Positions 1 to 64,000 of a stretch of 64,000 bases of DNA are shown here, in pieces. The stretch spans positions 1 to 64,000 of the forward strand of contig WSNO01000006.1 of the NCBI GenBank assembly GCA_009773415.1. Reading direction: 5' to 3'. Each line of letters opens with the position of its first letter. Within the stretch, counting starts at the first letter, position 1. The position numbers were made by a program, and so were the translations under genes. The notes beneath the pieces were generated by a model, which had not been told where the DNA came from, did not search any database, and saw nothing but the letters and a program-made list of their open reading frames with translations. The DNA comes from Nitrospirota bacterium (GTDB taxonomy: Bacteria; Nitrospirota; Thermodesulfovibrionia; Thermodesulfovibrionales; Dissulfurispiraceae).

Positions 1-94
<94 letters not shown>

Positions 95-172
95 TTATGC
101 CTGCGCTTAACGCAGTCCTGAACGTCCATTTATATGCTGGTATCGGGACCGCAAGGACCCGCAGTTTATCAG

Positions 173-245
173 AGCCCATGACCGGAATCGAACCGGTGAC
201 CTCTTCCTTACCAAGGAAGTGCTCTGCCGACTGAGCTACATGGGC
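173..245 (-). tRNA. tRNA-Thr (anticodon GGU)
   Basis: The minus strand folds into a full cloverleaf: acceptor GCCCATG/CATGGGC, D arm GCTC...GAGC, anticodon stem CTTCC/GGAAG around loop TTGGTAA (anticodon GGT), and a T arm with TTCGATT. No CCA is encoded at the 3' end, unlike the other three tRNAs here. It is the tRNA closest to tuf. Confidence 0.95.
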
Positions 246-352
246 GAAAAGGTAACGTGGGAGGGGGCAATTGATAAAAAGCGAGCCATTGCGTTCGTCA
301 CCCGGACTCCCTCTCTCTATCGCACCACATATCCGCGTTACGCTCTTAACTT

Positions 353-428
353 TGGAGCGGGAAACGGGATTCGAACCCGCGACCCTCTGCTTGGAAGGCA
401 GATGCTCTACCAACTGAGCTACTCCCGC
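353..428 (-). tRNA. tRNA-Gly (anticodon UCC)
   Basis: Complete cloverleaf on the minus strand: acceptor GCGGGAG paired with TTCCCGC (one G-U), anticodon stem CTGC/GCAG around loop CTTCCAA giving anticodon TCC, and T loop TTCGAAT. The 3' CCA is encoded (bases 353-355). Third gene of the tRNA-tuf operon. Confidence 0.95.
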
Positions 429-495
429 GTTTCGTACATCGCATTGCATCCGGCGCATACCTGAACCGGTTCCGCTGCCTATAAAATGGGGAAGC

Positions 496-580
496 TGGTG
501 GAGAGGGGAGGATTCGAACCTCCGAAGGCAGAGCCAACGGGTTTACAGCCCGTCCCCTTTGGCCACTCGGGTACCTCTCC
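496..580 (-). tRNA. tRNA-Tyr (anticodon GUA)
   Basis: 85-nt class II tRNA on the minus strand with acceptor GGAGAGG/CCTCTCC, anticodon loop CTGTAAA (anticodon GTA), a long variable arm, T loop TTCGAAT and an encoded CCA (496-498). The long variable arm is normal for bacterial tRNA-Tyr. Second gene of the operon. Confidence 0.95.
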
Positions 581-633
581 TTTTCGCAAAAAGCGCGAGG
601 TGATCGCTTTTCTGCTTCCCCGTGCGACGCACG

Positions 634-709
634 TGGAGCCACCGAAGGGAATCGAACCCCCGACCAACTGATTACAAATCAGTCGCTCTGCCAGCTGAGC
701 TACGGTGGC
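634..709 (-). tRNA. tRNA-Thr (anticodon UGU)
   Basis: Complete cloverleaf on the minus strand: acceptor GCCACCG/CGGTGGC, anticodon stem ACTGA/TCAGT around loop TTTGTAA (anticodon TGT), T loop TTCGATT, and an encoded CCA (634-636). It is the promoter-proximal gene of the tRNA-tuf operon, starting 13 bases after the -10 box. Confidence 0.95.
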
Positions 710-721
710 TAAGCCTTTAAT

Positions 722-749
722 ATTATAAAGGTTTGCCAATTCTTGTCAA
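722..749 (-). promoter_or_regulatory. Sigma-70 promoter of the tRNA-tuf operon
   Basis: On the minus strand a perfect -35 TTGACA (744-749) and a perfect -10 TATAAT (722-727) are separated by 16 bases, immediately upstream of tRNA-Thr(UGU). A near-consensus promoter suits stable RNA and EF-Tu expression. Confidence 0.85.
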
Positions 750-847
750 TAAAAAAATAACGTCCTGGCAATCCCCGGACACCCGCAGATTGCACGCAAC
801 ATCTTCAGTCTTAAACGGTCTGACGGCAGCCCGGCGGCAGCTGAAAA

Positions 848-1732
848 TCAGGCAATAACCTTGTTCAGCGGATATTCGACGATGCCGGTCGCCCCGGCCG
901 TTTTCAATTTCGGAATCAGGTCACGGACAAGCTTTTCATCAGTAATAATTTCAACCGCATACCAGCCCTGATCGGACAGCGGAGCGACTGTCGGTGAATG
1001 CATGGCGCTCAGGAGGCTCAGCACCTGCTTGTACGCCTTTTCCGGAACATTCATCTTGAGGCCGACCTTGCCTTCAGCAACCAGCGCACCATGAAGAAGA
1101 AGGGCGAGATTTTCGATTTTCCGTCTTTTCCACTTGTCTTCCCACGCCTTTTTGTTCGCAATGAGTCGGGTCGTGGACTCAAGAATCACCTCAAGAATGC
1201 GGAGGTTGTTAGCGCGAAGCGAAGACCCTGTTTCTGTCAGGTCAACGATGGCATCGCAAAGTATCGGCGGCTTCACTTCAGTAGCGCCCCACGAAAAGTC
1301 GACTGTCACATTAATCTTCCGCTTCTTGAAATAGCGCTTGGTATAGCCGACAAGCTCGGTGGCAATGCGCTTGCCTTCGAGGTCTTCGAGTTTCTTGTAT
1401 TTCGAATCATTCGGAACAGCCACCACCCAGCGTACCGGACGGAACCCCTCCTTGCCGTACTGCAGCTCCGCAACTTCGACAACATCGGCATTCTGGTCCA
1501 TCATCCAGTCAAACCCGGTCAAGCCGCAGTCAAGATGTCCGTCCCCGACGTAGCGGGCCATTTCCTGCGCACGAATGAGCATGGAGGTGATATCCGGATC
1601 ATCAAAAACCGGATAGTAGGATCGGGATGAAACACTGATATGGTAACCAGCCTTTTTGAAAAGGCGGAGGGTTGCTTCCTGAAGACTTCCTTTCGGCAGG
1701 CCAAGCTTCAGCTGAGTCTTGTTTCCAATCAT
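848..1732 (-). CDS. hisG: ATP phosphoribosyltransferase, long form
   Basis: Catalyses the first step of histidine biosynthesis (ATP + PRPP to phosphoribosyl-ATP). The 294-residue length and the C-terminal ~80 residues after the periplasmic-binding-like catalytic domain identify the long, hexameric form with its own ACT-like histidine-feedback domain, which works without HisZ. N-terminal [11 protein letters not shown] and the PRPP-site stretch [14 protein letters not shown] are typical. A ribosome-binding site (AAAGGAC) precedes the ATG. No other his genes are nearby, so the gene stands alone upstream of the tRNA operon on the same strand. Confidence 0.95.
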
Positions 1733-1812
1733 AAGAATACGTCCTTTCAGAAAAGTCGTTAAGAATGAATAATTTACAACGATACGGCGCTATGTGTCAA
1801 CAGGGAGGGGGA

Positions 1813-3852
1813 TTAATACGGTGCAAACTTCCTTATGGGTCCGCAGATGCCGACTACACGATTGCGGCCGAGATTCTTGGCGCTATACAGAGCTTCATCC
1901 GCCTTCGCAAGCAGATCTTCCTTCGACATCAGCTCAGACTCAAACGCACAAACACCGACACTGATGGTGAGCGCATGCCCACTAAATCGCTTGAGAAGTA
2001 GTCGCCCGAGCTTTTCGACCTCTCTTCGCAGCCGATCCGAATACGTCATGGCGCTCTCAAGTCCGGTATCCGGAAGAATCACGAGAAACTCTTCCCCTCC
2101 GAACCGTCCGACGTGGTCTGCAGGGCGGGAGAACCGTCTCAGTGCTGAGGCCAGCAGCTTAAGTACGCTGTCTCCGGCAGGATGACCGAATGAATCATTG
2201 AAGCGCTTGAAATGGTCAATATCGATCATTGCAACCGACAGCTCTTCCCCAGCCAGCGCACGGGCAAAACACGCGCCGAGAAGTTCATTCATCGCGCCGC
2301 GGTTAAAAAGTGCTGTGAGGTCGTCAAATGATGCCTTTACCCGGTATTTTTCGAACAGCCGCGCCCGCTCAAGCGCCATGCCGAGTTCATTCGCTACAAT
2401 AGAAACAGAAGACAGATCTGCCATTTCAATCTGGCGGGACGTTGCCGCGTTGTCAACGCCGATGAGTCCGAGCACCTGCTCATTCGACGTAATGGGAACA
2501 AGTCCGATCTCATGGACTCCGAACCGGTCAAGCATCTCCCGATCCCCGGAAGCGGCGCCCGTTACAAGCATCGGACTTTTCAGCCGCAGACAGCGCAGAA
2601 GCTGTTCCGAAGCAGGCGTCACCGCAATTTCTGTTCCGGTCAGTTCATTCCCGCTTTTTGAGGCATCCATCCCCTGACTGACGACAAGACATCTCTTTTT
2701 ATCGTCAACCTGGAATATATATAGACGCTCATAGCCGAACTCCCGCTGAACAGCATTAAGCGTTGTCCTGATAATCTGATCCGGCTCAAGACTCTGGTGA
2801 GGAGCCGCAACGCTTTTCTTCATGGCAGCAAGTGATTCAACCCTCTTTTGCAACTCTTCCTGTTGATAGTGGTATTCGGTATTCTTCCTGCTCAGGTTAA
2901 TCGTGGCACGAAGCAGGTTCTCCCTGAATGTCTCCGCAGAGGGAAACGAGAAGTTGTAAAAATCCGCAATGCTTTTGACATCCGCATCCATGCGGGCAAG
3001 AAGCCCTCGAAGACTGATCTTTTCTATGTCGATAAGCGAAACCACCTCCTGCTGCAAAACCGGATGGCGCAGTATCATTACAGATCCGATGCCCTGCGTC
3101 CACGCGATAAGGTTGGAAAGCGAGACAATCGATATAAGCAGGGAATCGCGCGCGGAAAGCCCAATGTCAGCAAACCGCTCATGGTGAAAGCGGACAGCCA
3201 GTGTAATGCTCTGCGGCAAAGCCCATTCATTGCAGAAGTACGCGCCCAGACTGTCATGCCCCAATCCGATGATCTGCTGCTCTTCTTCTATAAGCAATCC
3301 GTTGGCCGGCGGGAGGTTGTCAAGAAACTCACTGTAGGGAATCCGTCCATACACGTCGATGATAATTTTGCCGATGTCGTGCAGAAGGCCGGCGACATAC
3401 ACTTCATCAGGGTCGGGATGGCCGACCTCCTGCGCCAGAGACCTGCTCAGGCAGGCAACCGAAACACAGTGCTGCCAGAAATGGATACGGTCAAAATGAA
3501 ATAGTCTGGTCGGAGAAACCAGCTGCTCAAAAAGCGTAACTTCGAGCGCCAGCGTTCTGACAGCACGAAACCCGACATGCTGAATAGCCTCGCGCACATT
3601 GGAAACACGGTGGTGCAATCCGAATGCGGCTGAATTCACCATGCGGAGCATTTTTGCGAGAATGGTCGGCTCTGTCTCGACCAGCCGCTCCAGGTCGTCG
3701 AGCGATGCGTTTTCATCGCTTGTAATATGGAGCAGCTTGAGAACAACAAGCGGGAGAATCGGCAAATCGGCAACACGGCGGGCAAGAACCGCACTCACAT
3801 CATCGGGGGACGGCAAGTGCAGCTTGCTTTCAAAGGACGCGTTATGACTCAT
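1813..3852 (-). CDS. HDOD-GAF-GGDEF diguanylate cyclase
   Basis: Predicted cytoplasmic signalling protein that makes cyclic di-GMP. The order of domains is an N-terminal HDOD domain (about residues 20-230, with LPILPLVVLKLL and LLHDIGKII), a linker helix, a GAF domain (about 350-500) and a GGDEF domain (about 510-665). The active-site loop is intact (GGEEF near residue 587) and a product-inhibition I-site RxxD (RPAD) lies exactly five residues before it, so the enzyme should be active and feedback-inhibited. No membrane segment is visible, so the input is probably a cytosolic ligand of GAF or HDOD. The start is supported by GGGGAGG five bases upstream. Single-gene unit; its target is unknown. 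Confidence 0.9.
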   Translation of the reverse strand: MSHNASFESKLHLPSPDDVSAVLARRVADLPILPLVVLKLLHITSDENASLDDLERLVETEPTILAKMLRMVNSAAFGLHHRVSNVREAIQHVGFRAVRTLALEVTLFEQLVSPTRLFHFDRIHFWQHCVSVACLSRSLAQEVGHPDPDEVYVAGLLHDIGKIIIDVYGRIPYSEFLDNLPPANGLLIEEEQQIIGLGHDSLGAYFCNEWALPQSITLAVRFHHERFADIGLSARDSLLISIVSLSNLIAWTQGIGSVMILRHPVLQQEVVSLIDIEKISLRGLLARMDADVKSIADFYNFSFPSAETFRENLLRATINLSRKNTEYHYQQEELQKRVESLAAMKKSVAAPHQSLEPDQIIRTTLNAVQREFGYERLYIFQVDDKKRCLVVSQGMDASKSGNELTGTEIAVTPASEQLLRCLRLKSPMLVTGAASGDREMLDRFGVHEIGLVPITSNEQVLGLIGVDNAATSRQIEMADLSSVSIVANELGMALERARLFEKYRVKASFDDLTALFNRGAMNELLGACFARALAGEELSVAMIDIDHFKRFNDSFGHPAGDSVLKLLASALRRFSRPADHVGRFGGEEFLVILPDTGLESAMTYSDRLRREVEKLGRLLLKRFSGHALTISVGVCAFESELMSKEDLLAKADEALYSAKNLGRNRVVGICGPIRKFAPY

Positions 3853-3940
3853 GCAGGCCTCCCCAATGCATTCATATCAAGAGTACTATACTCTTCAATC
3901 CCGCGCAAGCCCGAAATCACGCTGGTCTTTCATCGCACGC

Positions 3941-3976
3941 GAAAAAAAGGCGGCCGGATTGAAATCCGGCCGCCTT
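3941..3976 (-). terminator. Rho-independent terminator of cstA
   Basis: A 13-bp perfect GC-rich stem (3947-3959 with 3964-3976, loop of four) is followed on the minus strand by a run of seven T. It lies 31 bases past the cstA stop codon and ends the transcript before the HDOD-GGDEF gene. Confidence 0.88.
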
Positions 3977-4007
3977 AGTCTCAAGCGAAATTACTGCAAT
4001 ATCGTCG

Positions 4008-5897
4008 CTATCCCCACTTCTCAGTTGCTCCCTTGACCTGGACACCGCCCTCTTTGGGGTCGTTAATCAGACAAACTGCTTCTCCGGGAAGCGGCCTGAT
4101 AACGCGTTCACCCCAGATGTCGACCACGCGCTCCTTGATACTGAGCAGTTCAATCCATCGTTTGAAACAGGCAGCCAGAACGATCACGATCATGATAATG
4201 ACCATGCATGCCAACGTAGCCAAAAGATAATTTTCCTTGCCCGGCGCAAGATAAACCCTTGTTATCTGGAGATACCCCGCATACATGGTAATACTTGCAA
4301 GTATCAGTCCTGGTGCCGCGGTTACCCACATATATTTAGCTTTACCCATACGAATGAGCATGGAAGTGACAATAATAAGGGCGCTTGCGGCAAGCAACTG
4401 GTTGCTCATGCCGAAGAGCGGCCAGATGTTTCTGATATCGCCTGTGTACACAAGGTATCCCCAGGATCCGGTAAACAGGGCGCCAGTAATGACAACACCG
4501 GGCACCCACTTTCGTTCAGCAAACTTCGGCACAACCTTGCCGAACATTTCCTGCAGCAGGAAACGCCCGACTCTCGTGCCTGCGTCAACCGCAGTCAGAA
4601 TGAAAACTGCCTCAAACATAATCACGAAGTGATACCAGTAGGACATAAGACCCCTCATGCCCGGCAATGAATCAAAAATATACGCCATGCCCACCGCAAG
4701 GGAAACTGCGCCGCCGGGACGGCCCTGAATATTCTCACCGACTTCTGCGGCAAGTCTCGGAAGTTCTACAACCTGCATGCCGGTTTTGGCGAAGACAGCA
4801 GGAGCGGAGTTAATGGCAAAATAATCGGCAGGAATCAGCACGCACGCGGATATCAATGCCATAATGGCAACGAGTCCTTCGGTCAGCATTGCGCCATAGC
4901 CGACAAAAAGGATATCACGCTCATTATCGACCATTTTCGGAGTCGTGCCTGTTGCAATAATCGCATGGAAGCCTGAAATAGCGCCGCACGCGATGGTGAT
5001 GAATACAAACGGGAAGACCGGGCCGGGAATCACCGGGCCGCCGCCAGCCGTGTACTGCGTAAAAGCCGGCATCTTCAGATCAGGCTGAACAAAGAATACG
5101 CCAATCGCAAGCATGACGACCGTTGAAATCTTCAGATAGGTCGAAAGGTAGTCTCTCGGCGCCAAAAGCATCCAGACCGGCAGAACAGATGCGACAAATG
5201 CATAGATGGGAATCGCCAGCGCAATCTGACTCTTGCTCATCTTGAGGATTGACGCAAGCCACGGAGTCTGCTCAACAACAGGTCCCGCGACGACTGCAGC
5301 GATCAGCAGAATGACACCGAAAATGCTTGCCCCCTTTACATCTCCGGGACGGATTTTGTACATCCAGAAGCCCATCAGCACTGCAATCGGAATTGTTGCG
5401 CCGACGACAAAGACTCCCCAAACGCTCTCAAACAGAGCATTCAGGCATGCAATCGAGAGGCCGGCGAGCGTCAGGATAAGAATAAACAAAAATGCAAATG
5501 ATGCAACGAAGCCGACCGTCTTGCCGATTTCCGCCTCGGCGATCTTCGCAAGACTGTTTCCCTTGTGGCGCATGGATGCAAACAGCACAATCATGTCGTG
5601 TACAGCACCCGCGAGGACACAGCCGATAATGATCCAGAGCGCACCCGGGGCAAACCCGAACTGTGCGGCAAGCACCGGACCAAGCAGCGGACCGGCGGCG
5701 GCAATAGCAGCAAAATGGTGTCCGTACAGAACAAACTTGTTGGTTTTTACATAATCATGACCGTCTGCGCAGGTATCTGCCGGTGTCGGACGATCTGCCC
5801 GCAGTCCCAGGACTTTGTTCGCGATGAACAAGCCGTAGAGCCTGTATGCAATGGCGAAAATACAGAGCGCGGCAAAAACCAGAGTCACTGCATTCAT
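4008..5897 (-). CDS. cstA: CstA-family carbon starvation protein / pyruvate or peptide transporter
   Basis: Polytopic inner-membrane transporter of 629 residues, with about 15 hydrophobic segments. It has the CstA signatures near the N terminus (RPTPADTCADGHDYVKTNKF, then GHHFAAIAAAGPLLGPVLAAQFG) and the downstream CstA C-terminal region. Family members import pyruvate or peptides when carbon is short. I chose the ATG with an excellent AAGGAGG eight bases ahead; the frame stays open for 50 codons further upstream but those residues look non-coding. A strong terminator follows. The small unknown gene at 6115 and a divergent sensor kinase lie just upstream, which makes the kinase a candidate regulator (inference from position only). 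Confidence 0.93.
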   Translation of the reverse strand: MNAVTLVFAALCIFAIAYRLYGLFIANKVLGLRADRPTPADTCADGHDYVKTNKFVLYGHHFAAIAAAGPLLGPVLAAQFGFAPGALWIIIGCVLAGAVHDMIVLFASMRHKGNSLAKIAEAEIGKTVGFVASFAFLFILILTLAGLSIACLNALFESVWGVFVVGATIPIAVLMGFWMYKIRPGDVKGASIFGVILLIAAVVAGPVVEQTPWLASILKMSKSQIALAIPIYAFVASVLPVWMLLAPRDYLSTYLKISTVVMLAIGVFFVQPDLKMPAFTQYTAGGGPVIPGPVFPFVFITIACGAISGFHAIIATGTTPKMVDNERDILFVGYGAMLTEGLVAIMALISACVLIPADYFAINSAPAVFAKTGMQVVELPRLAAEVGENIQGRPGGAVSLAVGMAYIFDSLPGMRGLMSYWYHFVIMFEAVFILTAVDAGTRVGRFLLQEMFGKVVPKFAERKWVPGVVITGALFTGSWGYLVYTGDIRNIWPLFGMSNQLLAASALIIVTSMLIRMGKAKYMWVTAAPGLILASITMYAGYLQITRVYLAPGKENYLLATLACMVIIMIVIVLAACFKRWIELLSIKERVVDIWGERVIRPLPGEAVCLINDPKEGGVQVKGATEKWG

Positions 5898-6114
5898 GGA
5901 GGCCCTCCTTAAAAGAAATATTTCTGTGAAGATTGTATGTGAACTGAAGGGCGAACGATAGTAAAATGGACTGAGCCGTTTTATCCGGCAAATGAACGGT
6001 CGAAAAAGAGCCGTGAACAACAAGCCCCTTTTTCGACCGTGACGCACTGAAGAAAATCAGATAGAGAGAATGAAAAGTTCGCGCTGCAGGTTCAGGCCGG
6101 CAGCACCGTCAGCA

Positions 6115-6456
6115 TTATTTCGTTTGCGGACGAATCATTTGGTGCGGACGTCCGACAGGATCCTCCGCTGAAACAACAACAATGGAATTATCGCTCAGGA
6201 CAAACAGCATTGCGTTTTTGTCTTCCTTTTTGAGGACCTTCGCAATGGAAATACCGCCCGGCAGATCGGCCAGAGGCTTCATCATGAGCGCTTCTCCCTC
6301 AAGCCATGCCATCTGCAGGCTCGCCTGCTGAGAAACGAGATCCCTGACTGCAAAGACAGCCGCCTCCGCAACAAAGTACATCATGGAACTTATCGTCAGG
6401 CGGTCCGCTTCCGTCCTGTGCTTGACTCTGTTCATGAGCCTGTTCTGATCCACCAT
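6115..6456 (-). CDS. Small conserved-looking protein of unknown function, upstream of cstA
   Basis: 113-residue soluble protein that I do not recognise. It starts at an ATG preceded by AAAAGGAGG, which decides the start against a longer reading. The sequence begins MVDQNRLMNRVKHRTEADR and has a helical N-terminal half rich in Ala and Ser, then a beta-rich C-terminal half ending in IVVVSAEDP. No signal peptide, membrane segment or metal motif is visible. It is transcribed in the same direction as cstA, 217 bases ahead of it, and divergently from the sensor kinase. No function is proposed. Confidence 0.65.
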   Translation of the reverse strand: MVDQNRLMNRVKHRTEADRLTISSMMYFVAEAAVFAVRDLVSQQASLQMAWLEGEALMMKPLADLPGGISIAKVLKKEDKNAMLFVLSDNSIVVVSAEDPVGRPHQMIRPQTK

Positions 6457-6791
6457 GAGGAACCTCCTTTTGCTGAATTCTATACTGCTCAGCACTGCTT
6501 GTGCCGTTGCCTGCCGTGATGGGGAGTCTATCTCTTCCCTCACGAACATAGTATTATACTTTTTGTATGATGGCAACGCATTTATTCTTGTCAAAGCGTG
6601 ACCGGCACGATCCAGAAGCGGAGTGCGCATCGGAAATGCTGCGCCCGGATATTTGCGCGGCAGTTACAAGATTATACCGCCTGAGCGTCATTCAAAGAAT
6701 AAACATTTTTGATACCAGCCAGCGTTTCATCAGCAACCCGGCGTCGCCCGTCGTAATGTGCCGAAAGGTCCGGCAATTCATCAGCCCCATA
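6457..6791. other. Divergent intergenic region between the 6115 gene and the sensor kinase
   Basis: 335 bases without a convincing gene. It holds an 11-base palindrome AGTATTATACT (6550-6560) that overlaps AT-rich -10-like sequence on both strands, and a TTGACA on the minus strand (6589-6594) facing the 6115 gene. The frame of the sensor kinase is open upstream to 6567 but the residues there look non-coding. Divergent regulation of both neighbours from this stretch is plausible. Confidence 0.5.
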
Positions 6792-8798
6792 ATGGAAATA
6801 CTTTGCATATACAGCATCATCTCCATCCTCCTTACGCTGAGCCTTGCAGCGGCATCCGGCGCAGCCGCCCCTCAGAATATTCTCGTTCTGAACTCCTATC
6901 ATCAGGGCTACAAGTGGACCGATGATGAAACGCGCGGAATTGTGGAAGGACTTGCCCCGATCAAGGACGATATAAAGCTTTACATTGAATATATGGGAAC
7001 AAAGTGGACAGATGACCCGCAGTACTTTGCTCTGCTGCGCGATGCCCTGAAACACAAATTCCGGGGTATCCCGTTTAGCGTCATTCTTGTTACTGACAAT
7101 GATGCGTTTGATTTCATGCGTCTTTATCGGGATGAGCTGTTCGGCAGGGTTCCCGTTGTATTCTGCGGGGTCAACTGGTTCAGGGATGAGTATCTTCTCG
7201 GTCAGACTCTTTTTACCGGAGTGAATGAGGATGCGGACATTGCAGCAACAGTCGATGTCATGTTGAAGCTTCATCCGCAGACAAAGACGATCTTTGCGGT
7301 CATGGACTCTACGACGACCGGAAAGATTGTCCGCGAGAGAATTCTGGAGCTTGTTCCGCGCTATCAGAACAAAGTCTCGTTCCGGCTTCTGGAAGGCAAG
7401 GATATGGATGAAATTCTGAAGACGGTTGCGGATGCTCCGGATGACAGCCTTGTGCTTCTGACCGTCTTTCAAAAAGACAAGTCAGGGGTATTTTTCGAGT
7501 TCAGCGAGAGCACAGCCTTGCTCTCCCGCGCAAGCAGGGTTCCCGTCTACGGCCTGTGGGATTTCAATCTCGGGTACGGGATTGTCGGAGGCATGCTGAC
7601 CAGCGGGTTTGCACAAGGCCAGAGCGCCGCAGATCTGGCTCTTCGCATCGTTCGCGGAGAGCCTGCCGACGCACTGCCGGTGCTGAAAGACAGCCCAAAC
7701 AGATACATGTTCGACTATCAGCAGCTCGCCCGCTACGGACTTTCTGAACGCGGACTGCCGCGCGGCAGCATCATTGTGAACCAGCCGCCATCGTTCTATG
7801 CGGTAAACAGATCCCTCGTCTGGAGCGTCATCGGGGGCATGCTTTTTTTGAGCAGTGCGATAGTCGTACTGCTGGTCAACATCCATCAGCGCCGGAAAGC
7901 TCAGGCGGAGCTGCAGAAAGCCCACGACGAGCTGGACCTTCGCGTGCAGGAGAGAACAGCGGATCTGCTGAGAGCCAATGAGATGCTGCATGTCGAAAAT
8001 GTCGAACGCAAGCGGGCTGAAAATGAAATCAAGGACCTCAATGCAGAACTGAGCGAGTTCAATCAGGAGATCGCTACCCTTGTTTCCGAGCGCACCATGA
8101 ATCTCATGGCGCTTGCGGTGGCCGACAAGGTGAGAAATCCTGCCGCCGTTATCGGGGCAGCATGTCATCGCATCAGCAAAAAAGGCCGCATCGCCGGGGA
8201 ATTGCCGGCTGACCTCAGGGAATCCCTTTCACTGATCACTGACAGCTCAGAAAAACTGGAGCAGATTGTGTCCGACTTCCAGTCGCTGCTCAGGGACAGG
8301 CAGGCAGTATTCGGATATGTCGATCTAAACCGGATTGTTGAACATGTCATGCACCTCATTCGGCGGGAGGCTGAGTCAAATGGCGTCGGGCTGGACGTCC
8401 ATTGCAGTGAACAGGCTCTCATGATGAATGCCCAGCAGAATCTGCTGACAATAGCTCTGCTTCACATCATCAAGAACGCCGTTGAGGCAACACCACGCGG
8501 CGGTCGCGTCCGGGTATCCACATCGCGGCAAGGAGACAATATTATGCTTGTTGTTCATGACACAGGCCCCGGGATAGCAAAGAAAGATATCCCGAATATT
8601 TTTCAGGCCTTCTACAGCACCAAGGAACATAGTTTCGGCATGGGGCTCCCGCTCGCAAAACAGGTAATCGAAGAACATATGGGAGAGATTGCAGTCGAGA
8701 GCGAAACTGGCGCCGGAACTGTGTTCCGCATCACATTGCCTTCTCGCTGGAAGGAAAAGTATCACGGAATTGTTACAGATCGGCAAGCTAATCCCTGA
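6792..8798 (+). CDS. Membrane sensor kinase with ABC-type substrate-binding input domain; H-box histidine missing
   Basis: About 668 residues. An N-terminal hydrophobic signal/anchor (residues 1-27) leads into a periplasmic domain of the ABC substrate-binding type (starts QNILVLNSYHQGYKW), a membrane span near 343-363, a long coiled coil (QERTADLLRANEML onward) and a histidine-kinase core. The ATPase lobe is complete: N-box HIIKNAVEA, G1 box DTGPGI, and G2 box GMGLPLAK. In the dimerisation helix the usual H-E-x-R-N-P is replaced by DKVRNP, with Asp445 (codon at 8124) where the phospho-acceptor His should be. It may therefore signal without autophosphorylation or in a hetero-pair. The start is not fixed by a clear ribosome-binding site. 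No response regulator is adjacent. Its last 11 bases overlap murI convergently. Confidence 0.85.
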   Translation: MEILCIYSIISILLTLSLAAASGAAAPQNILVLNSYHQGYKWTDDETRGIVEGLAPIKDDIKLYIEYMGTKWTDDPQYFALLRDALKHKFRGIPFSVILVTDNDAFDFMRLYRDELFGRVPVVFCGVNWFRDEYLLGQTLFTGVNEDADIAATVDVMLKLHPQTKTIFAVMDSTTTGKIVRERILELVPRYQNKVSFRLLEGKDMDEILKTVADAPDDSLVLLTVFQKDKSGVFFEFSESTALLSRASRVPVYGLWDFNLGYGIVGGMLTSGFAQGQSAADLALRIVRGEPADALPVLKDSPNRYMFDYQQLARYGLSERGLPRGSIIVNQPPSFYAVNRSLVWSVIGGMLFLSSAIVVLLVNIHQRRKAQAELQKAHDELDLRVQERTADLLRANEMLHVENVERKRAENEIKDLNAELSEFNQEIATLVSERTMNLMALAVADKVRNPAAVIGAACHRISKKGRIAGELPADLRESLSLITDSSEKLEQIVSDFQSLLRDRQAVFGYVDLNRIVEHVMHLIRREAESNGVGLDVHCSEQALMMNAQQNLLTIALLHIIKNAVEATPRGGRVRVSTSRQGDNIMLVVHDTGPGIAKKDIPNIFQAFYSTKEHSFGMGLPLAKQVIEEHMGEIAVESETGAGTVFRITLPSRWKEKYHGIVTDRQANP

Positions 8799-9549
8799 CG
8801 AGTCTTAACAGCATCTCTTCGCGTTCCGCGCTTTCCGGAAGCCCCGAAGAATAAAATACTATCTGTCCTCCGCGGCCCATGGCTGATGTCTGGTCAGCAT
8901 GCAATATCCTGACAAGGTTATTGAGCGTTCCCCGGTTACCATCAAAAACAGGTATGGACAAAGGCAGAATCTCTTCAATGAGGGGACGATAAAAAATGAA
9001 GTGGGTGCAGCCGAGAACAACCGCACCGTATATGTTCTGATCTACCGACGAAAGTTTCTTGCAGATGATGTTTTTGACCTCCGGAGAGACAAAATCAAAG
9101 GCTTCCGCTGATTTCACCAGTTCATCGAAGGGCACAGTATCGACCTGTTGATTTCTGTCGAGTTGACTGCAGAGCATGCGCAGTTTGCTGCCCTGACTGG
9201 TCAAAGATGTCGAAAAAACGAGCACCCGTTTTTGCCCGGCAGCATCCAGAGCGGGCTTGATGGCGGGCTCCATCCCGAGTATCGGAAAATCATAGCGTTG
9301 CCTGAGTTCGTATACGGCAGCGCTCGTCGCCGTGTTGCAGGCGATGACCAGCACCTTGATGTTCTGTCGGGAAAGAAATGCAACAGCTTCCTTGACAAGG
9401 CGTCTGACATCATCCGGGCTCTTTGTGCCGTAGGGAACATTCCCGGTGTCGGCAAAATAGATGAAGTTTTCAGCAGGAAGTCGCTGCCATGCCTCCCGCA
9501 GAAAAGTAATGCCGCCGATGCCTGAGTCAAATATGCCGATACTCTTCAT
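8788..9549 (-). CDS. murI: Glutamate racemase
   Basis: Converts L- to D-glutamate for peptidoglycan. At 253 residues it has the normal length. Both catalytic cysteines sit in recognisable contexts: VIACNTATSAA (first half) and VLGCTHFIFYRPLIEE (second half), and the N terminus IGIFDSGIGGITFLREAW is the family signature. A modest ribosome-binding site (AAGGA) is nine bases ahead of the ATG. The gene follows acsB on the same strand with a 67-base gap and converges on the sensor kinase. Confidence 0.96.
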   Translation of the reverse strand: MKSIGIFDSGIGGITFLREAWQRLPAENFIYFADTGNVPYGTKSPDDVRRLVKEAVAFLSRQNIKVLVIACNTATSAAVYELRQRYDFPILGMEPAIKPALDAAGQKRVLVFSTSLTSQGSKLRMLCSQLDRNQQVDTVPFDELVKSAEAFDFVSPEVKNIICKKLSSVDQNIYGAVVLGCTHFIFYRPLIEEILPLSIPVFDGNRGTLNNLVRILHADQTSAMGRGGQIVFYSSGLPESAEREEMLLRLVRD

Positions 9550-9616
9550 TTCGCACTGTCCTTCATGCAGATCATGCCGGAAGCGACCCCCTTTGTAAGG
9601 CTCCGCATCCGGGCAC

Positions 9617-11803
9617 TTACAGCAGCGGCTCCATCTCCAGCGCCGGATGGTTCACTGAAGTCAGAAACTCAACGAGTTGATCCGGTTCCTCACAGATGGT
9701 TTCATCGGCAATCCGGTCGAGCAGATCCGGCATTCCCTCATCCGCCGCCCGTTTGTTGAATGCGTCGCGAATTCGGGTTTTCAGTTCAGCCGGCATCCAG
9801 ACGACACGCCTGAGACCGCCGTCCCCGGCAATAAATTTTTTGCTTGTTATGAAATTCACGCCCACTCCCATAAAGCCGGGCGTCTGCACTCCGCCTCCGA
9901 CCGACGCTGCAAGCGTCGAAAACTTCATGCCGGCAGGCGTCATGCCCGCATGGCCGCGATGCACGATGAGCACTCCGTTTGCTTCGGGAACAATGCCGAC
10001 GATGCACTCGAAACAGCCGCACGAGGTCATCGGATTTTCCATAAGGGTATACATATTGAGCGTTTCTACAGCGCCGCCGGATGCTTTTTTCAGATAGTCG
10101 TCAACCCCGCTGTATCTGCCGACCCGCTCGTCAAGGAGTTCGCCCTTCTGAATCGGCTGGTTGCCGCCGGTCGGGTCGATTTCAAAAGCAGCCTTGGCAT
10201 CCAGCCAGTTGAAAGCGCCGCACAAACCAAGACGTTCCGGAGAAATTACGCAGACATGGCTTGGCGCAAACGACTGACAGAGCAGGCACGAGTAGAAATC
10301 ATCCACCGACTCATCGGTAAGGCTGCCGAGGCGGCGATCACGCTCCAGATATGACCGGCGGGCCTCCTCACGAAACCGCAGCACATCAGCATCGTCGACA
10401 TAGAGCGTCACTTGCACCTTGTCGACAATCTGGCCGAATTTATGCAAAATAGCGGCGGTCTGGATCACTCCGATATGTTCCAGCTCAAAACCCGCCTGCT
10501 TCGCTTCGCTGCTGATGCGTATCCAGATAATATCGCGCTGGCCCATATGCCAGATCCCATGCGCTTCATTAATGTTTGTATGGATTTTCCGTTCTATAAC
10601 GCCTTCAAAATCAGGCTGCATCTTCCGGCCTGCAACATCCACGACGATAGCGAGCGGCAGCACCCCGCCTTTTTGATAACGCTGCTGCCAGTCGGTTCCG
10701 ACGACAGTGACACGGTTGTGCTCAATCTCTTCGGCGGGCAGGGTGCGCACCCACTCAAACGCTGCGCTGCGCTGACCGCCGAACTCTGCAAAAGTGTTCT
10801 CCTTGCGAACCCGCTCGCCTTCAAAGGCAGGACCATAGGGAACCGGGATGGGCGGTTTAGAGACGGTAATTTTCAGGCCGCGCACCTCAACGGCGCGCTG
10901 TGCAATTTTGGCGTGGTCCGGCACGCCGACAAGCGCCTCATTCGGGCAAATGCCTTTCGCCTCAAGAGTCGGCACGTTTTGATCTGAAATAACCGGATAG
11001 CCGAGCACGATGGCGCCTGCTCCGACCGCCAGTATCTCGGGAGTCGGAGCACCAAGGGCAATCACAAATGCATTGACACGCTCTCTTTGATACGCAAGGT
11101 GCTCCGGCATGTCACCGGCCTTTTTCCCTCCGAATATCAGCGCAGCGCGTACGGCCCAGTTGACCGCGTAGAGAGCATGAATCGGCTCAGGCCCAAGAGG
11201 AACGATTCTGCTCTCCAGCCCAAAGTCAACTCCGGCGCGCTTCAGTTGTTCACTGATGCCGCTGCCGGCAAGCAGGACAAAAATGCGGTTTTCCTGAAGT
11301 TCGCGCACAATCCGCACAGCAGTTCCATCATCAGGAGCGGCTCCGAGGATAACGGCGACTCCGGGGATCGTCCCGTCCACAAGCTTTACTCCGAGGGTTC
11401 GCTGCATGGTGTCGGAAAGAAAACCGTGATAAGAAATGCCCGATCCCTGATCATGCACCGGCTCCTGGCCGCAAAGGCCGCGCAGGGCAAGAATCAGCTC
11501 AACGCCAAAATGAGCGGCGAGGCCGGCCTCAAGTGCATCACCAAGAGACGGTTCGGCCCCGCGGCGCTCGCGAATGCCGGCAACCAGATCGTTCGCCTTT
11601 CCGAGCGCGACTTCCATATCGCCGACAGTTTGAACGGCCAGTCCGGTCAGCGCATAGATCATGGGCAGATGATAGGCAGTATCCGGAAACTCAAAAACCG
11701 CGTCCTTCCCCTGCGAGATTTTCGCATCCTGAAGGATTCCCTCCGCCATCGAGAGAAGCGATTCTGCCCCCTGAACAATTATTGCAGGCAATGAAAGCGA
11801 CAT
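9617..11803 (-). CDS. acsB: Acetyl-CoA synthase, catalytic (beta) subunit of CODH/ACS
   Basis: Joins CO, a methyl group from the corrinoid protein and CoA to acetyl-CoA at the Ni-Ni-[4Fe4S] A cluster (or the reverse). The 728-residue length is that of the bacterial enzyme with its N-terminal CODH-docking domain. All six A-cluster cysteines are present at Cys506, Cys509, Cys518, Cys528, Cys595 and Cys597 when numbered from the chosen ATG; this is the same numbering as in the Moorella enzyme, which also supports the start. That ATG follows CGGAGG. It is the last of four acs genes in the order acsE-acsD-acsC-acsB. The CODH subunit that makes the CO (AcsA/CooS) is not in the window. Confidence 0.98.
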   Translation of the reverse strand: MSLSLPAIIVQGAESLLSMAEGILQDAKISQGKDAVFEFPDTAYHLPMIYALTGLAVQTVGDMEVALGKANDLVAGIRERRGAEPSLGDALEAGLAAHFGVELILALRGLCGQEPVHDQGSGISYHGFLSDTMQRTLGVKLVDGTIPGVAVILGAAPDDGTAVRIVRELQENRIFVLLAGSGISEQLKRAGVDFGLESRIVPLGPEPIHALYAVNWAVRAALIFGGKKAGDMPEHLAYQRERVNAFVIALGAPTPEILAVGAGAIVLGYPVISDQNVPTLEAKGICPNEALVGVPDHAKIAQRAVEVRGLKITVSKPPIPVPYGPAFEGERVRKENTFAEFGGQRSAAFEWVRTLPAEEIEHNRVTVVGTDWQQRYQKGGVLPLAIVVDVAGRKMQPDFEGVIERKIHTNINEAHGIWHMGQRDIIWIRISSEAKQAGFELEHIGVIQTAAILHKFGQIVDKVQVTLYVDDADVLRFREEARRSYLERDRRLGSLTDESVDDFYSCLLCQSFAPSHVCVISPERLGLCGAFNWLDAKAAFEIDPTGGNQPIQKGELLDERVGRYSGVDDYLKKASGGAVETLNMYTLMENPMTSCGCFECIVGIVPEANGVLIVHRGHAGMTPAGMKFSTLAASVGGGVQTPGFMGVGVNFITSKKFIAGDGGLRRVVWMPAELKTRIRDAFNKRAADEGMPDLLDRIADETICEEPDQLVEFLTSVNHPALEMEPLL

Positions 11804-11856
11804 GGAAAAACCTCCGTTCAATCCGAGACTCCGGTTACGGGCTTGCTGCATATTTC

Positions 11857-13200
11857 TTACTGAGGCCGGTTCTTCAGAAACGCCGGCAATGCATTGGCTT
11901 CGCGAGGGCCCACCGTGACAGTCCAGCCCGGAAGCTTTTCCTCAAGCGCACCGCTCAGAATTGCGAGATAGCCAGGAATAACCAGCTCCTTCTTCGTCAG
12001 CTGCTCGGGCAGCCCGCTCTCCTGAATAAACTGTGCAATCTTCGCCGGAGTGAACTTGCCGGCCGCCCACGCGGTCAGCACGGACATTCCCTCGCAATCC
12101 ATGACAGCAAGCCAGACAGGAACCCGACAGTTCTCGATTTCTCCGGCAACGATGAAATAGGTCAGCGAAAAGTTTGTTGTGATGATAACCGGCGATTCAG
12201 GAGTCGGTTCCCCCACCTTGTATATTTTCTGCTCAACCTGCATCGGCACCTGCGGATCGGTGTAGATATTCTGGCGATATGTAAAAAGCGCCAGGTTACG
12301 CCACTGCTCCGAACGGTTGAGCACAACAATCGATGAATACTTCGCAATGCCTGTCATCGCAACCAGTGTTTCGAGCATTGCGTCGTCGCGGCCGGCAAAC
12401 GTGATCACCGGGTACCCCAGCGCTTTAAAATTCTTTTTGATCGCCGCGCGGCGGGCAAGTGTATTGTCGCGCAGCACGACTCCTGCAGTCCGCGCGCCGG
12501 AATCTATGACGAGTTCAGACACTCCAATCCCCTTCACTTTCTCGGCAAGCTGCGCGACAGCATCAAGACCCTGCGCGATAATGCCGGCAGGAACTTTATG
12601 CTTCAGAGCTACCTGCGACATCGCTTCGAAATTGTCGGCAATTACTCCATGGAGAAGCGGTTTTTTTGTGCCGGCCGATCTCAGAGCAGTCTCAGCAACG
12701 TCAGCGTCCTGCACCGAAAGGATCATGGGGACATCAGGAGCTTGCGCCATGACCATTTCAAGCAGCTGCTGATAGCGGGCCGAATTCCCGGATACATAGT
12801 CGAGCAGAATTGCGTCTATTCGCAGTTTCTGTCCTATGCGGTCGATCTCCGAGTTCAACACATCGGCAAGCGCCGCATGAATGCCGGCATCCGGCTGATT
12901 GTCCGCAATGCGGACGGCTATCACGGTCGGCCGCACGAACTTCTTTTCATGACGGTAAAGAACCGTTTCCTCTCCCATCGTGCAGACATGAGGTCCGGCG
13001 CCGAAAGTCACCGTTTTAATGGGAGGCTCCGCAGCCGCGCCGAGCAGCCCGCGCGATTCGTCACTCATATCCGGACACGCATCGACCGACGCCTGGCGCT
13101 GGGCAAGCTTCATGGCAAACGCAAGACAGGTCGGGTGCCCGCACTTTTTGCAGTTCGTCTTCGGCAGGAGTTTGAATATCTGAACGCCGGACAGTGCCAT
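11857..13200 (-). CDS. acsC: Corrinoid iron-sulfur protein, large (gamma) subunit
   Basis: Carries the cobamide and a [4Fe4S] cluster and shuttles the methyl group from AcsE to AcsB. The N-terminal cluster ligands are Cys17, Cys20, Cys25 and Cys42 in TNCKKCGHPTCLAFAM...DACPD, again at the spacing of characterised enzymes. A TIM-barrel middle and a C-terminal cobamide-binding part (ITTNFSLTYFIVAGEIE) follow; total 447 residues. The start at the ATG of MALSGVQIFKLLPKTNC is set by this conserved N terminus and an upstream AGGAGG. It sits eight bases behind acsD. Confidence 0.97.
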   Translation of the reverse strand: MALSGVQIFKLLPKTNCKKCGHPTCLAFAMKLAQRQASVDACPDMSDESRGLLGAAAEPPIKTVTFGAGPHVCTMGEETVLYRHEKKFVRPTVIAVRIADNQPDAGIHAALADVLNSEIDRIGQKLRIDAILLDYVSGNSARYQQLLEMVMAQAPDVPMILSVQDADVAETALRSAGTKKPLLHGVIADNFEAMSQVALKHKVPAGIIAQGLDAVAQLAEKVKGIGVSELVIDSGARTAGVVLRDNTLARRAAIKKNFKALGYPVITFAGRDDAMLETLVAMTGIAKYSSIVVLNRSEQWRNLALFTYRQNIYTDPQVPMQVEQKIYKVGEPTPESPVIITTNFSLTYFIVAGEIENCRVPVWLAVMDCEGMSVLTAWAAGKFTPAKIAQFIQESGLPEQLTKKELVIPGYLAILSGALEEKLPGWTVTVGPREANALPAFLKNRPQ

Positions 13201-13208
13201 ACGTCCTC

Positions 13209-14162
13209 CTATCTCTCGTCCGCCGCAGAAAGCTCGCCGATGAACTGCTGAAGCGAGGCGACCGCTTCTGGATGACGCATAATCAGCAACTCCGCTCCGG
13301 TCAAGAGCATGGAACCGGCGGTGATAGCCTCCCACGCAATCCCGCGCTGCTTCAGCGAACCCCACCGGGGCAGTTCGGCCTCCGGGGCCTGGGCTTCCTT
13401 GGTCTTCCAAGCATACATTCCGACATCCGCAAGCATCGGCTGCTGCATTACCGCGTCATTCTGCGCGAGAGCCGCAAGCCTGATGCGCTCCATAACCGAC
13501 CATGTGTAATCAAGACCATAGCCAAGGGCCGAACACATCGGGTCAATGATAATACGTTCGCGGGCGTAGCCCATCTGTGTGATCAGAATATTCAGTTGTT
13601 TGCAAAGATTGATATCAAGCTCAGATAAGGCAATGAGCAGGTGGTCGTTCGCCATCGCGGCAGCGGTAATTGTCCGGTAATTTTTTTCCTGCGCCTTGCC
13701 GATGATGCACTTCCGTCCCTTGGCCGCTTCTGCGGCAGCGACAAGCACTTCGGCATCTTTTTCAACATGGTTGCTGCCGAGGATGATAATAGGCACGGAC
13801 ACTGCATCAAGAACATCCGCAACCGTTTTTGCCGCATCAGCTGCCGGGCGGTCTTCGCGATCAGGATGAGTGCTGAGAAGGCGGAGTGCAATCGCCTGCG
13901 CCTTCAGTTCATCCTGGCAGAATCGTGCCCATACCGCAGGATCCCCTGATACTCCTGCATAGACGTCGTGAACTGCCTCAGGCCAGTCGTCCGGCAGCGA
14001 GTCCTGCACTTCAAAAGCTATCACCGGCAGATGCGGGGCTGCCCCCTCGAATCCGTGAAATGCCAGACCATGCTCACCACCAAAAGTGACCGTTCTCTCG
14101 GTCCCAAAAGTCACATCGTATATGCTGCCGGGGAATGCCTCTTTCGGCTCCGTAAATGCCAT
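13209..14162 (-). CDS. acsD: Corrinoid iron-sulfur protein, small (delta) subunit
   Basis: 317-residue TIM-barrel partner of AcsC; together they form the methyl-carrying heterodimer. Recognisable stretches are GGEHGLAFHGFEG near the N terminus, DVYAGVSGDPAVWARFC, and IIIDPMCSALGYGLDYTWSVMER in the C-terminal half. A TGGAGG site precedes the chosen ATG; a slightly longer reading exists but lacks one. Co-transcribed with acsC (8-base gap). Confidence 0.96.
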   Translation of the reverse strand: MAFTEPKEAFPGSIYDVTFGTERTVTFGGEHGLAFHGFEGAAPHLPVIAFEVQDSLPDDWPEAVHDVYAGVSGDPAVWARFCQDELKAQAIALRLLSTHPDREDRPAADAAKTVADVLDAVSVPIIILGSNHVEKDAEVLVAAAEAAKGRKCIIGKAQEKNYRTITAAAMANDHLLIALSELDINLCKQLNILITQMGYARERIIIDPMCSALGYGLDYTWSVMERIRLAALAQNDAVMQQPMLADVGMYAWKTKEAQAPEAELPRWGSLKQRGIAWEAITAGSMLLTGAELLIMRHPEAVASLQQFIGELSAADER

Positions 14163-14240
14163 GGTTCCTCCAGAAAAAATATCTCGCACGCCGCATCTTA
14201 TGCTTTCTGAATCAGAGATTGTTACCGGCGATTGCTGTTG

Positions 14241-15023
14241 TCACATTTCAAGGTAGGAATGCGCATACACTATCCTGCCCTGAAGAACATCCAGTGTCTT
14301 CACCGTTTCGGCGACCTCATGCGGGTCGGCAATTGCGGCGGCAAGTCCCTCGTGCATCAGTAGCGTGAAATAATGCCTGTTCAGTACCGGCCTGATCTGT
14401 TTCGGGCAGCCGTTTGAGATGTTGCTCAGCCCGACAACCGTCTTCATCGCCGGTTCATTCAGTTCCTGAAACATCTTCACTGCATTAAGAACGTGGCGCG
14501 CGTGATCCTGCGACGTGGCAATCTGGAGGACGAGCGGGTCAAGATAGAGGTCTTCAAGCGGTACGCCGCATTCCATCGCCCGCCCCATTATCTCGGCGGC
14601 CAGTGCGCAACGCTCCTCGGCATCTGCCGGAAGACCGCCTCTGCCGACCGTAAGCCCGATAATAAGCGCATTATACCGTGCAGCGAGTTCGAGCATCGGA
14701 AACCGTTCCGGATCGTTTGACGTCGAGTTGATCATCGGTCGGCCCCACGTATTGTCATGAACCTTCAGCCCCGCCTCAACAGCACCGGCATTGGTCGTGT
14801 CAAGACAGACCGGAAGAGGCACAGCTTCCTGAATCGTAGTAACCATCCATTCCATCAGAGCTTCCCCACCCTCGTCGGCAGGTCCGATATTTGCATCTAT
14901 CATGCCCGCGCCCGCCCTCCACTGACTCACGGCAATCTCCTGAATGGGCGACCGGTCACGATGAAGAATAGCCTCGCGAACGCGCTTTGCAATAATACTG
15001 AGCTTCTCTCCGATAATCAGCAC
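14241..15023 (-). CDS. acsE: Methyltetrahydrofolate:corrinoid protein methyltransferase
   Basis: Moves the methyl group of methyl-tetrahydrofolate to the cobalt of AcsCD. 260 residues, a pterin-binding TIM barrel: LIIGEKLSI at the start, GAGMIDANIGP, PVCLDTTNAGAVEAGL, and RPMINSTSNDPERF, which hold the Asp/Asn residues that contact the pterin. The start is a GTG, decided by AAGGAG six bases upstream and by the conserved beginning of the domain. It is the first acs gene on this strand; acsD follows after 78 bases. Confidence 0.95.
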   Translation of the reverse strand: MLIIGEKLSIIAKRVREAILHRDRSPIQEIAVSQWRAGAGMIDANIGPADEGGEALMEWMVTTIQEAVPLPVCLDTTNAGAVEAGLKVHDNTWGRPMINSTSNDPERFPMLELAARYNALIIGLTVGRGGLPADAEERCALAAEIMGRAMECGVPLEDLYLDPLVLQIATSQDHARHVLNAVKMFQELNEPAMKTVVGLSNISNGCPKQIRPVLNRHYFTLLMHEGLAAAIADPHEVAETVKTLDVLQGRIVYAHSYLEM

Positions 15024-15159
15024 TGCTTTCTCCTTACAGCATGATAAAAGCTTGAAAATACAACAAAAAATATCGTGATAGTTTATCAGAAACAGGCAGA
15101 GTGCGTAAAGAAACTCAAGCTGCTCCTGCGGCTGCAATAACCCTGAGAAGCCAGGCTGT

Positions 15160-15188
15160 TTGTCTTTTCCCGGCTCCGCGGGTAAAAT
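15160..15188 (+). promoter_or_regulatory. Promoter of the DUF1189 gene
   Basis: -35 TTGTCT (15160-15165) and -10 TAAAAT (15183-15188) with a 17-base spacer, 36 bases ahead of the plus-strand ATG. The divergent acs operon starts 137 bases to the left. Confidence 0.55.
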
Positions 15189-15224
15189 ATTCACCAAAGC
15201 CGTTTTCCAGGAGCACGCCGAATC

Positions 15225-16016
15225 ATGAAAAAGTTCTCATTTACCGATCCGTTGTATATGGCATTTTATGCCAGGGAGATTTACCGCGATGTCGCGCTCT
15301 ACTGGCGCGGCGCGGGATTGCTCTATCTGCTTTCGCTGGTCGCACTCTGCACGATTCCGGGCATGGTGAAGCTTCACTCCCAGATAAACGCGTTCGTCGT
15401 CGATGAAGCCCCTGCATATGTCAAGCAGCTTCCGACACTGACGATAACTCAGGGAATCCTGTCCGCTCCTGAAAACAGGCCGTACGTCATTCAGGACCCG
15501 GTGACCAGTGAACGGGTGCTCATTGTCGACACATCCGGTCAGTTCCAGACTCTGGAGCAGGCAAAGACGAAAGTGCTGATCACGAAAAGCCAGATAATCG
15601 TCCAGACCGGCGCAGACCCTGTTGCGGTGCAGCTATCGCAATTTGACGACATCACGCTGGACAATCGCCGGATGTTTGAAATGCTGGAGTTTGCAGGTGA
15701 ATGGTTCGGGTTTATTTTTTATCCGGCTGCTTTGGCCATGGACTATACTTTTCGGATCGCCCAGGTGCTGATTTATGCATTCGTGGCGATGGCATACGGA
15801 AGAATGCTCAAAATAGCTCTGGGGTTCGGTGCCGCCATGAGACTGACAGCTGTCGCCCTGACCCCGATGATAATTGCACACACCTTGCTCACCTTTTTTG
15901 ATCACCAGATGCCCTTTTCATGGGCGATTACGTTTGGTCTGTCTGTCGGCTATATTTTCTTCGGGGTGCGGGCTCTTGCCGAAGCGCCTCCTCAGACATC
16001 AACCCGGCAGGAATAG
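15225..16016 (+). CDS. DUF1189-family membrane protein
   Basis: 263 residues of unknown function. A membrane span lies near residues 28-48 (GLLYLLSLVALCTIP), a ~100-residue extracytoplasmic domain follows, and four more hydrophobic segments make up the C-terminal half (from FIFYPAALAMDYTF). This topology and the overall sequence match the DUF1189 family. It sits alone on the plus strand between acsE and the CooC-type ATPase, so a role linked to that cluster cannot be argued from operon structure. An AGGAG lies somewhat far (about 12 bases) from the ATG. Confidence 0.75.
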   Translation: MKKFSFTDPLYMAFYAREIYRDVALYWRGAGLLYLLSLVALCTIPGMVKLHSQINAFVVDEAPAYVKQLPTLTITQGILSAPENRPYVIQDPVTSERVLIVDTSGQFQTLEQAKTKVLITKSQIIVQTGADPVAVQLSQFDDITLDNRRMFEMLEFAGEWFGFIFYPAALAMDYTFRIAQVLIYAFVAMAYGRMLKIALGFGAAMRLTAVALTPMIIAHTLLTFFDHQMPFSWAITFGLSVGYIFFGVRALAEAPPQTSTRQE

Positions 16017-16020
16017 TTGC

Positions 16021-16788
16021 TTACGGGATAGCGAGCTTATCGAGAACTGCCTCAAACGCTGCACGAGCCGGACTGTCTGCCGCGATTTCCACAACCGGCT
16101 TGCCCTGCAGGTCGGCAGCCGCAATCGCGCGGTCTTCGGGAATCGATCCGGCTACATGCAGCCCGAGCGTTTCGGCAAACGGTGACAGCGCTTTCTCGTC
16201 GCCGGACCCCGCCCTGTTCATAATCAGTTCGGCACGCTGCACATGAATCTTGAGTTCGTCGATCATGTCAAATACCCGCCGCGCTGTGCGGATGCCTTTG
16301 GTCGTGGGATCACTCACAATAATCAGCAAATCCACCTTCCGTGATGTATGGCGGCTCAGGTGTTCCAGTCCTGCCTCATTATCCAGAACAAGATACCGAT
16401 ACTGATCTGCGAGCCTGTCGGTATATTTACGGATAATATTGTTTGCTGCGCAGTAGCAACCCGGGCCTTCAGGACGCCCCATCACGAGCAGATCAAATCC
16501 CGGCGCCTCGGTAAGCGACTGCTGTATCTGGTAGTGAATCAGCTCTTCCGTCGACATGCCGCCCGGACGTGCTGCTCCGCTGCGCACCGCGTCAAGAGAC
16601 GCTTCCCGCATACTGCCGACCGTTGCCTGAACGGACACGCCGAGCGCCTCGTTGAGACACGCATTGGGGTCGGCATCGACAGCAAGAACAGGTCCTTTAC
16701 CGCTGGCCGCAAGGTGATGCACCGTCAGGGACGCAAGACTCGTCTTGCCGACGCCGCCCTTGCCTGCAAAGGCAATCACAAACGCCAT
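16021..16788 (-). CDS. cooC: CooC/AcsF-type nickel-insertion ATPase for CODH/ACS
   Basis: MinD/SIMIBI-class ATPase of 255 residues. The deviant Walker A motif GKGGVGKT is at the N terminus, and the CXC motif that binds the metal between subunits is in PEGPGCYCAANN (about residue 110). CooC matures the Ni-Fe-S cluster of CO dehydrogenase, and its paralogue AcsF does so for acetyl-CoA synthase; which one this is cannot be decided from sequence alone, so the symbol is tentative. The start overlaps the end of the preceding gph by 13 bases, which implies translational coupling. It lies 1 kb from the acs genes. Confidence 0.9.
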   Translation of the reverse strand: MAFVIAFAGKGGVGKTSLASLTVHHLAASGKGPVLAVDADPNACLNEALGVSVQATVGSMREASLDAVRSGAARPGGMSTEELIHYQIQQSLTEAPGFDLLVMGRPEGPGCYCAANNIIRKYTDRLADQYRYLVLDNEAGLEHLSRHTSRKVDLLIIVSDPTTKGIRTARRVFDMIDELKIHVQRAELIMNRAGSGDEKALSPFAETLGLHVAGSIPEDRAIAAADLQGKPVVEIAADSPARAAFEAVLDKLAIP

Positions 16789-17459
16789 GAAGAACTCCTA
16801 TCTTCCACACGCGCTCCCCACCTGTTTAATAATTCCGGCAGCTCCGACATCGAATCAATAAGGGCGTCAGCATCCTGCAACATCTCAGCCGGCCGATACC
16901 CGTACGTTACCGCAACGGTTCTGATCCCGGCACTCCTGCCTGCCTCCACATCATAGGTGCTGTCCCCGACAATGACCGCATTTTCAGGATGGATGTCCAT
17001 CTTTTCAAGCACATAATAAATCGGCACCGGCGAAGGTTTTTTCGCCGCAGCGGTTTCACTGCCGACAACGATATCAAAGTAAGCTGAAAGTCCAAGCTCC
17101 CTGAGAGTGCGCAGACAAAGATCCTCTCGTTTATTCGACACAACCGCTTTGCGATACGAAGAAAGGCTGGCCAACGCTTCTTCCACGCCCGCATAGACCG
17201 ATGTAAGCTCTATCAGATGCTCGGAATAGTAGGAGAGAAAGCGGCTGACCAGTGTTTCCCTGTCCGCATCAAGAGACTCCAGCGCCATAACCTTCTCGAT
17301 GAGCACGGTAACGCCCTCCCCGACAAGTTCGCGCGTTTCTTCAACCGTAATCGGCCTGCATCCGTACGGCTCAACGGCAACGTTGACTGCGGTTCTGATA
17401 TCGTGGCTTGAATCGACAAGTGTTCCGTCGAGATCAAAAATGATGAGTTGTATCGACAC
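16776..17459 (-). CDS. gph: HAD-family phosphoglycolate phosphatase
   Basis: 227 residues. All HAD motifs are present: motif I DLDGTLVD, motif II VVSNK, and motif III/IV KPSPVPIY...IVGDSTYDVEAG. The closest described role is hydrolysis of 2-phosphoglycolate, though HAD substrates are hard to predict. A GTG at 17459 is chosen because the conserved domain starts right there and an A/G-rich site precedes it; an ATG 30 bases upstream (17489) is an alternative but lies against a terminator T-run. It is followed by the overlapping CooC-type gene. Confidence 0.85.
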   Translation of the reverse strand: MSIQLIIFDLDGTLVDSSHDIRTAVNVAVEPYGCRPITVEETRELVGEGVTVLIEKVMALESLDADRETLVSRFLSYYSEHLIELTSVYAGVEEALASLSSYRKAVVSNKREDLCLRTLRELGLSAYFDIVVGSETAAAKKPSPVPIYYVLEKMDIHPENAVIVGDSTYDVEAGRSAGIRTVAVTYGYRPAEMLQDADALIDSMSELPELLNRWGARVEDRSSSWRL

Positions 17460-17494
17460 GCTTTCTACTCTATCGGAATATTTCGCCATGTGTC

Positions 17495-17522
17495 AAAAAA
17501 AAGCGCGGCATTCCGTCCGCGC
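17495..17522 (-). terminator. Rho-independent terminator after the AsmA-like gene
   Basis: Minus strand: GCGCGG stem (503-508 with 517-522 of this 17,000 block, eight-base loop) followed by eight T. It lies 33 bases past the stop codon of the gene at 17555 and separates it from gph. Confidence 0.8.
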
Positions 17523-17554
17523 CCTCTCCATTGTCCGCTCGGTGTGAGGCAATC

Positions 17555-19156
17555 CTACTTTTTAAACAGCTTCCTGATGCCCTCTCCGATGCCCTGCGCA
17601 CCCTTTCCAACCTGCTCAACGCCCTGTTTGCCGGCACCGACAACAGCGCCGCCGATCTCGGCAACGCCGACCCCCAGCTTGCCGGCCAGGCCGGCAGTCA
17701 GTCGTTTCATCAGCCCTTCCCGGACATTGAACTTCGGGTCATCAAGGTTTCCCTCGAGCCTGATATCAAGAGCGATTTCATTGCTCCCCGTCTTCAATGC
17801 ATTCAGGACGAGGTTTCTCGGAACCCCGACAAACGTTGCCCCAACGCCACCGCCAGCGGCGAAATCAAGGTCTTTCAGCACAACCCTGCCCGGCGCATCA
17901 AGCATGCGCGATTTGATCCTGAGATCCATATCGAGGTTCATCGTGCCTCGCGTAATATCGGCATCTCCTTTTTTCTGGAAGTATGGCTTGAACCGGGTCA
18001 CATCCAGATTCCTGACCGTCACCGTCGCATTCGTATCCTTGCTCCTGAGAGCGGTCACTCCTTTTGATGCAACCGTTCCGCCGCGGATGCGCGATGAAAA
18101 TGTGAAGTTCGAAGAAGCATCGCCCGGCGGGATCGCGACAGTATCCATCTGAAAGGCCACCGCTTCAAGCCGCGTGAGATGGGGAGGCGCAGCAACCATC
18201 CCGTTGTGATAGTCAATGATGCCTTCGTTGATGAGAATGTTTTGAAAAAAGAGCGCGGTATCTGCTGCTTTCTCCTTGGCCTTCACTGCCTTTGCAGTCG
18301 GTGAGGGAGCAACCGCTTCAACAGCGGCAAACGGATTGACATACTCCCCGCTGCGGTCACGCTCAACGCGCAGATAAGGCCGCACGAGAGTGAACTCGGA
18401 GAACGTGTAGAGACCTGGCTTTGCCTTATCGGAAGCTATGCGGATCTGAACGGATTCCGTCTTTGCAGCAACCCCCTTGTCCCCGAAGTCAAGGATGACA
18501 ATCTGTTGTCCGTCGCACTGCAGTTGGAGCGAACCGGTCTTAAGATTCACATCGCCCTTTGCCTTCACGGTGCCGGCAATCAGCCGCCCTTCGAGCACGC
18601 CCGAAACATCAACCCGTGTTGAAGCATCACGCAGCGGGTAGGCAAAGTCATTGATTTCGAGGTTCAGTTTTTTTGCGCTCATCGTATTCATTGCCGGTAT
18701 TTTCCGCTCATCCTGCAACGTGAGTTCCCCGTCCCGGATGCTGATAGATCCGATAGAAAACCCTTTCACATCGGCAGGCTTCTCCTCTTTCTTTTCGCCG
18801 CCTTCCGCTGCGGCAAGAGGATTGACATAATTTCCATTGCGGTCGATCTGCAGCTTGATGAACGGCTTTTCAAGTGTCAGGCTCGACAATGCGTACCCCT
18901 GCTTGAGAATTCCGAGAAAGTCCGCCCTGACGCCGATGCGATCCGCTGAGGCAATCACAGCGCCATCCATCATGACCTTCACCCCGATTACGTCTACGCC
19001 GCCCCAGCTGAGCGACAGCTCCTGCACGCTGACGTTCTTGCCGAGCGCTGCTTCTATCTTTTCTTTAATGAGTCTGTTGGAATGTTTGACAAGAATTGCT
19101 GCTGCAGCGATGACTACGACAACAATAACCAGTCCGGCAATCAGAAACTTTTTCAT
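17555..19156 (-). CDS. AsmA/DUF748-like periplasmic protein anchored in the inner membrane
   Basis: 533 residues. An N-terminal membrane anchor (FLIAGLVIVVVVIAAAAILV) is followed by a long beta-rich region with repeats of the type LTLEKPFIKLQIDRNGNYVNPLAA and LVRPYLRVERDRSGEYVNPFAA, typical of AsmA-like lipid-transfer proteins. The C terminus is glycine-rich and ends in RKLFKK. AsmA-like proteins bridge the periplasm and move phospholipid to the outer membrane; that role is inferred from the family. An AGGAG supports the ATG. A larger relative lies three genes upstream at 20617. Confidence 0.78.
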   Translation of the reverse strand: MKKFLIAGLVIVVVVIAAAAILVKHSNRLIKEKIEAALGKNVSVQELSLSWGGVDVIGVKVMMDGAVIASADRIGVRADFLGILKQGYALSSLTLEKPFIKLQIDRNGNYVNPLAAAEGGEKKEEKPADVKGFSIGSISIRDGELTLQDERKIPAMNTMSAKKLNLEINDFAYPLRDASTRVDVSGVLEGRLIAGTVKAKGDVNLKTGSLQLQCDGQQIVILDFGDKGVAAKTESVQIRIASDKAKPGLYTFSEFTLVRPYLRVERDRSGEYVNPFAAVEAVAPSPTAKAVKAKEKAADTALFFQNILINEGIIDYHNGMVAAPPHLTRLEAVAFQMDTVAIPPGDASSNFTFSSRIRGGTVASKGVTALRSKDTNATVTVRNLDVTRFKPYFQKKGDADITRGTMNLDMDLRIKSRMLDAPGRVVLKDLDFAAGGGVGATFVGVPRNLVLNALKTGSNEIALDIRLEGNLDDPKFNVREGLMKRLTAGLAGKLGVGVAEIGGAVVGAGKQGVEQVGKGAQGIGEGIRKLFKK

Positions 19157-19193
19157 GGCATTCTCCTGATTCCTTGACGAAACCGCTCTCCTG

Positions 19194-20564
19194 TTATGAA
19201 CCTTTTTTTGCCTTTTTGCCGAGTTCGCACACGCGGGCATCAGGCGCTGAAAGCAGGGTTTTCACCGTATCATTCCCCAGGGCTTCACTGATACATCCGT
19301 CCATCTTCCTGATTAACCGCTCGATCTCCGGAATCGAACAGATACGCTGCCCGAAAAGACTGTCGCCGGGCATCTCATGCTCTACCGCCATCAGCACTTC
19401 ACGCACGGATATCGACGAGACATCGCGCGCCGGCAGGAACGTGGCGTCGCCGGGCATCGCGAGTATGAGCTTCTGCCGCTCAAGCGCATCGAGCACCTCC
19501 AGCACCGGAGCAACGGGCAGTTTCAGCTCCATGACCAGCGCATTGAGCGTCCAGCGTGGCTTGTCTTCCCGGTAATGAAGTCCAATGTAATACATGATCG
19601 CAAGCGCAAGGCGATATTTGAAGCGCTCGCTGAAAACGTCATTGTCCGAACGCATGCGCAGCATTGCAGGAAACTGATGATAAAACGCCACCTTAACACC
19701 GGTCAGCATGATGAGCCAGTTGAAGTAGAGCCAGATCATGAATACAAGGATAATGGCAAATCCGGAATAGACTGCGGAATACTTCGCCGTCGATACGAGA
19801 AATTTGGCAAACGCCCAGCTCAGCAGCTGCCAGAGAATGCCTGCCGTGGCGCCTCCGGCCAGTGCAGAAACAAAGCGGACCTTTGTATTCGGCAGAAGAA
19901 AATAAAACATCGTAAACGCAAGAATGGTAAGCAGGTACGGAACCAGCTTCGTCAGAAAAACAATGGCTGAGCCGAATGGTTCGATGGCAGAGAGCCATTG
20001 GACGATCGAGGTGCTCATGACGGTTGTTGTTAAGCCTATCGCCGAAACCAGCAGAATAGGCCCGACCATCAGAACACTCAGATAGTCGCGGAACTTACGG
20101 AAAAAGTCCCGTGTCTTCGTTATCTGCCAGAAATGGTTAAACGCATTTTCTATCTGCTGCACCGTCGTGATGACGGTATAGAGCAGAAATGCGAGTCCGA
20201 CCGTTCCGAGCACTTTGACGTTTACTTTGTCCACATACTCGAGAATCGTGTCGCCGATTTCCTCACCTTTATCGCCGATCGGTTCAAGAAAACTGTAGAT
20301 GGTCGGCGCCAGCATGTTATGTACGCCCAGCCCCTTCAGCACGGCGAAGGCGATAGCCAGCAGCGGCACAAACGTCAGCAGAGTCGTATACACAAGACTC
20401 GACGCGCGAACAGTCAGTTCCCCGTTGCGGAACTCATCCTGGAGTTTGTAGACAAGGCGCAGCGCGACCAGCCCCAGACGCTTGGCGCGCTTAAGGCCCG
20501 CAGTCTCAATCTCCCAGAGCGTGCGCGAAAAAAAGCGCTCCAGCCTCCCGGAAACGTTTTTCAT
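19194..20564 (-). CDS. YihY/BrkB-family inner-membrane protein
   Basis: 456 residues with a block of six membrane segments (about residues 55-310), including the family stretches VRASSLVYTTLLTFVPLLAIAFAVLKG and YKYL/NWLIMLTGVKVAF-like C-terminal segments, followed by a ~130-residue cytoplasmic tail with a winged-helix look. The family was once called RNase BN, wrongly; its function is not settled. It lies between the two AsmA/DUF748-like genes on the same strand (37 and 52 base gaps), so a shared envelope role is a fair guess. Confidence 0.85.
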   Translation of the reverse strand: MKNVSGRLERFFSRTLWEIETAGLKRAKRLGLVALRLVYKLQDEFRNGELTVRASSLVYTTLLTFVPLLAIAFAVLKGLGVHNMLAPTIYSFLEPIGDKGEEIGDTILEYVDKVNVKVLGTVGLAFLLYTVITTVQQIENAFNHFWQITKTRDFFRKFRDYLSVLMVGPILLVSAIGLTTTVMSTSIVQWLSAIEPFGSAIVFLTKLVPYLLTILAFTMFYFLLPNTKVRFVSALAGGATAGILWQLLSWAFAKFLVSTAKYSAVYSGFAIILVFMIWLYFNWLIMLTGVKVAFYHQFPAMLRMRSDNDVFSERFKYRLALAIMYYIGLHYREDKPRWTLNALVMELKLPVAPVLEVLDALERQKLILAMPGDATFLPARDVSSISVREVLMAVEHEMPGDSLFGQRICSIPEIERLIRKMDGCISEALGNDTVKTLLSAPDARVCELGKKAKKGS

Positions 20565-20616
20565 GCCGCTCCTTCAGCCTGAAAGCTGCTCTTCATAGTT
20601 GCACTGGCAAGCGCGT

Positions 20617-23600
20617 TCACTTGAGCCTGAAGTCAACACGGCTGTCCCGCACCTTCTCTTTTTTCTCCGGCTGGACAGATTTCGGCTCCACAAGAAAAAT
20701 GCGCTCCTTCTCGACACTTTTTGTCTTCAGCATGTATTCATACACCGCCCGCGCGCGTTCTTTTGCCAGATCGCGCAGCATGTCATCAGTGATTACTGCA
20801 TTCGTCAGCATGAGCTTTTCCATCTCAGGCACTGGTATATCTTTTGCGATGCCGAGAAAATTCGACGGCTTCGGGAACTTTTCCGCCTTATAGGCCTGCT
20901 TTAGATAGTTCGGATATTCTTCCTTTGTCACAACAACACTGTCGGAGCTCACGCCAGGATCTCCTTTTGCAAGCGTTTTGAGCTTTTGTGCTTTTACCTT
21001 TCTCTGCAGCAGCTCCTGTTTCAGTCCTTCACGATCATTCAGCAGATCTGCATGACCTTCAATATCGACCTTCAGTGCCGGGCGCTCGTGCAGCACCGTC
21101 ATAAGCTTGTCAATCTTTTTCTGTTCCTGATCGGCCAGGGTCGCGGCACCGTATGCGAAATCGATGTAACTCATCTCTTCACCGCCGCCCCCGCCTATTA
21201 TTGCGCCAAGCAATGCAAACGGCGATGTAGCCGCTTTTACCAATACGTTGAGAATAATCTTCCAGATGATTTTTCCGACGCGGAATTCGGGATCATCCGT
21301 GGTTCCGGTGACCGGCAGATCAAGGTGAATCTCTCCCTTGCGGTTCTTGAGCAGTGCGATCGCAAGCTTCACCGGCATCTTGGTAGCTTCGGGACTTTCA
21401 ACGCTCTCTCCAAGGGTAAACTGATCAAGAAACACCGTATTTCTGGCATCAAGCTTCTTGTTCTCAATCAGATATTCCATGCCGAGATTCATTTTGCCCT
21501 TCTGTATGGTGTAGCCGATATGCCTGCCGGCATACGGCGACGTCGTGCTCAGATCCATATTCTGCAGATCAACCTTCAGGGCTATGTATAAATCGTCGCG
21601 GAGCGGGTTTATCTTGCCGGTTATTTCAAGCGGCGAGCCTCCTTCGAGCAGTCCGCGAAGCTCAACATCAGCAAACTTTTCTTCTTCCGAGGTAAGCCCT
21701 GAAACCCTGCCGCCGATTTCGAGCATGCGCCCGGTATAGCCCGGTTTGATATTCCTGTCACTGAAATGAATAGTCCCGCCATGCACCGTCACTTCATCTA
21801 TTTTCACCAGCTTTTGCTGTTTGAGCGCACGGAGGTCCGGAGCCTCTTCCTTCTTGTCCGGAGGAGCAGGAGGCTGTTGCGGCGACGTCGCCGGAGCCTC
21901 TTGTTCGGACTGCTGCGCGACCCGTTCGGAAAGGCCCTGGGTATTCAGCGTGCCGTCGGGGTTGATTATGATGCGGGAATAGAAATCGCTCAGTGCGATT
22001 TGTTTGATCAGAATGCGCAACGGATTCGTGCTGACATCCAGACGATTGAAGTCGAGCGTATCAAACTTCAGAAAGTCTTCCGCATTGATCTTGTCGATGG
22101 AGTTGAATTTCGAGACGGTAACCTTGCCCTGATAGCGTGTTTTCATCCCCTCTTTCGGGCTGGTAACAGCAAACATGCCGCTTGTGCTGAAGCGACCGCC
22201 GGTCATGACTACTTTATACTGTTCAGCCGTATACGCACGGAAAGCCGCAAGGTCCAGCGACCGCACGTTCGTTTTGAGCTGCGCGGTCAGCGGGTCGAGC
22301 GACACGGGACCGTCAAGTGAAACCGAACCATTCTTCCCGACGGCGCACTGCAGTGAAATAGTGCCTTTTGCGCCCTTGACGGTCGAAATGGTATCGCCGG
22401 CAAAACGAATCTTGTCGATGCGGAGCGTTACCGGCTCGGAAGGCTGCAGATCCTCAAGCTTGACGGCAAAGTCGCTTGCGTTCACTTTCTTCAGCGTCAC
22501 GAACCACGGCTTTTCCTGCGGCGGCGGGGGTGGTTTTGCAGCCGCAGGGACGCCCGGCAGCGCCGGAACAGAAGCCGCAGATTTCTTCTCCGGAGCAAGT
22601 GTCATGACGTTAATCGTGCCGTCCGGCTCGCGAGTCAGGCTGAGCATCCCTTTTGCTCCTGAAAGTTCGCCAATGACGAGCTCACGCTTTGCGAGATCGA
22701 TCTCGGTGCCCCGAAGACCGACAAGCGGCAGTTCGATAAAGTCCCGCTTCTCCCCCTGCTTGCGCGCCCTGAACGCATACAATGAACTTTCGAGATCCCA
22801 CAGGCGGACAATCGCTTCCGGCTCGGCTTTCGTGTAAGAGAATCGGCTCCAGAGATTGAGCGCGCCGTCCTGTATCTGCGCAAGCGTCGCTTCACGGAGA
22901 TACGGCTGGTACTTTTTGAGCCGCACCTGCTGAAGCGAAATTGAACCTTCGGCAAAAAGCGGCTCAAGCTGCAGCAGGCTTCCCAGCGAAACCTGCTCAT
23001 CAGATTCGGTCCTGAACGACAGGCTTATCTGTGCTTTCTTTTCCGGCAGCGTGCTCAGACCGGCAATCTGCGACTGTATGCCCGAAAGCGTGGTCGCAAA
23101 TTCCTGCCCGGGCAATAAATCCTGCCAGGAAACAAGGCCGTCCTTTGTTGTGAGTGAATCGATTTCTACAACGGCAGAGGATCGTGCCTTCTCCGGCGGC
23201 TTCTGTTTCTGCGACTTCTTCGAAGCACCGTCAGTCGGCTTTCCGGCCGCCTGCTGCATCGCCCGGGTCAGAAAAACATGCCAGTTCACATTGCCGGCGG
23301 CATCCCGGCGGAGATACACTTCCGGCGCATACTGCACGATACTCGAAAAATGAATGTTCTGAGCCATCAAGTCCGCCTTTGCGATGGCTGCTGCTACATG
23401 CGGCAGGCGCAGAACAGGTCGCTGCTGTAAATCATCCAGCACTATTTTCCGCAAGTCGATGGCACCTGCCAGATTGATTGATGGGAGCCGGTCGCTGTAT
23501 TGCGTATAGGTCAGCTTTAAAGCTGAATCAATCAGGCCGGACTTCAGAACATAATCCAGCTTTATCGGAACATAGGCAAGGTAATTGGCGAGTTGAAATC

Positions 23601-24297
23601 CTGACAGATTGATATCGAAATATGTTTCGAGTGAGTTTGCAAACGGCTTTGTTTTCCCTTTGAACGATACCTTTGTGTCATTCACGACCGCCTCCAGGAG
23701 CGGCTCGACGAAGGTTTCGGCATCGTATGAAACCGTCGAGATAAAAGGAACTGTTACCCTAAGATCACGCACCGCGTGCTTTGCCTTTTTCGGGCCGTCA
23801 AGAAAGTCGATGCTGCCGTTTGCAATCTGGATATTGTTGAGCGAAAATTCCGCTTTTTTTTCATCCTTCTTCTGCTCAGCGCCGCTTTTACGGTCCAGAA
23901 GATCGGAAAAATTATAGGTCGCATCAGGATGGCGGACAATATTGACATACGGCTTTTCGAGCCTGATTTCGCTCAGAACCGGCCCGCCCTTGAAAATGGA
24001 GGCCAGTTGTGCATTCACATGGAGATTGTCAAAAGAGAGGAAAACGCTCTGTCCGTCCTTTTCCCTGACGACAACAGGACCGACATCCACCGACAACATA
24101 TACGGGTTCAGGCTGACGCGTTCAATCGACACATCGCGCCCGAGTTCGGAGGAAAGCTTCTCAAGAAGAAACGACTTCAGATACGAGGGAGCGACAAAAA
24201 ACCCGGCAATGCCGAGAACCAGATAGAATACAACAAGAGCAATAAGACCCTTGCGAACAATCGGCTTTGACCAGAGTGCCAAGAGTTTATCTTTCAT
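20617..24297 (-). CDS. Giant DUF748/AsmA-superfamily protein
   Basis: 1226 residues with one N-terminal membrane segment (about 14-35) and a very long periplasmic beta-rich body. Repeated units such as LSEIRLEKPYVNIVRHPDATYNF and EIDLAKRELVIGELSGAKG mark the DUF748 family. Pro/Gln-rich linkers occur near residues 555 and 800. The last ~200 residues contain KVDIEGHADLLNDREGLKQ, resembling the peptidoglycan-binding OmpA-type signature in a degenerate form. It probably spans the periplasm as a lipid-transfer or envelope-stress protein (family inference). First gene of a three-gene run with yihY and the smaller AsmA-like gene. Confidence 0.82.
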   Translation of the reverse strand: MKDKLLALWSKPIVRKGLIALVVFYLVLGIAGFFVAPSYLKSFLLEKLSSELGRDVSIERVSLNPYMLSVDVGPVVVREKDGQSVFLSFDNLHVNAQLASIFKGGPVLSEIRLEKPYVNIVRHPDATYNFSDLLDRKSGAEQKKDEKKAEFSLNNIQIANGSIDFLDGPKKAKHAVRDLRVTVPFISTVSYDAETFVEPLLEAVVNDTKVSFKGKTKPFANSLETYFDINLSGFQLANYLAYVPIKLDYVLKSGLIDSALKLTYTQYSDRLPSINLAGAIDLRKIVLDDLQQRPVLRLPHVAAAIAKADLMAQNIHFSSIVQYAPEVYLRRDAAGNVNWHVFLTRAMQQAAGKPTDGASKKSQKQKPPEKARSSAVVEIDSLTTKDGLVSWQDLLPGQEFATTLSGIQSQIAGLSTLPEKKAQISLSFRTESDEQVSLGSLLQLEPLFAEGSISLQQVRLKKYQPYLREATLAQIQDGALNLWSRFSYTKAEPEAIVRLWDLESSLYAFRARKQGEKRDFIELPLVGLRGTEIDLAKRELVIGELSGAKGMLSLTREPDGTINVMTLAPEKKSAASVPALPGVPAAAKPPPPPQEKPWFVTLKKVNASDFAVKLEDLQPSEPVTLRIDKIRFAGDTISTVKGAKGTISLQCAVGKNGSVSLDGPVSLDPLTAQLKTNVRSLDLAAFRAYTAEQYKVVMTGGRFSTSGMFAVTSPKEGMKTRYQGKVTVSKFNSIDKINAEDFLKFDTLDFNRLDVSTNPLRILIKQIALSDFYSRIIINPDGTLNTQGLSERVAQQSEQEAPATSPQQPPAPPDKKEEAPDLRALKQQKLVKIDEVTVHGGTIHFSDRNIKPGYTGRMLEIGGRVSGLTSEEEKFADVELRGLLEGGSPLEITGKINPLRDDLYIALKVDLQNMDLSTTSPYAGRHIGYTIQKGKMNLGMEYLIENKKLDARNTVFLDQFTLGESVESPEATKMPVKLAIALLKNRKGEIHLDLPVTGTTDDPEFRVGKIIWKIILNVLVKAATSPFALLGAIIGGGGGEEMSYIDFAYGAATLADQEQKKIDKLMTVLHERPALKVDIEGHADLLNDREGLKQELLQRKVKAQKLKTLAKGDPGVSSDSVVVTKEEYPNYLKQAYKAEKFPKPSNFLGIAKDIPVPEMEKLMLTNAVITDDMLRDLAKERARAVYEYMLKTKSVEKERIFLVEPKSVQPEKKEKVRDSRVDFRLK

Positions 24298-24434
24298 GAA
24301 CGCACCCCATTCCGGAATTGAAGATTTGTACCGCTAGGCTTGGCTGCGGCGCCTGCAAGCGTCGAATATGCGTCCCTGAACTCCTGCATCATGAGAACGC
24401 TCTGAAAAAAAGGACGCTCTTGCCTCCCCTGCCG

Positions 24435-24569
24435 CTATTTGCCCGATGAGCGCTCTATGGCGCGCCCGGCGCTTGATACGTCTTTCCCGACTCCCTGAAC
24501 AGTATTGCAGCCTGCCAGAGCGATAACGAAGCCTAACACAAGCAGAGCTGAAAGCACGTGCTTCACCAT
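24435..24569 (-). CDS. Entericidin-like small lipoprotein
   Basis: 44 residues. A signal peptide with lipobox (IALAGC, Cys at position 21) is followed by NTVQGVGKDVSSAGRAIERS, the hallmark of the entericidin EcnA/EcnB family. These are small outer-membrane lipoproteins of envelope stress and stationary phase. GAGGAGG lies six bases before the ATG, which decides the start against a longer frame. It stands upstream of the giant DUF748 gene on the same strand. Confidence 0.85.
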   Translation of the reverse strand: MVKHVLSALLVLGFVIALAGCNTVQGVGKDVSSAGRAIERSSGK

Positions 24570-24732
24570 AATCACGCACCTCCTCACCATGATATTTTGA
24601 TTTATTCTATCACGCACCGCGGGAATTCTGTAGCTCTATCCCTGCCAAGGGGCTCGTGCTTGCCCCGCTAAGTCAAAAGTTACCCTTCGTCAGGTCCGTT
24701 GCTCTGTCTATCAGGCAGCGATATCCTCGGCA

Positions 24733-25065
24733 TTACTTTCTTTGCGCGAATGCGTGAAGCATGAGCATCACCTTGACCTCAGGGGCTGCCCTGGTGACCG
24801 TACCGACGCGATTTTCCGGCACCAGTTCGGCTTCTTCGTGATAGACGTCGAATCCACCGTCCTTGTTCGTAAGATACTGCATGCCTCGAAACGTATAGCA
24901 CGGCACCAGAAGCTTGTTGTATGGGCTCCGTACAAGCCGGCATCCCACATCGTCCTGTCCGATTGCTGCTTCCTTGTCGGCTTCTTTTTCTGGCTGGTCA
25001 TTCACGGGAGCTACACCATCTCCGTTTGTCGTTTGTCTCGCATGGTACCTGATGCTTTGTCGCAC
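24733..25065 (-). CDS. Hypothetical protein downstream of the acyltransferase
   Basis: 110-residue reading that I do not recognise. It starts (GTG) eight bases behind the stop of the acyltransferase gene and has a charged N terminus (NDQPEKEADKEAAIGQDD) and a C-terminal part FDVYHEEAELVPENRVG...VKVMLMLHAFAQRK with codon use similar to its neighbours. No good ribosome-binding site precedes the GTG. It could be a fourth gene of the sphingolipid-like operon or a chance open frame. Confidence 0.35.
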   Translation of the reverse strand: MRQSIRYHARQTTNGDGVAPVNDQPEKEADKEAAIGQDDVGCRLVRSPYNKLLVPCYTFRGMQYLTNKDGGFDVYHEEAELVPENRVGTVTRAAPEVKVMLMLHAFAQRK

Positions 25066-25072
25066 TCTTTTT

Positions 25073-26203
25073 TTAAGCTAACTGCCCCGACTCCGCTATC
25101 GGCTTCTCGTAAATTCTGAAAATCTTCCAGCGGCGGCTGCCGGCCATTTCAGCAAGGCGGATAGTGGCGATGTTATCTTCGAGGATCCACGAAAATTCAA
25201 CGCGCTTGTACCCGCCGCCCTTTACTCCCTTGAATGCCTCGCGGAAAAGGATGCCGTCGACACCCTTGTTGCGATACTCCGGTCTGATGCCGAGCAGGAG
25301 CAGGCGCAGGTCTTTGACTGTAGGCAGGGTGAACAGCGCCTTCAGCAACGTCCATGGATTCGTTTTTCCATGCATCCGGCGCAGGACGATGTTGAAATCG
25401 GGCACCATGCCGCAGAAGCCGACCGCTTCGCCGTTATGAAATGCAATGGCCATGACATCAGGCCTGATAAGCGGCTTCAGTCGTGCCGCATCATACTCAA
25501 GCTCCTCCTCAGTGATCGGAACAAAACACCAGTTGCCGGCCCATGCGGCATTGTAGACGATTCTGAATGACCGCATGGCATCCAGAAAATGCTTCTTGTC
25601 GAGTTGCTTGGCGATGATGCCGCGCTTTTCGGCGATGGCGGCTACACGGAGGACTTTTTCGGGAAGCGCGTCTTTCACATCGTGAAGAAAAGCATACAGG
25701 TCTTTCGTCTTAGTATATCCGGCGTTCTTCATCAGGGAATCATAATAGCGTTTGTTGTAAGGAGTCATCAGCATTGACGGATATTCAAATCCCTCTACCA
25801 GCAAGCCGCACTCCTCATTCGTCGAGAAGCTCACCGGCCCTCTGATAATCTGCATGCCGCGCATGCGAAGGTCTGCTTCCACCGCACACAGTAAGGCGTC
25901 GGCCACTGCCTGATCATTAATGCTCTCATAAAAGCCGAAAAAACCGGTGTGGTCACTGTGATACTGGTTATGCAGATGATTGATAATGGATGCGATGCGG
26001 CCAACGATTTTTCCGTCGCGGTACGCGAGGAAATAGCGGGCCTCCGCGTGGCGGAAAAACGGGTTCTTGTCCGTAAAATGGGGAACAAGGTCTCGGGTAA
26101 GCTGGGGACTGTACAGTGGGTCATCCCGATAGAGAAAGAGCGGGTATTCGATGAACTCCCGAATTTCCCGCTCTGTGCGTGCTTCACGAATAAAAAGGGT
26201 CAT
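25073..26203 (-). CDS. GNAT-fold acyltransferase, candidate bacterial ceramide synthase
   Basis: 376 residues with two GNAT-like halves: an N-terminal part (REFIEYPLFLYRDDPLYSPQ, KNPFFRHAEARYFLAYRDGKIVGRI) and a C-terminal acetyltransferase part (LLLLGIRPEYRNKGVDGILF with the R-x-x-G-x-G/A-like CoA loop, then EFSWILEDNIATIRLAEMAG). This architecture fits, from memory, the acyltransferase (bCerS) that acylates 3-ketosphinganine in Caulobacter. The assignment leans heavily on context: it follows the serine palmitoyltransferase by 17 bases. A generic GNAT enzyme acting on another amine is the alternative. Confidence 0.6.
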   Translation of the reverse strand: MTLFIREARTEREIREFIEYPLFLYRDDPLYSPQLTRDLVPHFTDKNPFFRHAEARYFLAYRDGKIVGRIASIINHLHNQYHSDHTGFFGFYESINDQAVADALLCAVEADLRMRGMQIIRGPVSFSTNEECGLLVEGFEYPSMLMTPYNKRYYDSLMKNAGYTKTKDLYAFLHDVKDALPEKVLRVAAIAEKRGIIAKQLDKKHFLDAMRSFRIVYNAAWAGNWCFVPITEEELEYDAARLKPLIRPDVMAIAFHNGEAVGFCGMVPDFNIVLRRMHGKTNPWTLLKALFTLPTVKDLRLLLLGIRPEYRNKGVDGILFREAFKGVKGGGYKRVEFSWILEDNIATIRLAEMAGSRRWKIFRIYEKPIAESGQLA

Positions 26204-26220
26204 GAGGAAAAAGCGTAAGG

Positions 26221-27399
26221 CTATATAATGCTGAGCTGCCTGCCGACCTTTTCAAATGCCGAAAGGACGGCGTCAAGCTGCTCGTCGGTATGCGTCGCCA
26301 TATAACTGGTGCGCATGATTGCCTTGCCCGGAGGCACGGCCGGGGAAACCGCGACGTTGGCGAACACGCCGGCTTCCTGAAGCATTATTGCCATCGTGAA
26401 GGCGGTTTCATCGGCGCCGACGATAACCGGAATAATAGGAGTTTCGGTCGGGCCGGTCTCAAAACCGAGGGCCCGGAAGCCATTGTTCATCTTATGGGTA
26501 TTCTTCCAGAGCTGCGCAAGGCGCTCCGGCTCGGAATCAATAATGTCGAGCGCGGCGCTGACAGCCGCCACAGACGCAGGCGGCGGACTCGCGCTGAAGA
26601 TGAGTGAGCGGGCGAAGTGCTTGATGTAGTGAACGATATCGGCATTGCCGGCGATGAAGCCGCCGATGGAGGCAAGCGATTTGCTGTAGGTGCCCATTAC
26701 CAGGTCTATTTCCTGTTCAAGTCCGAAATGCTCCCCGGTGCCGCGCCCGGTTTTCCCAAGAACACCGATGCCGTGGGCATCGTCGACCATAAGACGAGCA
26801 CCGTATTTCCTGCAGAGTTCGAGCACCTTCGGAAGGTCAATAATGTCTCCTTCCATGCTGAATACTCCGTCGACAACAACAAGCGTGCCCCTGCCGTTCT
26901 TTTCAGCCAGCAGTCTCTCGAGATCCGCCATGTCTTCATGCCGGAACCGCTTCACTTCGCCATAGGAAAGACGGCAGCCGTCAAGAATGCTCGCGTGGTC
27001 CATCTTGTCGATGATAACGACGTCGTCCTTGCCGACAAGCGCCGAAATGACGCCGAGATTGACCTGAAAACCGGTGGAAAAAATGAGGGCTGCTTCACGC
27101 CGCATGAAACGGGCAAGTTTTTCTTCGAGCTGTACATGAATGTCAAGCGTACCGTTCAGAAAACGCGAGCCGGCGCATCCGGTGCCGTATCTTTTGATCG
27201 CGTCGATAGCCGCTTCCTTTACCTTTGGATGGTTGGTCAGGCCGAGATAGTTGTTGGATCCGATCATGATCATCTTCCGGCCGTTCATCGTCACGACGGG
27301 ATCCTGCGCGCTCTCGATCATCCGGAAGAACGGGTATATGCCGGCCTGCTGCAACTCCTTCGCGGCGGTAAACTTATAACATTTTTCGAATAAATCCAT
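26221..27399 (-). CDS. spt: Serine palmitoyltransferase (alpha-oxoamine synthase family)
   Basis: 392 residues, PLP-dependent. It condenses serine with an acyl-CoA or acyl-ACP to 3-ketosphinganine, the first step of sphingolipid synthesis. Lys240 in GTYSKSLASIGGF binds PLP, Asp206/His209 sit in VDDAHGIG, and His135 of DHAS stacks on the cofactor. Stretches such as GIYPFFRMIES, YGTGCAGSRFLNGTLDIHVQ and SLIFSASPPPA match the Bacteroides-type enzyme as I remember it, more than KBL or BioF. The ATG is preceded by GGGGAG. It follows the reductase gene by eight bases. AOS relatives (glycine C-acetyltransferase, BioF) are the alternatives; no tdh or bio gene is adjacent. Confidence 0.75.
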   Translation of the reverse strand: MDLFEKCYKFTAAKELQQAGIYPFFRMIESAQDPVVTMNGRKMIMIGSNNYLGLTNHPKVKEAAIDAIKRYGTGCAGSRFLNGTLDIHVQLEEKLARFMRREAALIFSTGFQVNLGVISALVGKDDVVIIDKMDHASILDGCRLSYGEVKRFRHEDMADLERLLAEKNGRGTLVVVDGVFSMEGDIIDLPKVLELCRKYGARLMVDDAHGIGVLGKTGRGTGEHFGLEQEIDLVMGTYSKSLASIGGFIAGNADIVHYIKHFARSLIFSASPPPASVAAVSAALDIIDSEPERLAQLWKNTHKMNNGFRALGFETGPTETPIIPVIVGADETAFTMAIMLQEAGVFANVAVSPAVPPGKAIMRTSYMATHTDEQLDAVLSAFEKVGRQLSII

Positions 27400-27407
27400 G
27401 TTCTCCC

Positions 27408-28370
27408 CTATATCCACTGGTTTATGCGATACCAGTCGGCCGTCCAGGACGCTCCCTTTTGTATATCAACTTTTGGGGCGTATCCGAACAGGCTCTGTGA
27501 CTTGGCACTGTCGCACACCCAGTACTGATGCTGAATGTCCTTCATCCTGTCGCTGCTGATGATGCTCAGATGTCCTGCCAGCTGCGACAGGTAACCGACC
27601 ATCGGCATCACAGCACGCGGAATGTTCAGCTTCAGCGGTCGCCGCTGCAGTGCCCCGGAAATGGCATTTATAATATCATCAGACGTGTAAATATTGCCAT
27701 CCGACAGAAAGAATATCTCTCCGGCGGCGTTTTCACTCAGCGCGGACTGGATTATGCCGTTGACGAGATCTTCAACATATAAAAAAGAATAGAGAGACTT
27801 CCCCCAGAACGGTACCACCCCGCGTTTCACCATCTTAAAAAAAATGAGCACGTCCCTGTCGCGAGGACCGTACACTGCAGGAGGCCTGATGATGGTAACC
27901 GGGATTTTATCACGCGCCTCATACACAATCTTTTCTCCTTCAAGCTTGGTGCGGCCGTATGCAGAGACAGGATGCGTTTCGCAATCTTCCTTCAGGGGAA
28001 CGCCGTCGGGGCTCGGCCCCGCCGCCGCAAGGGAGCTGAGGTAAAAAAACCGCTTCAGTTCGGGCGCATGGTCAAGCACAGCCTGCAGCACATTCTGCGT
28101 TGCAAACGCATTGCCGGTAAAAAACTGCTCCTCATTCTTTGCCTTCGTCAGCCCGGCCAGATGAAAAACGTAATCACAGCCCTTCACCGCTGCAGGCAGG
28201 GAATCCGGTTTTGTGCAGTCGCCGGTAATCATTGCCGCCTTGACCCCATCAAGATAGCCGGGCCGTGCAGCGTTCCGCACCAGGCAGGTAACATCAAACC
28301 CCTGCCGGATGAGTGTCTCCACAAGATGACTGCCGATAAACCCGGTTCCGCCGGTCACAAAAGCTTTCAT
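27408..28370 (-). CDS. NAD(P)-dependent epimerase/reductase, candidate ceramide reductase (CerR-like)
   Basis: 320-residue extended short-chain dehydrogenase. It has the Rossmann motif TGGTGFIGSHL at the N terminus and the catalytic YGRTK (SAYGRTKLEGEK), with FHLAGLTKAKNEEQF and VYGPRDRDVLIFFK typical of sterol/sugar-type extended SDRs. In Caulobacter the corresponding gene encodes the ketoceramide reductase CerR; here it is the first gene of a reductase-spt-acyltransferase row. The functional call depends on that context. It could instead be a sugar or dihydroflavonol-type reductase. Confidence 0.62.
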   Translation of the reverse strand: MKAFVTGGTGFIGSHLVETLIRQGFDVTCLVRNAARPGYLDGVKAAMITGDCTKPDSLPAAVKGCDYVFHLAGLTKAKNEEQFFTGNAFATQNVLQAVLDHAPELKRFFYLSSLAAAGPSPDGVPLKEDCETHPVSAYGRTKLEGEKIVYEARDKIPVTIIRPPAVYGPRDRDVLIFFKMVKRGVVPFWGKSLYSFLYVEDLVNGIIQSALSENAAGEIFFLSDGNIYTSDDIINAISGALQRRPLKLNIPRAVMPMVGYLSQLAGHLSIISSDRMKDIQHQYWVCDSAKSQSLFGYAPKVDIQKGASWTADWYRINQWI

Positions 28371-28454
28371 ATAGCTTATGATCTTACGGGAATAAACAAC
28401 GGGAATGCAAGAAAGGCGGGAGCGGCTTTCTGAACGTATGTTTGCGCTTGCTGC

Positions 28455-29777
28455 TTAACGGTCACTGCTCACTTGTTTGACTTTCATCCGGAGTCCGCTG
28501 ACCGACAGAACAACCACTCTGCTCCCTGCCGGAATAGGGTCCTTTGACGTAGCCATCCAGAGTTCTCCATGCACCAACACAGTGCCGTCGTCAGCCGTCA
28601 CATTGGTCCGGGCGATGCCTTCATTGCCGATAAGTCCTTCGGAGCCTGTCGTAACTTTTGACTTCTGTGCGCGATAGGCAAGACGGAAGGTCACGAAAAA
28701 GAACCCTGCGGAGACGAGCGCCGCAGGCAGAATAACGGACAGTGAAAGCCTTAGCTCGGGAACTTCCGAGTCAAACAGCATAAAGGAACCAAGGACAAGG
28801 CAACCGAGGCCAGCAAGAGACAGCAACCCATAAGAGGTTATCTTTACCTCAAGCAAAAAAAGTACAATGCCGATGAAGATCAGAAGCAGTCCGGCATAGT
28901 TCACCGGCAGAGTCTGAAAAGCATAAAACGCAAGCACAAGAGAAATTGCACCGACGACACCTGGCACAATCGAGCCGGGATTCGACAATTCAAAAAAGAT
29001 GCCATAAAAACCTATGAGCATCAGCATGTAGGCAACCGACGGGTCGCTGATGAAGCTCAGAAGACGAAACCGGAAGCCCATTTCATCGCGCACCAACTCA
29101 GCCTGAGCAGTTTTGAGAATACGATCTCCCGACGCCAGTTTAACGCTTTTCCCGTCAATCCTTGCCAGAAGCTCCGCCAGGTCTTTTGCCACAAGGTCGA
29201 TAATGCCCAATTTCAAAGCTTCGGTCTCCGTTGCCGAGGCGCTTTTCCTGACAGCATCCTCTGCCCATTGCGCATTTCTGCCGCGCTGCTCGGCTATGGA
29301 ACGGATATATGCGGCTGCGTCATTGGCAGCTTTTTCTGACATAACCTTATCGAGCTTCTCGCCGACCGCAACCGGATGTGCAGCTCCGATATTTGACCCG
29401 GGCGACATGGCCGCCACATGAGCGGCAAGAGTGATGAAGGCTCCGGCAGATGCCGCGCGCGCTCCGCTTGGAGATACATAAACAACAACCGGCACACTGC
29501 TGGCCTGAATGTCTTTGATGATGGAGCGCATTGCCGTATCAAGTCCGCCCGGCGTGTCAAGCTCGATGACAAGCGCTTCAGCCCGCATTGCAACTGCTTT
29601 CTGAACTGATTTTGCAACGAATTCGGAAACGACAGGAGTAATGACGCTCTGAATCCGCACAACGTAGATTTTTGAACCCTCCGCATCGACCGAACAGAGT
29701 CCGAATGCTCCAAAAAGAATTAAGAGCAGCGGGAAGAGAATGAACAACAGCCTCATGTGCACAATTCGTTTTCTCAT
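28455..29777 (-). CDS. nfeD: NfeD-family membrane serine protease (ClpP-class)
   Basis: 440 residues. A signal segment (MRLLFILFPLLLILFGAFGL), then a ClpP/SppA-like protease domain with GARAASAGAFITLAAHVAAMSPGSNIGAAHP (nucleophile Ser in ASAGA) and a Lys in SEKAANDAAAYI, four membrane segments around residues 250-350, and a C-terminal OB-fold NfeD domain (GLIGNEGIARTNVTADDGTVLVHGELW). Such proteases work with SPFH/stomatin proteins in membrane quality control; no stomatin gene is adjacent. GGAAG precedes the chosen ATG; one four codons upstream is possible. It lies upstream of the reductase-spt operon on the same strand. Confidence 0.88.
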   Translation of the reverse strand: MRKRIVHMRLLFILFPLLLILFGAFGLCSVDAEGSKIYVVRIQSVITPVVSEFVAKSVQKAVAMRAEALVIELDTPGGLDTAMRSIIKDIQASSVPVVVYVSPSGARAASAGAFITLAAHVAAMSPGSNIGAAHPVAVGEKLDKVMSEKAANDAAAYIRSIAEQRGRNAQWAEDAVRKSASATETEALKLGIIDLVAKDLAELLARIDGKSVKLASGDRILKTAQAELVRDEMGFRFRLLSFISDPSVAYMLMLIGFYGIFFELSNPGSIVPGVVGAISLVLAFYAFQTLPVNYAGLLLIFIGIVLFLLEVKITSYGLLSLAGLGCLVLGSFMLFDSEVPELRLSLSVILPAALVSAGFFFVTFRLAYRAQKSKVTTGSEGLIGNEGIARTNVTADDGTVLVHGELWMATSKDPIPAGSRVVVLSVSGLRMKVKQVSSDR

Positions 29778-29926
29778 AGTGACTTCCATGTGTATATTCT
29801 ATCACGCCGGCCGATTCTCTGCATCCCTGCTTGCCCTCAGTTCCGGCATCTGAGGTATACTGATATGCGCCTGACGATGAAATCTACCGTTGCGCGGTAT
29901 TTGCAGGATTTCCGGGGGAAATAATT

Positions 29927-30853
29927 ATGACTCGTAACCGCCTTGCTCCAAAGCTGATCATCATCGTGCTGTTTCTTATAGCTTTTTTTGTCATTTTATA
30001 TGACGCGACCTGCTCGGCTGAAGAACCTGCGCTTGCGCTGAAACAGGAAGTGGGTCGGCTGAAGGAGCGTCGAATTTCGCTGATGCAGAATGAAACGAAA
30101 ATTAGCAACTCGCTTGAGCGCGCCCGCAAGGCATATGCGCTTATGGGAAGTCAGGCAAATCCGGAGGACAGACAGGTGGTCCGGGAAGCGGTCACAACAG
30201 CTGAAGAGTCGCTTACGGTCGTTCAAAACCTCAGGACCAAAACGGATATGCGCCTGCGTGCGCTTGAATCAGTCATCCGGGGCCGGGCGTCCGAAAAAGA
30301 TTTTGGCGTTGCAGTCGTTCAGACCGGAACGGCACAAAGACGGTCCCGCTCCGGAGTTGCTCCTCTTCACTACGCGTCGCGTGTTTATGAGGAAGACACG
30401 CTGACCACAACGAACAAAAGCTTCCTGGAGATGTACACTCCTGACGGCGGCTACCACATGCTGGCTCCGGATACGTCCGTCGGCATTGCGGAATTTGACC
30501 GGGTAACCTCTCTGATGACTGTCGACATCCTGCGCGGGAAAATGCACGCCGAAAAAAAATGCCCGGCAAATGAATCATCCCCTTGCTGGGCAACGCGATA
30601 CAGGACACCCAATGGCATCATTTCATTCGCTGAAGCCGAGATCGTCTATGAACTGAACCCTGACGGAACCGAAGTGATTTCGGTGCTTGAAGGTGCGGTC
30701 ATGTATCGGGAGAAGCAGTCGAAAAAAGCGACTACGGTAAAAATGGGGGAGCAACTCATCCTCGGTCCACAGGGCGAATCTGTGAAATTAAAGAAGCTCC
30801 GAAAAGAAGAAATCCAGAGTTGGTGGGACGTTGACCTGCAGTTTGAAATGTAA
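29927..30853 (+). CDS. Exported FecR-domain protein
   Basis: 308 residues. A signal anchor (LIIIVLFLIAFFVILYDATCSA) is followed by a coiled coil (about 30-105: LKQEVGRLKERRISLMQNE and so on) and a FecR-type beta domain (about 120-280) with LHYASRVYEEDTLTTTNKSFLEMYTPDG and LAPDTSVGIAEF. FecR domains outside the iron system are common in periplasmic proteins of unknown role. Four cysteines are visible in all, one of them in the anchor. A GGGGGAAA site precedes the ATG. It is a single plus-strand gene. Confidence 0.72.
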   Translation: MTRNRLAPKLIIIVLFLIAFFVILYDATCSAEEPALALKQEVGRLKERRISLMQNETKISNSLERARKAYALMGSQANPEDRQVVREAVTTAEESLTVVQNLRTKTDMRLRALESVIRGRASEKDFGVAVVQTGTAQRRSRSGVAPLHYASRVYEEDTLTTTNKSFLEMYTPDGGYHMLAPDTSVGIAEFDRVTSLMTVDILRGKMHAEKKCPANESSPCWATRYRTPNGIISFAEAEIVYELNPDGTEVISVLEGAVMYREKQSKKATTVKMGEQLILGPQGESVKLKKLRKEEIQSWWDVDLQFEM

Positions 30854-30922
30854 CATGAGCTTTAAAAAATACATTTGTTGTGTTTCCCTGATTCTGCCTC
30901 TTCTCCGTTGACTATTATGTCA

Positions 30923-31957
30923 TCAGACAATCATGTCTATCTGCTGAAGCATACCCGCTGAACCGTTTTCGCGCAGATAAACGCCGGCTTCCCTCATAAC
31001 TCCCTGTGCTTCATTCCGCTGATTTTTGAATGTAAAATTCGCAGCAATGCGCGTGAGTGCTATGGCTCCGATGCCGGACTCCGCGAGACCCTTGAGGATA
31101 TCATTTCCCTGAGCGTCTTTCGTCCAGACCATGAGGTTCGAAAATACTGCGTCCCGCGAATCTATCCAGCCGTTGCCGTCGTCGTCAAAGGCAGACAATT
31201 CTCCAAAGCCGCTTCCGGTAACGGGACCGAAAAGTTCTCTTCCGTCGTTGATTATTCCGTCATTGTTACGGTCGAGCGCCAGAAAGCCGCTGCCTCGCCC
31301 GGCAAAATGGATCTCCTCTTTCTGCCCGTCGGCATTCAGATCAAACGAAAAGCGGAGGTTCGACAGAACAACCGGGGACCCATCAAGATTGACGACAAGC
31401 GGGTCGATGCGCTGTGCGTCGCCCATGCGGAGGCTTACCTGCTCCCGGGAGACAAACTCACGACTCGCCGAAAAGCTGACTTCAAATTGTATTGTACGGC
31501 CGTCTTCCGTCGTCACCATGCCTTGCGCCCGCACGGTTACCTGCTCGCTCTCTGCATGCATTTCATCACGCGTGTAGCTTAAGCCCCAGCCTTCCCGGCG
31601 GTTTGCCTGGCCGTTCGTGTGCGCGTCCTGCGGCAAAGACTCGAACGACTTGATATCCCCCGGCTTTTCACCCACAGAAGACATATCGACAAGCTTGATC
31701 TTTTTGCCGGTCAGTGCTTCAAGCAGGCTCTTCAGCAGCAACATTCTGGGTTCAAGTGTTTCATGCTCAGAAAGCCTCTCGGATGCCTCATGCGAAACCG
31801 TTACCACATCAACAGAAAACGGCATCGGCGCCTGCACTTCGGGACGAACGGAGCGGGCAGGCGCATCAACCCACATGCGCAACTCCTCCCTGACGCTGAC
31901 GGTGCTCGAAAATCGGTGTTCCGAGGTAAGATTGAGTGCCGACTGGGATATAATCAT
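30923..31957 (-). CDS. EF-hand-type calcium-binding protein of unknown function
   Basis: 344 residues without a signal peptide. The N-terminal half is low in recognisable motifs. The C-terminal half has three EF-hand/dockerin-like loops: FDLNADGQKEEIHF, LDRNNDGIINDGRELF and FDDDGNGWIDSRDAVF, followed by NLMVWTKDAQGND. This pattern is seen in bacterial surface or secreted repeat proteins that bind calcium. The ATG at 31957 has AAGGAGG eleven bases upstream, which is preferred to a longer frame to 32104. It lies tail to tail with the FecR gene and divergent from ilvC. Confidence 0.65.
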   Translation of the reverse strand: MIISQSALNLTSEHRFSSTVSVREELRMWVDAPARSVRPEVQAPMPFSVDVVTVSHEASERLSEHETLEPRMLLLKSLLEALTGKKIKLVDMSSVGEKPGDIKSFESLPQDAHTNGQANRREGWGLSYTRDEMHAESEQVTVRAQGMVTTEDGRTIQFEVSFSASREFVSREQVSLRMGDAQRIDPLVVNLDGSPVVLSNLRFSFDLNADGQKEEIHFAGRGSGFLALDRNNDGIINDGRELFGPVTGSGFGELSAFDDDGNGWIDSRDAVFSNLMVWTKDAQGNDILKGLAESGIGAIALTRIAANFTFKNQRNEAQGVMREAGVYLRENGSAGMLQQIDMIV

Positions 31958-33347
<1,390 letters not shown>

Positions 33348-33361
33348 ATATAGACTATTAA

Positions 33362-33433
33362 GGAGACAGGAGTCGGAATACAGGAGAAAAGATCGGGAAC
33401 CTTCCTTTCGACTCCCCTTATTCCGGCTTCTCC
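33362..33433. repeat. Imperfect inverted repeat between ilvC and psd
   Basis: Arms GGAGA (33362-33366) with TCTCC (33429-33433), CGGAATA (33374-33380) with TATTCCG (33419-33425), and AGGAGA with a partly matching TCCCCT form a hairpin-like element that fills most of the gap. It shares ATTCCGGC(T/C)TCT and the general GA/TC-rich style with the element at 57624-57704, suggesting a dispersed family. Confidence 0.5.
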
Positions 33434-33440
33434 CTCAACC

Positions 33441-34073
33441 ATGAAATTTGCTCCCGAAGGGTATCCTTTTTTCGCTGTTTTTGCCGGCATCACCGCCGGT
33501 GCGTACATTTTTGGCAATGTGTGGGCAGCCTTCGTGCCGTTTCTGCTCTTCCTCTTCATGCTCTGGTTCTTTCGCGACCCCGAGCGCACTGCGCCTGACG
33601 GGGATGATGTTTTCACAGCTCCCGCCGACGGCAAGGTTATTGTGGTTCAATCCGTCCGGGAAGATCGCTACCTGAAGGCGGATGCGCTGATGGTCAGCAT
33701 TTTCATGTCCCCGCTCAGTGTGCATGTAAACCGCGCTCCCTGCGACGGCACCGTCGAAAAGGTGCAGCACAACCCCGGCAAGTTTCTGAAAGCCTTTCTG
33801 CCAGAAGCCGCGTTCGAAAACGACAACATTGCGATGATCTTTTCTACGCGCATGGGACGCATCGTCGTTACCCAGGTTGCCGGAGCCGTTGCGCGCCGGT
33901 GTGTCTGCCGCGTTACGGCAGGCGCCGTTCTCAGAAAAGGCGAGCGGTACGGCATGATCAAATTCAGCTCCCGCGTTGACCTTTATCTGCCGCCGGATAC
34001 GAAAATTGCGGTACAATTAGGTGATATGGTTACCGCCGGAGAAACCGTGATCGGCAGGAGACCGGACGCATGA
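33441..34073 (+). CDS. psd: Phosphatidylserine decarboxylase, short form
   Basis: Makes phosphatidylethanolamine from phosphatidylserine. 210 residues, the short (archaeal/Bacillus-like) family: two N-terminal membrane segments, FRDPER, TAPADGKV, FMSPLSVHVNRAPCDG and NDNIAMIF. The pyruvoyl group comes from self-cleavage before a Ser in a motif usually written F-G-S-R; here the codons at about 33960-33975 read K-F-S-S-R, so the Gly is replaced by Ser. The gene overlaps pssA by four bases (ATGA). Confidence 0.9.
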   Translation: MKFAPEGYPFFAVFAGITAGAYIFGNVWAAFVPFLLFLFMLWFFRDPERTAPDGDDVFTAPADGKVIVVQSVREDRYLKADALMVSIFMSPLSVHVNRAPCDGTVEKVQHNPGKFLKAFLPEAAFENDNIAMIFSTRMGRIVVTQVAGAVARRCVCRVTAGAVLRKGERYGMIKFSSRVDLYLPPDTKIAVQLGDMVTAGETVIGRRPDA

Positions 34074-34885
34074 AATTCCGCCATAAAAAGGGGCGCTTCC
34101 AGGATACCGCTCGCAAGGGCATTTATGTTTTGCCGAACGCATTGACGCTCTGCGGCATGTTCTGCGGTTTTTTCGCGATCATCCAGGCTGTTGACGGCAA
34201 TTATCTTCTCGCCGCCTGGGCCATTGTCGTTGCCAACATCTTCGACGGCCTTGACGGCTGGATAGCCCGGCTGACAAACACTTCGACGCGCTTTGGGGTC
34301 GAACTGGATTCCCTCTCCGACCTTGTCGCCTTTGGAGTGGCCCCTGCGGTAATGATGTACAAGTGGGCGCTCCTTCCGTTTGAACGTCTCGGATGGGCGG
34401 CCGCTTTTCTTTTCGCAGCATGCGGAGCGCTGCGGCTCGCACGCTTTAATGTGCAGACCGTCACATCGTCTTCCAAGTCGTTCAAGGGACTGCCGATTCC
34501 TGCTGCGGCAACGGTAATAGCTTCACTCGTCATTTTTTATTATGAGTTTTGGGAGGGAATTCCGGAAAAGCACTTCTTTTTCCCTTTGATTATCATCGTC
34601 ACCTCGCTGCTCATGGTAAGCACCCTCAAATTTCATGGATTGAAAGAGATAGATTTTCGCGAGAAAAAACCGTTCTGGCTGCTCATCCTTTTTGTGGTCA
34701 TACTTTTCTTTCTCCTCGTGCATCCGCAGATTGCGATATTCGTATTCGCCATGATTTACGTTTCCGTCGGCATTATCGAGAATACCTGGCTGCTGCTGAA
34801 AAGGCGCGGGGAAAAGCACCCTGCGGAGCAGGCTGTTGCTGCGCTGCCTGACTCAGCGGGCGAGAGCAAGAATGAACCTCATTAA
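34070..34885 (+). CDS. pssA: CDP-diacylglycerol-serine O-phosphatidyltransferase
   Basis: Makes phosphatidylserine, the substrate of Psd. 271 residues with about seven membrane segments. The CDP-alcohol phosphotransferase motif is complete: DGLDGWIAR followed after the usual spacing by GVELDSLSD. Overlaps psd (ATGA) at the start and leuA by 14 bases at the end, so the genes are translationally coupled. Confidence 0.95.
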   Translation: MKFRHKKGRFQDTARKGIYVLPNALTLCGMFCGFFAIIQAVDGNYLLAAWAIVVANIFDGLDGWIARLTNTSTRFGVELDSLSDLVAFGVAPAVMMYKWALLPFERLGWAAAFLFAACGALRLARFNVQTVTSSSKSFKGLPIPAAATVIASLVIFYYEFWEGIPEKHFFFPLIIIVTSLLMVSTLKFHGLKEIDFREKKPFWLLILFVVILFFLLVHPQIAIFVFAMIYVSVGIIENTWLLLKRRGEKHPAEQAVAALPDSAGESKNEPH

Positions 34886-36407
34886 GATTTTTGATACCAC
34901 CCTGCGCGACGGCGAGCAGTCGCCCGGCGGGTCAATGAATGTGGAGGAAAAGCTGCAGGTTGCCCGTCAGCTTGTGCGGCTGGGCGTCGACATCATTGAA
35001 GCCGGATTTCCCATTGCATCTCCCGGCGACTTCGAAGCCGTCAACAGGATAGCAAAAGAAGTGAAAGGCGTTACCATAGCGGCACTGGCTCGCGCACGCC
35101 ATGCTGACATTGAGCGCGCCGCAGAAGCGGTGAAGCCCGCCGAATCCGGACGAATTCATACGTTTCTTGCAACATCCGACATCCACCTGCAGTACAAACT
35201 GCGCTTGAGCCGTGACCAGGCGTATGATGCGGCTATAGATGCCGTAAAGTATGCGCGCAGGTTCACCGATGATGTCGAGTTCTCCGCCGAAGACGCTACC
35301 CGATCCGACCGGGATTTCCTCTGTCGCGTCACGGAGGCGGCAATCAGCGCCGGCGCCTCAACCATCAATATTCCGGACACGGTCGGATACGCCATTCCGC
35401 AGGAATTCGAAGAGCTGATCACGTATCTATTCAACAAGGTGCCCAATATAGACAAGGCGACCATTTCGGTTCATTGCCACAACGACCTCGGTCTTGCTGT
35501 CGCTAATTCGCTTGCCGCTGTGCTTCATGGTGCCGGTCAGGTCGAATGCACCGTGAACGGCATTGGAGAGCGGGCCGGCAATGCTTCCATGGAAGAGATT
35601 GTCATGGCGCTCAAAACCCGTCCGAAGTTCTTTAACGCTGATACAAGAATCAACACCCCTGAGATTTACAAGACAAGCCGGCTTGTCAGAAAAATTACCG
35701 GCATCGTTGTTCAGCCAAACAAGGCCATAGTCGGAGCGAATGCGTTCGCGCATGAATCCGGCATTCATCAGGACGGATTTCTTAAAGAGCGCTCGACGTA
35801 TGAAATCATGGAGCCTGCATCGGTCGGCGTACCGCAGTCCACTCTGGTGCTTGGCAAGCATTCAGGCCGCCACGCTTTTAAGTCGCGCCTGGTCGAGCTC
35901 GGATTCAACCTGACGGATGAAGAGCTGAATAGTGCATTCGACAAGTTCAAACATCTGTGTGACCAGAAGAAATATGTATTTGACGAGGACATCGAAACGC
36001 TCGTCGCTGAGCAGGTGGCAAAGATTCCCGAGGTATTCAGCCTGCTTGATCTTTCCGTTGAAAGCGGCATGAACAAAACACCAACCGCTTTGGTCAGGCT
36101 GAACGTCGGCGATCAGACTGTTGAACTCACCCAGGTTGGCGACGGCCCGGTGGATGCCGTATACAAGGCGATTTCGGCTATCACCGGCACAAAAAGCACC
36201 CTCGCGAAGTTTGAAGTGAAAAGCATTACCGGCGGAACCGACGCGCTCGGCGAAGTTATTGTCGCGCTTATGGAAGATGGCCGCTCAGTCCGCGGCAACG
36301 GCTCCGACACCGACATCATTGTGGCCGCTGCAAAGGCCTATATAAACGCGCTGAATAAAATAGCCATTCGCCGGCGGGACATGCATCAGAACATTGAAGG
36401 ATTATAG
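34872..36407 (+). CDS. leuA: 2-isopropylmalate synthase
   Basis: First committed step of leucine synthesis (2-oxoisovalerate + acetyl-CoA). 511 residues: HMGL TIM barrel with FDTTLRDGEQSPG (catalytic Arg/Asp), VHCHNDLGLAVANSLAAV (metal-binding His pair), GANAFAHESGIHQDG, and a C-terminal allosteric LeuA dimer domain (about 390-511). The start ATG lies inside the end of pssA with only a weak ribosome-binding site, so reinitiation after pssA is likely. Confidence 0.97.
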   Translation: MNLIKIFDTTLRDGEQSPGGSMNVEEKLQVARQLVRLGVDIIEAGFPIASPGDFEAVNRIAKEVKGVTIAALARARHADIERAAEAVKPAESGRIHTFLATSDIHLQYKLRLSRDQAYDAAIDAVKYARRFTDDVEFSAEDATRSDRDFLCRVTEAAISAGASTINIPDTVGYAIPQEFEELITYLFNKVPNIDKATISVHCHNDLGLAVANSLAAVLHGAGQVECTVNGIGERAGNASMEEIVMALKTRPKFFNADTRINTPEIYKTSRLVRKITGIVVQPNKAIVGANAFAHESGIHQDGFLKERSTYEIMEPASVGVPQSTLVLGKHSGRHAFKSRLVELGFNLTDEELNSAFDKFKHLCDQKKYVFDEDIETLVAEQVAKIPEVFSLLDLSVESGMNKTPTALVRLNVGDQTVELTQVGDGPVDAVYKAISAITGTKSTLAKFEVKSITGGTDALGEVIVALMEDGRSVRGNGSDTDIIVAAAKAYINALNKIAIRRRDMHQNIEGL

Positions 36408-36416
36408 ACCGTCTCT

Positions 36417-36812
36417 ATGCCTCATACCTATTCAACACGAATTTATTACGACGAAACCGATGCCGGCGGTGTCGTGTATTATGGTCGCTACCTTGGACTG
36501 CTTGAACGTGCGAGAACCGAATTTCTGATAGACAATGGAATCAGCATTTCGAAATTCCATGAAATGGGTCTCTTTTTTGTGATTGCGCACGTCGACATCC
36601 ATTATCGCAAGCCTGCCCGCCTTGGCGACATCATCTCGATAACCACCGAGGTCATGCAGGTCAAAAACACGAGCATACTGGTAAAAAACCGCGTGTTCCG
36701 CGACGACACACCGCTCGTTGAGGCTGACGTGACCATCGTTTGCGTAAACCGGGACGGACGGCCGCAGCGTCTGCCCGATATGTTCAAGCCCCTCGCTCCA
36801 AAGGCGGAGTAG
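36417..36812 (+). CDS. YbgC/4HBT-type acyl-CoA thioesterase
   Basis: 131-residue hot-dog-fold thioesterase. The catalytic Asp lies in YYDETDAGGVVYYGRYL, the family signature. Members hydrolyse short- or medium-chain acyl-CoA or acyl-ACP; YbgC itself usually sits beside tol-pal, which is not the case here. It follows leuA by nine bases and probably belongs to the same transcript. Confidence 0.9.
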   Translation: MPHTYSTRIYYDETDAGGVVYYGRYLGLLERARTEFLIDNGISISKFHEMGLFFVIAHVDIHYRKPARLGDIISITTEVMQVKNTSILVKNRVFRDDTPLVEADVTIVCVNRDGRPQRLPDMFKPLAPKAE

Positions 36813-36884
36813 CCGTTGTTGTCTGAAGGGCTTCCAAAACGCCACTATTGGCGCTTCTCCTGAGATACTAAGGAGCAATTGACC

Positions 36885-37352
36885 ATGAACATCGCTCAGC
36901 GACTGCGCGATCTCGGAATTCAACTGAATGAGCTGCAAAGGCCGCTTGGCTCCTATGTGCCGTGCGTCGAAACCGGGACTCTGCTATTCCTGAGCGGGGT
37001 TCTTCCGCTGCGCGACGGCAAACTGGCGAGAACCGGAAAGGTCGGCGAGACGGTCACGCTTCAGCAGGCTCAGGAAGATGCCAGACAGGTCGCCATCAAT
37101 GCGCTGTCGATTCTGCATGCCCACATGGGAAGTCTGGAGAGAGTGAAGCGCTGCGTGAAGGTGAACGGGTTTATCGCATCGTCGCCTGGCTTTACTCAAC
37201 AGCCGGCAGTGCTGAATGCATGCTCTGATTTTCTTGTCGAGGTATTTGGCGGCGATGCAGGCCGCCATGCGAGGTCTGCTGTCGGCGTCGCTGTGTTACC
37301 GCTGGATGCCCCTGTTGAAATCGACTTTATTTTTGAAATAACACCGCAATAA
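36885..37352 (+). CDS. RidA/YjgF-family enamine/imine deaminase
   Basis: 155 residues. RidA proteins clear reactive enamines made by PLP enzymes such as threonine dehydratase; location after ilvC/leuA fits branched-chain amino-acid metabolism. Conserved stretches are YVPCVETGTLLFLSGVLPLRDGKL and HARSAVGVAVLPLDAPVEIDFIFE (with the substrate-binding Arg). This is the longer YjgF subfamily. An AAGGAG lies eight to nine bases before the ATG. Confidence 0.9.
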   Translation: MNIAQRLRDLGIQLNELQRPLGSYVPCVETGTLLFLSGVLPLRDGKLARTGKVGETVTLQQAQEDARQVAINALSILHAHMGSLERVKRCVKVNGFIASSPGFTQQPAVLNACSDFLVEVFGGDAGRHARSAVGVAVLPLDAPVEIDFIFEITPQ

Positions 37353-37472
37353 CACTGCCTCATTGAGCGCAATTATATCGGCAACATTCTCTTCCACTAC
37401 CGCATAGGGGACACATCCTCCTTCTTCAATCGAGCATCTGCCGCAAGTAGCACATTTTCGGTATAATGCTCT

Positions 37473-38165
37473 ATGAAGAAAACGTCGAGGAAGCGGTACG
37501 CTGAAAACGGAGAACTATGCTATCGTCCTTTTCAGCAACTTGCATCGCTCCTGCCGCATTGTGCGGAGAATCCTGAGGAGCAGAGTCGGAAAATGCCGAA
37601 GCGAAATCCATTGAGCGATGAAGCGGTTTTTGCTCAGGCCATGCAAGATGTCCGTGAAATCCCGGAGTTCCGCGCTTTGCAGGCAAAGCATCGGAAACGG
37701 CAGGCGGTTCATCCCGCGGGGCAAACAGAGCCGAATATCGGTCAGATTCTCCGTGAGATTATCGAGGGGAAACGTCCCATTCCTCTTGAGCAGACGCAGG
37801 AATATATTTCATGGATTCACCCTCAATCGCTTCGTGCGTATCCACCCACTCTTCTGCAAAACCTTCATTCTGGCGCATATTCCGTTCAGGACTATATTGA
37901 TCTGCACGGCATGACGTCGGACATCGCCGAGGTTGCCTTTGACCACTTCATACGGCAAGCTCTTATACGGGGCTTCCGCTGCATAAAAATCGTTCACGGG
38001 AGGGGACTCCGCTCCGCAAGCGGACCGGTTCTGAAAGATCGAATCATCGTGCTTCTGCAAACCCGATATGCAAAGAACGTCGTTGCTTTTGTAACCGCCC
38101 GTCCAAACGACGGAGGATTGGGCGCACTGTACGTCCTCCTGCGAAGAAAGTCCTTCCGCACATGA
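37473..38165 (+). CDS. Smr-domain protein (possible nuclease)
   Basis: 230 residues. The C-terminal ~85 residues are an Smr domain with YIDLHGMT and IKIVHGRGLRS, the two conserved motifs, ending in FVTARPNDGGLGALYVLLRR. Smr domains nick DNA or RNA; this stand-alone form resembles YdaL/MutS2 C termini. The N-terminal ~130 residues (CYRPFQQLASLLPHC, then a Pro/Gln-rich linker) are not assigned. A TATAAT six bases before the ATG is odd (see findings); a start at the internal ATG at 37590 cannot be excluded. Confidence 0.85.
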   Translation: MKKTSRKRYAENGELCYRPFQQLASLLPHCAENPEEQSRKMPKRNPLSDEAVFAQAMQDVREIPEFRALQAKHRKRQAVHPAGQTEPNIGQILREIIEGKRPIPLEQTQEYISWIHPQSLRAYPPTLLQNLHSGAYSVQDYIDLHGMTSDIAEVAFDHFIRQALIRGFRCIKIVHGRGLRSASGPVLKDRIIVLLQTRYAKNVVAFVTARPNDGGLGALYVLLRRKSFRT

Positions 38166-38764
38166 GTGCTTCGGGTGAAGATCGGGCATGTGAGTTGCTT
38201 TTCCGGCGTTCGCAGGAGGATATCGTCCGATGCGCGGAGGTTCATGCAGAGCCGTTCACGGAGGAATACCGGTTCTGCTCGCTGGGAGCATATCTGAGAA
38301 TCAATCCCCGGCGGAAAACGTTTGAGGCCGAAGATGCTCATGGAGCGGAACTCATAAAAAAAATCAGCCCCTTCTGGCGGCTGACATCATTCTGGTATCT
38401 GGCTTCAGCGCAGGATCTGCCGCTCACCGGACGGCTCATTTCGCCGCAGGAAATAAAAGCAGGCCTTGCTTTTTTTCAGGGCTCGCACGCCCTTCCGCTG
38501 CAACAACTTGCAGACCATTACAGAAACAGCCCGGAAGTCTTTCTGGGCGCAGCGCATAGATTGGGCGGAGCAAAACAAAACTATGGGGATGCCGCAATGC
38601 AGATTCCTGCATATCCCCGCATCCCCGTCACCATTATTCTCTGGTGCGCCGATGAGGAGTTCCCGGCCCGGGCTGCCCTTCTCTTTGATGCTTCAGCACC
38701 CAATCATCTTCCCGTTGATGCCCTGTGGTCTGCCGCAATGATGACACTCCTTGCGCTTCTCTAA
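38162..38764 (+). CDS. DUF3786-family protein
   Basis: 200 residues, cytosolic, unknown function. Recognisable features are the PFTEEYRFCSLGAYLRIN opening, FWRLTSFWYLASAQDLPLTGRLISP, and RIPVTIILWCADEEFPARAALLFDASAPNHLPVDALW, all typical of DUF3786. The family, as I recall it, is frequent in anaerobes with corrinoid methyl chemistry, so a link to the acs system is possible but not shown. It overlaps the Smr gene by four bases and ends four bases into the convergent azoR. Confidence 0.72.
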   Translation: MSASGEDRACELLFRRSQEDIVRCAEVHAEPFTEEYRFCSLGAYLRINPRRKTFEAEDAHGAELIKKISPFWRLTSFWYLASAQDLPLTGRLISPQEIKAGLAFFQGSHALPLQQLADHYRNSPEVFLGAAHRLGGAKQNYGDAAMQIPAYPRIPVTIILWCADEEFPARAALLFDASAPNHLPVDALWSAAMMTLLALL

Positions 38765-39393
38765 AAAGTCCTTGCCAGCGCTTTCGCCTCTGTTATCGCC
38801 GACTTGATGATTCGGGCCTTATCGTGCACTTCTGCCATAAGCATCGGCTCAACCACAATCGGCCGGATATCCGTGAAGCCGATAAACCCCAGAATATGAT
38901 TCATATAGGGCATCTGGAAGTCATACCCCTGCGCGCCTGTTTCAGCGCCGTATGCACCGCCTCGTGCGTAGACAATTGCCGCCGGTTTGCCGGTTACCAG
39001 CCCCTTATACCCTTCCATAGGGGTATAGCCGAATGTATATCCCGGCTGCACAAGGATGTCCAGATAGTGTTTGAGCCGATACGGCAGGCCGAAATTCCAC
39101 ATAGGGATCGAGAAAAGATATTTGTCGGCAGCCGTGAACCGCGCAATCACCTCTTCAACCGGCTTCCAGGCCTGAATCTGCTCAGCGGTATGCATCTTGC
39201 TCATCAGAATCGCATACTTGGCATTGATAGTTTCTCCATTAAATTCAGGTAGTTGATAGTTCCAAAGGTCAATAGTATCCACTTCGTCGGACGGATGCTC
39301 CTGCCGGTATGCATCGAGAAATGCTCCGGCAACCTCGATTGAAACCGAACGATCTTTCCGGGGAGATGCTTCTACATAAAGCAGTTTCGCCAT
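38761..39393 (-). CDS. azoR: FMN-dependent NADH-azoreductase/quinone reductase
   Basis: 210-residue flavodoxin-fold enzyme that reduces quinones or azo compounds with NADH. The FMN-phosphate loop is EASPRKDRSVS at the N terminus; FSIPMWNFGLPYRLKHYLD and YARGGAYGAETGAQGYDFQMPYM line the flavin. The ATG is preceded by GGAGAAGGAGAG, which rejects a long upstream extension. Single gene. Confidence 0.92.
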   Translation of the reverse strand: MAKLLYVEASPRKDRSVSIEVAGAFLDAYRQEHPSDEVDTIDLWNYQLPEFNGETINAKYAILMSKMHTAEQIQAWKPVEEVIARFTAADKYLFSIPMWNFGLPYRLKHYLDILVQPGYTFGYTPMEGYKGLVTGKPAAIVYARGGAYGAETGAQGYDFQMPYMNHILGFIGFTDIRPIVVEPMLMAEVHDKARIIKSAITEAKALARTF

Positions 39394-39876
39394 GGCCCTC
39401 TCCTTCTCCGCAATAATGAAATAAAGTCTGTGTGCACAGCCAGTTTCTTGTTTAATGATACGCGATTTCTTTCGCAAACGGAAGAAGACTGTTATGGCAC
39501 AGTGCTTCATGCAAGCAACTCTGATGTTCGTCACGTAAAGAAAAGACCCCGGTCGGTGCCGGGGGCTGTTGCGGACGATTACTATGGATGCGTCGGTTGC
39601 AGCGCAACGGCTGCCGGACTGGATTGAAGACATTGCCGGTTGATATTAAATTTTGCCCATTCCTCAGGCGGCACTCCTTGTTTCAGCATGCCCGCCGTAT
39701 TAGCCAGGCTTATTGCTCTACAATTTTTTTTTATTTGATTCCCGGCAGATGATGTGCGTACAGTATTATCAATAAGCGGAAACGTCTGATGTTTCGTTGC
39801 AGGGTCAGCTGGTTTTCGTAAAGGACAATTGGAACTTCATTTCCGGGGCGAAGCCCCCTTTTGTCCCGGATATCAG
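39394..39876. other. Gene-free stretch between azoR and the ferredoxin terminator
   Basis: About 480 bases without a credible gene. It contains a hairpin CCCCGG-6-CCGGGG (39547-39564) with T-rich sequence following on the minus strand, a TGTGCACA palindrome (about 39431-39438) just upstream of azoR, a GAAAC-N7-GTTTC inverted repeat, and a nested hairpin with GGGGC-GAA-GCCCC (39845-39857). The function of these is unknown; a small RNA is possible but not supported. Confidence 0.4.
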
Positions 39877-39904
39877 AAAGCCCTCCTTCCCCATGGAGGG
39901 CTTT
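39877..39904 (-). terminator. Terminator after the ferredoxin gene
   Basis: Ten-bp stem (39877-39886 with 39895-39904) immediately past the ferredoxin stop. T-rich sequence follows on the plus strand and a shorter T-run on the minus strand; from position it serves the minus-strand ferredoxin operon. Confidence 0.7.
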
Positions 39905-39909
39905 TCTTT

Positions 39910-40104
39910 TTACTGATCGTCTATCGTAATCGCATGAACCGGACAGTTCTCGGCAGCAGCCTCGCAACAGCCGGTGTAATCGCAGGCATCCTCATCGAGT
40001 ACGGTCGACGCGCCTATCGTTTCATCAAGAAAAAAGACGGCCGGACAGATTTCAACGCATCTGCCGCAGCCGATGCATGTTTCCTGATCAATAAGCACCA
40101 TCAT
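39910..40104 (-). CDS. Small [4Fe-4S] ferredoxin
   Basis: 64 residues, electron carrier. Cys10, Cys13, Cys16 and Cys54 (CIGCGRC ... ENCP) provide one [4Fe-4S] cluster; Cys20 and the CC pair near residue 46 could form a disulfide or a second site, as in single-cluster Desulfovibrio-type ferredoxins. The start codon overlaps the stop of the preceding unknown gene, so the two are translationally coupled and the ferredoxin probably serves that protein. Confidence 0.9.
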   Translation of the reverse strand: MMVLIDQETCIGCGRCVEICPAVFFLDETIGASTVLDEDACDYTGCCEAAAENCPVHAITIDDQ

Positions 40105-41045
40105 TGCGCAATCTCCTCAAGCACCGTTGCGGCCAGCAGCGGGAACATGATTTCGTGGTGGCCGGTCAGGGCAAAATTCCGTCCATTGACGGCGGTCGGG
40201 CGGCGAAGAACATTTTCCCGCGGACGATAGTGCTGAACGAAGTCCATATTGACGGTGGTAAAGCCGTCGACGCGGTTGCCAAGGTTCCGGGCGACCGTCA
40301 GCGCTTTCAAAAAAACTTCAGGAAGAATAACGGCCGAACCGAGATTAATATAAACCCCGCCCTCCAGATCGGCAACCACTGAGGTGAACAACCGAAAATC
40401 GAGCATACTCCCCTGGCCGATTGCTGCTCCATCTGCTTCCGGGTGCATATGGATTATGTCTGCGCCGATTGCGACATGCACCGTTGCAGGAATATCAAGC
40501 TCTGCTGCCGCGCCGAAAATGCTCTTGTCGCGGCAGGAGAATCCGGATGCCGCAATGTAAGCACCGACTGATCGGCCAATGCCGAGGCCTGCGGCGACGC
40601 CGCTGGAAATGGCATGATTGAGATGCTGCCCCGTCTCAAGCGCCATGCCGAACGTCCCGGCATTGAGCTCCTTGGCGACATCCTCCGACGTCTGCCCGGC
40701 GTATGCAAGCTCGAAATCGTGAATAATGCAGGCACCGTTGCATGCAAGTGCGGTGATAATGTCTCGTTTCATGAGGTCGATAATAATCGGAGAAAGCCCG
40801 ACCTTTATAGGATGCGCGCCCATACCGAGAATAACCGGCCGGCCATTACTGCGGGCCTTGGTGATCGATCGGACTATCTCCCGGAAGTCATGAGCGGCAA
40901 GGAATCCCGGCAGATTCCGGATGAAGTCGGCAAAGCTCTGTCCTGCCGTATGAGGCAGGCCGAGTTCAGAAACCGAGACCTTGCCGGTCCTGTTCGCAAG
41001 AGCATAGCGCTTCAGCGCTTCAACGGAAATCGGTTTATAGTTCAT
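40101..41045 (-). CDS. Conserved protein of unknown function coupled to a ferredoxin
   Basis: 314 residues that I cannot assign with confidence. It has a well-conserved look: VILGMGAHPIKVGLSPIIIDLM, TALACNGACIIHDFELAYAGQTSEDV, GTFGMALETGQHLN, and ADIIHMHPEADGAAIGQGS. The glycine-rich pattern followed by a His-Asp pair faintly recalls deoxyhypusine-synthase-like folds, which is a guess. The promoter described at 41063-41092 puts the transcript start after the first in-frame ATG (41078), so the ATG at 41045 is preferred, with a very short leader. The ferredoxin gene overlaps its stop. Confidence 0.6.
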   Translation of the reverse strand: MNYKPISVEALKRYALANRTGKVSVSELGLPHTAGQSFADFIRNLPGFLAAHDFREIVRSITKARSNGRPVILGMGAHPIKVGLSPIIIDLMKRDIITALACNGACIIHDFELAYAGQTSEDVAKELNAGTFGMALETGQHLNHAISSGVAAGLGIGRSVGAYIAASGFSCRDKSIFGAAAELDIPATVHVAIGADIIHMHPEADGAAIGQGSMLDFRLFTSVVADLEGGVYINLGSAVILPEVFLKALTVARNLGNRVDGFTTVNMDFVQHYRPRENVLRRPTAVNGRNFALTGHHEIMFPLLAATVLEEIAQ

Positions 41046-41062
41046 AGTCGGTACCGGTTGAA

Positions 41063-41092
41063 ATTGTACCACACTCATTGATTTTCTGTTAA
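41063..41092 (-). promoter_or_regulatory. Promoter of the unknown gene-ferredoxin pair
   Basis: Minus strand: -35 TTAACA (41087-41092), 18-base spacer, -10 TACAAT (41063-41068) preceded by TGG. It overlaps the divergent rpsT promoter. Transcription would begin about 10 bases before the ATG at 41045. Confidence 0.6.
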
Positions 41093-41107
41093 GAATTATG
41101 CTATTTT
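41078..41107 (+). promoter_or_regulatory. Promoter of rpsT
   Basis: -35 TTGATT (41078-41083), 18-base spacer, extended -10 TGcTATTTT (41099-41107), 34 bases before the rpsT ATG. It shares bases with the opposing promoter at 41063-41092. Confidence 0.55.
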
Positions 41108-41141
41108 AATAACTCATTCTGAGTTCAAACGGAGGCAACAC

Positions 41142-41426
41142 ATGGCAGCAAAGGCACCGGTAAAAAAGAATATGTCGGCATTAAAGCGTGTGCGTCAGGA
41201 CGAAAAACGGGAATTGCGCAACCAGTCCAAGATGACTGAGATAAAGACGTATGTCAAAAAGCTCGATGCAGCACTGTCATCCAAAGACAAGGACGGTATC
41301 GACGCGGCACTCAAAACTGCGGTAAAGACGCTGAGCAGCGCTGCATCCAAAGGCATCATTCACAAGAACACTGCGTCAAGAAAAATCTCCCGCATTACAA
41401 AAAAAGCCAACACGGCAACTGCCTGA
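41142..41426 (+). CDS. rpsT: Small-subunit ribosomal protein S20
   Basis: 94 residues, Lys/Arg/Ala-rich and helical (SALKRVRQDEKRELRNQSKM, GIIHKNTASRKISRITKKAN), the normal S20 pattern. It binds 16S rRNA at the base of the body. GGAGG lies seven bases before the ATG. Monocistronic: its own promoter in front and a strong terminator behind. Confidence 0.97.
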   Translation: MAAKAPVKKNMSALKRVRQDEKRELRNQSKMTEIKTYVKKLDAALSSKDKDGIDAALKTAVKTLSSAASKGIIHKNTASRKISRITKKANTATA

Positions 41427-41440
41427 CCGTTTGCCCGAAT

Positions 41441-41478
41441 CGAAAAAGGGAACCTGTTGTTGCAGGTTCCCTTTTTCG
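41441..41478 (+). terminator. Bidirectional terminator between rpsT and holA
   Basis: Sixteen-bp perfect stem (41441-41456 with 41463-41478, loop TTGTTG) with A-rich and T-rich flanks inside the stem ends. It sits between the convergent rpsT and holA and can stop transcription from both sides. Confidence 0.9.
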
Positions 41479-41528
41479 TTGACAGACTGGAACAACTCTG
41501 TTCCGCACACCTGCGCATCGCCTGCGGC

Positions 41529-42395
41529 TCAACAATTCCTGACCAGGCGATACAGAAGATTTTCAATAACATGCTGGTGAGATGATTTTATGGAGATATC
41601 CGCTTCATGAAGCAGCGGCATCACCGAGGCTCCCGGCCTGCCGCGTTTTGCATAATGCCAGTTCAGCGCACCGAGGATCATGGTCGGGTCTGCCGTTCTC
41701 TTCACACTTTCATACCTGCGAAAGATTTTTCTCAAATCTCCGGCATCCAGGGCTTTGATGAGATCAAATGCCCCAAACTCTGCTCCGGCATATACAACCT
41801 CTGCAATAGTGTCCGTATCGACCTTTCCTCCGACCCCGGCGTGCTGCACCTTGTCAAGCTCTGCATGGAGCAATCCGAGGTCCGTACCGACAGAACTGAT
41901 GAGATAATCGACAGCACGCGGAGTCAGATCCACTCCCTTGGCACGCGCCCGCTCCCGCAGCCACGCCGGGATGTCACGATCCGGAATGCTGAGCGATATT
42001 GCCTTTACGTTTTTCAATACTGCGGAGTCGAGCATCTTGGGGACGGCTCCCTCATGCAGCATGATGAGCACAGTACTTGGCGACGGAGACAGCAGGTAGT
42101 CCTCAATTTCCGATGCATCTTTTTTCGAAAGCTTCTGGAGATTCCGGATGACAGCCGTCTTTCGGGAAGCAAAAAAAGGAACGGTTCTCAAAATACCGAC
42201 GACCTCGGACAGCGGCGGACAGTCTTCCGGAAACCCAAGGTCGAATACTTCGACGGCAAAGGGATCTTCTCCGCCGAAAACGCGCCGAATATCGTTCACC
42301 GCGTCATACAGAAGAAAAGCGTCGGATGCGGTCAGAAGGTATCTGCTGTTTGGCAGGCCTTTTTCGAGTTCCTGATGAAACTGCTTCTGACTCAT
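41529..42395 (-). CDS. holA: DNA polymerase III delta subunit (clamp loader)
   Basis: 288 residues. HolA opens the beta clamp. The N-terminal SRYLLTASDAFLLYDAVNDIRRVF and EVFDLGFPE, the middle PDRDIPAWLRERARAKGVDLTPRAVDYLISSVGTDLGLLHAELDKV and the C-terminal helical collar (RSVKRTADPTMILGALNWHYAK) are typical. Its start overlaps the lptE stop (ATGA). The order leuS-lptE-holA is the same as in Escherichia coli. Confidence 0.93.
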   Translation of the reverse strand: MSQKQFHQELEKGLPNSRYLLTASDAFLLYDAVNDIRRVFGGEDPFAVEVFDLGFPEDCPPLSEVVGILRTVPFFASRKTAVIRNLQKLSKKDASEIEDYLLSPSPSTVLIMLHEGAVPKMLDSAVLKNVKAISLSIPDRDIPAWLRERARAKGVDLTPRAVDYLISSVGTDLGLLHAELDKVQHAGVGGKVDTDTIAEVVYAGAEFGAFDLIKALDAGDLRKIFRRYESVKRTADPTMILGALNWHYAKRGRPGASVMPLLHEADISIKSSHQHVIENLLYRLVRNC

Positions 42396-42946
42396 TGCGC
42401 CGTTTGCACCTTTTGCGGCGGTGCGGTCTGCGAAGGTTGTCCCGGCGCGAACAACTCTTTCTGGTAAATAATTTCCTGAGCTGCGCGCTGCGCCACATCA
42501 CGCATGGCCCTGTCTGTCGCAAGCTCTTTCTGGGCCATGACCGCTTCGATGCGTCCCGTTGAACGAAAATACGTAACAAACGGGCTGGCCGGCCTCATCA
42601 CCGTGATATTCCCGCTTCTCGTCTCGACCAGCCGCATTGCAACCCCTGTCGTAATCTGGTATTCCGCTGCAGTCAGGCCGATTTCAGAGAGAACCGTCAT
42701 GGTAAATGTTTCAATATCACATTCAAGCCGGTAGCGGGCATGCGGAGAAATATCAAACCCATACTCAGGAAAGACCGAGCCGATTGCCCGTGCAAGACGG
42801 TCCTCAAGTTTGGGTTCATGCGTCTTGTTTTCGACTCTGCCGAGATCAATCTCATGGAACGGCAGGTTGGCACGTGACTGCATCGTGTAGCCGCAGCCGG
42901 TCAGAAACATGCAAGCTGCTGCGATAAGCAAAATCAGTTTTTTCAC
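42392..42946 (-). CDS. lptE: LPS-assembly lipoprotein LptE
   Basis: 184 residues. A lipoprotein signal with lipobox (CMFLTGC, Cys18) is followed by GYTMQSRANLPFHEIDLGRVENKTHEPKLED, the family opening, and a two-layer fold with YRLECDIETFTMTV. LptE plugs the LptD outer-membrane LPS translocon. The start is a GTG behind AAGGAG. The Pro/Gln-rich tail is unremarkable. Position between leuS and holA supports the call strongly. Confidence 0.9.
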   Translation of the reverse strand: MKKLILLIAAACMFLTGCGYTMQSRANLPFHEIDLGRVENKTHEPKLEDRLARAIGSVFPEYGFDISPHARYRLECDIETFTMTVLSEIGLTAAEYQITTGVAMRLVETRSGNITVMRPASPFVTYFRSTGRIEAVMAQKELATDRAMRDVAQRAAQEIIYQKELFAPGQPSQTAPPQKVQTAQ

Positions 42947-42962
42947 TGGTTTCTCCTTGCGT

Positions 42963-45497
42963 TTACTTCACCACAATATTGACAAGACGACCCTGAATCA
43001 CCACTATCTTGACTATCTGCTTTCCCGCGGTGTGCTCACCCACCTTGGCGTCGGCAAGCGCCCGCTCCGTGGCCGCAGCATCGGAAAGACCCGCAGGCAC
43101 AAGAATCTTGGCCCGCAGTCTGCCGTTCACCTGAACGACCAGCTCTATTTCTTCATCCCTTGCCAGCGCGGGGTTCCACGCAGGCCACGGATGTTCAAAT
43201 ACACTGCCCTGCTCTCCAATCTCCGCCCAGAGCTCTTCCGCAACATGCGGGGCAAACGGCGATATCATCAGCAGAGCATTGCGAATCGCACAATTCAGCA
43301 CGGCACGGTCCGCAGCGTGCTGGGGCGAAAATCCGGTGATTTCGTTTACGAGTTCCATCAGGGCAGCGATGGCAGTGTTGAAATGATAGTCTTTTTCAAT
43401 ATCATCCGTTACCTTCCGGATAGTCTGATGTGTCTTGCGGAGCAGCGCTGCTGCGGAAGTGTTCTGAAGAGCCGCCGGATCAACTGTGCAGGTCCGCGCA
43501 GAACGGACAGCCTCAATATTTCTGAACACAGCAGCCCAAAGTTTATGGAGAAACCGGGATGCACCTTCCACCCCCTTGTCGGACCATTCGAGATCGCGCT
43601 CAGGCGGCGCGGCAAAGAGCGAAAAAAGCCTCATCGTGTCAGCGCCAAAACGCTGGATCAGGGCGTCCGGATCAATGACATTCTTTTTCGACTTCGACAT
43701 CTTTTCGACGCGGCCGCGGGCAACCGGCTTGCCGCAGCGCGAACAGGCACCTCGTTCAACCTCTTCCGGGAAAAGCCAGCCATGCTCCGCACACTTCCAT
43801 GTTTCCTTGCAGACCATGCCCTGAGTCAGCAGGTTTTTAAACGGTTCCCCCATGCCGACAATTCCAATGTCGCGAAGGGCGCGAGTGAAAAATCGCGAGT
43901 AGAGCAGATGCAGAACCGCATGCTCAATGCCGCCAATGTACTGGTCAACCGGCATCCAGTAGTCGGAATTGTCGCGGGCAAACGGTTCTTCTTCCCTTTT
44001 GGAGCAGTAACGGATAAAGTACCATGATGAATCGACGAATGTATCCATCGTGTCCGTCTCACGACGCGCAGGCGCGCCGCATTTTGGACACCGCACATTC
44101 AGAAACGAGGGAGATTCGGCGAGCGGCGATGCCCCGGCGCCGGTAAGTCGCGCATCCTCCGGCAGGATGACCGGCAGATGGTCTTCCGGCACCGGCACCA
44201 TGCCGCATGAGTCGCAATAAATGACCGGTATCGGCGTTCCCCAGTACCGCTGCCGCGAGATGCCCCAGTCGCGCAGCTTGTAATGAACGCGTCCTGTGCC
44301 GAACTTCTGCGCTTCCGCATAATCAATTATTTTCCGGCGCGCATCCTCGCTCTTCAGACCGCTGAACTGGGCGGACGCCGTGAGAATACCGTCGCCTTCA
44401 AACGCGGCGTCAGGCGGTGATGCTGCTTCGCCCTGCTCAGGCTCAATAACCACCTTTACCGGCAGTCCGTATTTCTGCGCGAACTCAAAATCGCGCTGGT
44501 CGTGCGCCGGAACAGACATGATGGCGCCGGTGCCGTATTCCATCAGCACAAAGTTTGCAATAAAAATCGGGATTCTGTCGCCGCTGAAGGGGTTGACAGC
44601 AAATCGTCCGGTATTGAATCCTTCCTTTTCTTCTTCCTTGCCGTACTTGGCCTTGATGGCGGCAAGGCCTGTCTTGTCATCCGTCAAAAGCTCAGCCAGC
44701 GGATGCGTCGGCGCGATGCACATGAACGTTACGCCGTACAAAGTATCCGGCCGTGTCGTGAAAATGCGTAGCTTTTGACTGCTGCCTTCAATGGCAAAAT
44801 CGACCTCAAGGCCTTCGCTCCTGCCGATCCAGTTCTTCTGCATTGCCACGACCCGCTCCGGCCATCCGTTCAGTTCGTCACAACCCATCAGCAATTCTTC
44901 AGCATAATCGGTAATGCGGAAGAACCACTGGTCAAGCTCTTTCCTGATGACTTCGGTATCGCACCGCCAGCAGCCACCGTCGACAACCTGCTCATTCGCA
45001 AGGACCGTTGCACAGTCAGGACACCAGTTCACGAACGAAGCCTTCTTGTATGCAAGCCCGCGCTCCAGCAGCTTGAGGAATATCCACTGGTTCCAGCGGT
45101 AGTATTCAGGCGAGCAGGTCGTCACCTCGCGGGTCCAGTCGTAGCTTAGTCCCATTCGATTCAGCTGCTTCTTCATGAACTCGACGTTTTCATAGGTCCA
45201 TTGCGCCGGATGCACATTGTTTTTGATTGCAGCGTTCTCGGCCGGCAGGCCGAAGGCATCCCAGCCCATCGGATGGAGTACACTGAAGCCCTGCATTTTT
45301 TTGTACCGTGCGATCACATCGCCGATGGCATAGTTGCGCACATGACCCATATGAATTTTGCCTGAAGGGTAGGGAAACATCTCAAGGCAATAAAATTTCT
45401 TCCTCGACGAATCGGTATCGGTGCGGTGGAGCTGACGCTCCGTCCAATACCGCTGCCACTTTTCTTCAATCGCTTGAAATTCGTACCGCTCTTTCAT
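42963..45497 (-). CDS. leuS: Leucyl-tRNA synthetase
   Basis: 844 residues, class I synthetase. HIGH-type motif in PYPSGKIHMGHVRNY, KMSKS motif in EKMSKSKKNVIDPD, zinc-finger-like cysteines CPDC...CWRC near residue 160-180, the CP1 editing domain (about 225-410) with TLYGVTFMCIAPTHPLAE and the threonine-rich TTRPDTL, and a C-terminal anticodon-binding region. Full length. It follows ccdA by six bases and precedes lptE. Confidence 0.98.
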   Translation of the reverse strand: MKERYEFQAIEEKWQRYWTERQLHRTDTDSSRKKFYCLEMFPYPSGKIHMGHVRNYAIGDVIARYKKMQGFSVLHPMGWDAFGLPAENAAIKNNVHPAQWTYENVEFMKKQLNRMGLSYDWTREVTTCSPEYYRWNQWIFLKLLERGLAYKKASFVNWCPDCATVLANEQVVDGGCWRCDTEVIRKELDQWFFRITDYAEELLMGCDELNGWPERVVAMQKNWIGRSEGLEVDFAIEGSSQKLRIFTTRPDTLYGVTFMCIAPTHPLAELLTDDKTGLAAIKAKYGKEEEKEGFNTGRFAVNPFSGDRIPIFIANFVLMEYGTGAIMSVPAHDQRDFEFAQKYGLPVKVVIEPEQGEAASPPDAAFEGDGILTASAQFSGLKSEDARRKIIDYAEAQKFGTGRVHYKLRDWGISRQRYWGTPIPVIYCDSCGMVPVPEDHLPVILPEDARLTGAGASPLAESPSFLNVRCPKCGAPARRETDTMDTFVDSSWYFIRYCSKREEEPFARDNSDYWMPVDQYIGGIEHAVLHLLYSRFFTRALRDIGIVGMGEPFKNLLTQGMVCKETWKCAEHGWLFPEEVERGACSRCGKPVARGRVEKMSKSKKNVIDPDALIQRFGADTMRLFSLFAAPPERDLEWSDKGVEGASRFLHKLWAAVFRNIEAVRSARTCTVDPAALQNTSAAALLRKTHQTIRKVTDDIEKDYHFNTAIAALMELVNEITGFSPQHAADRAVLNCAIRNALLMISPFAPHVAEELWAEIGEQGSVFEHPWPAWNPALARDEEIELVVQVNGRLRAKILVPAGLSDAAATERALADAKVGEHTAGKQIVKIVVIQGRLVNIVVK

Positions 45498-45503
45498 GAC
45501 ACC

Positions 45504-46211
45504 TCACAGTTTTATGCCGAAATCAGGAAAATATCCCGTAAAGGTTCCGAGGGAATTCGTCAGAAGCAGGATTCCGAAACAGATGAGCACAATTCCGCTC
45601 ATGACGGTAATGACCCGCATAAAGGCCTGCAACTTTCTCGTATAAGAAAAAAACAGATTGAGCATCACCGTCGCAAGAACAAACGGCACGCCAAGTCCGA
45701 GAGAATAGACTGCCAGAAGCGCAAGTCCGAACCCTGCAGACCCATGCGATCCGGCATACACCAGAATCGTTCCGAGAATCGGCCCGATGCAGGGTGTCCA
45801 GCCGGCTGCAAAGCTGACTCCGAAGAGGAAAGCGCCGAAGATACCGGTGCGCCCGGATACAGGAAATCTTCTTTCCCGCATCAGTACATCAATCTTCACA
45901 AAACCGATGACGAAAAAGCCGAATGCGATGGTCAGGAAACCGCCCGCTATGCGCACCGCATCCTGATACTGAAGAAACATCTGTCCCAGCAATGAGGACG
46001 AAGCCCCCAGCGCAAGAAACACCGCCGAAAATCCGGCGATGAAGGCGCATGTTTTGCCAAGCGCATGCGTCAGGCTCCGCTGCTCGCGCAGTTCATTGAC
46101 AGAAAGCCCTGTAATCAGCGACACATAGGCCGGAACCAGCGGAAGCACACAGGGAGACAGAAAAGACAGTATGCCGGCAAGGAAGGCAAGCGGAAATGAA
46201 ACTTCATTCAT
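45504..46211 (-). CDS. ccdA: CcdA-type thiol transporter for cytochrome c biogenesis
   Basis: 235 residues, six membrane segments. The two redox cysteines lie in FLSPCVLPLVPAY (first segment) and AGWTPCIGPILG (fourth segment), as in CcdA, which carries reducing power to the periplasm for haem attachment. The start ATG overlaps the mogA stop (ATGA). Fits the multiheme cytochrome elsewhere in the window. Confidence 0.94.
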   Translation of the reverse strand: MNEVSFPLAFLAGILSFLSPCVLPLVPAYVSLITGLSVNELREQRSLTHALGKTCAFIAGFSAVFLALGASSSLLGQMFLQYQDAVRIAGGFLTIAFGFFVIGFVKIDVLMRERRFPVSGRTGIFGAFLFGVSFAAGWTPCIGPILGTILVYAGSHGSAGFGLALLAVYSLGLGVPFVLATVMLNLFFSYTRKLQAFMRVITVMSGIVLICFGILLLTNSLGTFTGYFPDFGIKL

Positions 46212-46687
46212 CGGGCACATTCCGCAGTGCTGCCCTTTATTTTTTCGACCGCGTGGGTCAAAACATCAAGAATAACCGCAAGATTCTCCCGCACCGCCTT
46301 CGGACTTCCCGGAAGGTTTATAATCAGCGTCTGCCCGCAGACGCCCGCAACAGCACGCGAGAGCATTGATCGGTTCGTTTTCTTCAGACCCTCCAGGCGC
46401 ATGGCTTCGGCAATGCCGGGGATTTCACGCTCGATAACCGATTTTGTCGCCTCCGGGGTGACGTCGCGCGGCGAAAGCCCGGTGCCTCCGGTCGTGAGAA
46501 TAAGATCAACCGTGCCGACATACTGCAAAAGCTTCTTTTCAATCTGCTCCTGCTCATCCGGAAGAATGTCGTAATACCGGACTTCGGCAATCCCCGAAAG
46601 CATCCCGGCAATCAGCGGGCCGCTTTCATCAATGCGACGGCCGGCTGCGCCCGTATCACTGAGCGTTATGACGGCAACCTGAATCAT
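46208..46687 (-). CDS. mogA: Molybdopterin adenylyltransferase
   Basis: 159 residues, MoaB/MogA fold. Conserved TLSDTGAAGRRIDESGPLI, ILTTGGTGLSPRDVTPEAT and INLPGSPKAVRENL mark the MPT-binding protein that adenylates molybdopterin before metal insertion. Some family members (MoaB) are specialised for tungsten; sequence alone does not tell. Overlaps the MOSC gene upstream and ccdA downstream by four bases each. Confidence 0.93.
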   Translation of the reverse strand: MIQVAVITLSDTGAAGRRIDESGPLIAGMLSGIAEVRYYDILPDEQEQIEKKLLQYVGTVDLILTTGGTGLSPRDVTPEATKSVIEREIPGIAEAMRLEGLKKTNRSMLSRAVAGVCGQTLIINLPGSPKAVRENLAVILDVLTHAVEKIKGSTAECAR

Positions 46688-47175
46688 TGTTGAGGCGGCT
46701 GGATAGTATCCACGTCGTGGTAGTCAACGGGCTGCCGGAAAGAGACAAGGATTTCATCTCCGGTCTTAATCGTGCCGTTCGTAAAAATCCGGACAAAAAT
46801 GCCTTCCTTCGGCATGACGCAATCGCCTGCCTGGTGATAAATGGCGCAGGGAGTATGGCACTCTTTTCCTATCTGGCTCACCTCCGCGAGCACAAGCTGG
46901 CCGAGCCTGAGACGCGTGCCGACCGGAAGCGCCAGAAGATCCAGTCCCTCCGTCGTGATATTCTCGGCAAAATCGCCGGGCTTCACATCAAGACCCATCT
47001 GCTGCATTTTCCGCACGCTTTCAATCGCAAGCAGACTCACCTGCCGATGCGTATCGGACGATGCGTGGCCATCGCCGTCAATGCCTGAATTTTCCCGCAC
47101 AAAGGCTTCCGCCACCGGCGTTTTGCGAACTCCCTTTGTGTCACTGACGTTAATAGAGACAATCTTTCCTTGCAT
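46684..47175 (-). CDS. MOSC-domain protein
   Basis: 163 residues, a single MOSC (MoCo sulfurase C-terminal) domain: VRENSGIDGDGHASSDTHRQVSLLAIES, GDFAENITTEGLDL and IGKECHTPCAIYHQAGDCVMPKEGIF, with the conserved Cys in KECHTPC. Such domains carry sulfur for molybdenum- or tungsten-cofactor work and often stand next to mogA/moaB as here. An AGGAG-like AAGG lies seven bases ahead of the ATG. Confidence 0.92.
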   Translation of the reverse strand: MQGKIVSINVSDTKGVRKTPVAEAFVRENSGIDGDGHASSDTHRQVSLLAIESVRKMQQMGLDVKPGDFAENITTEGLDLLALPVGTRLRLGQLVLAEVSQIGKECHTPCAIYHQAGDCVMPKEGIFVRIFTNGTIKTGDEILVSFRQPVDYHDVDTIQPPQQ

Positions 47176-47230
47176 AGTCACACCTTTCTTGAAATCTCTT
47201 TGTTAGAATACCATAACGTGTTGATAAATA

Positions 47231-48304
47231 TCAGTTTATAATCACTCCTCCGCCAAGAACCCGGTCGCCGTCGTAGATGACCGCACTCTGTCCCGGCGCA
47301 GGAGCCCACTGGGGAACATCAAATGTAATGGTGAACCTGTCGCTCTCGACATTCACCGTTGCCGGCTCATCATTCATCATCGAACGAATTTTTACTGACC
47401 CTCTCACTGAAGAATTACTGTCAAGAAAGGTTCCCGGCGGCACGAGCCACTGTGCATTCGCAGCCCGGCAGCTTCGGCTCAGCAGCATTTCACGGGAACC
47501 GATAATAACGGCATTCCGTCCAGCGTCAATGTTGACGACATAGACCGGCTTGCCCATTGCCGGCAAACGTTTGCGCTGTCCGATGGTATAGAAATGGATA
47601 CCCTGATGCTGTCCGACCGTCAGGTTCGTCGCGGCATCAACAACGGGCCCGGGCTGACGCTGGGCAAGCCGATCGACAAAGGTGCCGTAATCACCGTCCT
47701 CAATAAAGCAGATCTCCTGACTCTCAGGCCTCAGTGCTGCTGCCAGGTTCAGCGCCTGTGCAAGTTCAATGGTTTCATTCTTCCTGAAACCGCCGAGCGG
47801 CAAAAGCAGCCGCCGCAGCATATCATGAGACAGAGCATAAAGCACGTAAGACTGATCTTTTGCCGGATCAAACCCTTTTTTCAACTCAACAACTCCCTGC
47901 TTCGGACGGACAACGCGCGCATAGTGGCCGGTTGCTATAAATTCTGCACCGATGGAGTCGGCATATTTCAGAAGATACGGAAACTTGATCAGTCGGTTGC
48001 ACAAGATACAGGGATTCGGCGTTCTCCCCTCCGCATAAGCCGCAACAAACGGCTCTATCACCTTTGCGAGAAAGGCATCGCGGAGATTGATGATTGCGTG
48101 CTCAACGCCAAGTGTTGCAGCTGTCTGTCCCGCCTCCTGCACCGAAGCAATCGAGCAGCACGGGGCATTTTCATACACCGAATGCATCCGTGCCTCGTAC
48201 AAAAGAAAACTGACGCCCACAACGCGGTATCCCTGCTGCTTCAGCAGATATGCAGAGACCGAAGAATCGACTCCGCCGCTCATGCCGACGACCACTGCGC
48301 TCAC
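47231..48304 (-). CDS. mnmA: tRNA-specific 2-thiouridylase
   Basis: Puts sulfur on U34 of tRNA-Lys, -Glu and -Gln. 357 residues: PP-loop GMSGGVDSSVSAYLLKQQGY, first catalytic Cys in GRTPNPCILCNRLIKF, second in ALRPESQEICFIEDGDY, and the C-terminal TruB-like/beta-barrel domains (GQHQGIHFYTIGQRKRL). The GTG start overlaps the pfkB stop by four bases. The motif positions argue against a truncated start. Confidence 0.95.
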   Translation of the reverse strand: MSAVVVGMSGGVDSSVSAYLLKQQGYRVVGVSFLLYEARMHSVYENAPCCSIASVQEAGQTAATLGVEHAIINLRDAFLAKVIEPFVAAYAEGRTPNPCILCNRLIKFPYLLKYADSIGAEFIATGHYARVVRPKQGVVELKKGFDPAKDQSYVLYALSHDMLRRLLLPLGGFRKNETIELAQALNLAAALRPESQEICFIEDGDYGTFVDRLAQRQPGPVVDAATNLTVGQHQGIHFYTIGQRKRLPAMGKPVYVVNIDAGRNAVIIGSREMLLSRSCRAANAQWLVPPGTFLDSNSSVRGSVKIRSMMNDEPATVNVESDRFTITFDVPQWAPAPGQSAVIYDGDRVLGGGVIIN

Positions 48305-49209
48305 GTCAGCTCAATCCCTCTCTGCCGGAGGAATGTAACCAGTGTGGCAAGTTCGGGGATTCCGGATCGCCCCCCGAACACGGTGCACTTTAACGCCGCC
48401 GCCCCCGAGGCAAAATAGAGAACGGTTTCGAGGTCCCATCCCTGCAGGAGACCGGCAACATAAGCGCCATGAAAGACGTCGCCCGCGCCGGTCGTGTCTA
48501 TTGCCTCAACCTGAAACGCCGGGACGTAGATGGAGCGAAACCCGTGATAGGTATAACTGCCTCGTTCTCCAAGCGTAATGGTGGTCGTGCCCCAGCCCCG
48601 TTCACGCACTGTTTCCGCAAATGCCGGAGCATCGCCGTTCCAGCCGAGTCCGCGGGCAAACTCTTCGGAGCCGACAACATAATCGCACAGGGCTGCAAGC
48701 TCCAGCATGCCGTCGCGAACCCGCCCTGCATCAAGCATCACCGGAATGCCCAGCTCTCTCGCTCTCTTTGCCGCCCCCAGAGAGACGTCTTTCATCAACC
48801 CGTCAAGCAGCAGAAATTTCACACCGCGAAAAAAATCGTCATCAATCTCGTCAGGCGTCAGTTCAGGCCCCGACGGTCGCTGCCAGAATATGGTTCTCCT
48901 GCCTCCGTCTTTCTCCACCGCGATAAAAGCCCGCTGTGACGTGGCGCCTTCGCGCTCAATAAGATAGGCAGTGTCAATCTGGGCCGTAAGCAGCGACCGG
49001 AGAATTCCGGCTCCGGCATCGTCATCCCCGACAACGCCTGCAAAACGGCACGGTATCCGAAAACGCGACAGGGTAGCAAGAGCAGTTGCAACCGGTCCGC
49101 CACCCTGAATCATCCACTTCATAACTTCTTTCTTGGTGTCCGCCTCAGGATATGCATCTACAAGGGCGATGAAATCGAGACAGCACTGCCCGATACCGGC
49201 TACAACCAT
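48301..49209 (-). CDS. PfkB-family carbohydrate kinase
   Basis: 302 residues, ribokinase fold. The N-terminal GGPVATALATLSRF and the C-terminal anion-hole motif DTTGAGDVFHGAYVAGL (catalytic Asp) are intact. Substrate unknown; it does not have clear ribokinase, 2-keto-3-deoxygluconate kinase or fructokinase signatures that I could use. Two ATGs lie six bases apart; the one nine bases from GGAGG is chosen. First gene of the long minus-strand run to holA, overlapping mnmA (GTGA). Confidence 0.88.
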   Translation of the reverse strand: MVVAGIGQCCLDFIALVDAYPEADTKKEVMKWMIQGGGPVATALATLSRFRIPCRFAGVVGDDDAGAGILRSLLTAQIDTAYLIEREGATSQRAFIAVEKDGGRRTIFWQRPSGPELTPDEIDDDFFRGVKFLLLDGLMKDVSLGAAKRARELGIPVMLDAGRVRDGMLELAALCDYVVGSEEFARGLGWNGDAPAFAETVRERGWGTTTITLGERGSYTYHGFRSIYVPAFQVEAIDTTGAGDVFHGAYVAGLLQGWDLETVLYFASGAAALKCTVFGGRSGIPELATLVTFLRQRGIELT

Positions 49210-49385
49210 GGTCATGTTCCTCCGCGCTTATGGGTAATAGAACGCACCCGTCATTAGTTCTCTGCCAGCAGGAGCAGCGAAACGTCACAAATGAGGTCCC
49301 CCGCCGTCTGTCTTTACAGATACGGCCGTCCGCATTCTGATTTTTCAGTCTATCACGAGCACGGCAGACAAGGCAAAACACTGTT

Positions 49386-49415
49386 TTTACTTTTATTTTT
49401 GAAATATGGTACATT
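49386..49415 (+). promoter_or_regulatory. Promoter of the peptidyl-prolyl isomerase gene
   Basis: -35 TTTACT (49386-49391), 18-base spacer, extended -10 TGgTACATT (49407-49415), 34 bases ahead of the ATG. The AT-rich surroundings stand out from the neighbouring genes. Confidence 0.5.
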
Positions 49416-49448
49416 TTAAGTTGAATTTTTTGAATAAGGAGAACAAGC

Positions 49449-50402
49449 ATGAAAAGACTGGTAATCGCGCTTTCCGCGTGTGCATTATTGATTGGTTGCG
49501 CCAGACCGGCAGACCAGACCGGCGGTCCGGTCGTCGCTACGGTCGACAACGTGGCGATTACGGCAAAAGACGTGCAGGAAGAAATGAAGGGGCTTCCGGA
49601 TGTGGCGAAGCAGTTCTTTCAGGGACCTGAAGGGACCACCCGCTTTATCGATGAACTGGTGAAGAAGGAAATGCTCTACCTTGAAGCCAGAAAACGCGGC
49701 ATCGACAAAGAAAAAGATGTCGAAAAGCGCATTGAGGACTTCAAGAAAATCGTGATGATCAACAAGATGCTCGAAAAAGAGGTCGAAGCCAAAGCAAAAC
49801 CGACCGATCAGGAAATAAAGGAGTATTACGAAAAAAACAAGGAAGAGTTCATCGAGGCGTCGCAGATCCGGCTGAGCCAAATTGTCGCAAAGGATGAGAA
49901 AGGTACCCGTGCAGCTCTTGAACGCCTGCAGAAAGGCGATGACTTTAAGGCTGTGGCAGCAGCCCTGTCCAAAGACGCTTCAGCAAAAACGGGGGGTGAT
50001 ATCGGGTTCTTCAAGCGCGGCGATCTTTCCCCGCAGCTTGAAAACGTCGCCTTCCGCCTGAGAAAAGACCAGACGAGCATGCCGATTCCGATGAAAGACG
50101 GCATTCATATACTGAAAGTTACCGATATCAAGGGTAATCCGGTCGATTTTGAAAAGGCAAAGCCGGTTATTCTGCAGCGTCTGACCGTAGACCGTCAGAA
50201 GGCCACTTTTGACAAGTTCATCGAAGATATGAAGAAGACCTATAAAGTAGACTTCAAGAAAGACGAGATCGCCAAAATGACCGGTGCGCCTGCGGTGCCG
50301 GCGCAGCCGGGAGCGCTGACCGCTCCGGTTGACAAGCCTTCAGAGTCACCGGCACCCAAGCCTGCCGACGCTCCAAAGCCGGCGGAAGCTCCTAAAAAAT
50401 AA
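49449..50402 (+). CDS. Periplasmic parvulin-type peptidyl-prolyl isomerase, lipoprotein
   Basis: 317 residues, PrsA/SurA-like foldase. Signal peptide with lipobox LLIGC (Cys17), an N-terminal SurA-N-like helical domain, a parvulin domain (about 130-235: IRLSQIVAKDEKG, GGDIGFFKRGDLSPQLENVAF, GIHILKVTDIKGN) and a Pro/Ala/Lys-rich tail. Helps outer-membrane or exported proteins to fold. AAGGAG lies six bases before the ATG. Own promoter and terminator. Confidence 0.92.
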   Translation: MKRLVIALSACALLIGCARPADQTGGPVVATVDNVAITAKDVQEEMKGLPDVAKQFFQGPEGTTRFIDELVKKEMLYLEARKRGIDKEKDVEKRIEDFKKIVMINKMLEKEVEAKAKPTDQEIKEYYEKNKEEFIEASQIRLSQIVAKDEKGTRAALERLQKGDDFKAVAAALSKDASAKTGGDIGFFKRGDLSPQLENVAFRLRKDQTSMPIPMKDGIHILKVTDIKGNPVDFEKAKPVILQRLTVDRQKATFDKFIEDMKKTYKVDFKKDEIAKMTGAPAVPAQPGALTAPVDKPSESPAPKPADAPKPAEAPKK

Positions 50403-50421
50403 GATTCCTGGCGCATTCACA

Positions 50422-50455
50422 CAGCCCGGCGAGAGAGCCTCGCCGGGCTGTTTTG
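50422..50455 (+). terminator. Terminator of the isomerase gene
   Basis: Twelve-bp perfect GC-rich stem (50422-50433 with 50439-50450, five-base loop) followed by TTTTG, 19 bases past the stop. Confidence 0.88.
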
Positions 50456-50492
50456 TTTCCGAACCTCTGATATCCATGCTAAGCTTGTTCTC

Positions 50493-51704
50493 ATGAACAA
50501 GCGCCAGAACCAACTATCAGCCCGATCAATAAGCAACCGCTCTCATTATATGCTTCAGCTCATTGTCTTTTCGCTCGTCTCCGCGTCTTTTGCGAACGTT
50601 TACATCACTCAGCCGGTTCTGCCGGTTCTGCAGCAGGAATTCTCCGCTGATATGGTAATTGTTTCATTGAGCGTCTCTGCTGTTATCCTCGGCATCGCGA
50701 TTTCAAATCTTCCGTTCGGCTATCTTGCAGACAAACTTCCTATCCGTCCTATTATTCTGACCGGTGGCATAATGGTTGCTGCGTGCAGCATTGTCTGCGC
50801 GCTGACGCATGACCTATGGATACTCGTCATTTCGCGTTTTCTGCAGGGAATGTTCATTCCGGCTTTGACGACCTGCCTTGCAGCCTATCTTGCAAAAACA
50901 CTTCCCCTGGAACGATTGAGCATCGTCATGGGGTCATATGTATCGGCAACTGTGCTCGGAGGGCTTGCCGGAAGACTTCTGGGCGGCTGGCTTCATCCGC
51001 CGCTGCATTGGCGTTATGCATTCTTGTCTGCGGCACTGCTCATGATTATTGCAACGGTAATTGCCGTGCGCGGACTACCCGCTTCATCCGCACATGCGGA
51101 CCCGCGGACGCAGACAGTCGGGTACCTTGAGCTGCTGAAAAGGAGAGAGTTATGGCCATTCTTTTTATGCGCGGCCGGATGTTTCTCCATTTTTTCGTCA
51201 ATTTTCAATTACCTTCCGTTCCGACTTGCCGAGACGCCCTTCAACTTCTCGACGGAGTTGATAACAATGCTCTATTTTTCCTATATCGTCGGTATCTTCA
51301 TGGGGCCGACAGCAGGCCGCGTCAGCAACCTGTTTGGCAGCGGAACCACGCTGGTCGTCGGGGCTATCGTGCTCGGCCTCTCGCTGACGCTGGTCATGCT
51401 TCCCTGGATTGCTGCGGTCGCTGTCGGACTCCTCGGCATCTGCGCCGGCTTCTTTGCGGTTCATGCTGCAGCGGTCGGCGCTCTGAATCGACGTCTTTCC
51501 GGCGGACATGGCCGTGCAAATGCTCTCTATGTATTGTTCTATTATATGGGAGGATGGAGCGGCATTACTCTCTCAGGATTTGCCTATCAGCAGGGAGGAT
51601 GGACCGCAGTCGTCATTCTCTGTCTTGCCCTGCTCATCATTCCGCTTGCGGCAGGAATCGGGGAGATGAAAAGCCGGCGGAAGAGATTGTCTTATCCTGC
51701 GTGA
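50493..51704 (+). CDS. MFS transporter (YnfM-like drug/arabinose efflux family)
   Basis: 403 residues with about 12 membrane segments. Family signs are TQPVLPVLQQEFSAD, the A-like motif GYLADKLPIRPIIL after the second helix, and SRFLQGMFIPALTTCLAAYLA. Substrate not predictable. It stands alone; no regulator is adjacent. The N terminus has about 20 polar residues before the first helix, so a later start is possible. Confidence 0.9.
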   Translation: MNKRQNQLSARSISNRSHYMLQLIVFSLVSASFANVYITQPVLPVLQQEFSADMVIVSLSVSAVILGIAISNLPFGYLADKLPIRPIILTGGIMVAACSIVCALTHDLWILVISRFLQGMFIPALTTCLAAYLAKTLPLERLSIVMGSYVSATVLGGLAGRLLGGWLHPPLHWRYAFLSAALLMIIATVIAVRGLPASSAHADPRTQTVGYLELLKRRELWPFFLCAAGCFSIFSSIFNYLPFRLAETPFNFSTELITMLYFSYIVGIFMGPTAGRVSNLFGSGTTLVVGAIVLGLSLTLVMLPWIAAVAVGLLGICAGFFAVHAAAVGALNRRLSGGHGRANALYVLFYYMGGWSGITLSGFAYQQGGWTAVVILCLALLIIPLAAGIGEMKSRRKRLSYPA

Positions 51705-51729
51705 AAGAGCCGGCTATCTGCCGGCCTGC

Positions 51730-52086
51730 TCACCGATGATCTGTTCCGGGAGAAGCAGATTGAGAATCAGGCGGCAGGCTTTCTGCATACCTGAACAGCC
51801 CGATGGATACGACGACCGCGATAAACGCTATGGTGAAGGCGAGTGTTCTTCCCCGCCACAACCCGACAAAGCTTTGTACAATTTCATTTGCGAGTACGGT
51901 GAATTTTCCGCCATAGAGTTCAAGATTGTGCCGGTACATCTTGGAATCTGCAGCAAAGTCCATAATGCTGTCGGAGGTATTTTCAGACGTCAGATAAATC
52001 AGCACGGCACAGCTCAGGCCAATCAGCAGAATCGCGGCGCTGATGAGATGCAGACGCGTCCGGCGACGGAGAATCGAACGTTTCAT
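51730..52086 (-). CDS. Small two-span membrane protein of unknown function
   Basis: 118 residues. A basic N terminus, a membrane segment (LISAAILLIGLSCAVLIYL), a ~45-residue loop and a second segment (LAFTIAFIAVVVSIGLF). No family recognised. It follows the monooxygenase-like gene after 20 bases on the same strand and converges on the MFS gene. Confidence 0.6.
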   Translation of the reverse strand: MKRSILRRRTRLHLISAAILLIGLSCAVLIYLTSENTSDSIMDFAADSKMYRHNLELYGGKFTVLANEIVQSFVGLWRGRTLAFTIAFIAVVVSIGLFRYAESLPPDSQSASPGTDHR

Positions 52087-52106
52087 AGTGTTCAGAAACC
52101 GCTCTT

Positions 52107-52412
52107 TTAGACTTCCTGCAGTATCTTCACCTCAACGCTTTCCACCATGTCCTTGACCGCCTCCTTGTATGCAATCATATGCGGAACTGCAAGATGCGCT
52201 TTCAGGGCCTCAACGCTCTGCCATTTTTCGATTATCGTCACGACACAGGCATCGCGGTGCTGCACGGTGATATCGGTCTGAGCGTCTGTTGCCGGTATAT
52301 ACTCAATGCAGCCCTTCTCAGCCCTCACCTTCGCAACATTTGCCTTGAAAACATCAATAAACGCATTCCGGCTGGAGGCTTTGACCCGGATCGATGCAAG
52401 TACATGAATCAT
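52107..52412 (-). CDS. Antibiotic-biosynthesis-monooxygenase-domain protein (YgiN-like)
   Basis: 101-residue ferredoxin-like dimeric domain: IRVKASSRNAFIDVFKANVAKVRAEKGCIEY, then TIIEKWQSVEALKAHLAVPHM. Relatives include quinol monooxygenase and small stress-related enzymes; the reaction here is unknown. GGAAGG precedes the ATG. Confidence 0.85.
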   Translation of the reverse strand: MIHVLASIRVKASSRNAFIDVFKANVAKVRAEKGCIEYIPATDAQTDITVQHRDACVVTIIEKWQSVEALKAHLAVPHMIAYKEAVKDMVESVEVKILQEV

Positions 52413-52522
52413 GGAGACCTTCCTTTCATTGCAGACGCTATGCCGATATTCATTTCACTATAGCAAATTGCCGCTGTCCCGCAAAAGTCCTGGTTCTCCG
52501 GCATGAGGTATACTAAGGGCAT

Positions 52523-53254
52523 ATGGACGTTGTGAGAGCGCATGCTTTGACCAGGAAATACGGAGACTTTTTCGCAGTAAACGGGATTGATTTTGCGATA
52601 ACGCAGGGCGAATGCTTCGGCTTTCTCGGACCAAATGGCGCGGGCAAGACTACGACAATGAAAATGATTTCATGCTTCTTGCCGCCCTCGTCCGGAGACC
52701 TGCATGTTTTTGATATGTCTGTCTGCGAGAAGCCGGGCGAAATCAAGGCACGGCTCGGAGTAATGCCGCAGGAGGACAACCTCGACCCGGATCTGAATGT
52801 CATCGAAAATCTGATCGTCTATGCCCGCTATTTCGGAATCGGAAAGCGTGAAGCGATGCTGCGGGCAGGCGAGCTCCTGAAGTTCATCGAGCTGAGCGAG
52901 AGAAATCATACGCCGATCAAGGATCTTTCCGGCGGCATGAAGCGCCGCCTGATGCTGGTACGGGCGCTCATGAATAATCCGGAAATAATTATGCTCGATG
53001 AGCCGACCACCGGGCTGGACCCTGCGAGCCGGCGCTCGGTCTGGGACAGAATGAACGAACTCAAGTTCAATAATACAACCTTGCTGCTGACGACTCACTA
53101 TATTGAAGAAGCCGAGCGCCTCTGCGATCGCGTTGCGATTATGGACCGTGGGCGAATCGTTGCTGTCGACACACCCCGGACACTCATGATCACTCATGGC
53201 GGGAACCTGGAGGATGTGTATCTGAAACTTACCGGGAGAACACTTGAAGGCTAG
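52523..53254 (+). CDS. ABC-2-type exporter, ATP-binding subunit (NodI/CcmA-like)
   Basis: 243 residues. Walker A GPNGAGKTTT, Q-loop VMPQEDNLDPDL, signature LSGGMKRRLMLVRAL, Walker B IIMLDEPTTGLDP, and the switch His in LLTTHYIEEAERL. Partner of the next gene. The NodI/daunorubicin-resistance style suggests lipid, polysaccharide or drug export; substrate unknown. Confidence 0.93.
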   Translation: MDVVRAHALTRKYGDFFAVNGIDFAITQGECFGFLGPNGAGKTTTMKMISCFLPPSSGDLHVFDMSVCEKPGEIKARLGVMPQEDNLDPDLNVIENLIVYARYFGIGKREAMLRAGELLKFIELSERNHTPIKDLSGGMKRRLMLVRALMNNPEIIMLDEPTTGLDPASRRSVWDRMNELKFNNTTLLLTTHYIEEAERLCDRVAIMDRGRIVAVDTPRTLMITHGGNLEDVYLKLTGRTLEG

Positions 53255-53999
53255 TCGCGTCATCAGCGTCCTCCGCCGTCATTTGACCGTATATACCAAA
53301 TTATACTTATCGAGCATTGCGCTGAATTTTGCGGAGCCGGTATTGTATCTTGCAGCATTCGGTATCGGGCTCGGCGCTTTCGTTCAGCAGATAGACGGCA
53401 TGCCGTACCTGAACTTTATCGCGCCTGGCATTATCGCATCTTCAGCGACATTTGGAGCTGTTTATGAATGTACCTATGGAACATATGTGCGGATGTTTTT
53501 TCAGAAGACCTTTGATGCGATACTGGCAACGCCGGTTTCCTTATATGAACTGGTGGCTGCCGAACTCATCTGGGGAGCGCTCAAAAGCGCATTCTATGGT
53601 TCGATCATCATGCTGGTGCTGGCACTCTTCGGACTGCTGCCCTCCGCTCTTATCCTGTTTGCTGTCCCGGTGCTTTTTCTGTCCGGGCTCCTCTTTGCCT
53701 CGCTCGCGATGATTGTGGCAGCTATCGTGCCGGGCATTGAGTCATTCAACTATTTTTATACGCTCTTTATGACTCCGCTGTTTCTCTTTTCAGGCATTTT
53801 TTTCCCGCTCACCGGCCTGCCGCCTTTTGTTGAAAATATTGCTCTTCTTTCGCCGCTGCATCATCTCGTGACCGCATGCCGTGCGCTAGCGTATGGACAA
53901 ACCGGCGGCGTATTTACTGATGTGCTCTGGATAACGGCAGCACTTGTTCTTGTCATACCCTGGCCCTTCAGGCTGCTGCGGAAAAAACTGATCAAATAA
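53244..53999 (+). CDS. ABC-2-type exporter, membrane subunit (NodJ-like)
   Basis: 251 residues, six membrane segments, ABC-2 family: NFAEPVLYLAAFGIGLGAFV, TYGTYVRMFFQKTFDAILATPVSLYELV, and FLFSGIFFPLTGLPPFVENIALLSPLHHLVTACRAL. The start is a TTG, decided by GGGAG five bases upstream; it overlaps the ATP-binding gene by 11 bases. A strong terminator follows. Confidence 0.92.
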   Translation: MKASRVISVLRRHLTVYTKLYLSSIALNFAEPVLYLAAFGIGLGAFVQQIDGMPYLNFIAPGIIASSATFGAVYECTYGTYVRMFFQKTFDAILATPVSLYELVAAELIWGALKSAFYGSIIMLVLALFGLLPSALILFAVPVLFLSGLLFASLAMIVAAIVPGIESFNYFYTLFMTPLFLFSGIFFPLTGLPPFVENIALLSPLHHLVTACRALAYGQTGGVFTDVLWITAALVLVIPWPFRLLRKKLIK

Positions 54000-54002
54000 A
54001 AG

Positions 54003-54030
54003 AGGGCTGAGCCTTTTGGCTCAGCCCTTT
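54003..54030 (+). terminator. Bidirectional terminator between the ABC exporter and the cytochrome
   Basis: Eleven-bp perfect stem (54003-54013 with 54018-54028, TTTT loop). T-rich flanks occur on both strands, so it can end both convergent transcripts. Confidence 0.85.
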
Positions 54031-54055
54031 GGCGCGTCGAACAGCTCTTAACTAT

Positions 54056-55363
54056 TTACTTGCCACCCTTGGCGATGCTCAGCTTCTTGGTGACCTTCTG
54101 CCACATCTGCGAGTTGCCCTCATCCTCTTTTTTGCCGTACGGCAGGTACCAGAGCTCGACCTCAACCGTCACGTCGTTGCTGATGATGGTGCGGGCAAGC
54201 TTGCCGTCCACCTTGCTCTCTTTATACAGCGGAACATAGAAGGTCTCCTTCACTGTTCTGAGCGGCGGCAGACTGGTGTCTTTCAGAAGACCGCTCTTTT
54301 CATACGGTCCTCTTCCCATCTTGTCCCCGCGTCCGAACTGCTGCGGAAGCGGCATATAAATTTTTTCCTGCTGATTGATGATCTTTCCGTCAGGCGTTTT
54401 CGTGGTCACATACAGGACCACCCGGTTCGGCGTGGGTCAGCCGTCCGGAATCGCATGTCCCGCTTTGTTTTTCAGTTCGACAATAACGGTCGCAGCCGGC
54501 GTCGTGGTTGCGATATCGCGCCACTGATAGCCTTCGGCATACACATGCATGTCGACAGCCATTTTTGCCAATTCAGGGGAGCGATAGCTCTGCATGTTGT
54601 GGCCGAGCTTCGACTTCTTCATATGGCAATCCTGGCAGGTTTCACGTTCACCTTCAGGAATGTAGGCAAAGTTGTAAGAACCATACAGGGTTGCACACTG
54701 CGTGGGATTGTCCTGACCGAAGTTCGGTCCCTGACCATGGCACTGACCGCATAAAATCGATTCACCCATGATCTTGCTCTGTTTCATCTTCGGAAAATCG
54801 GGGGTCGGGTGTTCGCCGTTTTTGGAACCATACACCACATTCTTTTCCGGATAGCCGTCAGCCCACTTGTGAACAATGGCATTGCGCTGATGACAGACGA
54901 GACAGTTGATGTTCAGTGACTGAAGTGTCTTTGCCGCAGCGTCGTCAGTCTCCTTGAACGCATACACATTCTTCATAATCTCCTGGGCAACACTGTCCTC
55001 AGCGTCTGCAAGCTGGGGCAGATGGCAATTGGCGCAGACCATAAGATGTTCTATCTTCATGTCTTCCGGCTTCTTAACCCCGGAAAAGGGCCAGTCCTTA
55101 TGCCCATTCTCGACAGTCGTCTTGAATGTTGCTGCAGTGCGGCCGACATCAGCCGGACCGAACATGGAACGTGCATGGAGAGATTGCTCCCACTCTTCAT
55201 AGATTTCCGCATGGCAGTCTTTGCACGAGGTGGAGTCATACATCTTCACGAGTTCAGCGATAGTCTTCGCCTTTTTCACGTTTTTTACGGCCGGACCTGA
55301 CGCAAATGCGGTCAGAGCAAAGCCGACGAGAGCGAAAATCACGCAAATCTTAAAAAACTTCAT
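54056..55363 (-). CDS. Exported pentaheme c-type cytochrome with an in-frame UGA, probable selenocysteine
   Basis: Read through the UGA at 54437-54439, this is one protein of 435 residues. Residues 1-22 are a signal peptide. Five CXXCH haem sites start at Cys47, 110, 154, 205 and 243. The UGA is codon 309, in KNKAGHAIPDG-U-PTPNRVVLYV; the 126 residues after it (LYVTTKTPDGK ... IAKGGK) continue in the same frame to a normal stop with a terminator, and have no start signal of their own (only a GTG without ribosome-binding site). A SECIS-like hairpin lies 16 bases past the UGA. Likely a periplasmic electron carrier or reductase. Alternatives: nonsense mutation or a base error turning Cys (TGC/TGT) into TGA. 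Confidence 0.62.
54401..54422 (-). promoter_or_regulatory. Candidate bacterial SECIS element
   Basis: Minus-strand RNA after the UGA: a six-bp Watson-Crick stem GUGGUC/GACCAC (54416-54421 with 54402-54407), then a C/U mismatch, a U-G pair and an apical GUAU loop. The loop begins with G-U, and its G (54413) is 24 bases past the UGA, within the range of known bacterial SECIS elements (roughly 16-37). The stem is short, so this is suggestive and not proof. Confidence 0.5.
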
Positions 55364-55544
55364 TACACCCTCCTTTCATATCTGAATCAGGTACGGCGGT
55401 ACAGTCTGGAACTCCCACCTCCCTTCGGATAGACGTAATGAACAGATGTGCTTACACTTATATTAGAACTACCGTTTATATAGCACATACGCCCGAGGGT
55501 GAGCAATAAAGATATAGCTATACTGCATATAGGATAAATCGAAG

Positions 55545-55964
55545 CTATTTGGCGTGAAGCGGTCTCATCACGAATGAAGAATCGGCATGCCCGTCTTTCA
55601 TCTTGATAAGCAGCCATTCCTTTCTCTTGCCTTTCATGCAGACAAGGACAAAAGCACCGTTCAGTTTTTTTCCGTGCAGGACAAATTCGATGCGCCCTTC
55701 GATCGGATTGCCTGAGACAAGATCAAAGGGGCCGGTGTCCCAGATGCAGACGGCTCCGGCGCCGTACTGATTTTTGGGAATGACTCCTTCAAACGAAGCG
55801 TAGGAGAGTTCATGGTCATCAACATGAATAGCGAGGCGCTTTTCGGCCGGATTCATGGACGGCCCCTTGGGCACAGCCCACGAAGCCAGAACTCCATCTA
55901 TTTCGAGCCTGAAATCAAAATGAAGCTGGCCGGCATGATGCTCGTGCACAACAAAAACCGGCAT
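55545..55964 (-). CDS. Stand-alone LigD-type 3'-phosphoesterase (PE) domain protein
   Basis: About 139 residues. FVVHEHHAGQLHFDFRLEIDGVLASWAVPKGPS, HVDDHELSYASFEGVIPKNQYGAGAV and GRIEFVLHGKKLNGAFVL are the core of the DNA ligase D phosphoesterase, which trims 3' ends; the metal-binding His/Asp/His residues (HEHH, HFD, HVDDHELSY) are there. No ligase or polymerase domain or ku gene is attached. The ATG at 55964 has no good ribosome-binding site; longer readings overlap the preceding gene. Probably translated by coupling to it. Confidence 0.8.
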   Translation of the reverse strand: MPVFVVHEHHAGQLHFDFRLEIDGVLASWAVPKGPSMNPAEKRLAIHVDDHELSYASFEGVIPKNQYGAGAVCIWDTGPFDLVSGNPIEGRIEFVLHGKKLNGAFVLVCMKGKRKEWLLIKMKDGHADSSFVMRPLHAK

Positions 55965-55986
55965 GGTATGTTTGAGTCCGGAAACG

Positions 55987-56208
55987 TTAGCTGCTTTTTT
56001 TACAGCGGCCGCCGGAAACGGACTTCGAAGCCATTTTGGCGGACATGTAACTTTCGTACATTTCCGCACCATACCCGAGGCAGACCTCACAAAAGCAACG
56101 GGAGACAGCTGACGGCATCCCTTCGCCGGACTGCTCAGCAATGCGAATGGAAAAAAGCTTATTGTCTGCCGATTTTGATGCGCCGCATATTTCACATTTC
56201 TTTTCCAT
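55987..56208 (-). CDS. Small Cys-rich (zinc-ribbon-like) protein of unknown function
   Basis: 73 residues. CEICGASKS at the N terminus and CFCEVCLGYG 35 residues later form two CXXC knuckles, suggesting a zinc ribbon. The C terminus is Lys/Ser-rich. It is upstream of the LigD-type phosphoesterase with a 22-base gap to the chosen start of that gene. Ribosome-binding site is weak. Function unknown; a DNA-repair accessory role is only suggested by the neighbour. Confidence 0.55.
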   Translation of the reverse strand: MEKKCEICGASKSADNKLFSIRIAEQSGEGMPSAVSRCFCEVCLGYGAEMYESYMSAKMASKSVSGGRCKKSS

Positions 56209-56246
56209 GCTGAAAGTATATATCAGAGAGCGGAAATTCGCCAAGA

Positions 56247-56903
56247 TCAGGGGTTACTCGCTATGATGCCCTTCTTCATGACTAGAATCTGTTTTGTCAG
56301 TTTTTCCGCCTGATTCCGATCGTGAGTGCTCATTACAATCGTGGTTCGGGTCTGTTTGCCGAGAGACATGATGAACTCTTCAATAAACGCGGTATGCTTC
56401 TCATCGACAGACGCGGTCGGCTCGTCCAGCAGAAGCAGTTCAGGCTCGATTGCAAGCGCACGCGCAATGCCGAGCCGCTGGGCTTCTCCGCTCGACAGTG
56501 TTCGTGCCTCCTGCCGGATCTTGTGTGATAGCCCGACTGAGACAAGTGCTTCTTCAACCCGCTCAACAATCGACGAGGGATCAGCATCGCGAATGCGCAG
56601 TCCGTATGCGATGTTGTCAAACACGGTACCCCTGAATACTGTTGTCTTTGGAAAAACGAGCGTGACGCGACGGCGAAGCACCAAATCCTGATTCAGTTCC
56701 TCATCCCGGTCATAAAACCGGATACTCCCCGCATCGATAGGTTCCAGCATCGCGCATATCCTGAGGAGCGTCGACTTGCCGCTGCCGTTCGGTCCCATGA
56801 CGACCGATGTCGTGCCGGCTTCAAACGTATGCGAAAAAGGTCCGAATACCGGCTCGCCGTCATAATTCCGCATCACCCCGCCCAGCACAAGCGCAAGACT
56901 CAC
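56247..56903 (-). CDS. tupC: Tungstate ABC transporter, ATP-binding subunit
   Basis: 218 residues. Walker A MGPNGSGKSTLLR, signature LSSGEAQRLGIARAL, Walker B LLLLDEPTASVD, and the switch His in VMSTHDRNQAE. Energises tungstate import with TupB and TupA. The GTG start overlaps the tupB stop (GTGA). No C-terminal TOBE-type regulatory domain is present, as usual for TupC. Confidence 0.9.
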   Translation of the reverse strand: MSLALVLGGVMRNYDGEPVFGPFSHTFEAGTTSVVMGPNGSGKSTLLRICAMLEPIDAGSIRFYDRDEELNQDLVLRRRVTLVFPKTTVFRGTVFDNIAYGLRIRDADPSSIVERVEEALVSVGLSHKIRQEARTLSSGEAQRLGIARALAIEPELLLLDEPTASVDEKHTAFIEEFIMSLGKQTRTTIVMSTHDRNQAEKLTKQILVMKKGIIASNP

Positions 56904-57604
56904 AAGTTCCTCCTCATGCCGCGTTGCTGCATAGCAGACAAGACTGCATTAATCATAAGTGAAATACTGAGAAGGATAATGCCGAGTGCAAGCGCCAGTT
57001 CGAAATTTCCCTTGTCGGCCTCCATGGCGATCGTCGTCGTCATCACACGGGTAGCCCCCGCAATATTGCCGCCTACAATGAGTATTGCTCCGACCTCTGC
57101 CGCGAGGCGTCCATAGCCGGCCACCAGGGCGGCGATGATGCCTGTTCCCGCCTCCCGCACAACGACTCGGTCTGCCTGTTGAGGGGTAGCTCCCAGAGTT
57201 AATGCGGTCAGGCGCACCATCGGATCAACGCCGGAAACTGCGGACTGAACCAGTGAAACAATAATCGGAAATGCGAGAATAATCTGGGCGACAACCATTG
57301 CTGTCGGAGTGTACAAGAGTCCCAGTCCTCCGAGCGGACCACTTCGCGAAAGGAAAAGAAAAACAAACAGACCGACAACAACCGGAGGCAGGCCGACGCA
57401 CGTATTCACAATACTCAGCACCAGTCCCCGCAAAGGGAAGCTTCGCAAGCCGATCGCCACTCCGAGTGGAATTGCAGCAAGTGAGGCAATACACAACGCG
57501 CCGAGCGAGACTTCCAGCGAAAGAAGAACTATCGCCAGAAGCTCATTGTCAAGCGCCGTTATTAACTGCAGTGCCTTTGCGAACGCTTCGTATATATATT
57601 CCAT
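56900..57604 (-). CDS. tupB: Tungstate ABC transporter, permease
   Basis: 234 residues, five to six membrane segments, with the EAA-type loop GATPQQADRVVVREAGTGIIAALVAGYGRLAAEVGAILIVGGNI. The sequence matches TupB/WtpB-type oxyanion permeases. An inverted repeat separates it from tupA upstream. Confidence 0.9.
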   Translation of the reverse strand: MEYIYEAFAKALQLITALDNELLAIVLLSLEVSLGALCIASLAAIPLGVAIGLRSFPLRGLVLSIVNTCVGLPPVVVGLFVFLFLSRSGPLGGLGLLYTPTAMVVAQIILAFPIIVSLVQSAVSGVDPMVRLTALTLGATPQQADRVVVREAGTGIIAALVAGYGRLAAEVGAILIVGGNIAGATRVMTTTIAMEADKGNFELALALGIILLSISLMINAVLSAMQQRGMRRNL

Positions 57605-57623
57605 ATCGAAAAAGCAGTGTCCG

Positions 57624-57704
57624 GGATTCAGAATTTCGGGGGAAGGAACAGCAAGCTGACTTCAAAATCTGCCCCCTGTATCCTGAATTCCGGCCTCTGA
57701 ATCC
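57624..57704. repeat. Imperfect inverted repeat between tupA and tupB
   Basis: Arms GGATTCAG (57624-57631) and CTGAATCC (57697-57704), with further partial pairing inside (GGGGG near 57638 with CCCCC near 57672). The stretch shares ATTCCGGC(C/T)TCT with the repeat between ilvC and psd. It sits inside the tup operon and could affect RNA stability or the ratio of TupA to TupBC. Confidence 0.5.
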
Positions 57705-57713
57705 TGCCTGTCC

Positions 57714-58532
57714 CTATTTTTTTGCGTTGGCAATGAAGAGCGCATTGCCGTTTTTGTCCTGAAAGGATGCGATGGCCTGTTGCCCTTCTTTCGAAACAAG
57801 CCAGTTCACAAACTGCATTGCTTCGGCATATTTTACATGCTTGTGCTTTTCCGGATTGACCGCCATTATGCCGTACTGATTGAAAAGCAGCGGGTCGCCC
57901 TCAAAAACAATGCCCATATCGAGTTTGTCCTTGTCTTTCGTTGCAAGCCACGTGCCGCGATCGGTAAGCGTGTACGCCTGTTTTTCATGTGCGATGCGCT
58001 GGGTCTTTTCCATGCCTTGCCCGACCTCAAGATACCACTTCTGGCCTTTCGGATCGACAAAAATTTTCTTCCACAGCTCCAGCTCTTTGGTATGAGTGCC
58101 GGACTTGTCTCCGCGAGAAACAAAAGACAATCCTGATGCAGATATTTTCTTCATTGCCTCGGCGGCAGACCTTGCACCTTTGATTTTCGCCGGATCGTTC
58201 TTCGGTCCGATTATAACGAAATCGTTATACATAACATCGTGCCGGTTGACAAAATATCCTGCCTTGACCGCATCAAGCTCCTGCTCTCTGGCATGCACGA
58301 AGACAACGTCGGCATCGCCGCGCTTGCCGTTCTCAATTGCTGCGCCGGTCCCGCGTGCAACGACCTTTACCTTAATGCCGGTCTTCTTTTCGAATATCGG
58401 AAGAATGGAGCCGAACAAGCCGGAATTCTCGGTACTCGTCGTCGATGCGCAGAGAATCTCTGCCGCAGAAGCAGAAAAGGGCATGACCAATGCACATGCA
58501 AGTGCGATCAGTGTTCTCGTCATCCATATCAT
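57714..58532 (-). CDS. tupA: Tungstate-binding periplasmic protein
   Basis: 272 residues. A signal peptide (TRTLIALACALVMPFSASA) is followed by the oxyanion site signature CASTTSTENSGLFGSILPIFEKKTGIKVKVVARGTG, with TTST as in TupA. Later FVSRGDKSGTHTKELELWKKI and DRGTWLATKDK complete the binding cleft. TupA picks tungstate over molybdate with high affinity. Start at ATG 58532 or at an in-frame ATG nine bases later. Confidence 0.93.
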   Translation of the reverse strand: MIWMTRTLIALACALVMPFSASAAEILCASTTSTENSGLFGSILPIFEKKTGIKVKVVARGTGAAIENGKRGDADVVFVHAREQELDAVKAGYFVNRHDVMYNDFVIIGPKNDPAKIKGARSAAEAMKKISASGLSFVSRGDKSGTHTKELELWKKIFVDPKGQKWYLEVGQGMEKTQRIAHEKQAYTLTDRGTWLATKDKDKLDMGIVFEGDPLLFNQYGIMAVNPEKHKHVKYAEAMQFVNWLVSKEGQQAIASFQDKNGNALFIANAKK

Positions 58533-58541
58533 CGCAGCCTT

Positions 58542-58844
58542 CTATTCATTATCGCCTTCCAGTGACTTCTTTCTGAGCGATGGACGCAGTTCCTTGCCGA
58601 GTTCCCTATAGAGCGTTGCGATCGACTCGGTCAGCCGCTGCTCGGGAGAACGAACTGTTGCTTCAAGCACGTCTTCAAGAGGGTAATCTTCATGGTGCTG
58701 GTCGGGAAATACGATGCGGATATGCGACCGTTTCAGAAAAAATGCGCGTTTCAGGCTCCCGTCGCCCGCCCGAAACGGCACGATAACATATTCAAGCGTC
58801 TCCTGCAGTCCATGTCGTCGAATAACGTTCGCGATCGCTTCCAT
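58542..58844 (-). CDS. Unknown protein at the head of the tup operon
   Basis: 100 residues, soluble: MEAIANVIRRHGLQETLEYV, FFLKRSHIRIVFPDQHHEDYPL and a helical charged C terminus ending in EGDNE. No family recognised. It ends nine bases before tupA on the same strand, so it is probably co-transcribed with tupABC and may relate to tungsten use or regulation (inference). Confidence 0.6.
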   Translation of the reverse strand: MEAIANVIRRHGLQETLEYVIVPFRAGDGSLKRAFFLKRSHIRIVFPDQHHEDYPLEDVLEATVRSPEQRLTESIATLYRELGKELRPSLRKKSLEGDNE

Positions 58845-58961
58845 GAATTATGACAATACCACAGAGAACGGCGTGGCGCAAATCTGTTTCGTGCCGTTCA
58901 GAACGGAACGCTGCCTGATGCACAGGGATCTCCGCTGTTGTCTCCGACGCTATTAGAAAAA

Positions 58962-58990
58962 TTGATTCAGACTATCAGGTCTGCTACAAT
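58962..58990 (+). promoter_or_regulatory. Promoter with inverted repeat ahead of the LysR gene
   Basis: -35 TTGATT (58962-58967), 17-base spacer, -10 TACAAT (58985-58990). The spacer holds CAGAC-N6-GTCTG (58968-58983), a good candidate operator for autoregulation by the LysR protein. Confidence 0.65.
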
Positions 58991-59021
58991 ATGCAAAATT
59001 TAATTGCTGGGGCACTATCGC

Positions 59022-59948
59022 ATGGAAGATCACCGGATAAAGGCTTTTTGTTTGGTTGTCGAGCTCAAGAGCTTTTCCAGGGCTGCCGAGGCTAAACACA
59101 TCACACAGTCCGCGATAAGTCAGATTGTTCGCTCACTTGAAGAGGAACTCAAGGTAAAGCTGCTGAATCGTGACGACAAGGATATCACGCTCACGCCGGC
59201 CGGTCGCATTTTCTATCAGCATGCCAAAACGCTTCTCGCAGACTACCGACGCATCGAAACCGACATGTCTGAGCTGGGCGGGCAGATGCACGGCCAGTTG
59301 TCAATCGCCACAATCCCGACGCTTGCGATGCAGTTTCTTCCTCCGATTATCAGGGAATTCTCTCTGGAACATCCGAATGTCGAGTTCTCCATCACGCTCG
59401 GCAACAGCGATGAGGCAGTGCTGGCTCTGCGTCAGGAATTCTGCAATCTCTGTCTCTTCGAGGGTTCGCTGCAAAAGCTGCCGCTGGGCGCAAAGAAATT
59501 TGCCCGCGATGAAATGGTCTTTGTTGTCTCGGCGGACAATAAACTCGCGGCGAAGGCCCATGTTAGCGCCGCTGATCTTAAGAAAGCTTTTTTTATTCTG
59601 CCCGAAGTCGGAACAAGCATCCGGACGCTGACCGACAAGCATATTACCGCCCTCGGGCTTTCCCCGGACCAGATCCTCATCTCTGTTGTCGTGACGGACC
59701 CGATCATGCGCGTGATTATGGCATCCGCCGGCAATGGGGTTGCATTCGTCTCGACCTGGTCTGCAATTCAGCAACTGCGAGCCGGCAAACTTGTCATTCT
59801 GAAAACGGGAAGGAAGCCGCACGTTCGTGATTATTATTGGGCAACACCTGACGGAGTGCCGTCCCCGCTCGTTAAGCGGTTTGTCCGCGCTGTCGAACGT
59901 TCCAGTGCAGAAATCGGTGTTCCTGATTCCGACCTGGCTTCGTCATAA
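59022..59948 (+). CDS. LysR-family transcriptional regulator
   Basis: 308 residues. N-terminal winged helix-turn-helix (AFCLVVELKSFSRAAEAKHITQSAISQIVRSLEEELKVKLL), linker helix, and a periplasmic-binding-like effector domain (from GQLSIATIPTLAMQFLPPII). Inducer unknown. It faces away from the tup operon and precedes an OsmC gene, both of which are candidate targets. The ATG is preferred over an upstream TTG; it lies 31 bases past the -10 box. Confidence 0.92.
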   Translation: MEDHRIKAFCLVVELKSFSRAAEAKHITQSAISQIVRSLEEELKVKLLNRDDKDITLTPAGRIFYQHAKTLLADYRRIETDMSELGGQMHGQLSIATIPTLAMQFLPPIIREFSLEHPNVEFSITLGNSDEAVLALRQEFCNLCLFEGSLQKLPLGAKKFARDEMVFVVSADNKLAAKAHVSAADLKKAFFILPEVGTSIRTLTDKHITALGLSPDQILISVVVTDPIMRVIMASAGNGVAFVSTWSAIQQLRAGKLVILKTGRKPHVRDYYWATPDGVPSPLVKRFVRAVERSSAEIGVPDSDLASS

Positions 59949-60038
59949 CAGCACCATTGCCTGAGACTTTTCAGCATGCAGCGCACATTTCCGGCACGAT
60001 AGAATGATGAAAATCTTTACCATAGGAGAAAGCATATT

Positions 60039-60443
60039 ATGGAGATGAAGATATCCTTCCCCGGCGGCAAAAAAGTGAATGCTGAATTCAGCGGAATGAT
60101 CGTTCAGACGGACCAGCCTGCCAGATACGGCGGAGAAGGAAGCGCGCCCTCGCCGTTTGAGTATTTTTTGGCTTCAATAGGAACATGTGCAGGCATTTTC
60201 GTGCTGAGTTTTTGCCAGGAGCGAAAGATCCCGACCGAAGGCATGTCGATTCTGCAGCGGGTCGAGTATACGCCGAACGAAGCAGGCAAGCCGGTCATGG
60301 ACAGAATTATTCTGGAGATTCATGTCCCGGCTCATTTTCCGGAGAAATATCATAACGCCGTCATAAAAGTTGCGGACCAGTGCGCCGTCAAGAAAGCAAT
60401 CATGAACCCGCCGAAGTTTGAGGTGAAGACGGTAGTGAGTTAA
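60039..60443 (+). CDS. OsmC/Ohr-family protein
   Basis: 134 residues. OsmC fold with APSPFEYFLASIGTCAGIFVLSFCQERKIP, carrying the two redox cysteines (GTCAG and SFCQE), and CAVKKAIMNPPKFEVKTV at the C terminus. Family members detoxify organic peroxides or handle persulfides with these cysteines. TAGGAG precedes the ATG. 90 bases behind the LysR gene on the same strand. Confidence 0.9.
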   Translation: MEMKISFPGGKKVNAEFSGMIVQTDQPARYGGEGSAPSPFEYFLASIGTCAGIFVLSFCQERKIPTEGMSILQRVEYTPNEAGKPVMDRIILEIHVPAHFPEKYHNAVIKVADQCAVKKAIMNPPKFEVKTVVS

Positions 60444-60596
60444 AGAAAGTTCTCAGCGCCCTGATTCCGGTATTCATGAAGATAAAGAAAGCCTGAACAA
60501 TAAGCAGAGAAAGACGCGAGCAACCGGTTCGCAACTCTCTGCGGCTACTATCGCATTCCCGCCTTATGCGCTTCAACGCTTTCATTGCCACCATAC

Positions 60597-60640
60597 TTGA
60601 CATCTTTTTTTTCATTTTGATATGTTAGTAAGCACTTACT
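60597..60640 (+). promoter_or_regulatory. Promoter and TetR operator of the efflux operon
   Basis: -35 TTGACA (60597-60602), 18-base spacer, -10 TATGTT (60621-60626, preceded by TGa), directly followed by the perfect palindrome AGTAAG-CA-CTTACT (60627-60640) over the expected start of transcription. This is a classical layout for repression by the TetR protein encoded just downstream. Confidence 0.75.
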
Positions 60641-60658
60641 TATTTTTTGGAGGACGCC

Positions 60659-61300
60659 ATGCCTCGGCAGAAAAAGACTCACCACCCATCAGAAGAGCAG
60701 ACGATCCCGACCCGCGAACGGATACTCACGGCAGCGCTCACCCTCTTTTCGCAGCGTGGATACATCGGCGCGACAACGCGCCAGATAGCTGCGGAAGCGG
60801 GTGTCGCAGAACTGACCCTGTTTCGCCATTTTCCCCGCAAGGAGCTCATTATGCAGGATCTGCTCCAGACGAGGTCCTCGCTTTCCGCTCTCAGGGAGAT
60901 ACTTCCCCAGGTTCAGCACCTTTCCTGCGAGGGGGCTCTGAATGCGGTTGCCCGGGTCTTTCTTGCCACACTGCGCGAGCGGCAGGAGCTCTTGAAAATC
61001 TTTCTCACGGAGTGTGCCCGATATCCTGAGCAGGTCAAGGAAATGCATTTTTCTTTCATGACAAGCCTCTTTGAAACGCTCGCCAACTACCTGCAGGAGC
61101 TGCAGAGGAAAAAAGTTGTTCGCGTCATGGATCTGAAAATGGCTGCTCAGGCATTTTTCGGCATTTTCTATTCTTACTTCATCTGTCGGGAAATCATCGG
61201 GTTTATCGATAATACCGGAACAACCGAAGACGATTACATTCGGTATTACGTCGAAACATTCATTCACGGCATCAAGGGGACGGCATATGGGAAACGTTAG
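60659..61300 (+). CDS. TetR-family repressor of the efflux operon
   Basis: 213 residues. N-terminal helix-turn-helix: TRERILTAALTLFSQRGYIGATTRQIAAEAGVAELTLFRHF, then a helical ligand-binding domain. TGGAGG precedes the ATG. It is the first gene of the TetR-TolC-adaptor-RND operon and overlaps the TolC gene by 14 bases. It likely represses its own operon via the palindrome at 60627-60640. Confidence 0.94.
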   Translation: MPRQKKTHHPSEEQTIPTRERILTAALTLFSQRGYIGATTRQIAAEAGVAELTLFRHFPRKELIMQDLLQTRSSLSALREILPQVQHLSCEGALNAVARVFLATLRERQELLKIFLTECARYPEQVKEMHFSFMTSLFETLANYLQELQRKKVVRVMDLKMAAQAFFGIFYSYFICREIIGFIDNTGTTEDDYIRYYVETFIHGIKGTAYGKR

Positions 61301-62654
61301 GATCTTAGCGGTTCTTTCCTTTATTGCCTTTGTCGTCAGCCTCATCCTGGTTGTTTCCTTCAGCTTTGCGGCGGCAGCGGCAGATGTTCCGGCTATTTCG
61401 CTGAATGACGTGTATGCATCCGCGCTCGACAAAGCAGAGCGTATCGGCATTTCCGGGCAGGATGTCGTCATCGCCGACCGCGGGAAAGACAAGGCGCTCG
61501 CCGCGCTCCTGCCGAGACTCTCTGCATTTTACAGCTCCATCCATTACAGTGATGCAAAAACAGCAGGAACAATGATTCTGCAACCCGATGCCCTCAGAAA
61601 CTATGGAGCGCGCGTTGATTATACCCTCTCCCTCGGAGGCAAGGAGTTCTTTGCGCGGAACGCAGCATCGCTCGCGGCAGATCGCGGCAGGCTTGACAGC
61701 GAAGCAGTCAAGGAAGCTTACCTCATTACCGTTGCGGGCGCTTATTTTGATGTCCTCCGCACCAGGAAACTTGCCGAGATTTCACGCGTCAGCATCGAGC
61801 GCCTGACCAGGTACCGCGAGGCAGCGGCTACCCGCCTCAAAATCGGGGAGGTCACAAAAACCGCCGTGCTCCGCGCCGAGGCCGAACTCTCGGGAGCGCG
61901 ATCCGAGCTCATTCGTATTGAAAATCTTCATATCTATACAACGGCGCTTCTCGCCCGCCTCGCAGGTCTGCCCGAATCATATGAGCTTAAAGAGCCGACA
62001 AAAGAGGACGAGGAACGACTTGACGCGGTTGTCCCCGGCTGTTTACCGCTCAGTGTCCTCTGCGCCAGGGAGCGGGCATTTATCGACCGGCCCGAGATGA
62101 AAGCGGCTGATCTGCTGGTAAGCGTCTCTAAGGCCCAGCTCAATGCGGTGCGTTCTTCGTATTTTCCAACCGTCAGTGTTGAAGGCGTATATTCCCGCCT
62201 TGATCAACGGCCGGACAGCGTCCTTACCAACAAGGAAAGCATCTACGGCGGAGTCAGGCTCAGCCTGCCAATCTTTGAGGGCGGACTGCGGGTTGCCGAA
62301 AGTGGCGAGGCTCAGGCCAAACTCCGGCAGGCAGAACTCAACCTGAGCGATGTCAGGAAAACCATCGCCCTTGAGGTCGAGCAGTCGTATCTTGATCTTG
62401 TCACCCAGAGGGGCATGCTGAAATCATTATCGGATCAGGTCTCCTTTGCCCGCGAGAATTACCATGCCGTTTCCCGTCAGTTTGAATTCGGGCTTGCCAA
62501 CAGTCTTGACGTTTTTGATGCTAATGACCTGCTCGTCTCGGCTGAGCGGCAGCACAGCTCGGCGTGGTACAACTACTTTGTCGCTCTCATCAAGATGCAA
62601 CGTTCTGCCGGAAGTTTTATCAAAACCATTGCGCTGCCGACGCAGCAGAAGTAA
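61287..62654 (+). CDS. TolC-family outer-membrane efflux channel
   Basis: 455 residues. Signal peptide (FIAFVVSLILVVSFSFAAAAA), then two outer-membrane-efflux-protein repeats with long helices (ALDKAERIGISGQDVVIADRGK; KAQLNAVRSSYFPTVSVEGVYSR; FDANDLLVSAERQHSSAWYNYFVALI). Forms the exit duct for the RND pump encoded behind it. Confidence 0.92.
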   Translation: MGNVRILAVLSFIAFVVSLILVVSFSFAAAAADVPAISLNDVYASALDKAERIGISGQDVVIADRGKDKALAALLPRLSAFYSSIHYSDAKTAGTMILQPDALRNYGARVDYTLSLGGKEFFARNAASLAADRGRLDSEAVKEAYLITVAGAYFDVLRTRKLAEISRVSIERLTRYREAAATRLKIGEVTKTAVLRAEAELSGARSELIRIENLHIYTTALLARLAGLPESYELKEPTKEDEERLDAVVPGCLPLSVLCARERAFIDRPEMKAADLLVSVSKAQLNAVRSSYFPTVSVEGVYSRLDQRPDSVLTNKESIYGGVRLSLPIFEGGLRVAESGEAQAKLRQAELNLSDVRKTIALEVEQSYLDLVTQRGMLKSLSDQVSFARENYHAVSRQFEFGLANSLDVFDANDLLVSAERQHSSAWYNYFVALIKMQRSAGSFIKTIALPTQQK

Positions 62655-62668
62655 TACGGAGGAATCAT

Positions 62669-63763
62669 ATGCGTTTTATCGACACGAACAGAATCAGACA
62701 TCATAGCGCCTTATTGTTTCTTTCCATAATGCTCTTGACACTGAGCGCCTGCGGCGACGGAAAATCCCGGACGACCGAGGAGCGAATCATCAACATACAG
62801 GCTGCGGTGGCTGAAAAACGGGAGTTCAGGCCGTATCTTTCGGCGACCGGGACTTTAAACCCCTACGAGGAGGCACTTGTCAGCAGCGAAATCGACGGAA
62901 TCATCCGTACCGTCAAGGCCGACGAGGGTGCGAAGGTTGCCAAAGGCACCCTCCTTGCCCAAGTCGATGATATCGACTATGTATTCGAGGTGAAAAGGTC
63001 GGAAGCGGCGCTCAATCAGACCGTTGCGACGCTCAAGAACACACAGATTGAATATCAGCGCAAGGAATCTCTCTTCAGGGAACAGCTCGTCACGCAGCAG
63101 CAATTCGACGACATCCTGACGCGCAAGGCTCTTGCCGAAGCAGAGGTAGAACGGGCGAAGGCCTCGCTCGGCATATCCCGGCAGAAGCACGCACGCACGC
63201 GGATTGTCTCGCCGTTTGCCGGTGTGGTGAAAGAAAAAAAGATCTCTCCGGGAGATCTCGTCAAAAACGGCACGCCTGCATTCACGGTTATCCAGACGCA
63301 GATGCTGAAACTGAACTTCAGCGTTCCTGAAAAAGATGTCGGAAAACTGAAGCAGGGGCAGGAAGTGACGCTGCGGGTCGATGCCTATCCGGACAAAGAG
63401 TTCAAGGGACGGGTTAATATTGTCGCTCCGAGCCTTGATGAAAAGACGCGCTCCCTGAAACTCGAGGCGCTTGTCTCCAACAATGACGGAATGCTGAAGC
63501 CGGGTCTCTTTGCGCGTGTTCAGCATTACACAGACATCGCACAGGCAGTGGTGGTTGTGCCGATCATCTCGCTGCTGTACGAGGGGGATCAGGTGCGAGT
63601 CTTTGTCGTCGAAGGCACTATTGCGAAGGAGCGGAAAGTAAAACCCGGCGGCAAATATGGAGAGCTGATGGAGATTGTCGAGGGACTGAAAGAAGGCGAG
63701 CAGGTCGTCGTCATCGGGCAGCAGAATCTCGCGGAGGGAGTGAAAGTCAATGTGGCTCGCTGA
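62669..63763 (+). CDS. RND periplasmic adaptor (membrane-fusion) lipoprotein
   Basis: 364 residues. Lipoprotein signal ending LTLSAC, then lipoyl-like halves (SSEIDGIIRTVKADEGAKVAKGTLLAQVD; SPFAGVVKEKKISPGDLVKNG) around a coiled-coil hairpin (about 110-165), and a beta-barrel domain. Typical HlyD/MexA-type adaptor linking pump and TolC channel. CGGAGG lies six bases before the ATG. 14 bases separate it from the TolC gene. Confidence 0.93.
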   Translation: MRFIDTNRIRHHSALLFLSIMLLTLSACGDGKSRTTEERIINIQAAVAEKREFRPYLSATGTLNPYEEALVSSEIDGIIRTVKADEGAKVAKGTLLAQVDDIDYVFEVKRSEAALNQTVATLKNTQIEYQRKESLFREQLVTQQQFDDILTRKALAEAEVERAKASLGISRQKHARTRIVSPFAGVVKEKKISPGDLVKNGTPAFTVIQTQMLKLNFSVPEKDVGKLKQGQEVTLRVDAYPDKEFKGRVNIVAPSLDEKTRSLKLEALVSNNDGMLKPGLFARVQHYTDIAQAVVVVPIISLLYEGDQVRVFVVEGTIAKERKVKPGGKYGELMEIVEGLKEGEQVVVIGQQNLAEGVKVNVAR

Positions 63764-64000
63764 TACCTCTATCCGCCGTCCGGTCTTTGCGACCATGGTC
63801 ATCGCGGCCCTGGTCGTGCTCGGGATCGTCAGCTATCCGAACCTCGGGGTCGATCTTTTCCCGAAGGTGGATTTTCCTATTGTCAATATCCGCACGGTGC
63901 TTCAGGGAGCCAGCCCCGAGATCATGGATATCGACGTCACCGACAGGATTGAGGAGGCGATCAGCACCATCAACGGCGTCAAGACCATCACCTCGACCAG
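63750..64000 (+). CDS. RND efflux pump, inner-membrane transporter (N-terminal part, runs off the right edge)
   Basis: 83 residues visible: MWLADTSIRRPVFATMVIAA, first membrane helix, then LGVDLFPKVDFPIVNIRTVLQGASPEIMDIDVTDRIEEAI, the opening of the AcrB/HAE-type porter domain. GGAGGGAG precedes the ATG, and the gene overlaps the adaptor by 14 bases. Specificity cannot be told from this part. Confidence 0.95.
   Translation, partial: MWLADTSIRRPVFATMVIAALVVLGIVSYPNLGVDLFPKVDFPIVNIRTVLQGASPEIMDIDVTDRIEEAISTINGVKTITST

Follow-up and report, generated by a model that had tools for sequence, protein, structure and literature searches.

The window, i.e. the whole 64,000-nucleotide stretch of DNA analysed here, carries on its minus strand an open reading frame for a pentaheme c-type cytochrome, which starts with ATG at 55363 and is interrupted by an in-frame TGA at codon 309. 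Past this TGA, 126 further codons follow in the same frame up to a TAA stop, beyond which lies a terminator; a signal peptide is present as judged by eye. This layout of 54056-55363, with its five CXXCH sites, had been described in an initial annotation of the sequence, and all details were found to be correct on re-reading. The features of the locus are as follows.

54056-55363, minus strand: extKL / mccSep coding sequence with the UGA read through, 435 residues (NF040886, PDB 9WT8, AlphaFold2)
55211-55225, minus strand: heme c site 1, CKDCH, residues 47-51 (motif read directly)
55022-55036, minus strand: heme c site 2, CANCH, residues 110-114 (motif read directly)
54890-54904, minus strand: heme c site 3, CLVCH, residues 154-158 (motif read directly)
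54737-54751, minus strand: heme c site 4, CGQCH, residues 205-209 (motif read directly)
54695-54697, minus strand: Cys223, not part of any heme motif, conserved in all of the near-full-length family sequences aligned (72 of 72)
54623-54637, minus strand: heme c site 5, CQDCH, residues 243-247 (motif read directly)
54440-54460, minus strand: GHAIPDG codons directly before Sec, with invariant His303 (alignment)
54437-54439, minus strand: Sec codon UGA, residue 309, in the motif GHAIPDG-U-PTPNR (reading frame, homologue alignment)
54402-54421 (stem about 54403-54420), minus strand: SECIS-type apical hairpin GUGGUCCUGUAUGUGACCAC, loop about 22 nt past the UGA
54003-54028, minus strand: intrinsic (rho-independent) terminator, which separates the cytochrome gene from a convergent ABC transporter operon

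The gene stands alone, with the convergent ABC-2 transporter operon on one side and a gene for a LigD-type phosphoesterase on the other. The extHIJKLMNOPQS cluster was absent around it, the neighbors being ABC transporters and a LigD_N protein. The upstream gene (55545-56195, minus strand) encodes a stand-alone LigD 3'-phosphoesterase-domain protein, and a similar ORF is found upstream in the closest named relative, L021 (labelled Nitrospiraceae, 92% identity). Also upstream lies an operon for an ABC transporter (56247-58532, minus strand), which includes a solute-binding protein of the PBP_like_2 kind. From reading its binding protein this transporter is possibly of the tungstate (TupA) type, Pfam giving only PBP_like_2; such a transporter would fit an anaerobe using Mo, W and Se, and it proves nothing.

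The read-through product was matched to the family model NF040886, "multiheme c-type cytochrome (seleno)protein ExtKL" (E 2.4e-175, residues 4-430), with a score of 583 bits against a curated cut-off of 250 bits and with model positions 5-422 of 423 covered. The characters of ExtKL were all found, namely five CXXCH sites, a signal peptide, and Sec or Cys after GHxxPDG (UGA at 309 in the window gene, U or C in homologues). In a sequence search the product also matched the PDB chains of "Multiheme cytochrome c selenoprotein (MccSep)" 9WT8/9WT9 (E 1.6e-164, residues 28-435), where residue 309 was aligned to X in the wild-type chain and, in the mutant U325A, to Ala. For Se in the purified protein this X is indirect evidence. 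MccSep (PDB 9WT8, 9WT9, 9WTA, 9WTB, 9WTC) comes from another organism, but is homologous over 28-435 including the Sec position. A literature search for MccSep returned nothing relevant.

The Geobacter gene was put forward in 2007 as a novel selenoprotein family on the basis of its in-frame TGA and conservation (PMC1914089), ExtKL was again described as a selenoprotein later (PMC5877670; PMC6148476), and it is named in a 2026 review on prokaryotic selenoproteins (PMC13188914). The Sec-containing multiheme cytochromes of metal-reducing bacteria, which the initial annotation had mentioned as proposed, are these Geobacter ExtKL proteins, together with NF040886 and MccSep. The window gene resembles Geobacter sulfurreducens ExtKL (GSU2937-GSU2936) in having five hemes and an in-frame UGA, in its additional C-terminal domain and in matching the model over the full length; however, the Geobacter gene lies inside extHIJKLMNOPQS (PMC5877670), whereas the window gene is alone. 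Location in the ext cluster is usual in Geobacteraceae and is not defining for ExtKL. The family model, the match to MccSep in the PDB and the 2007 proposal together indicate that the finding is real and known. The gene is therefore almost certainly a Nitrospirota orthologue of extKL (mccSep) and encodes a selenoprotein cytochrome. The family itself is already known (proposed in 2007, with a curated model and solved structures), and only the setting differs here: a Nitrospirota host and no ext operon around the gene.

If the UGA is read as Sec, homologues should carry UGA or Cys at the same place, and Cys in a GHxIPDGC-like motif had indeed been expected at residue 309. The column was UGA in 71 of the 77 aligned rows (window included); of the remaining six, two were natural Cys genes, a third was the window row, in which Sec had been entered as C, and three ended short of the column. 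Sixteen of the TGA-free copies scoring above the family cut-off in a phylum survey were fetched and all had Cys, and the Cys homologues carry the motif GHxIPDGC. Family members thus have either Sec or Cys at this position. Further in-frame TGAs in some homologues were mostly the ordinary stop at the gene end. The natural Cys forms of ExtKL (L042, L060, L099-L113 and L116) offer a natural comparison set of Sec versus Cys. Since selA is retained in most of the genomes holding Cys copies, the Cys forms do not simply result from loss of the pathway. More distant proteins have other residues there, His in an aligned distant Nitrospirota paralogue, whose relatives are in genomes where a selA search found nothing, and Ala in cytochrome c552. 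One divergent pentaheme protein below the family cut-off, L124 (G219:C86), has PHNVPDG-U, and its type could possibly be a separate Sec-containing subfamily.

It has also been suggested, in older Geobacter annotations, that there are two genes, extK for a short pentaheme cytochrome and extL for a small protein. A GTG-started ORF does lie past the UGA (54056-54421), but it begins inside a domain and has no signal peptide, and the Cys homologues are one continuous ORF and the solved PDB protein a single chain, so that the two-gene reading is refuted and the initial view that the part after the UGA is no independent gene is upheld.

The hairpin downstream, which had been reported as lying about 16 bases past the UGA with GU at the top of its loop, proved to be of SECIS type. 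It starts 15-16 nt past the UGA and has seven pairs, one bulged U and the apical loop UGUAU, which contains G-U. The folding energy is -8.1 kcal/mol; when the peptide was recoded synonymously, only 2% of the recodings reached this value. The bacterial SECIS model quoted in PMC13188914 has G in the first two loop bases, a loop 16-37 nt after the UGA, a stem of 4-16 bp and an MFE of -7.5 kcal/mol or lower, and the hairpin of the window gene agrees with all of these. Rfam gave no SECIS match at the site; its lone weak match there, to a microRNA model, was set aside as chance.

Selection on the RNA itself was visible in the synonymous choice of codons among 69 distinct sequences. Codon identity was 0.88-1.0 at codons 315-320 against 0.23-0.5 expected, and near background in the rest of the gene, with no comparable block. 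The hairpin made up of codons 315-320 reads GGUC-CUG(U/G)A(U/A)GU-GACC. Six pairs were formed in 97.9% of cells in the 64 Sec sequences versus 53% in the 11 Cys sequences, and the mean folding energy rose from -6.3 kcal/mol in the former to -1.4 in the latter; the conserved hairpin is lost in these 11 Cys homologues, which were the ones tested at the hairpin region. In the homologue L074 the common register is broken and an equivalent hairpin can fold in a shifted register. Both the UGA and the hairpin are retained in homologues down to about 30% identity, and therefore neither is due to chance. Computationally, these results strongly support a functional SECIS at codons 315-320. No comparable SECIS analysis of the ExtKL family was found in the accessible portions of the cited literature.

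The window sequence is from a single draft assembly, and the TGA at codon 309 might accordingly be taken for a sequencing error or a true nonsense mutation in a pseudogene; this reading is refuted by the same UGA in independent genomes, across the phylum Nitrospirota and beyond, by conservation after the UGA like that before it, and by the RNA-level selection on the hairpin, and it has practically no chance of being right.

In the Sec pathway, SelD makes selenophosphate, SelA turns Ser-tRNA(Sec) into Sec-tRNA(Sec), and SelB binds the hairpin and delivers the charged tRNA. A search for selA, selB, selC and selD elsewhere in the genome had been proposed as a check, and all four were found in the organism's own genome (2.46 Mb, estimated 100% complete), selC being a tRNA-Sec with the anticodon UCA. 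In selD (L008, C59:99593-100507) a TGA lies in frame within the motif GUAAK (AGUAAK) of the active site, so the product of selD, selenophosphate synthetase, is probably itself a second selenoprotein in this genome. About 45 genomes with Sec-UGA copies were tested, and selA was present in nearly all; the exceptions were three draft genomes, one without it (G041) and two with fragments only (G033, G274). No evidence against Sec insertion was found. The original proposal of a probable selenoprotein is supported by the NF040886 and MccSep matches, the sel genes, the Sec/Cys exchange and the conserved hairpin.

In the AlphaFold2 model of the protein (mean pLDDT 73.7, moderate) the heme part is helical and the C-terminal part rich in beta structure; confidence is low around Sec and in the stretch from heme site 4 to heme site 5. 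The best fold match of the model was the penta-heme cytochrome c552 of Thermochromatium tepidum (PDB 5ZE8, Foldseek E 1.6e-13), in a ranking over a set without MccSep entries, which were matched by sequence search only. The sequence match to c552 is weak, and c552 is no selenoprotein, its Ala standing in PHAMPTGAP. For the small pentaheme cytochromes (sPHC) of cable bacteria, structural homology to ExtKL is reported in PMC11976967, which gives a layout of two genes for one of them and makes no mention of Sec.

Based on these data, Sec is almost certainly inserted at UGA-309 from SelD selenophosphate, with charging by SelA and with SelB acting on the hairpin 15-16 nt downstream, and the protein is exported and receives five hemes c. 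Sec sits where the C-terminal Ig-like domain begins or close to it, shortly after an invariant His, and in some lineages Cys can take its place. The heme chain may pass electrons to Sec, which may be redox-active or act as a nucleophile and so reduce a small substrate, an oxyanion or a chalcogen compound. In Geobacter, ExtKL has been tied to selenite reduction on preliminary data (PMC5877670). Because the window gene stands alone, outside extHIJKLMNOPQS, no substrate or partner for a catalytic role is evident at its locus.

Sec might instead be inserted as a heme axial ligand or an electron-transfer tuner. It is six residues past the invariant His303, in a motif that other pentaheme cytochromes share, and may therefore be close to a heme; moreover, cable-bacteria pentaheme cytochromes of the ExtKL type were assigned at least one open heme site (PMC11976967). 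However, Ala in c552 and His in the distant paralogue at the Sec place imply that the pentaheme fold works without Se, and the model is too uncertain around Sec for distances (pLDDT <50, model residues 285-288). We hold this non-catalytic role to be rather improbable. A selenenylsulfide between Sec309 and Cys223 was also considered, as Cys223 is invariant (with His63 and His303, one of the three invariant residues outside the heme motifs in the family alignment); yet c552 keeps the aligned Cys with Ala at the Sec position, and the structure model is unreliable in that region. A more far-reaching and unlikely idea is that in the stand-alone Nitrospirota form Sec adjoins or ligates a heme, which would make the protein a dedicated terminal reductase with a new substrate in an ext-independent pathway.

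For the selenoprotein cytochrome itself, plain gene calling cuts the gene off at codon 309, and its correct reading therefore matters for the annotation of Nitrospirota genomes. The distribution of Sec and Cys and the frozen SECIS codons show long-term selection on selenium in a heme protein, so that the role of selenium beside five hemes is testable through the natural Sec and Cys forms.
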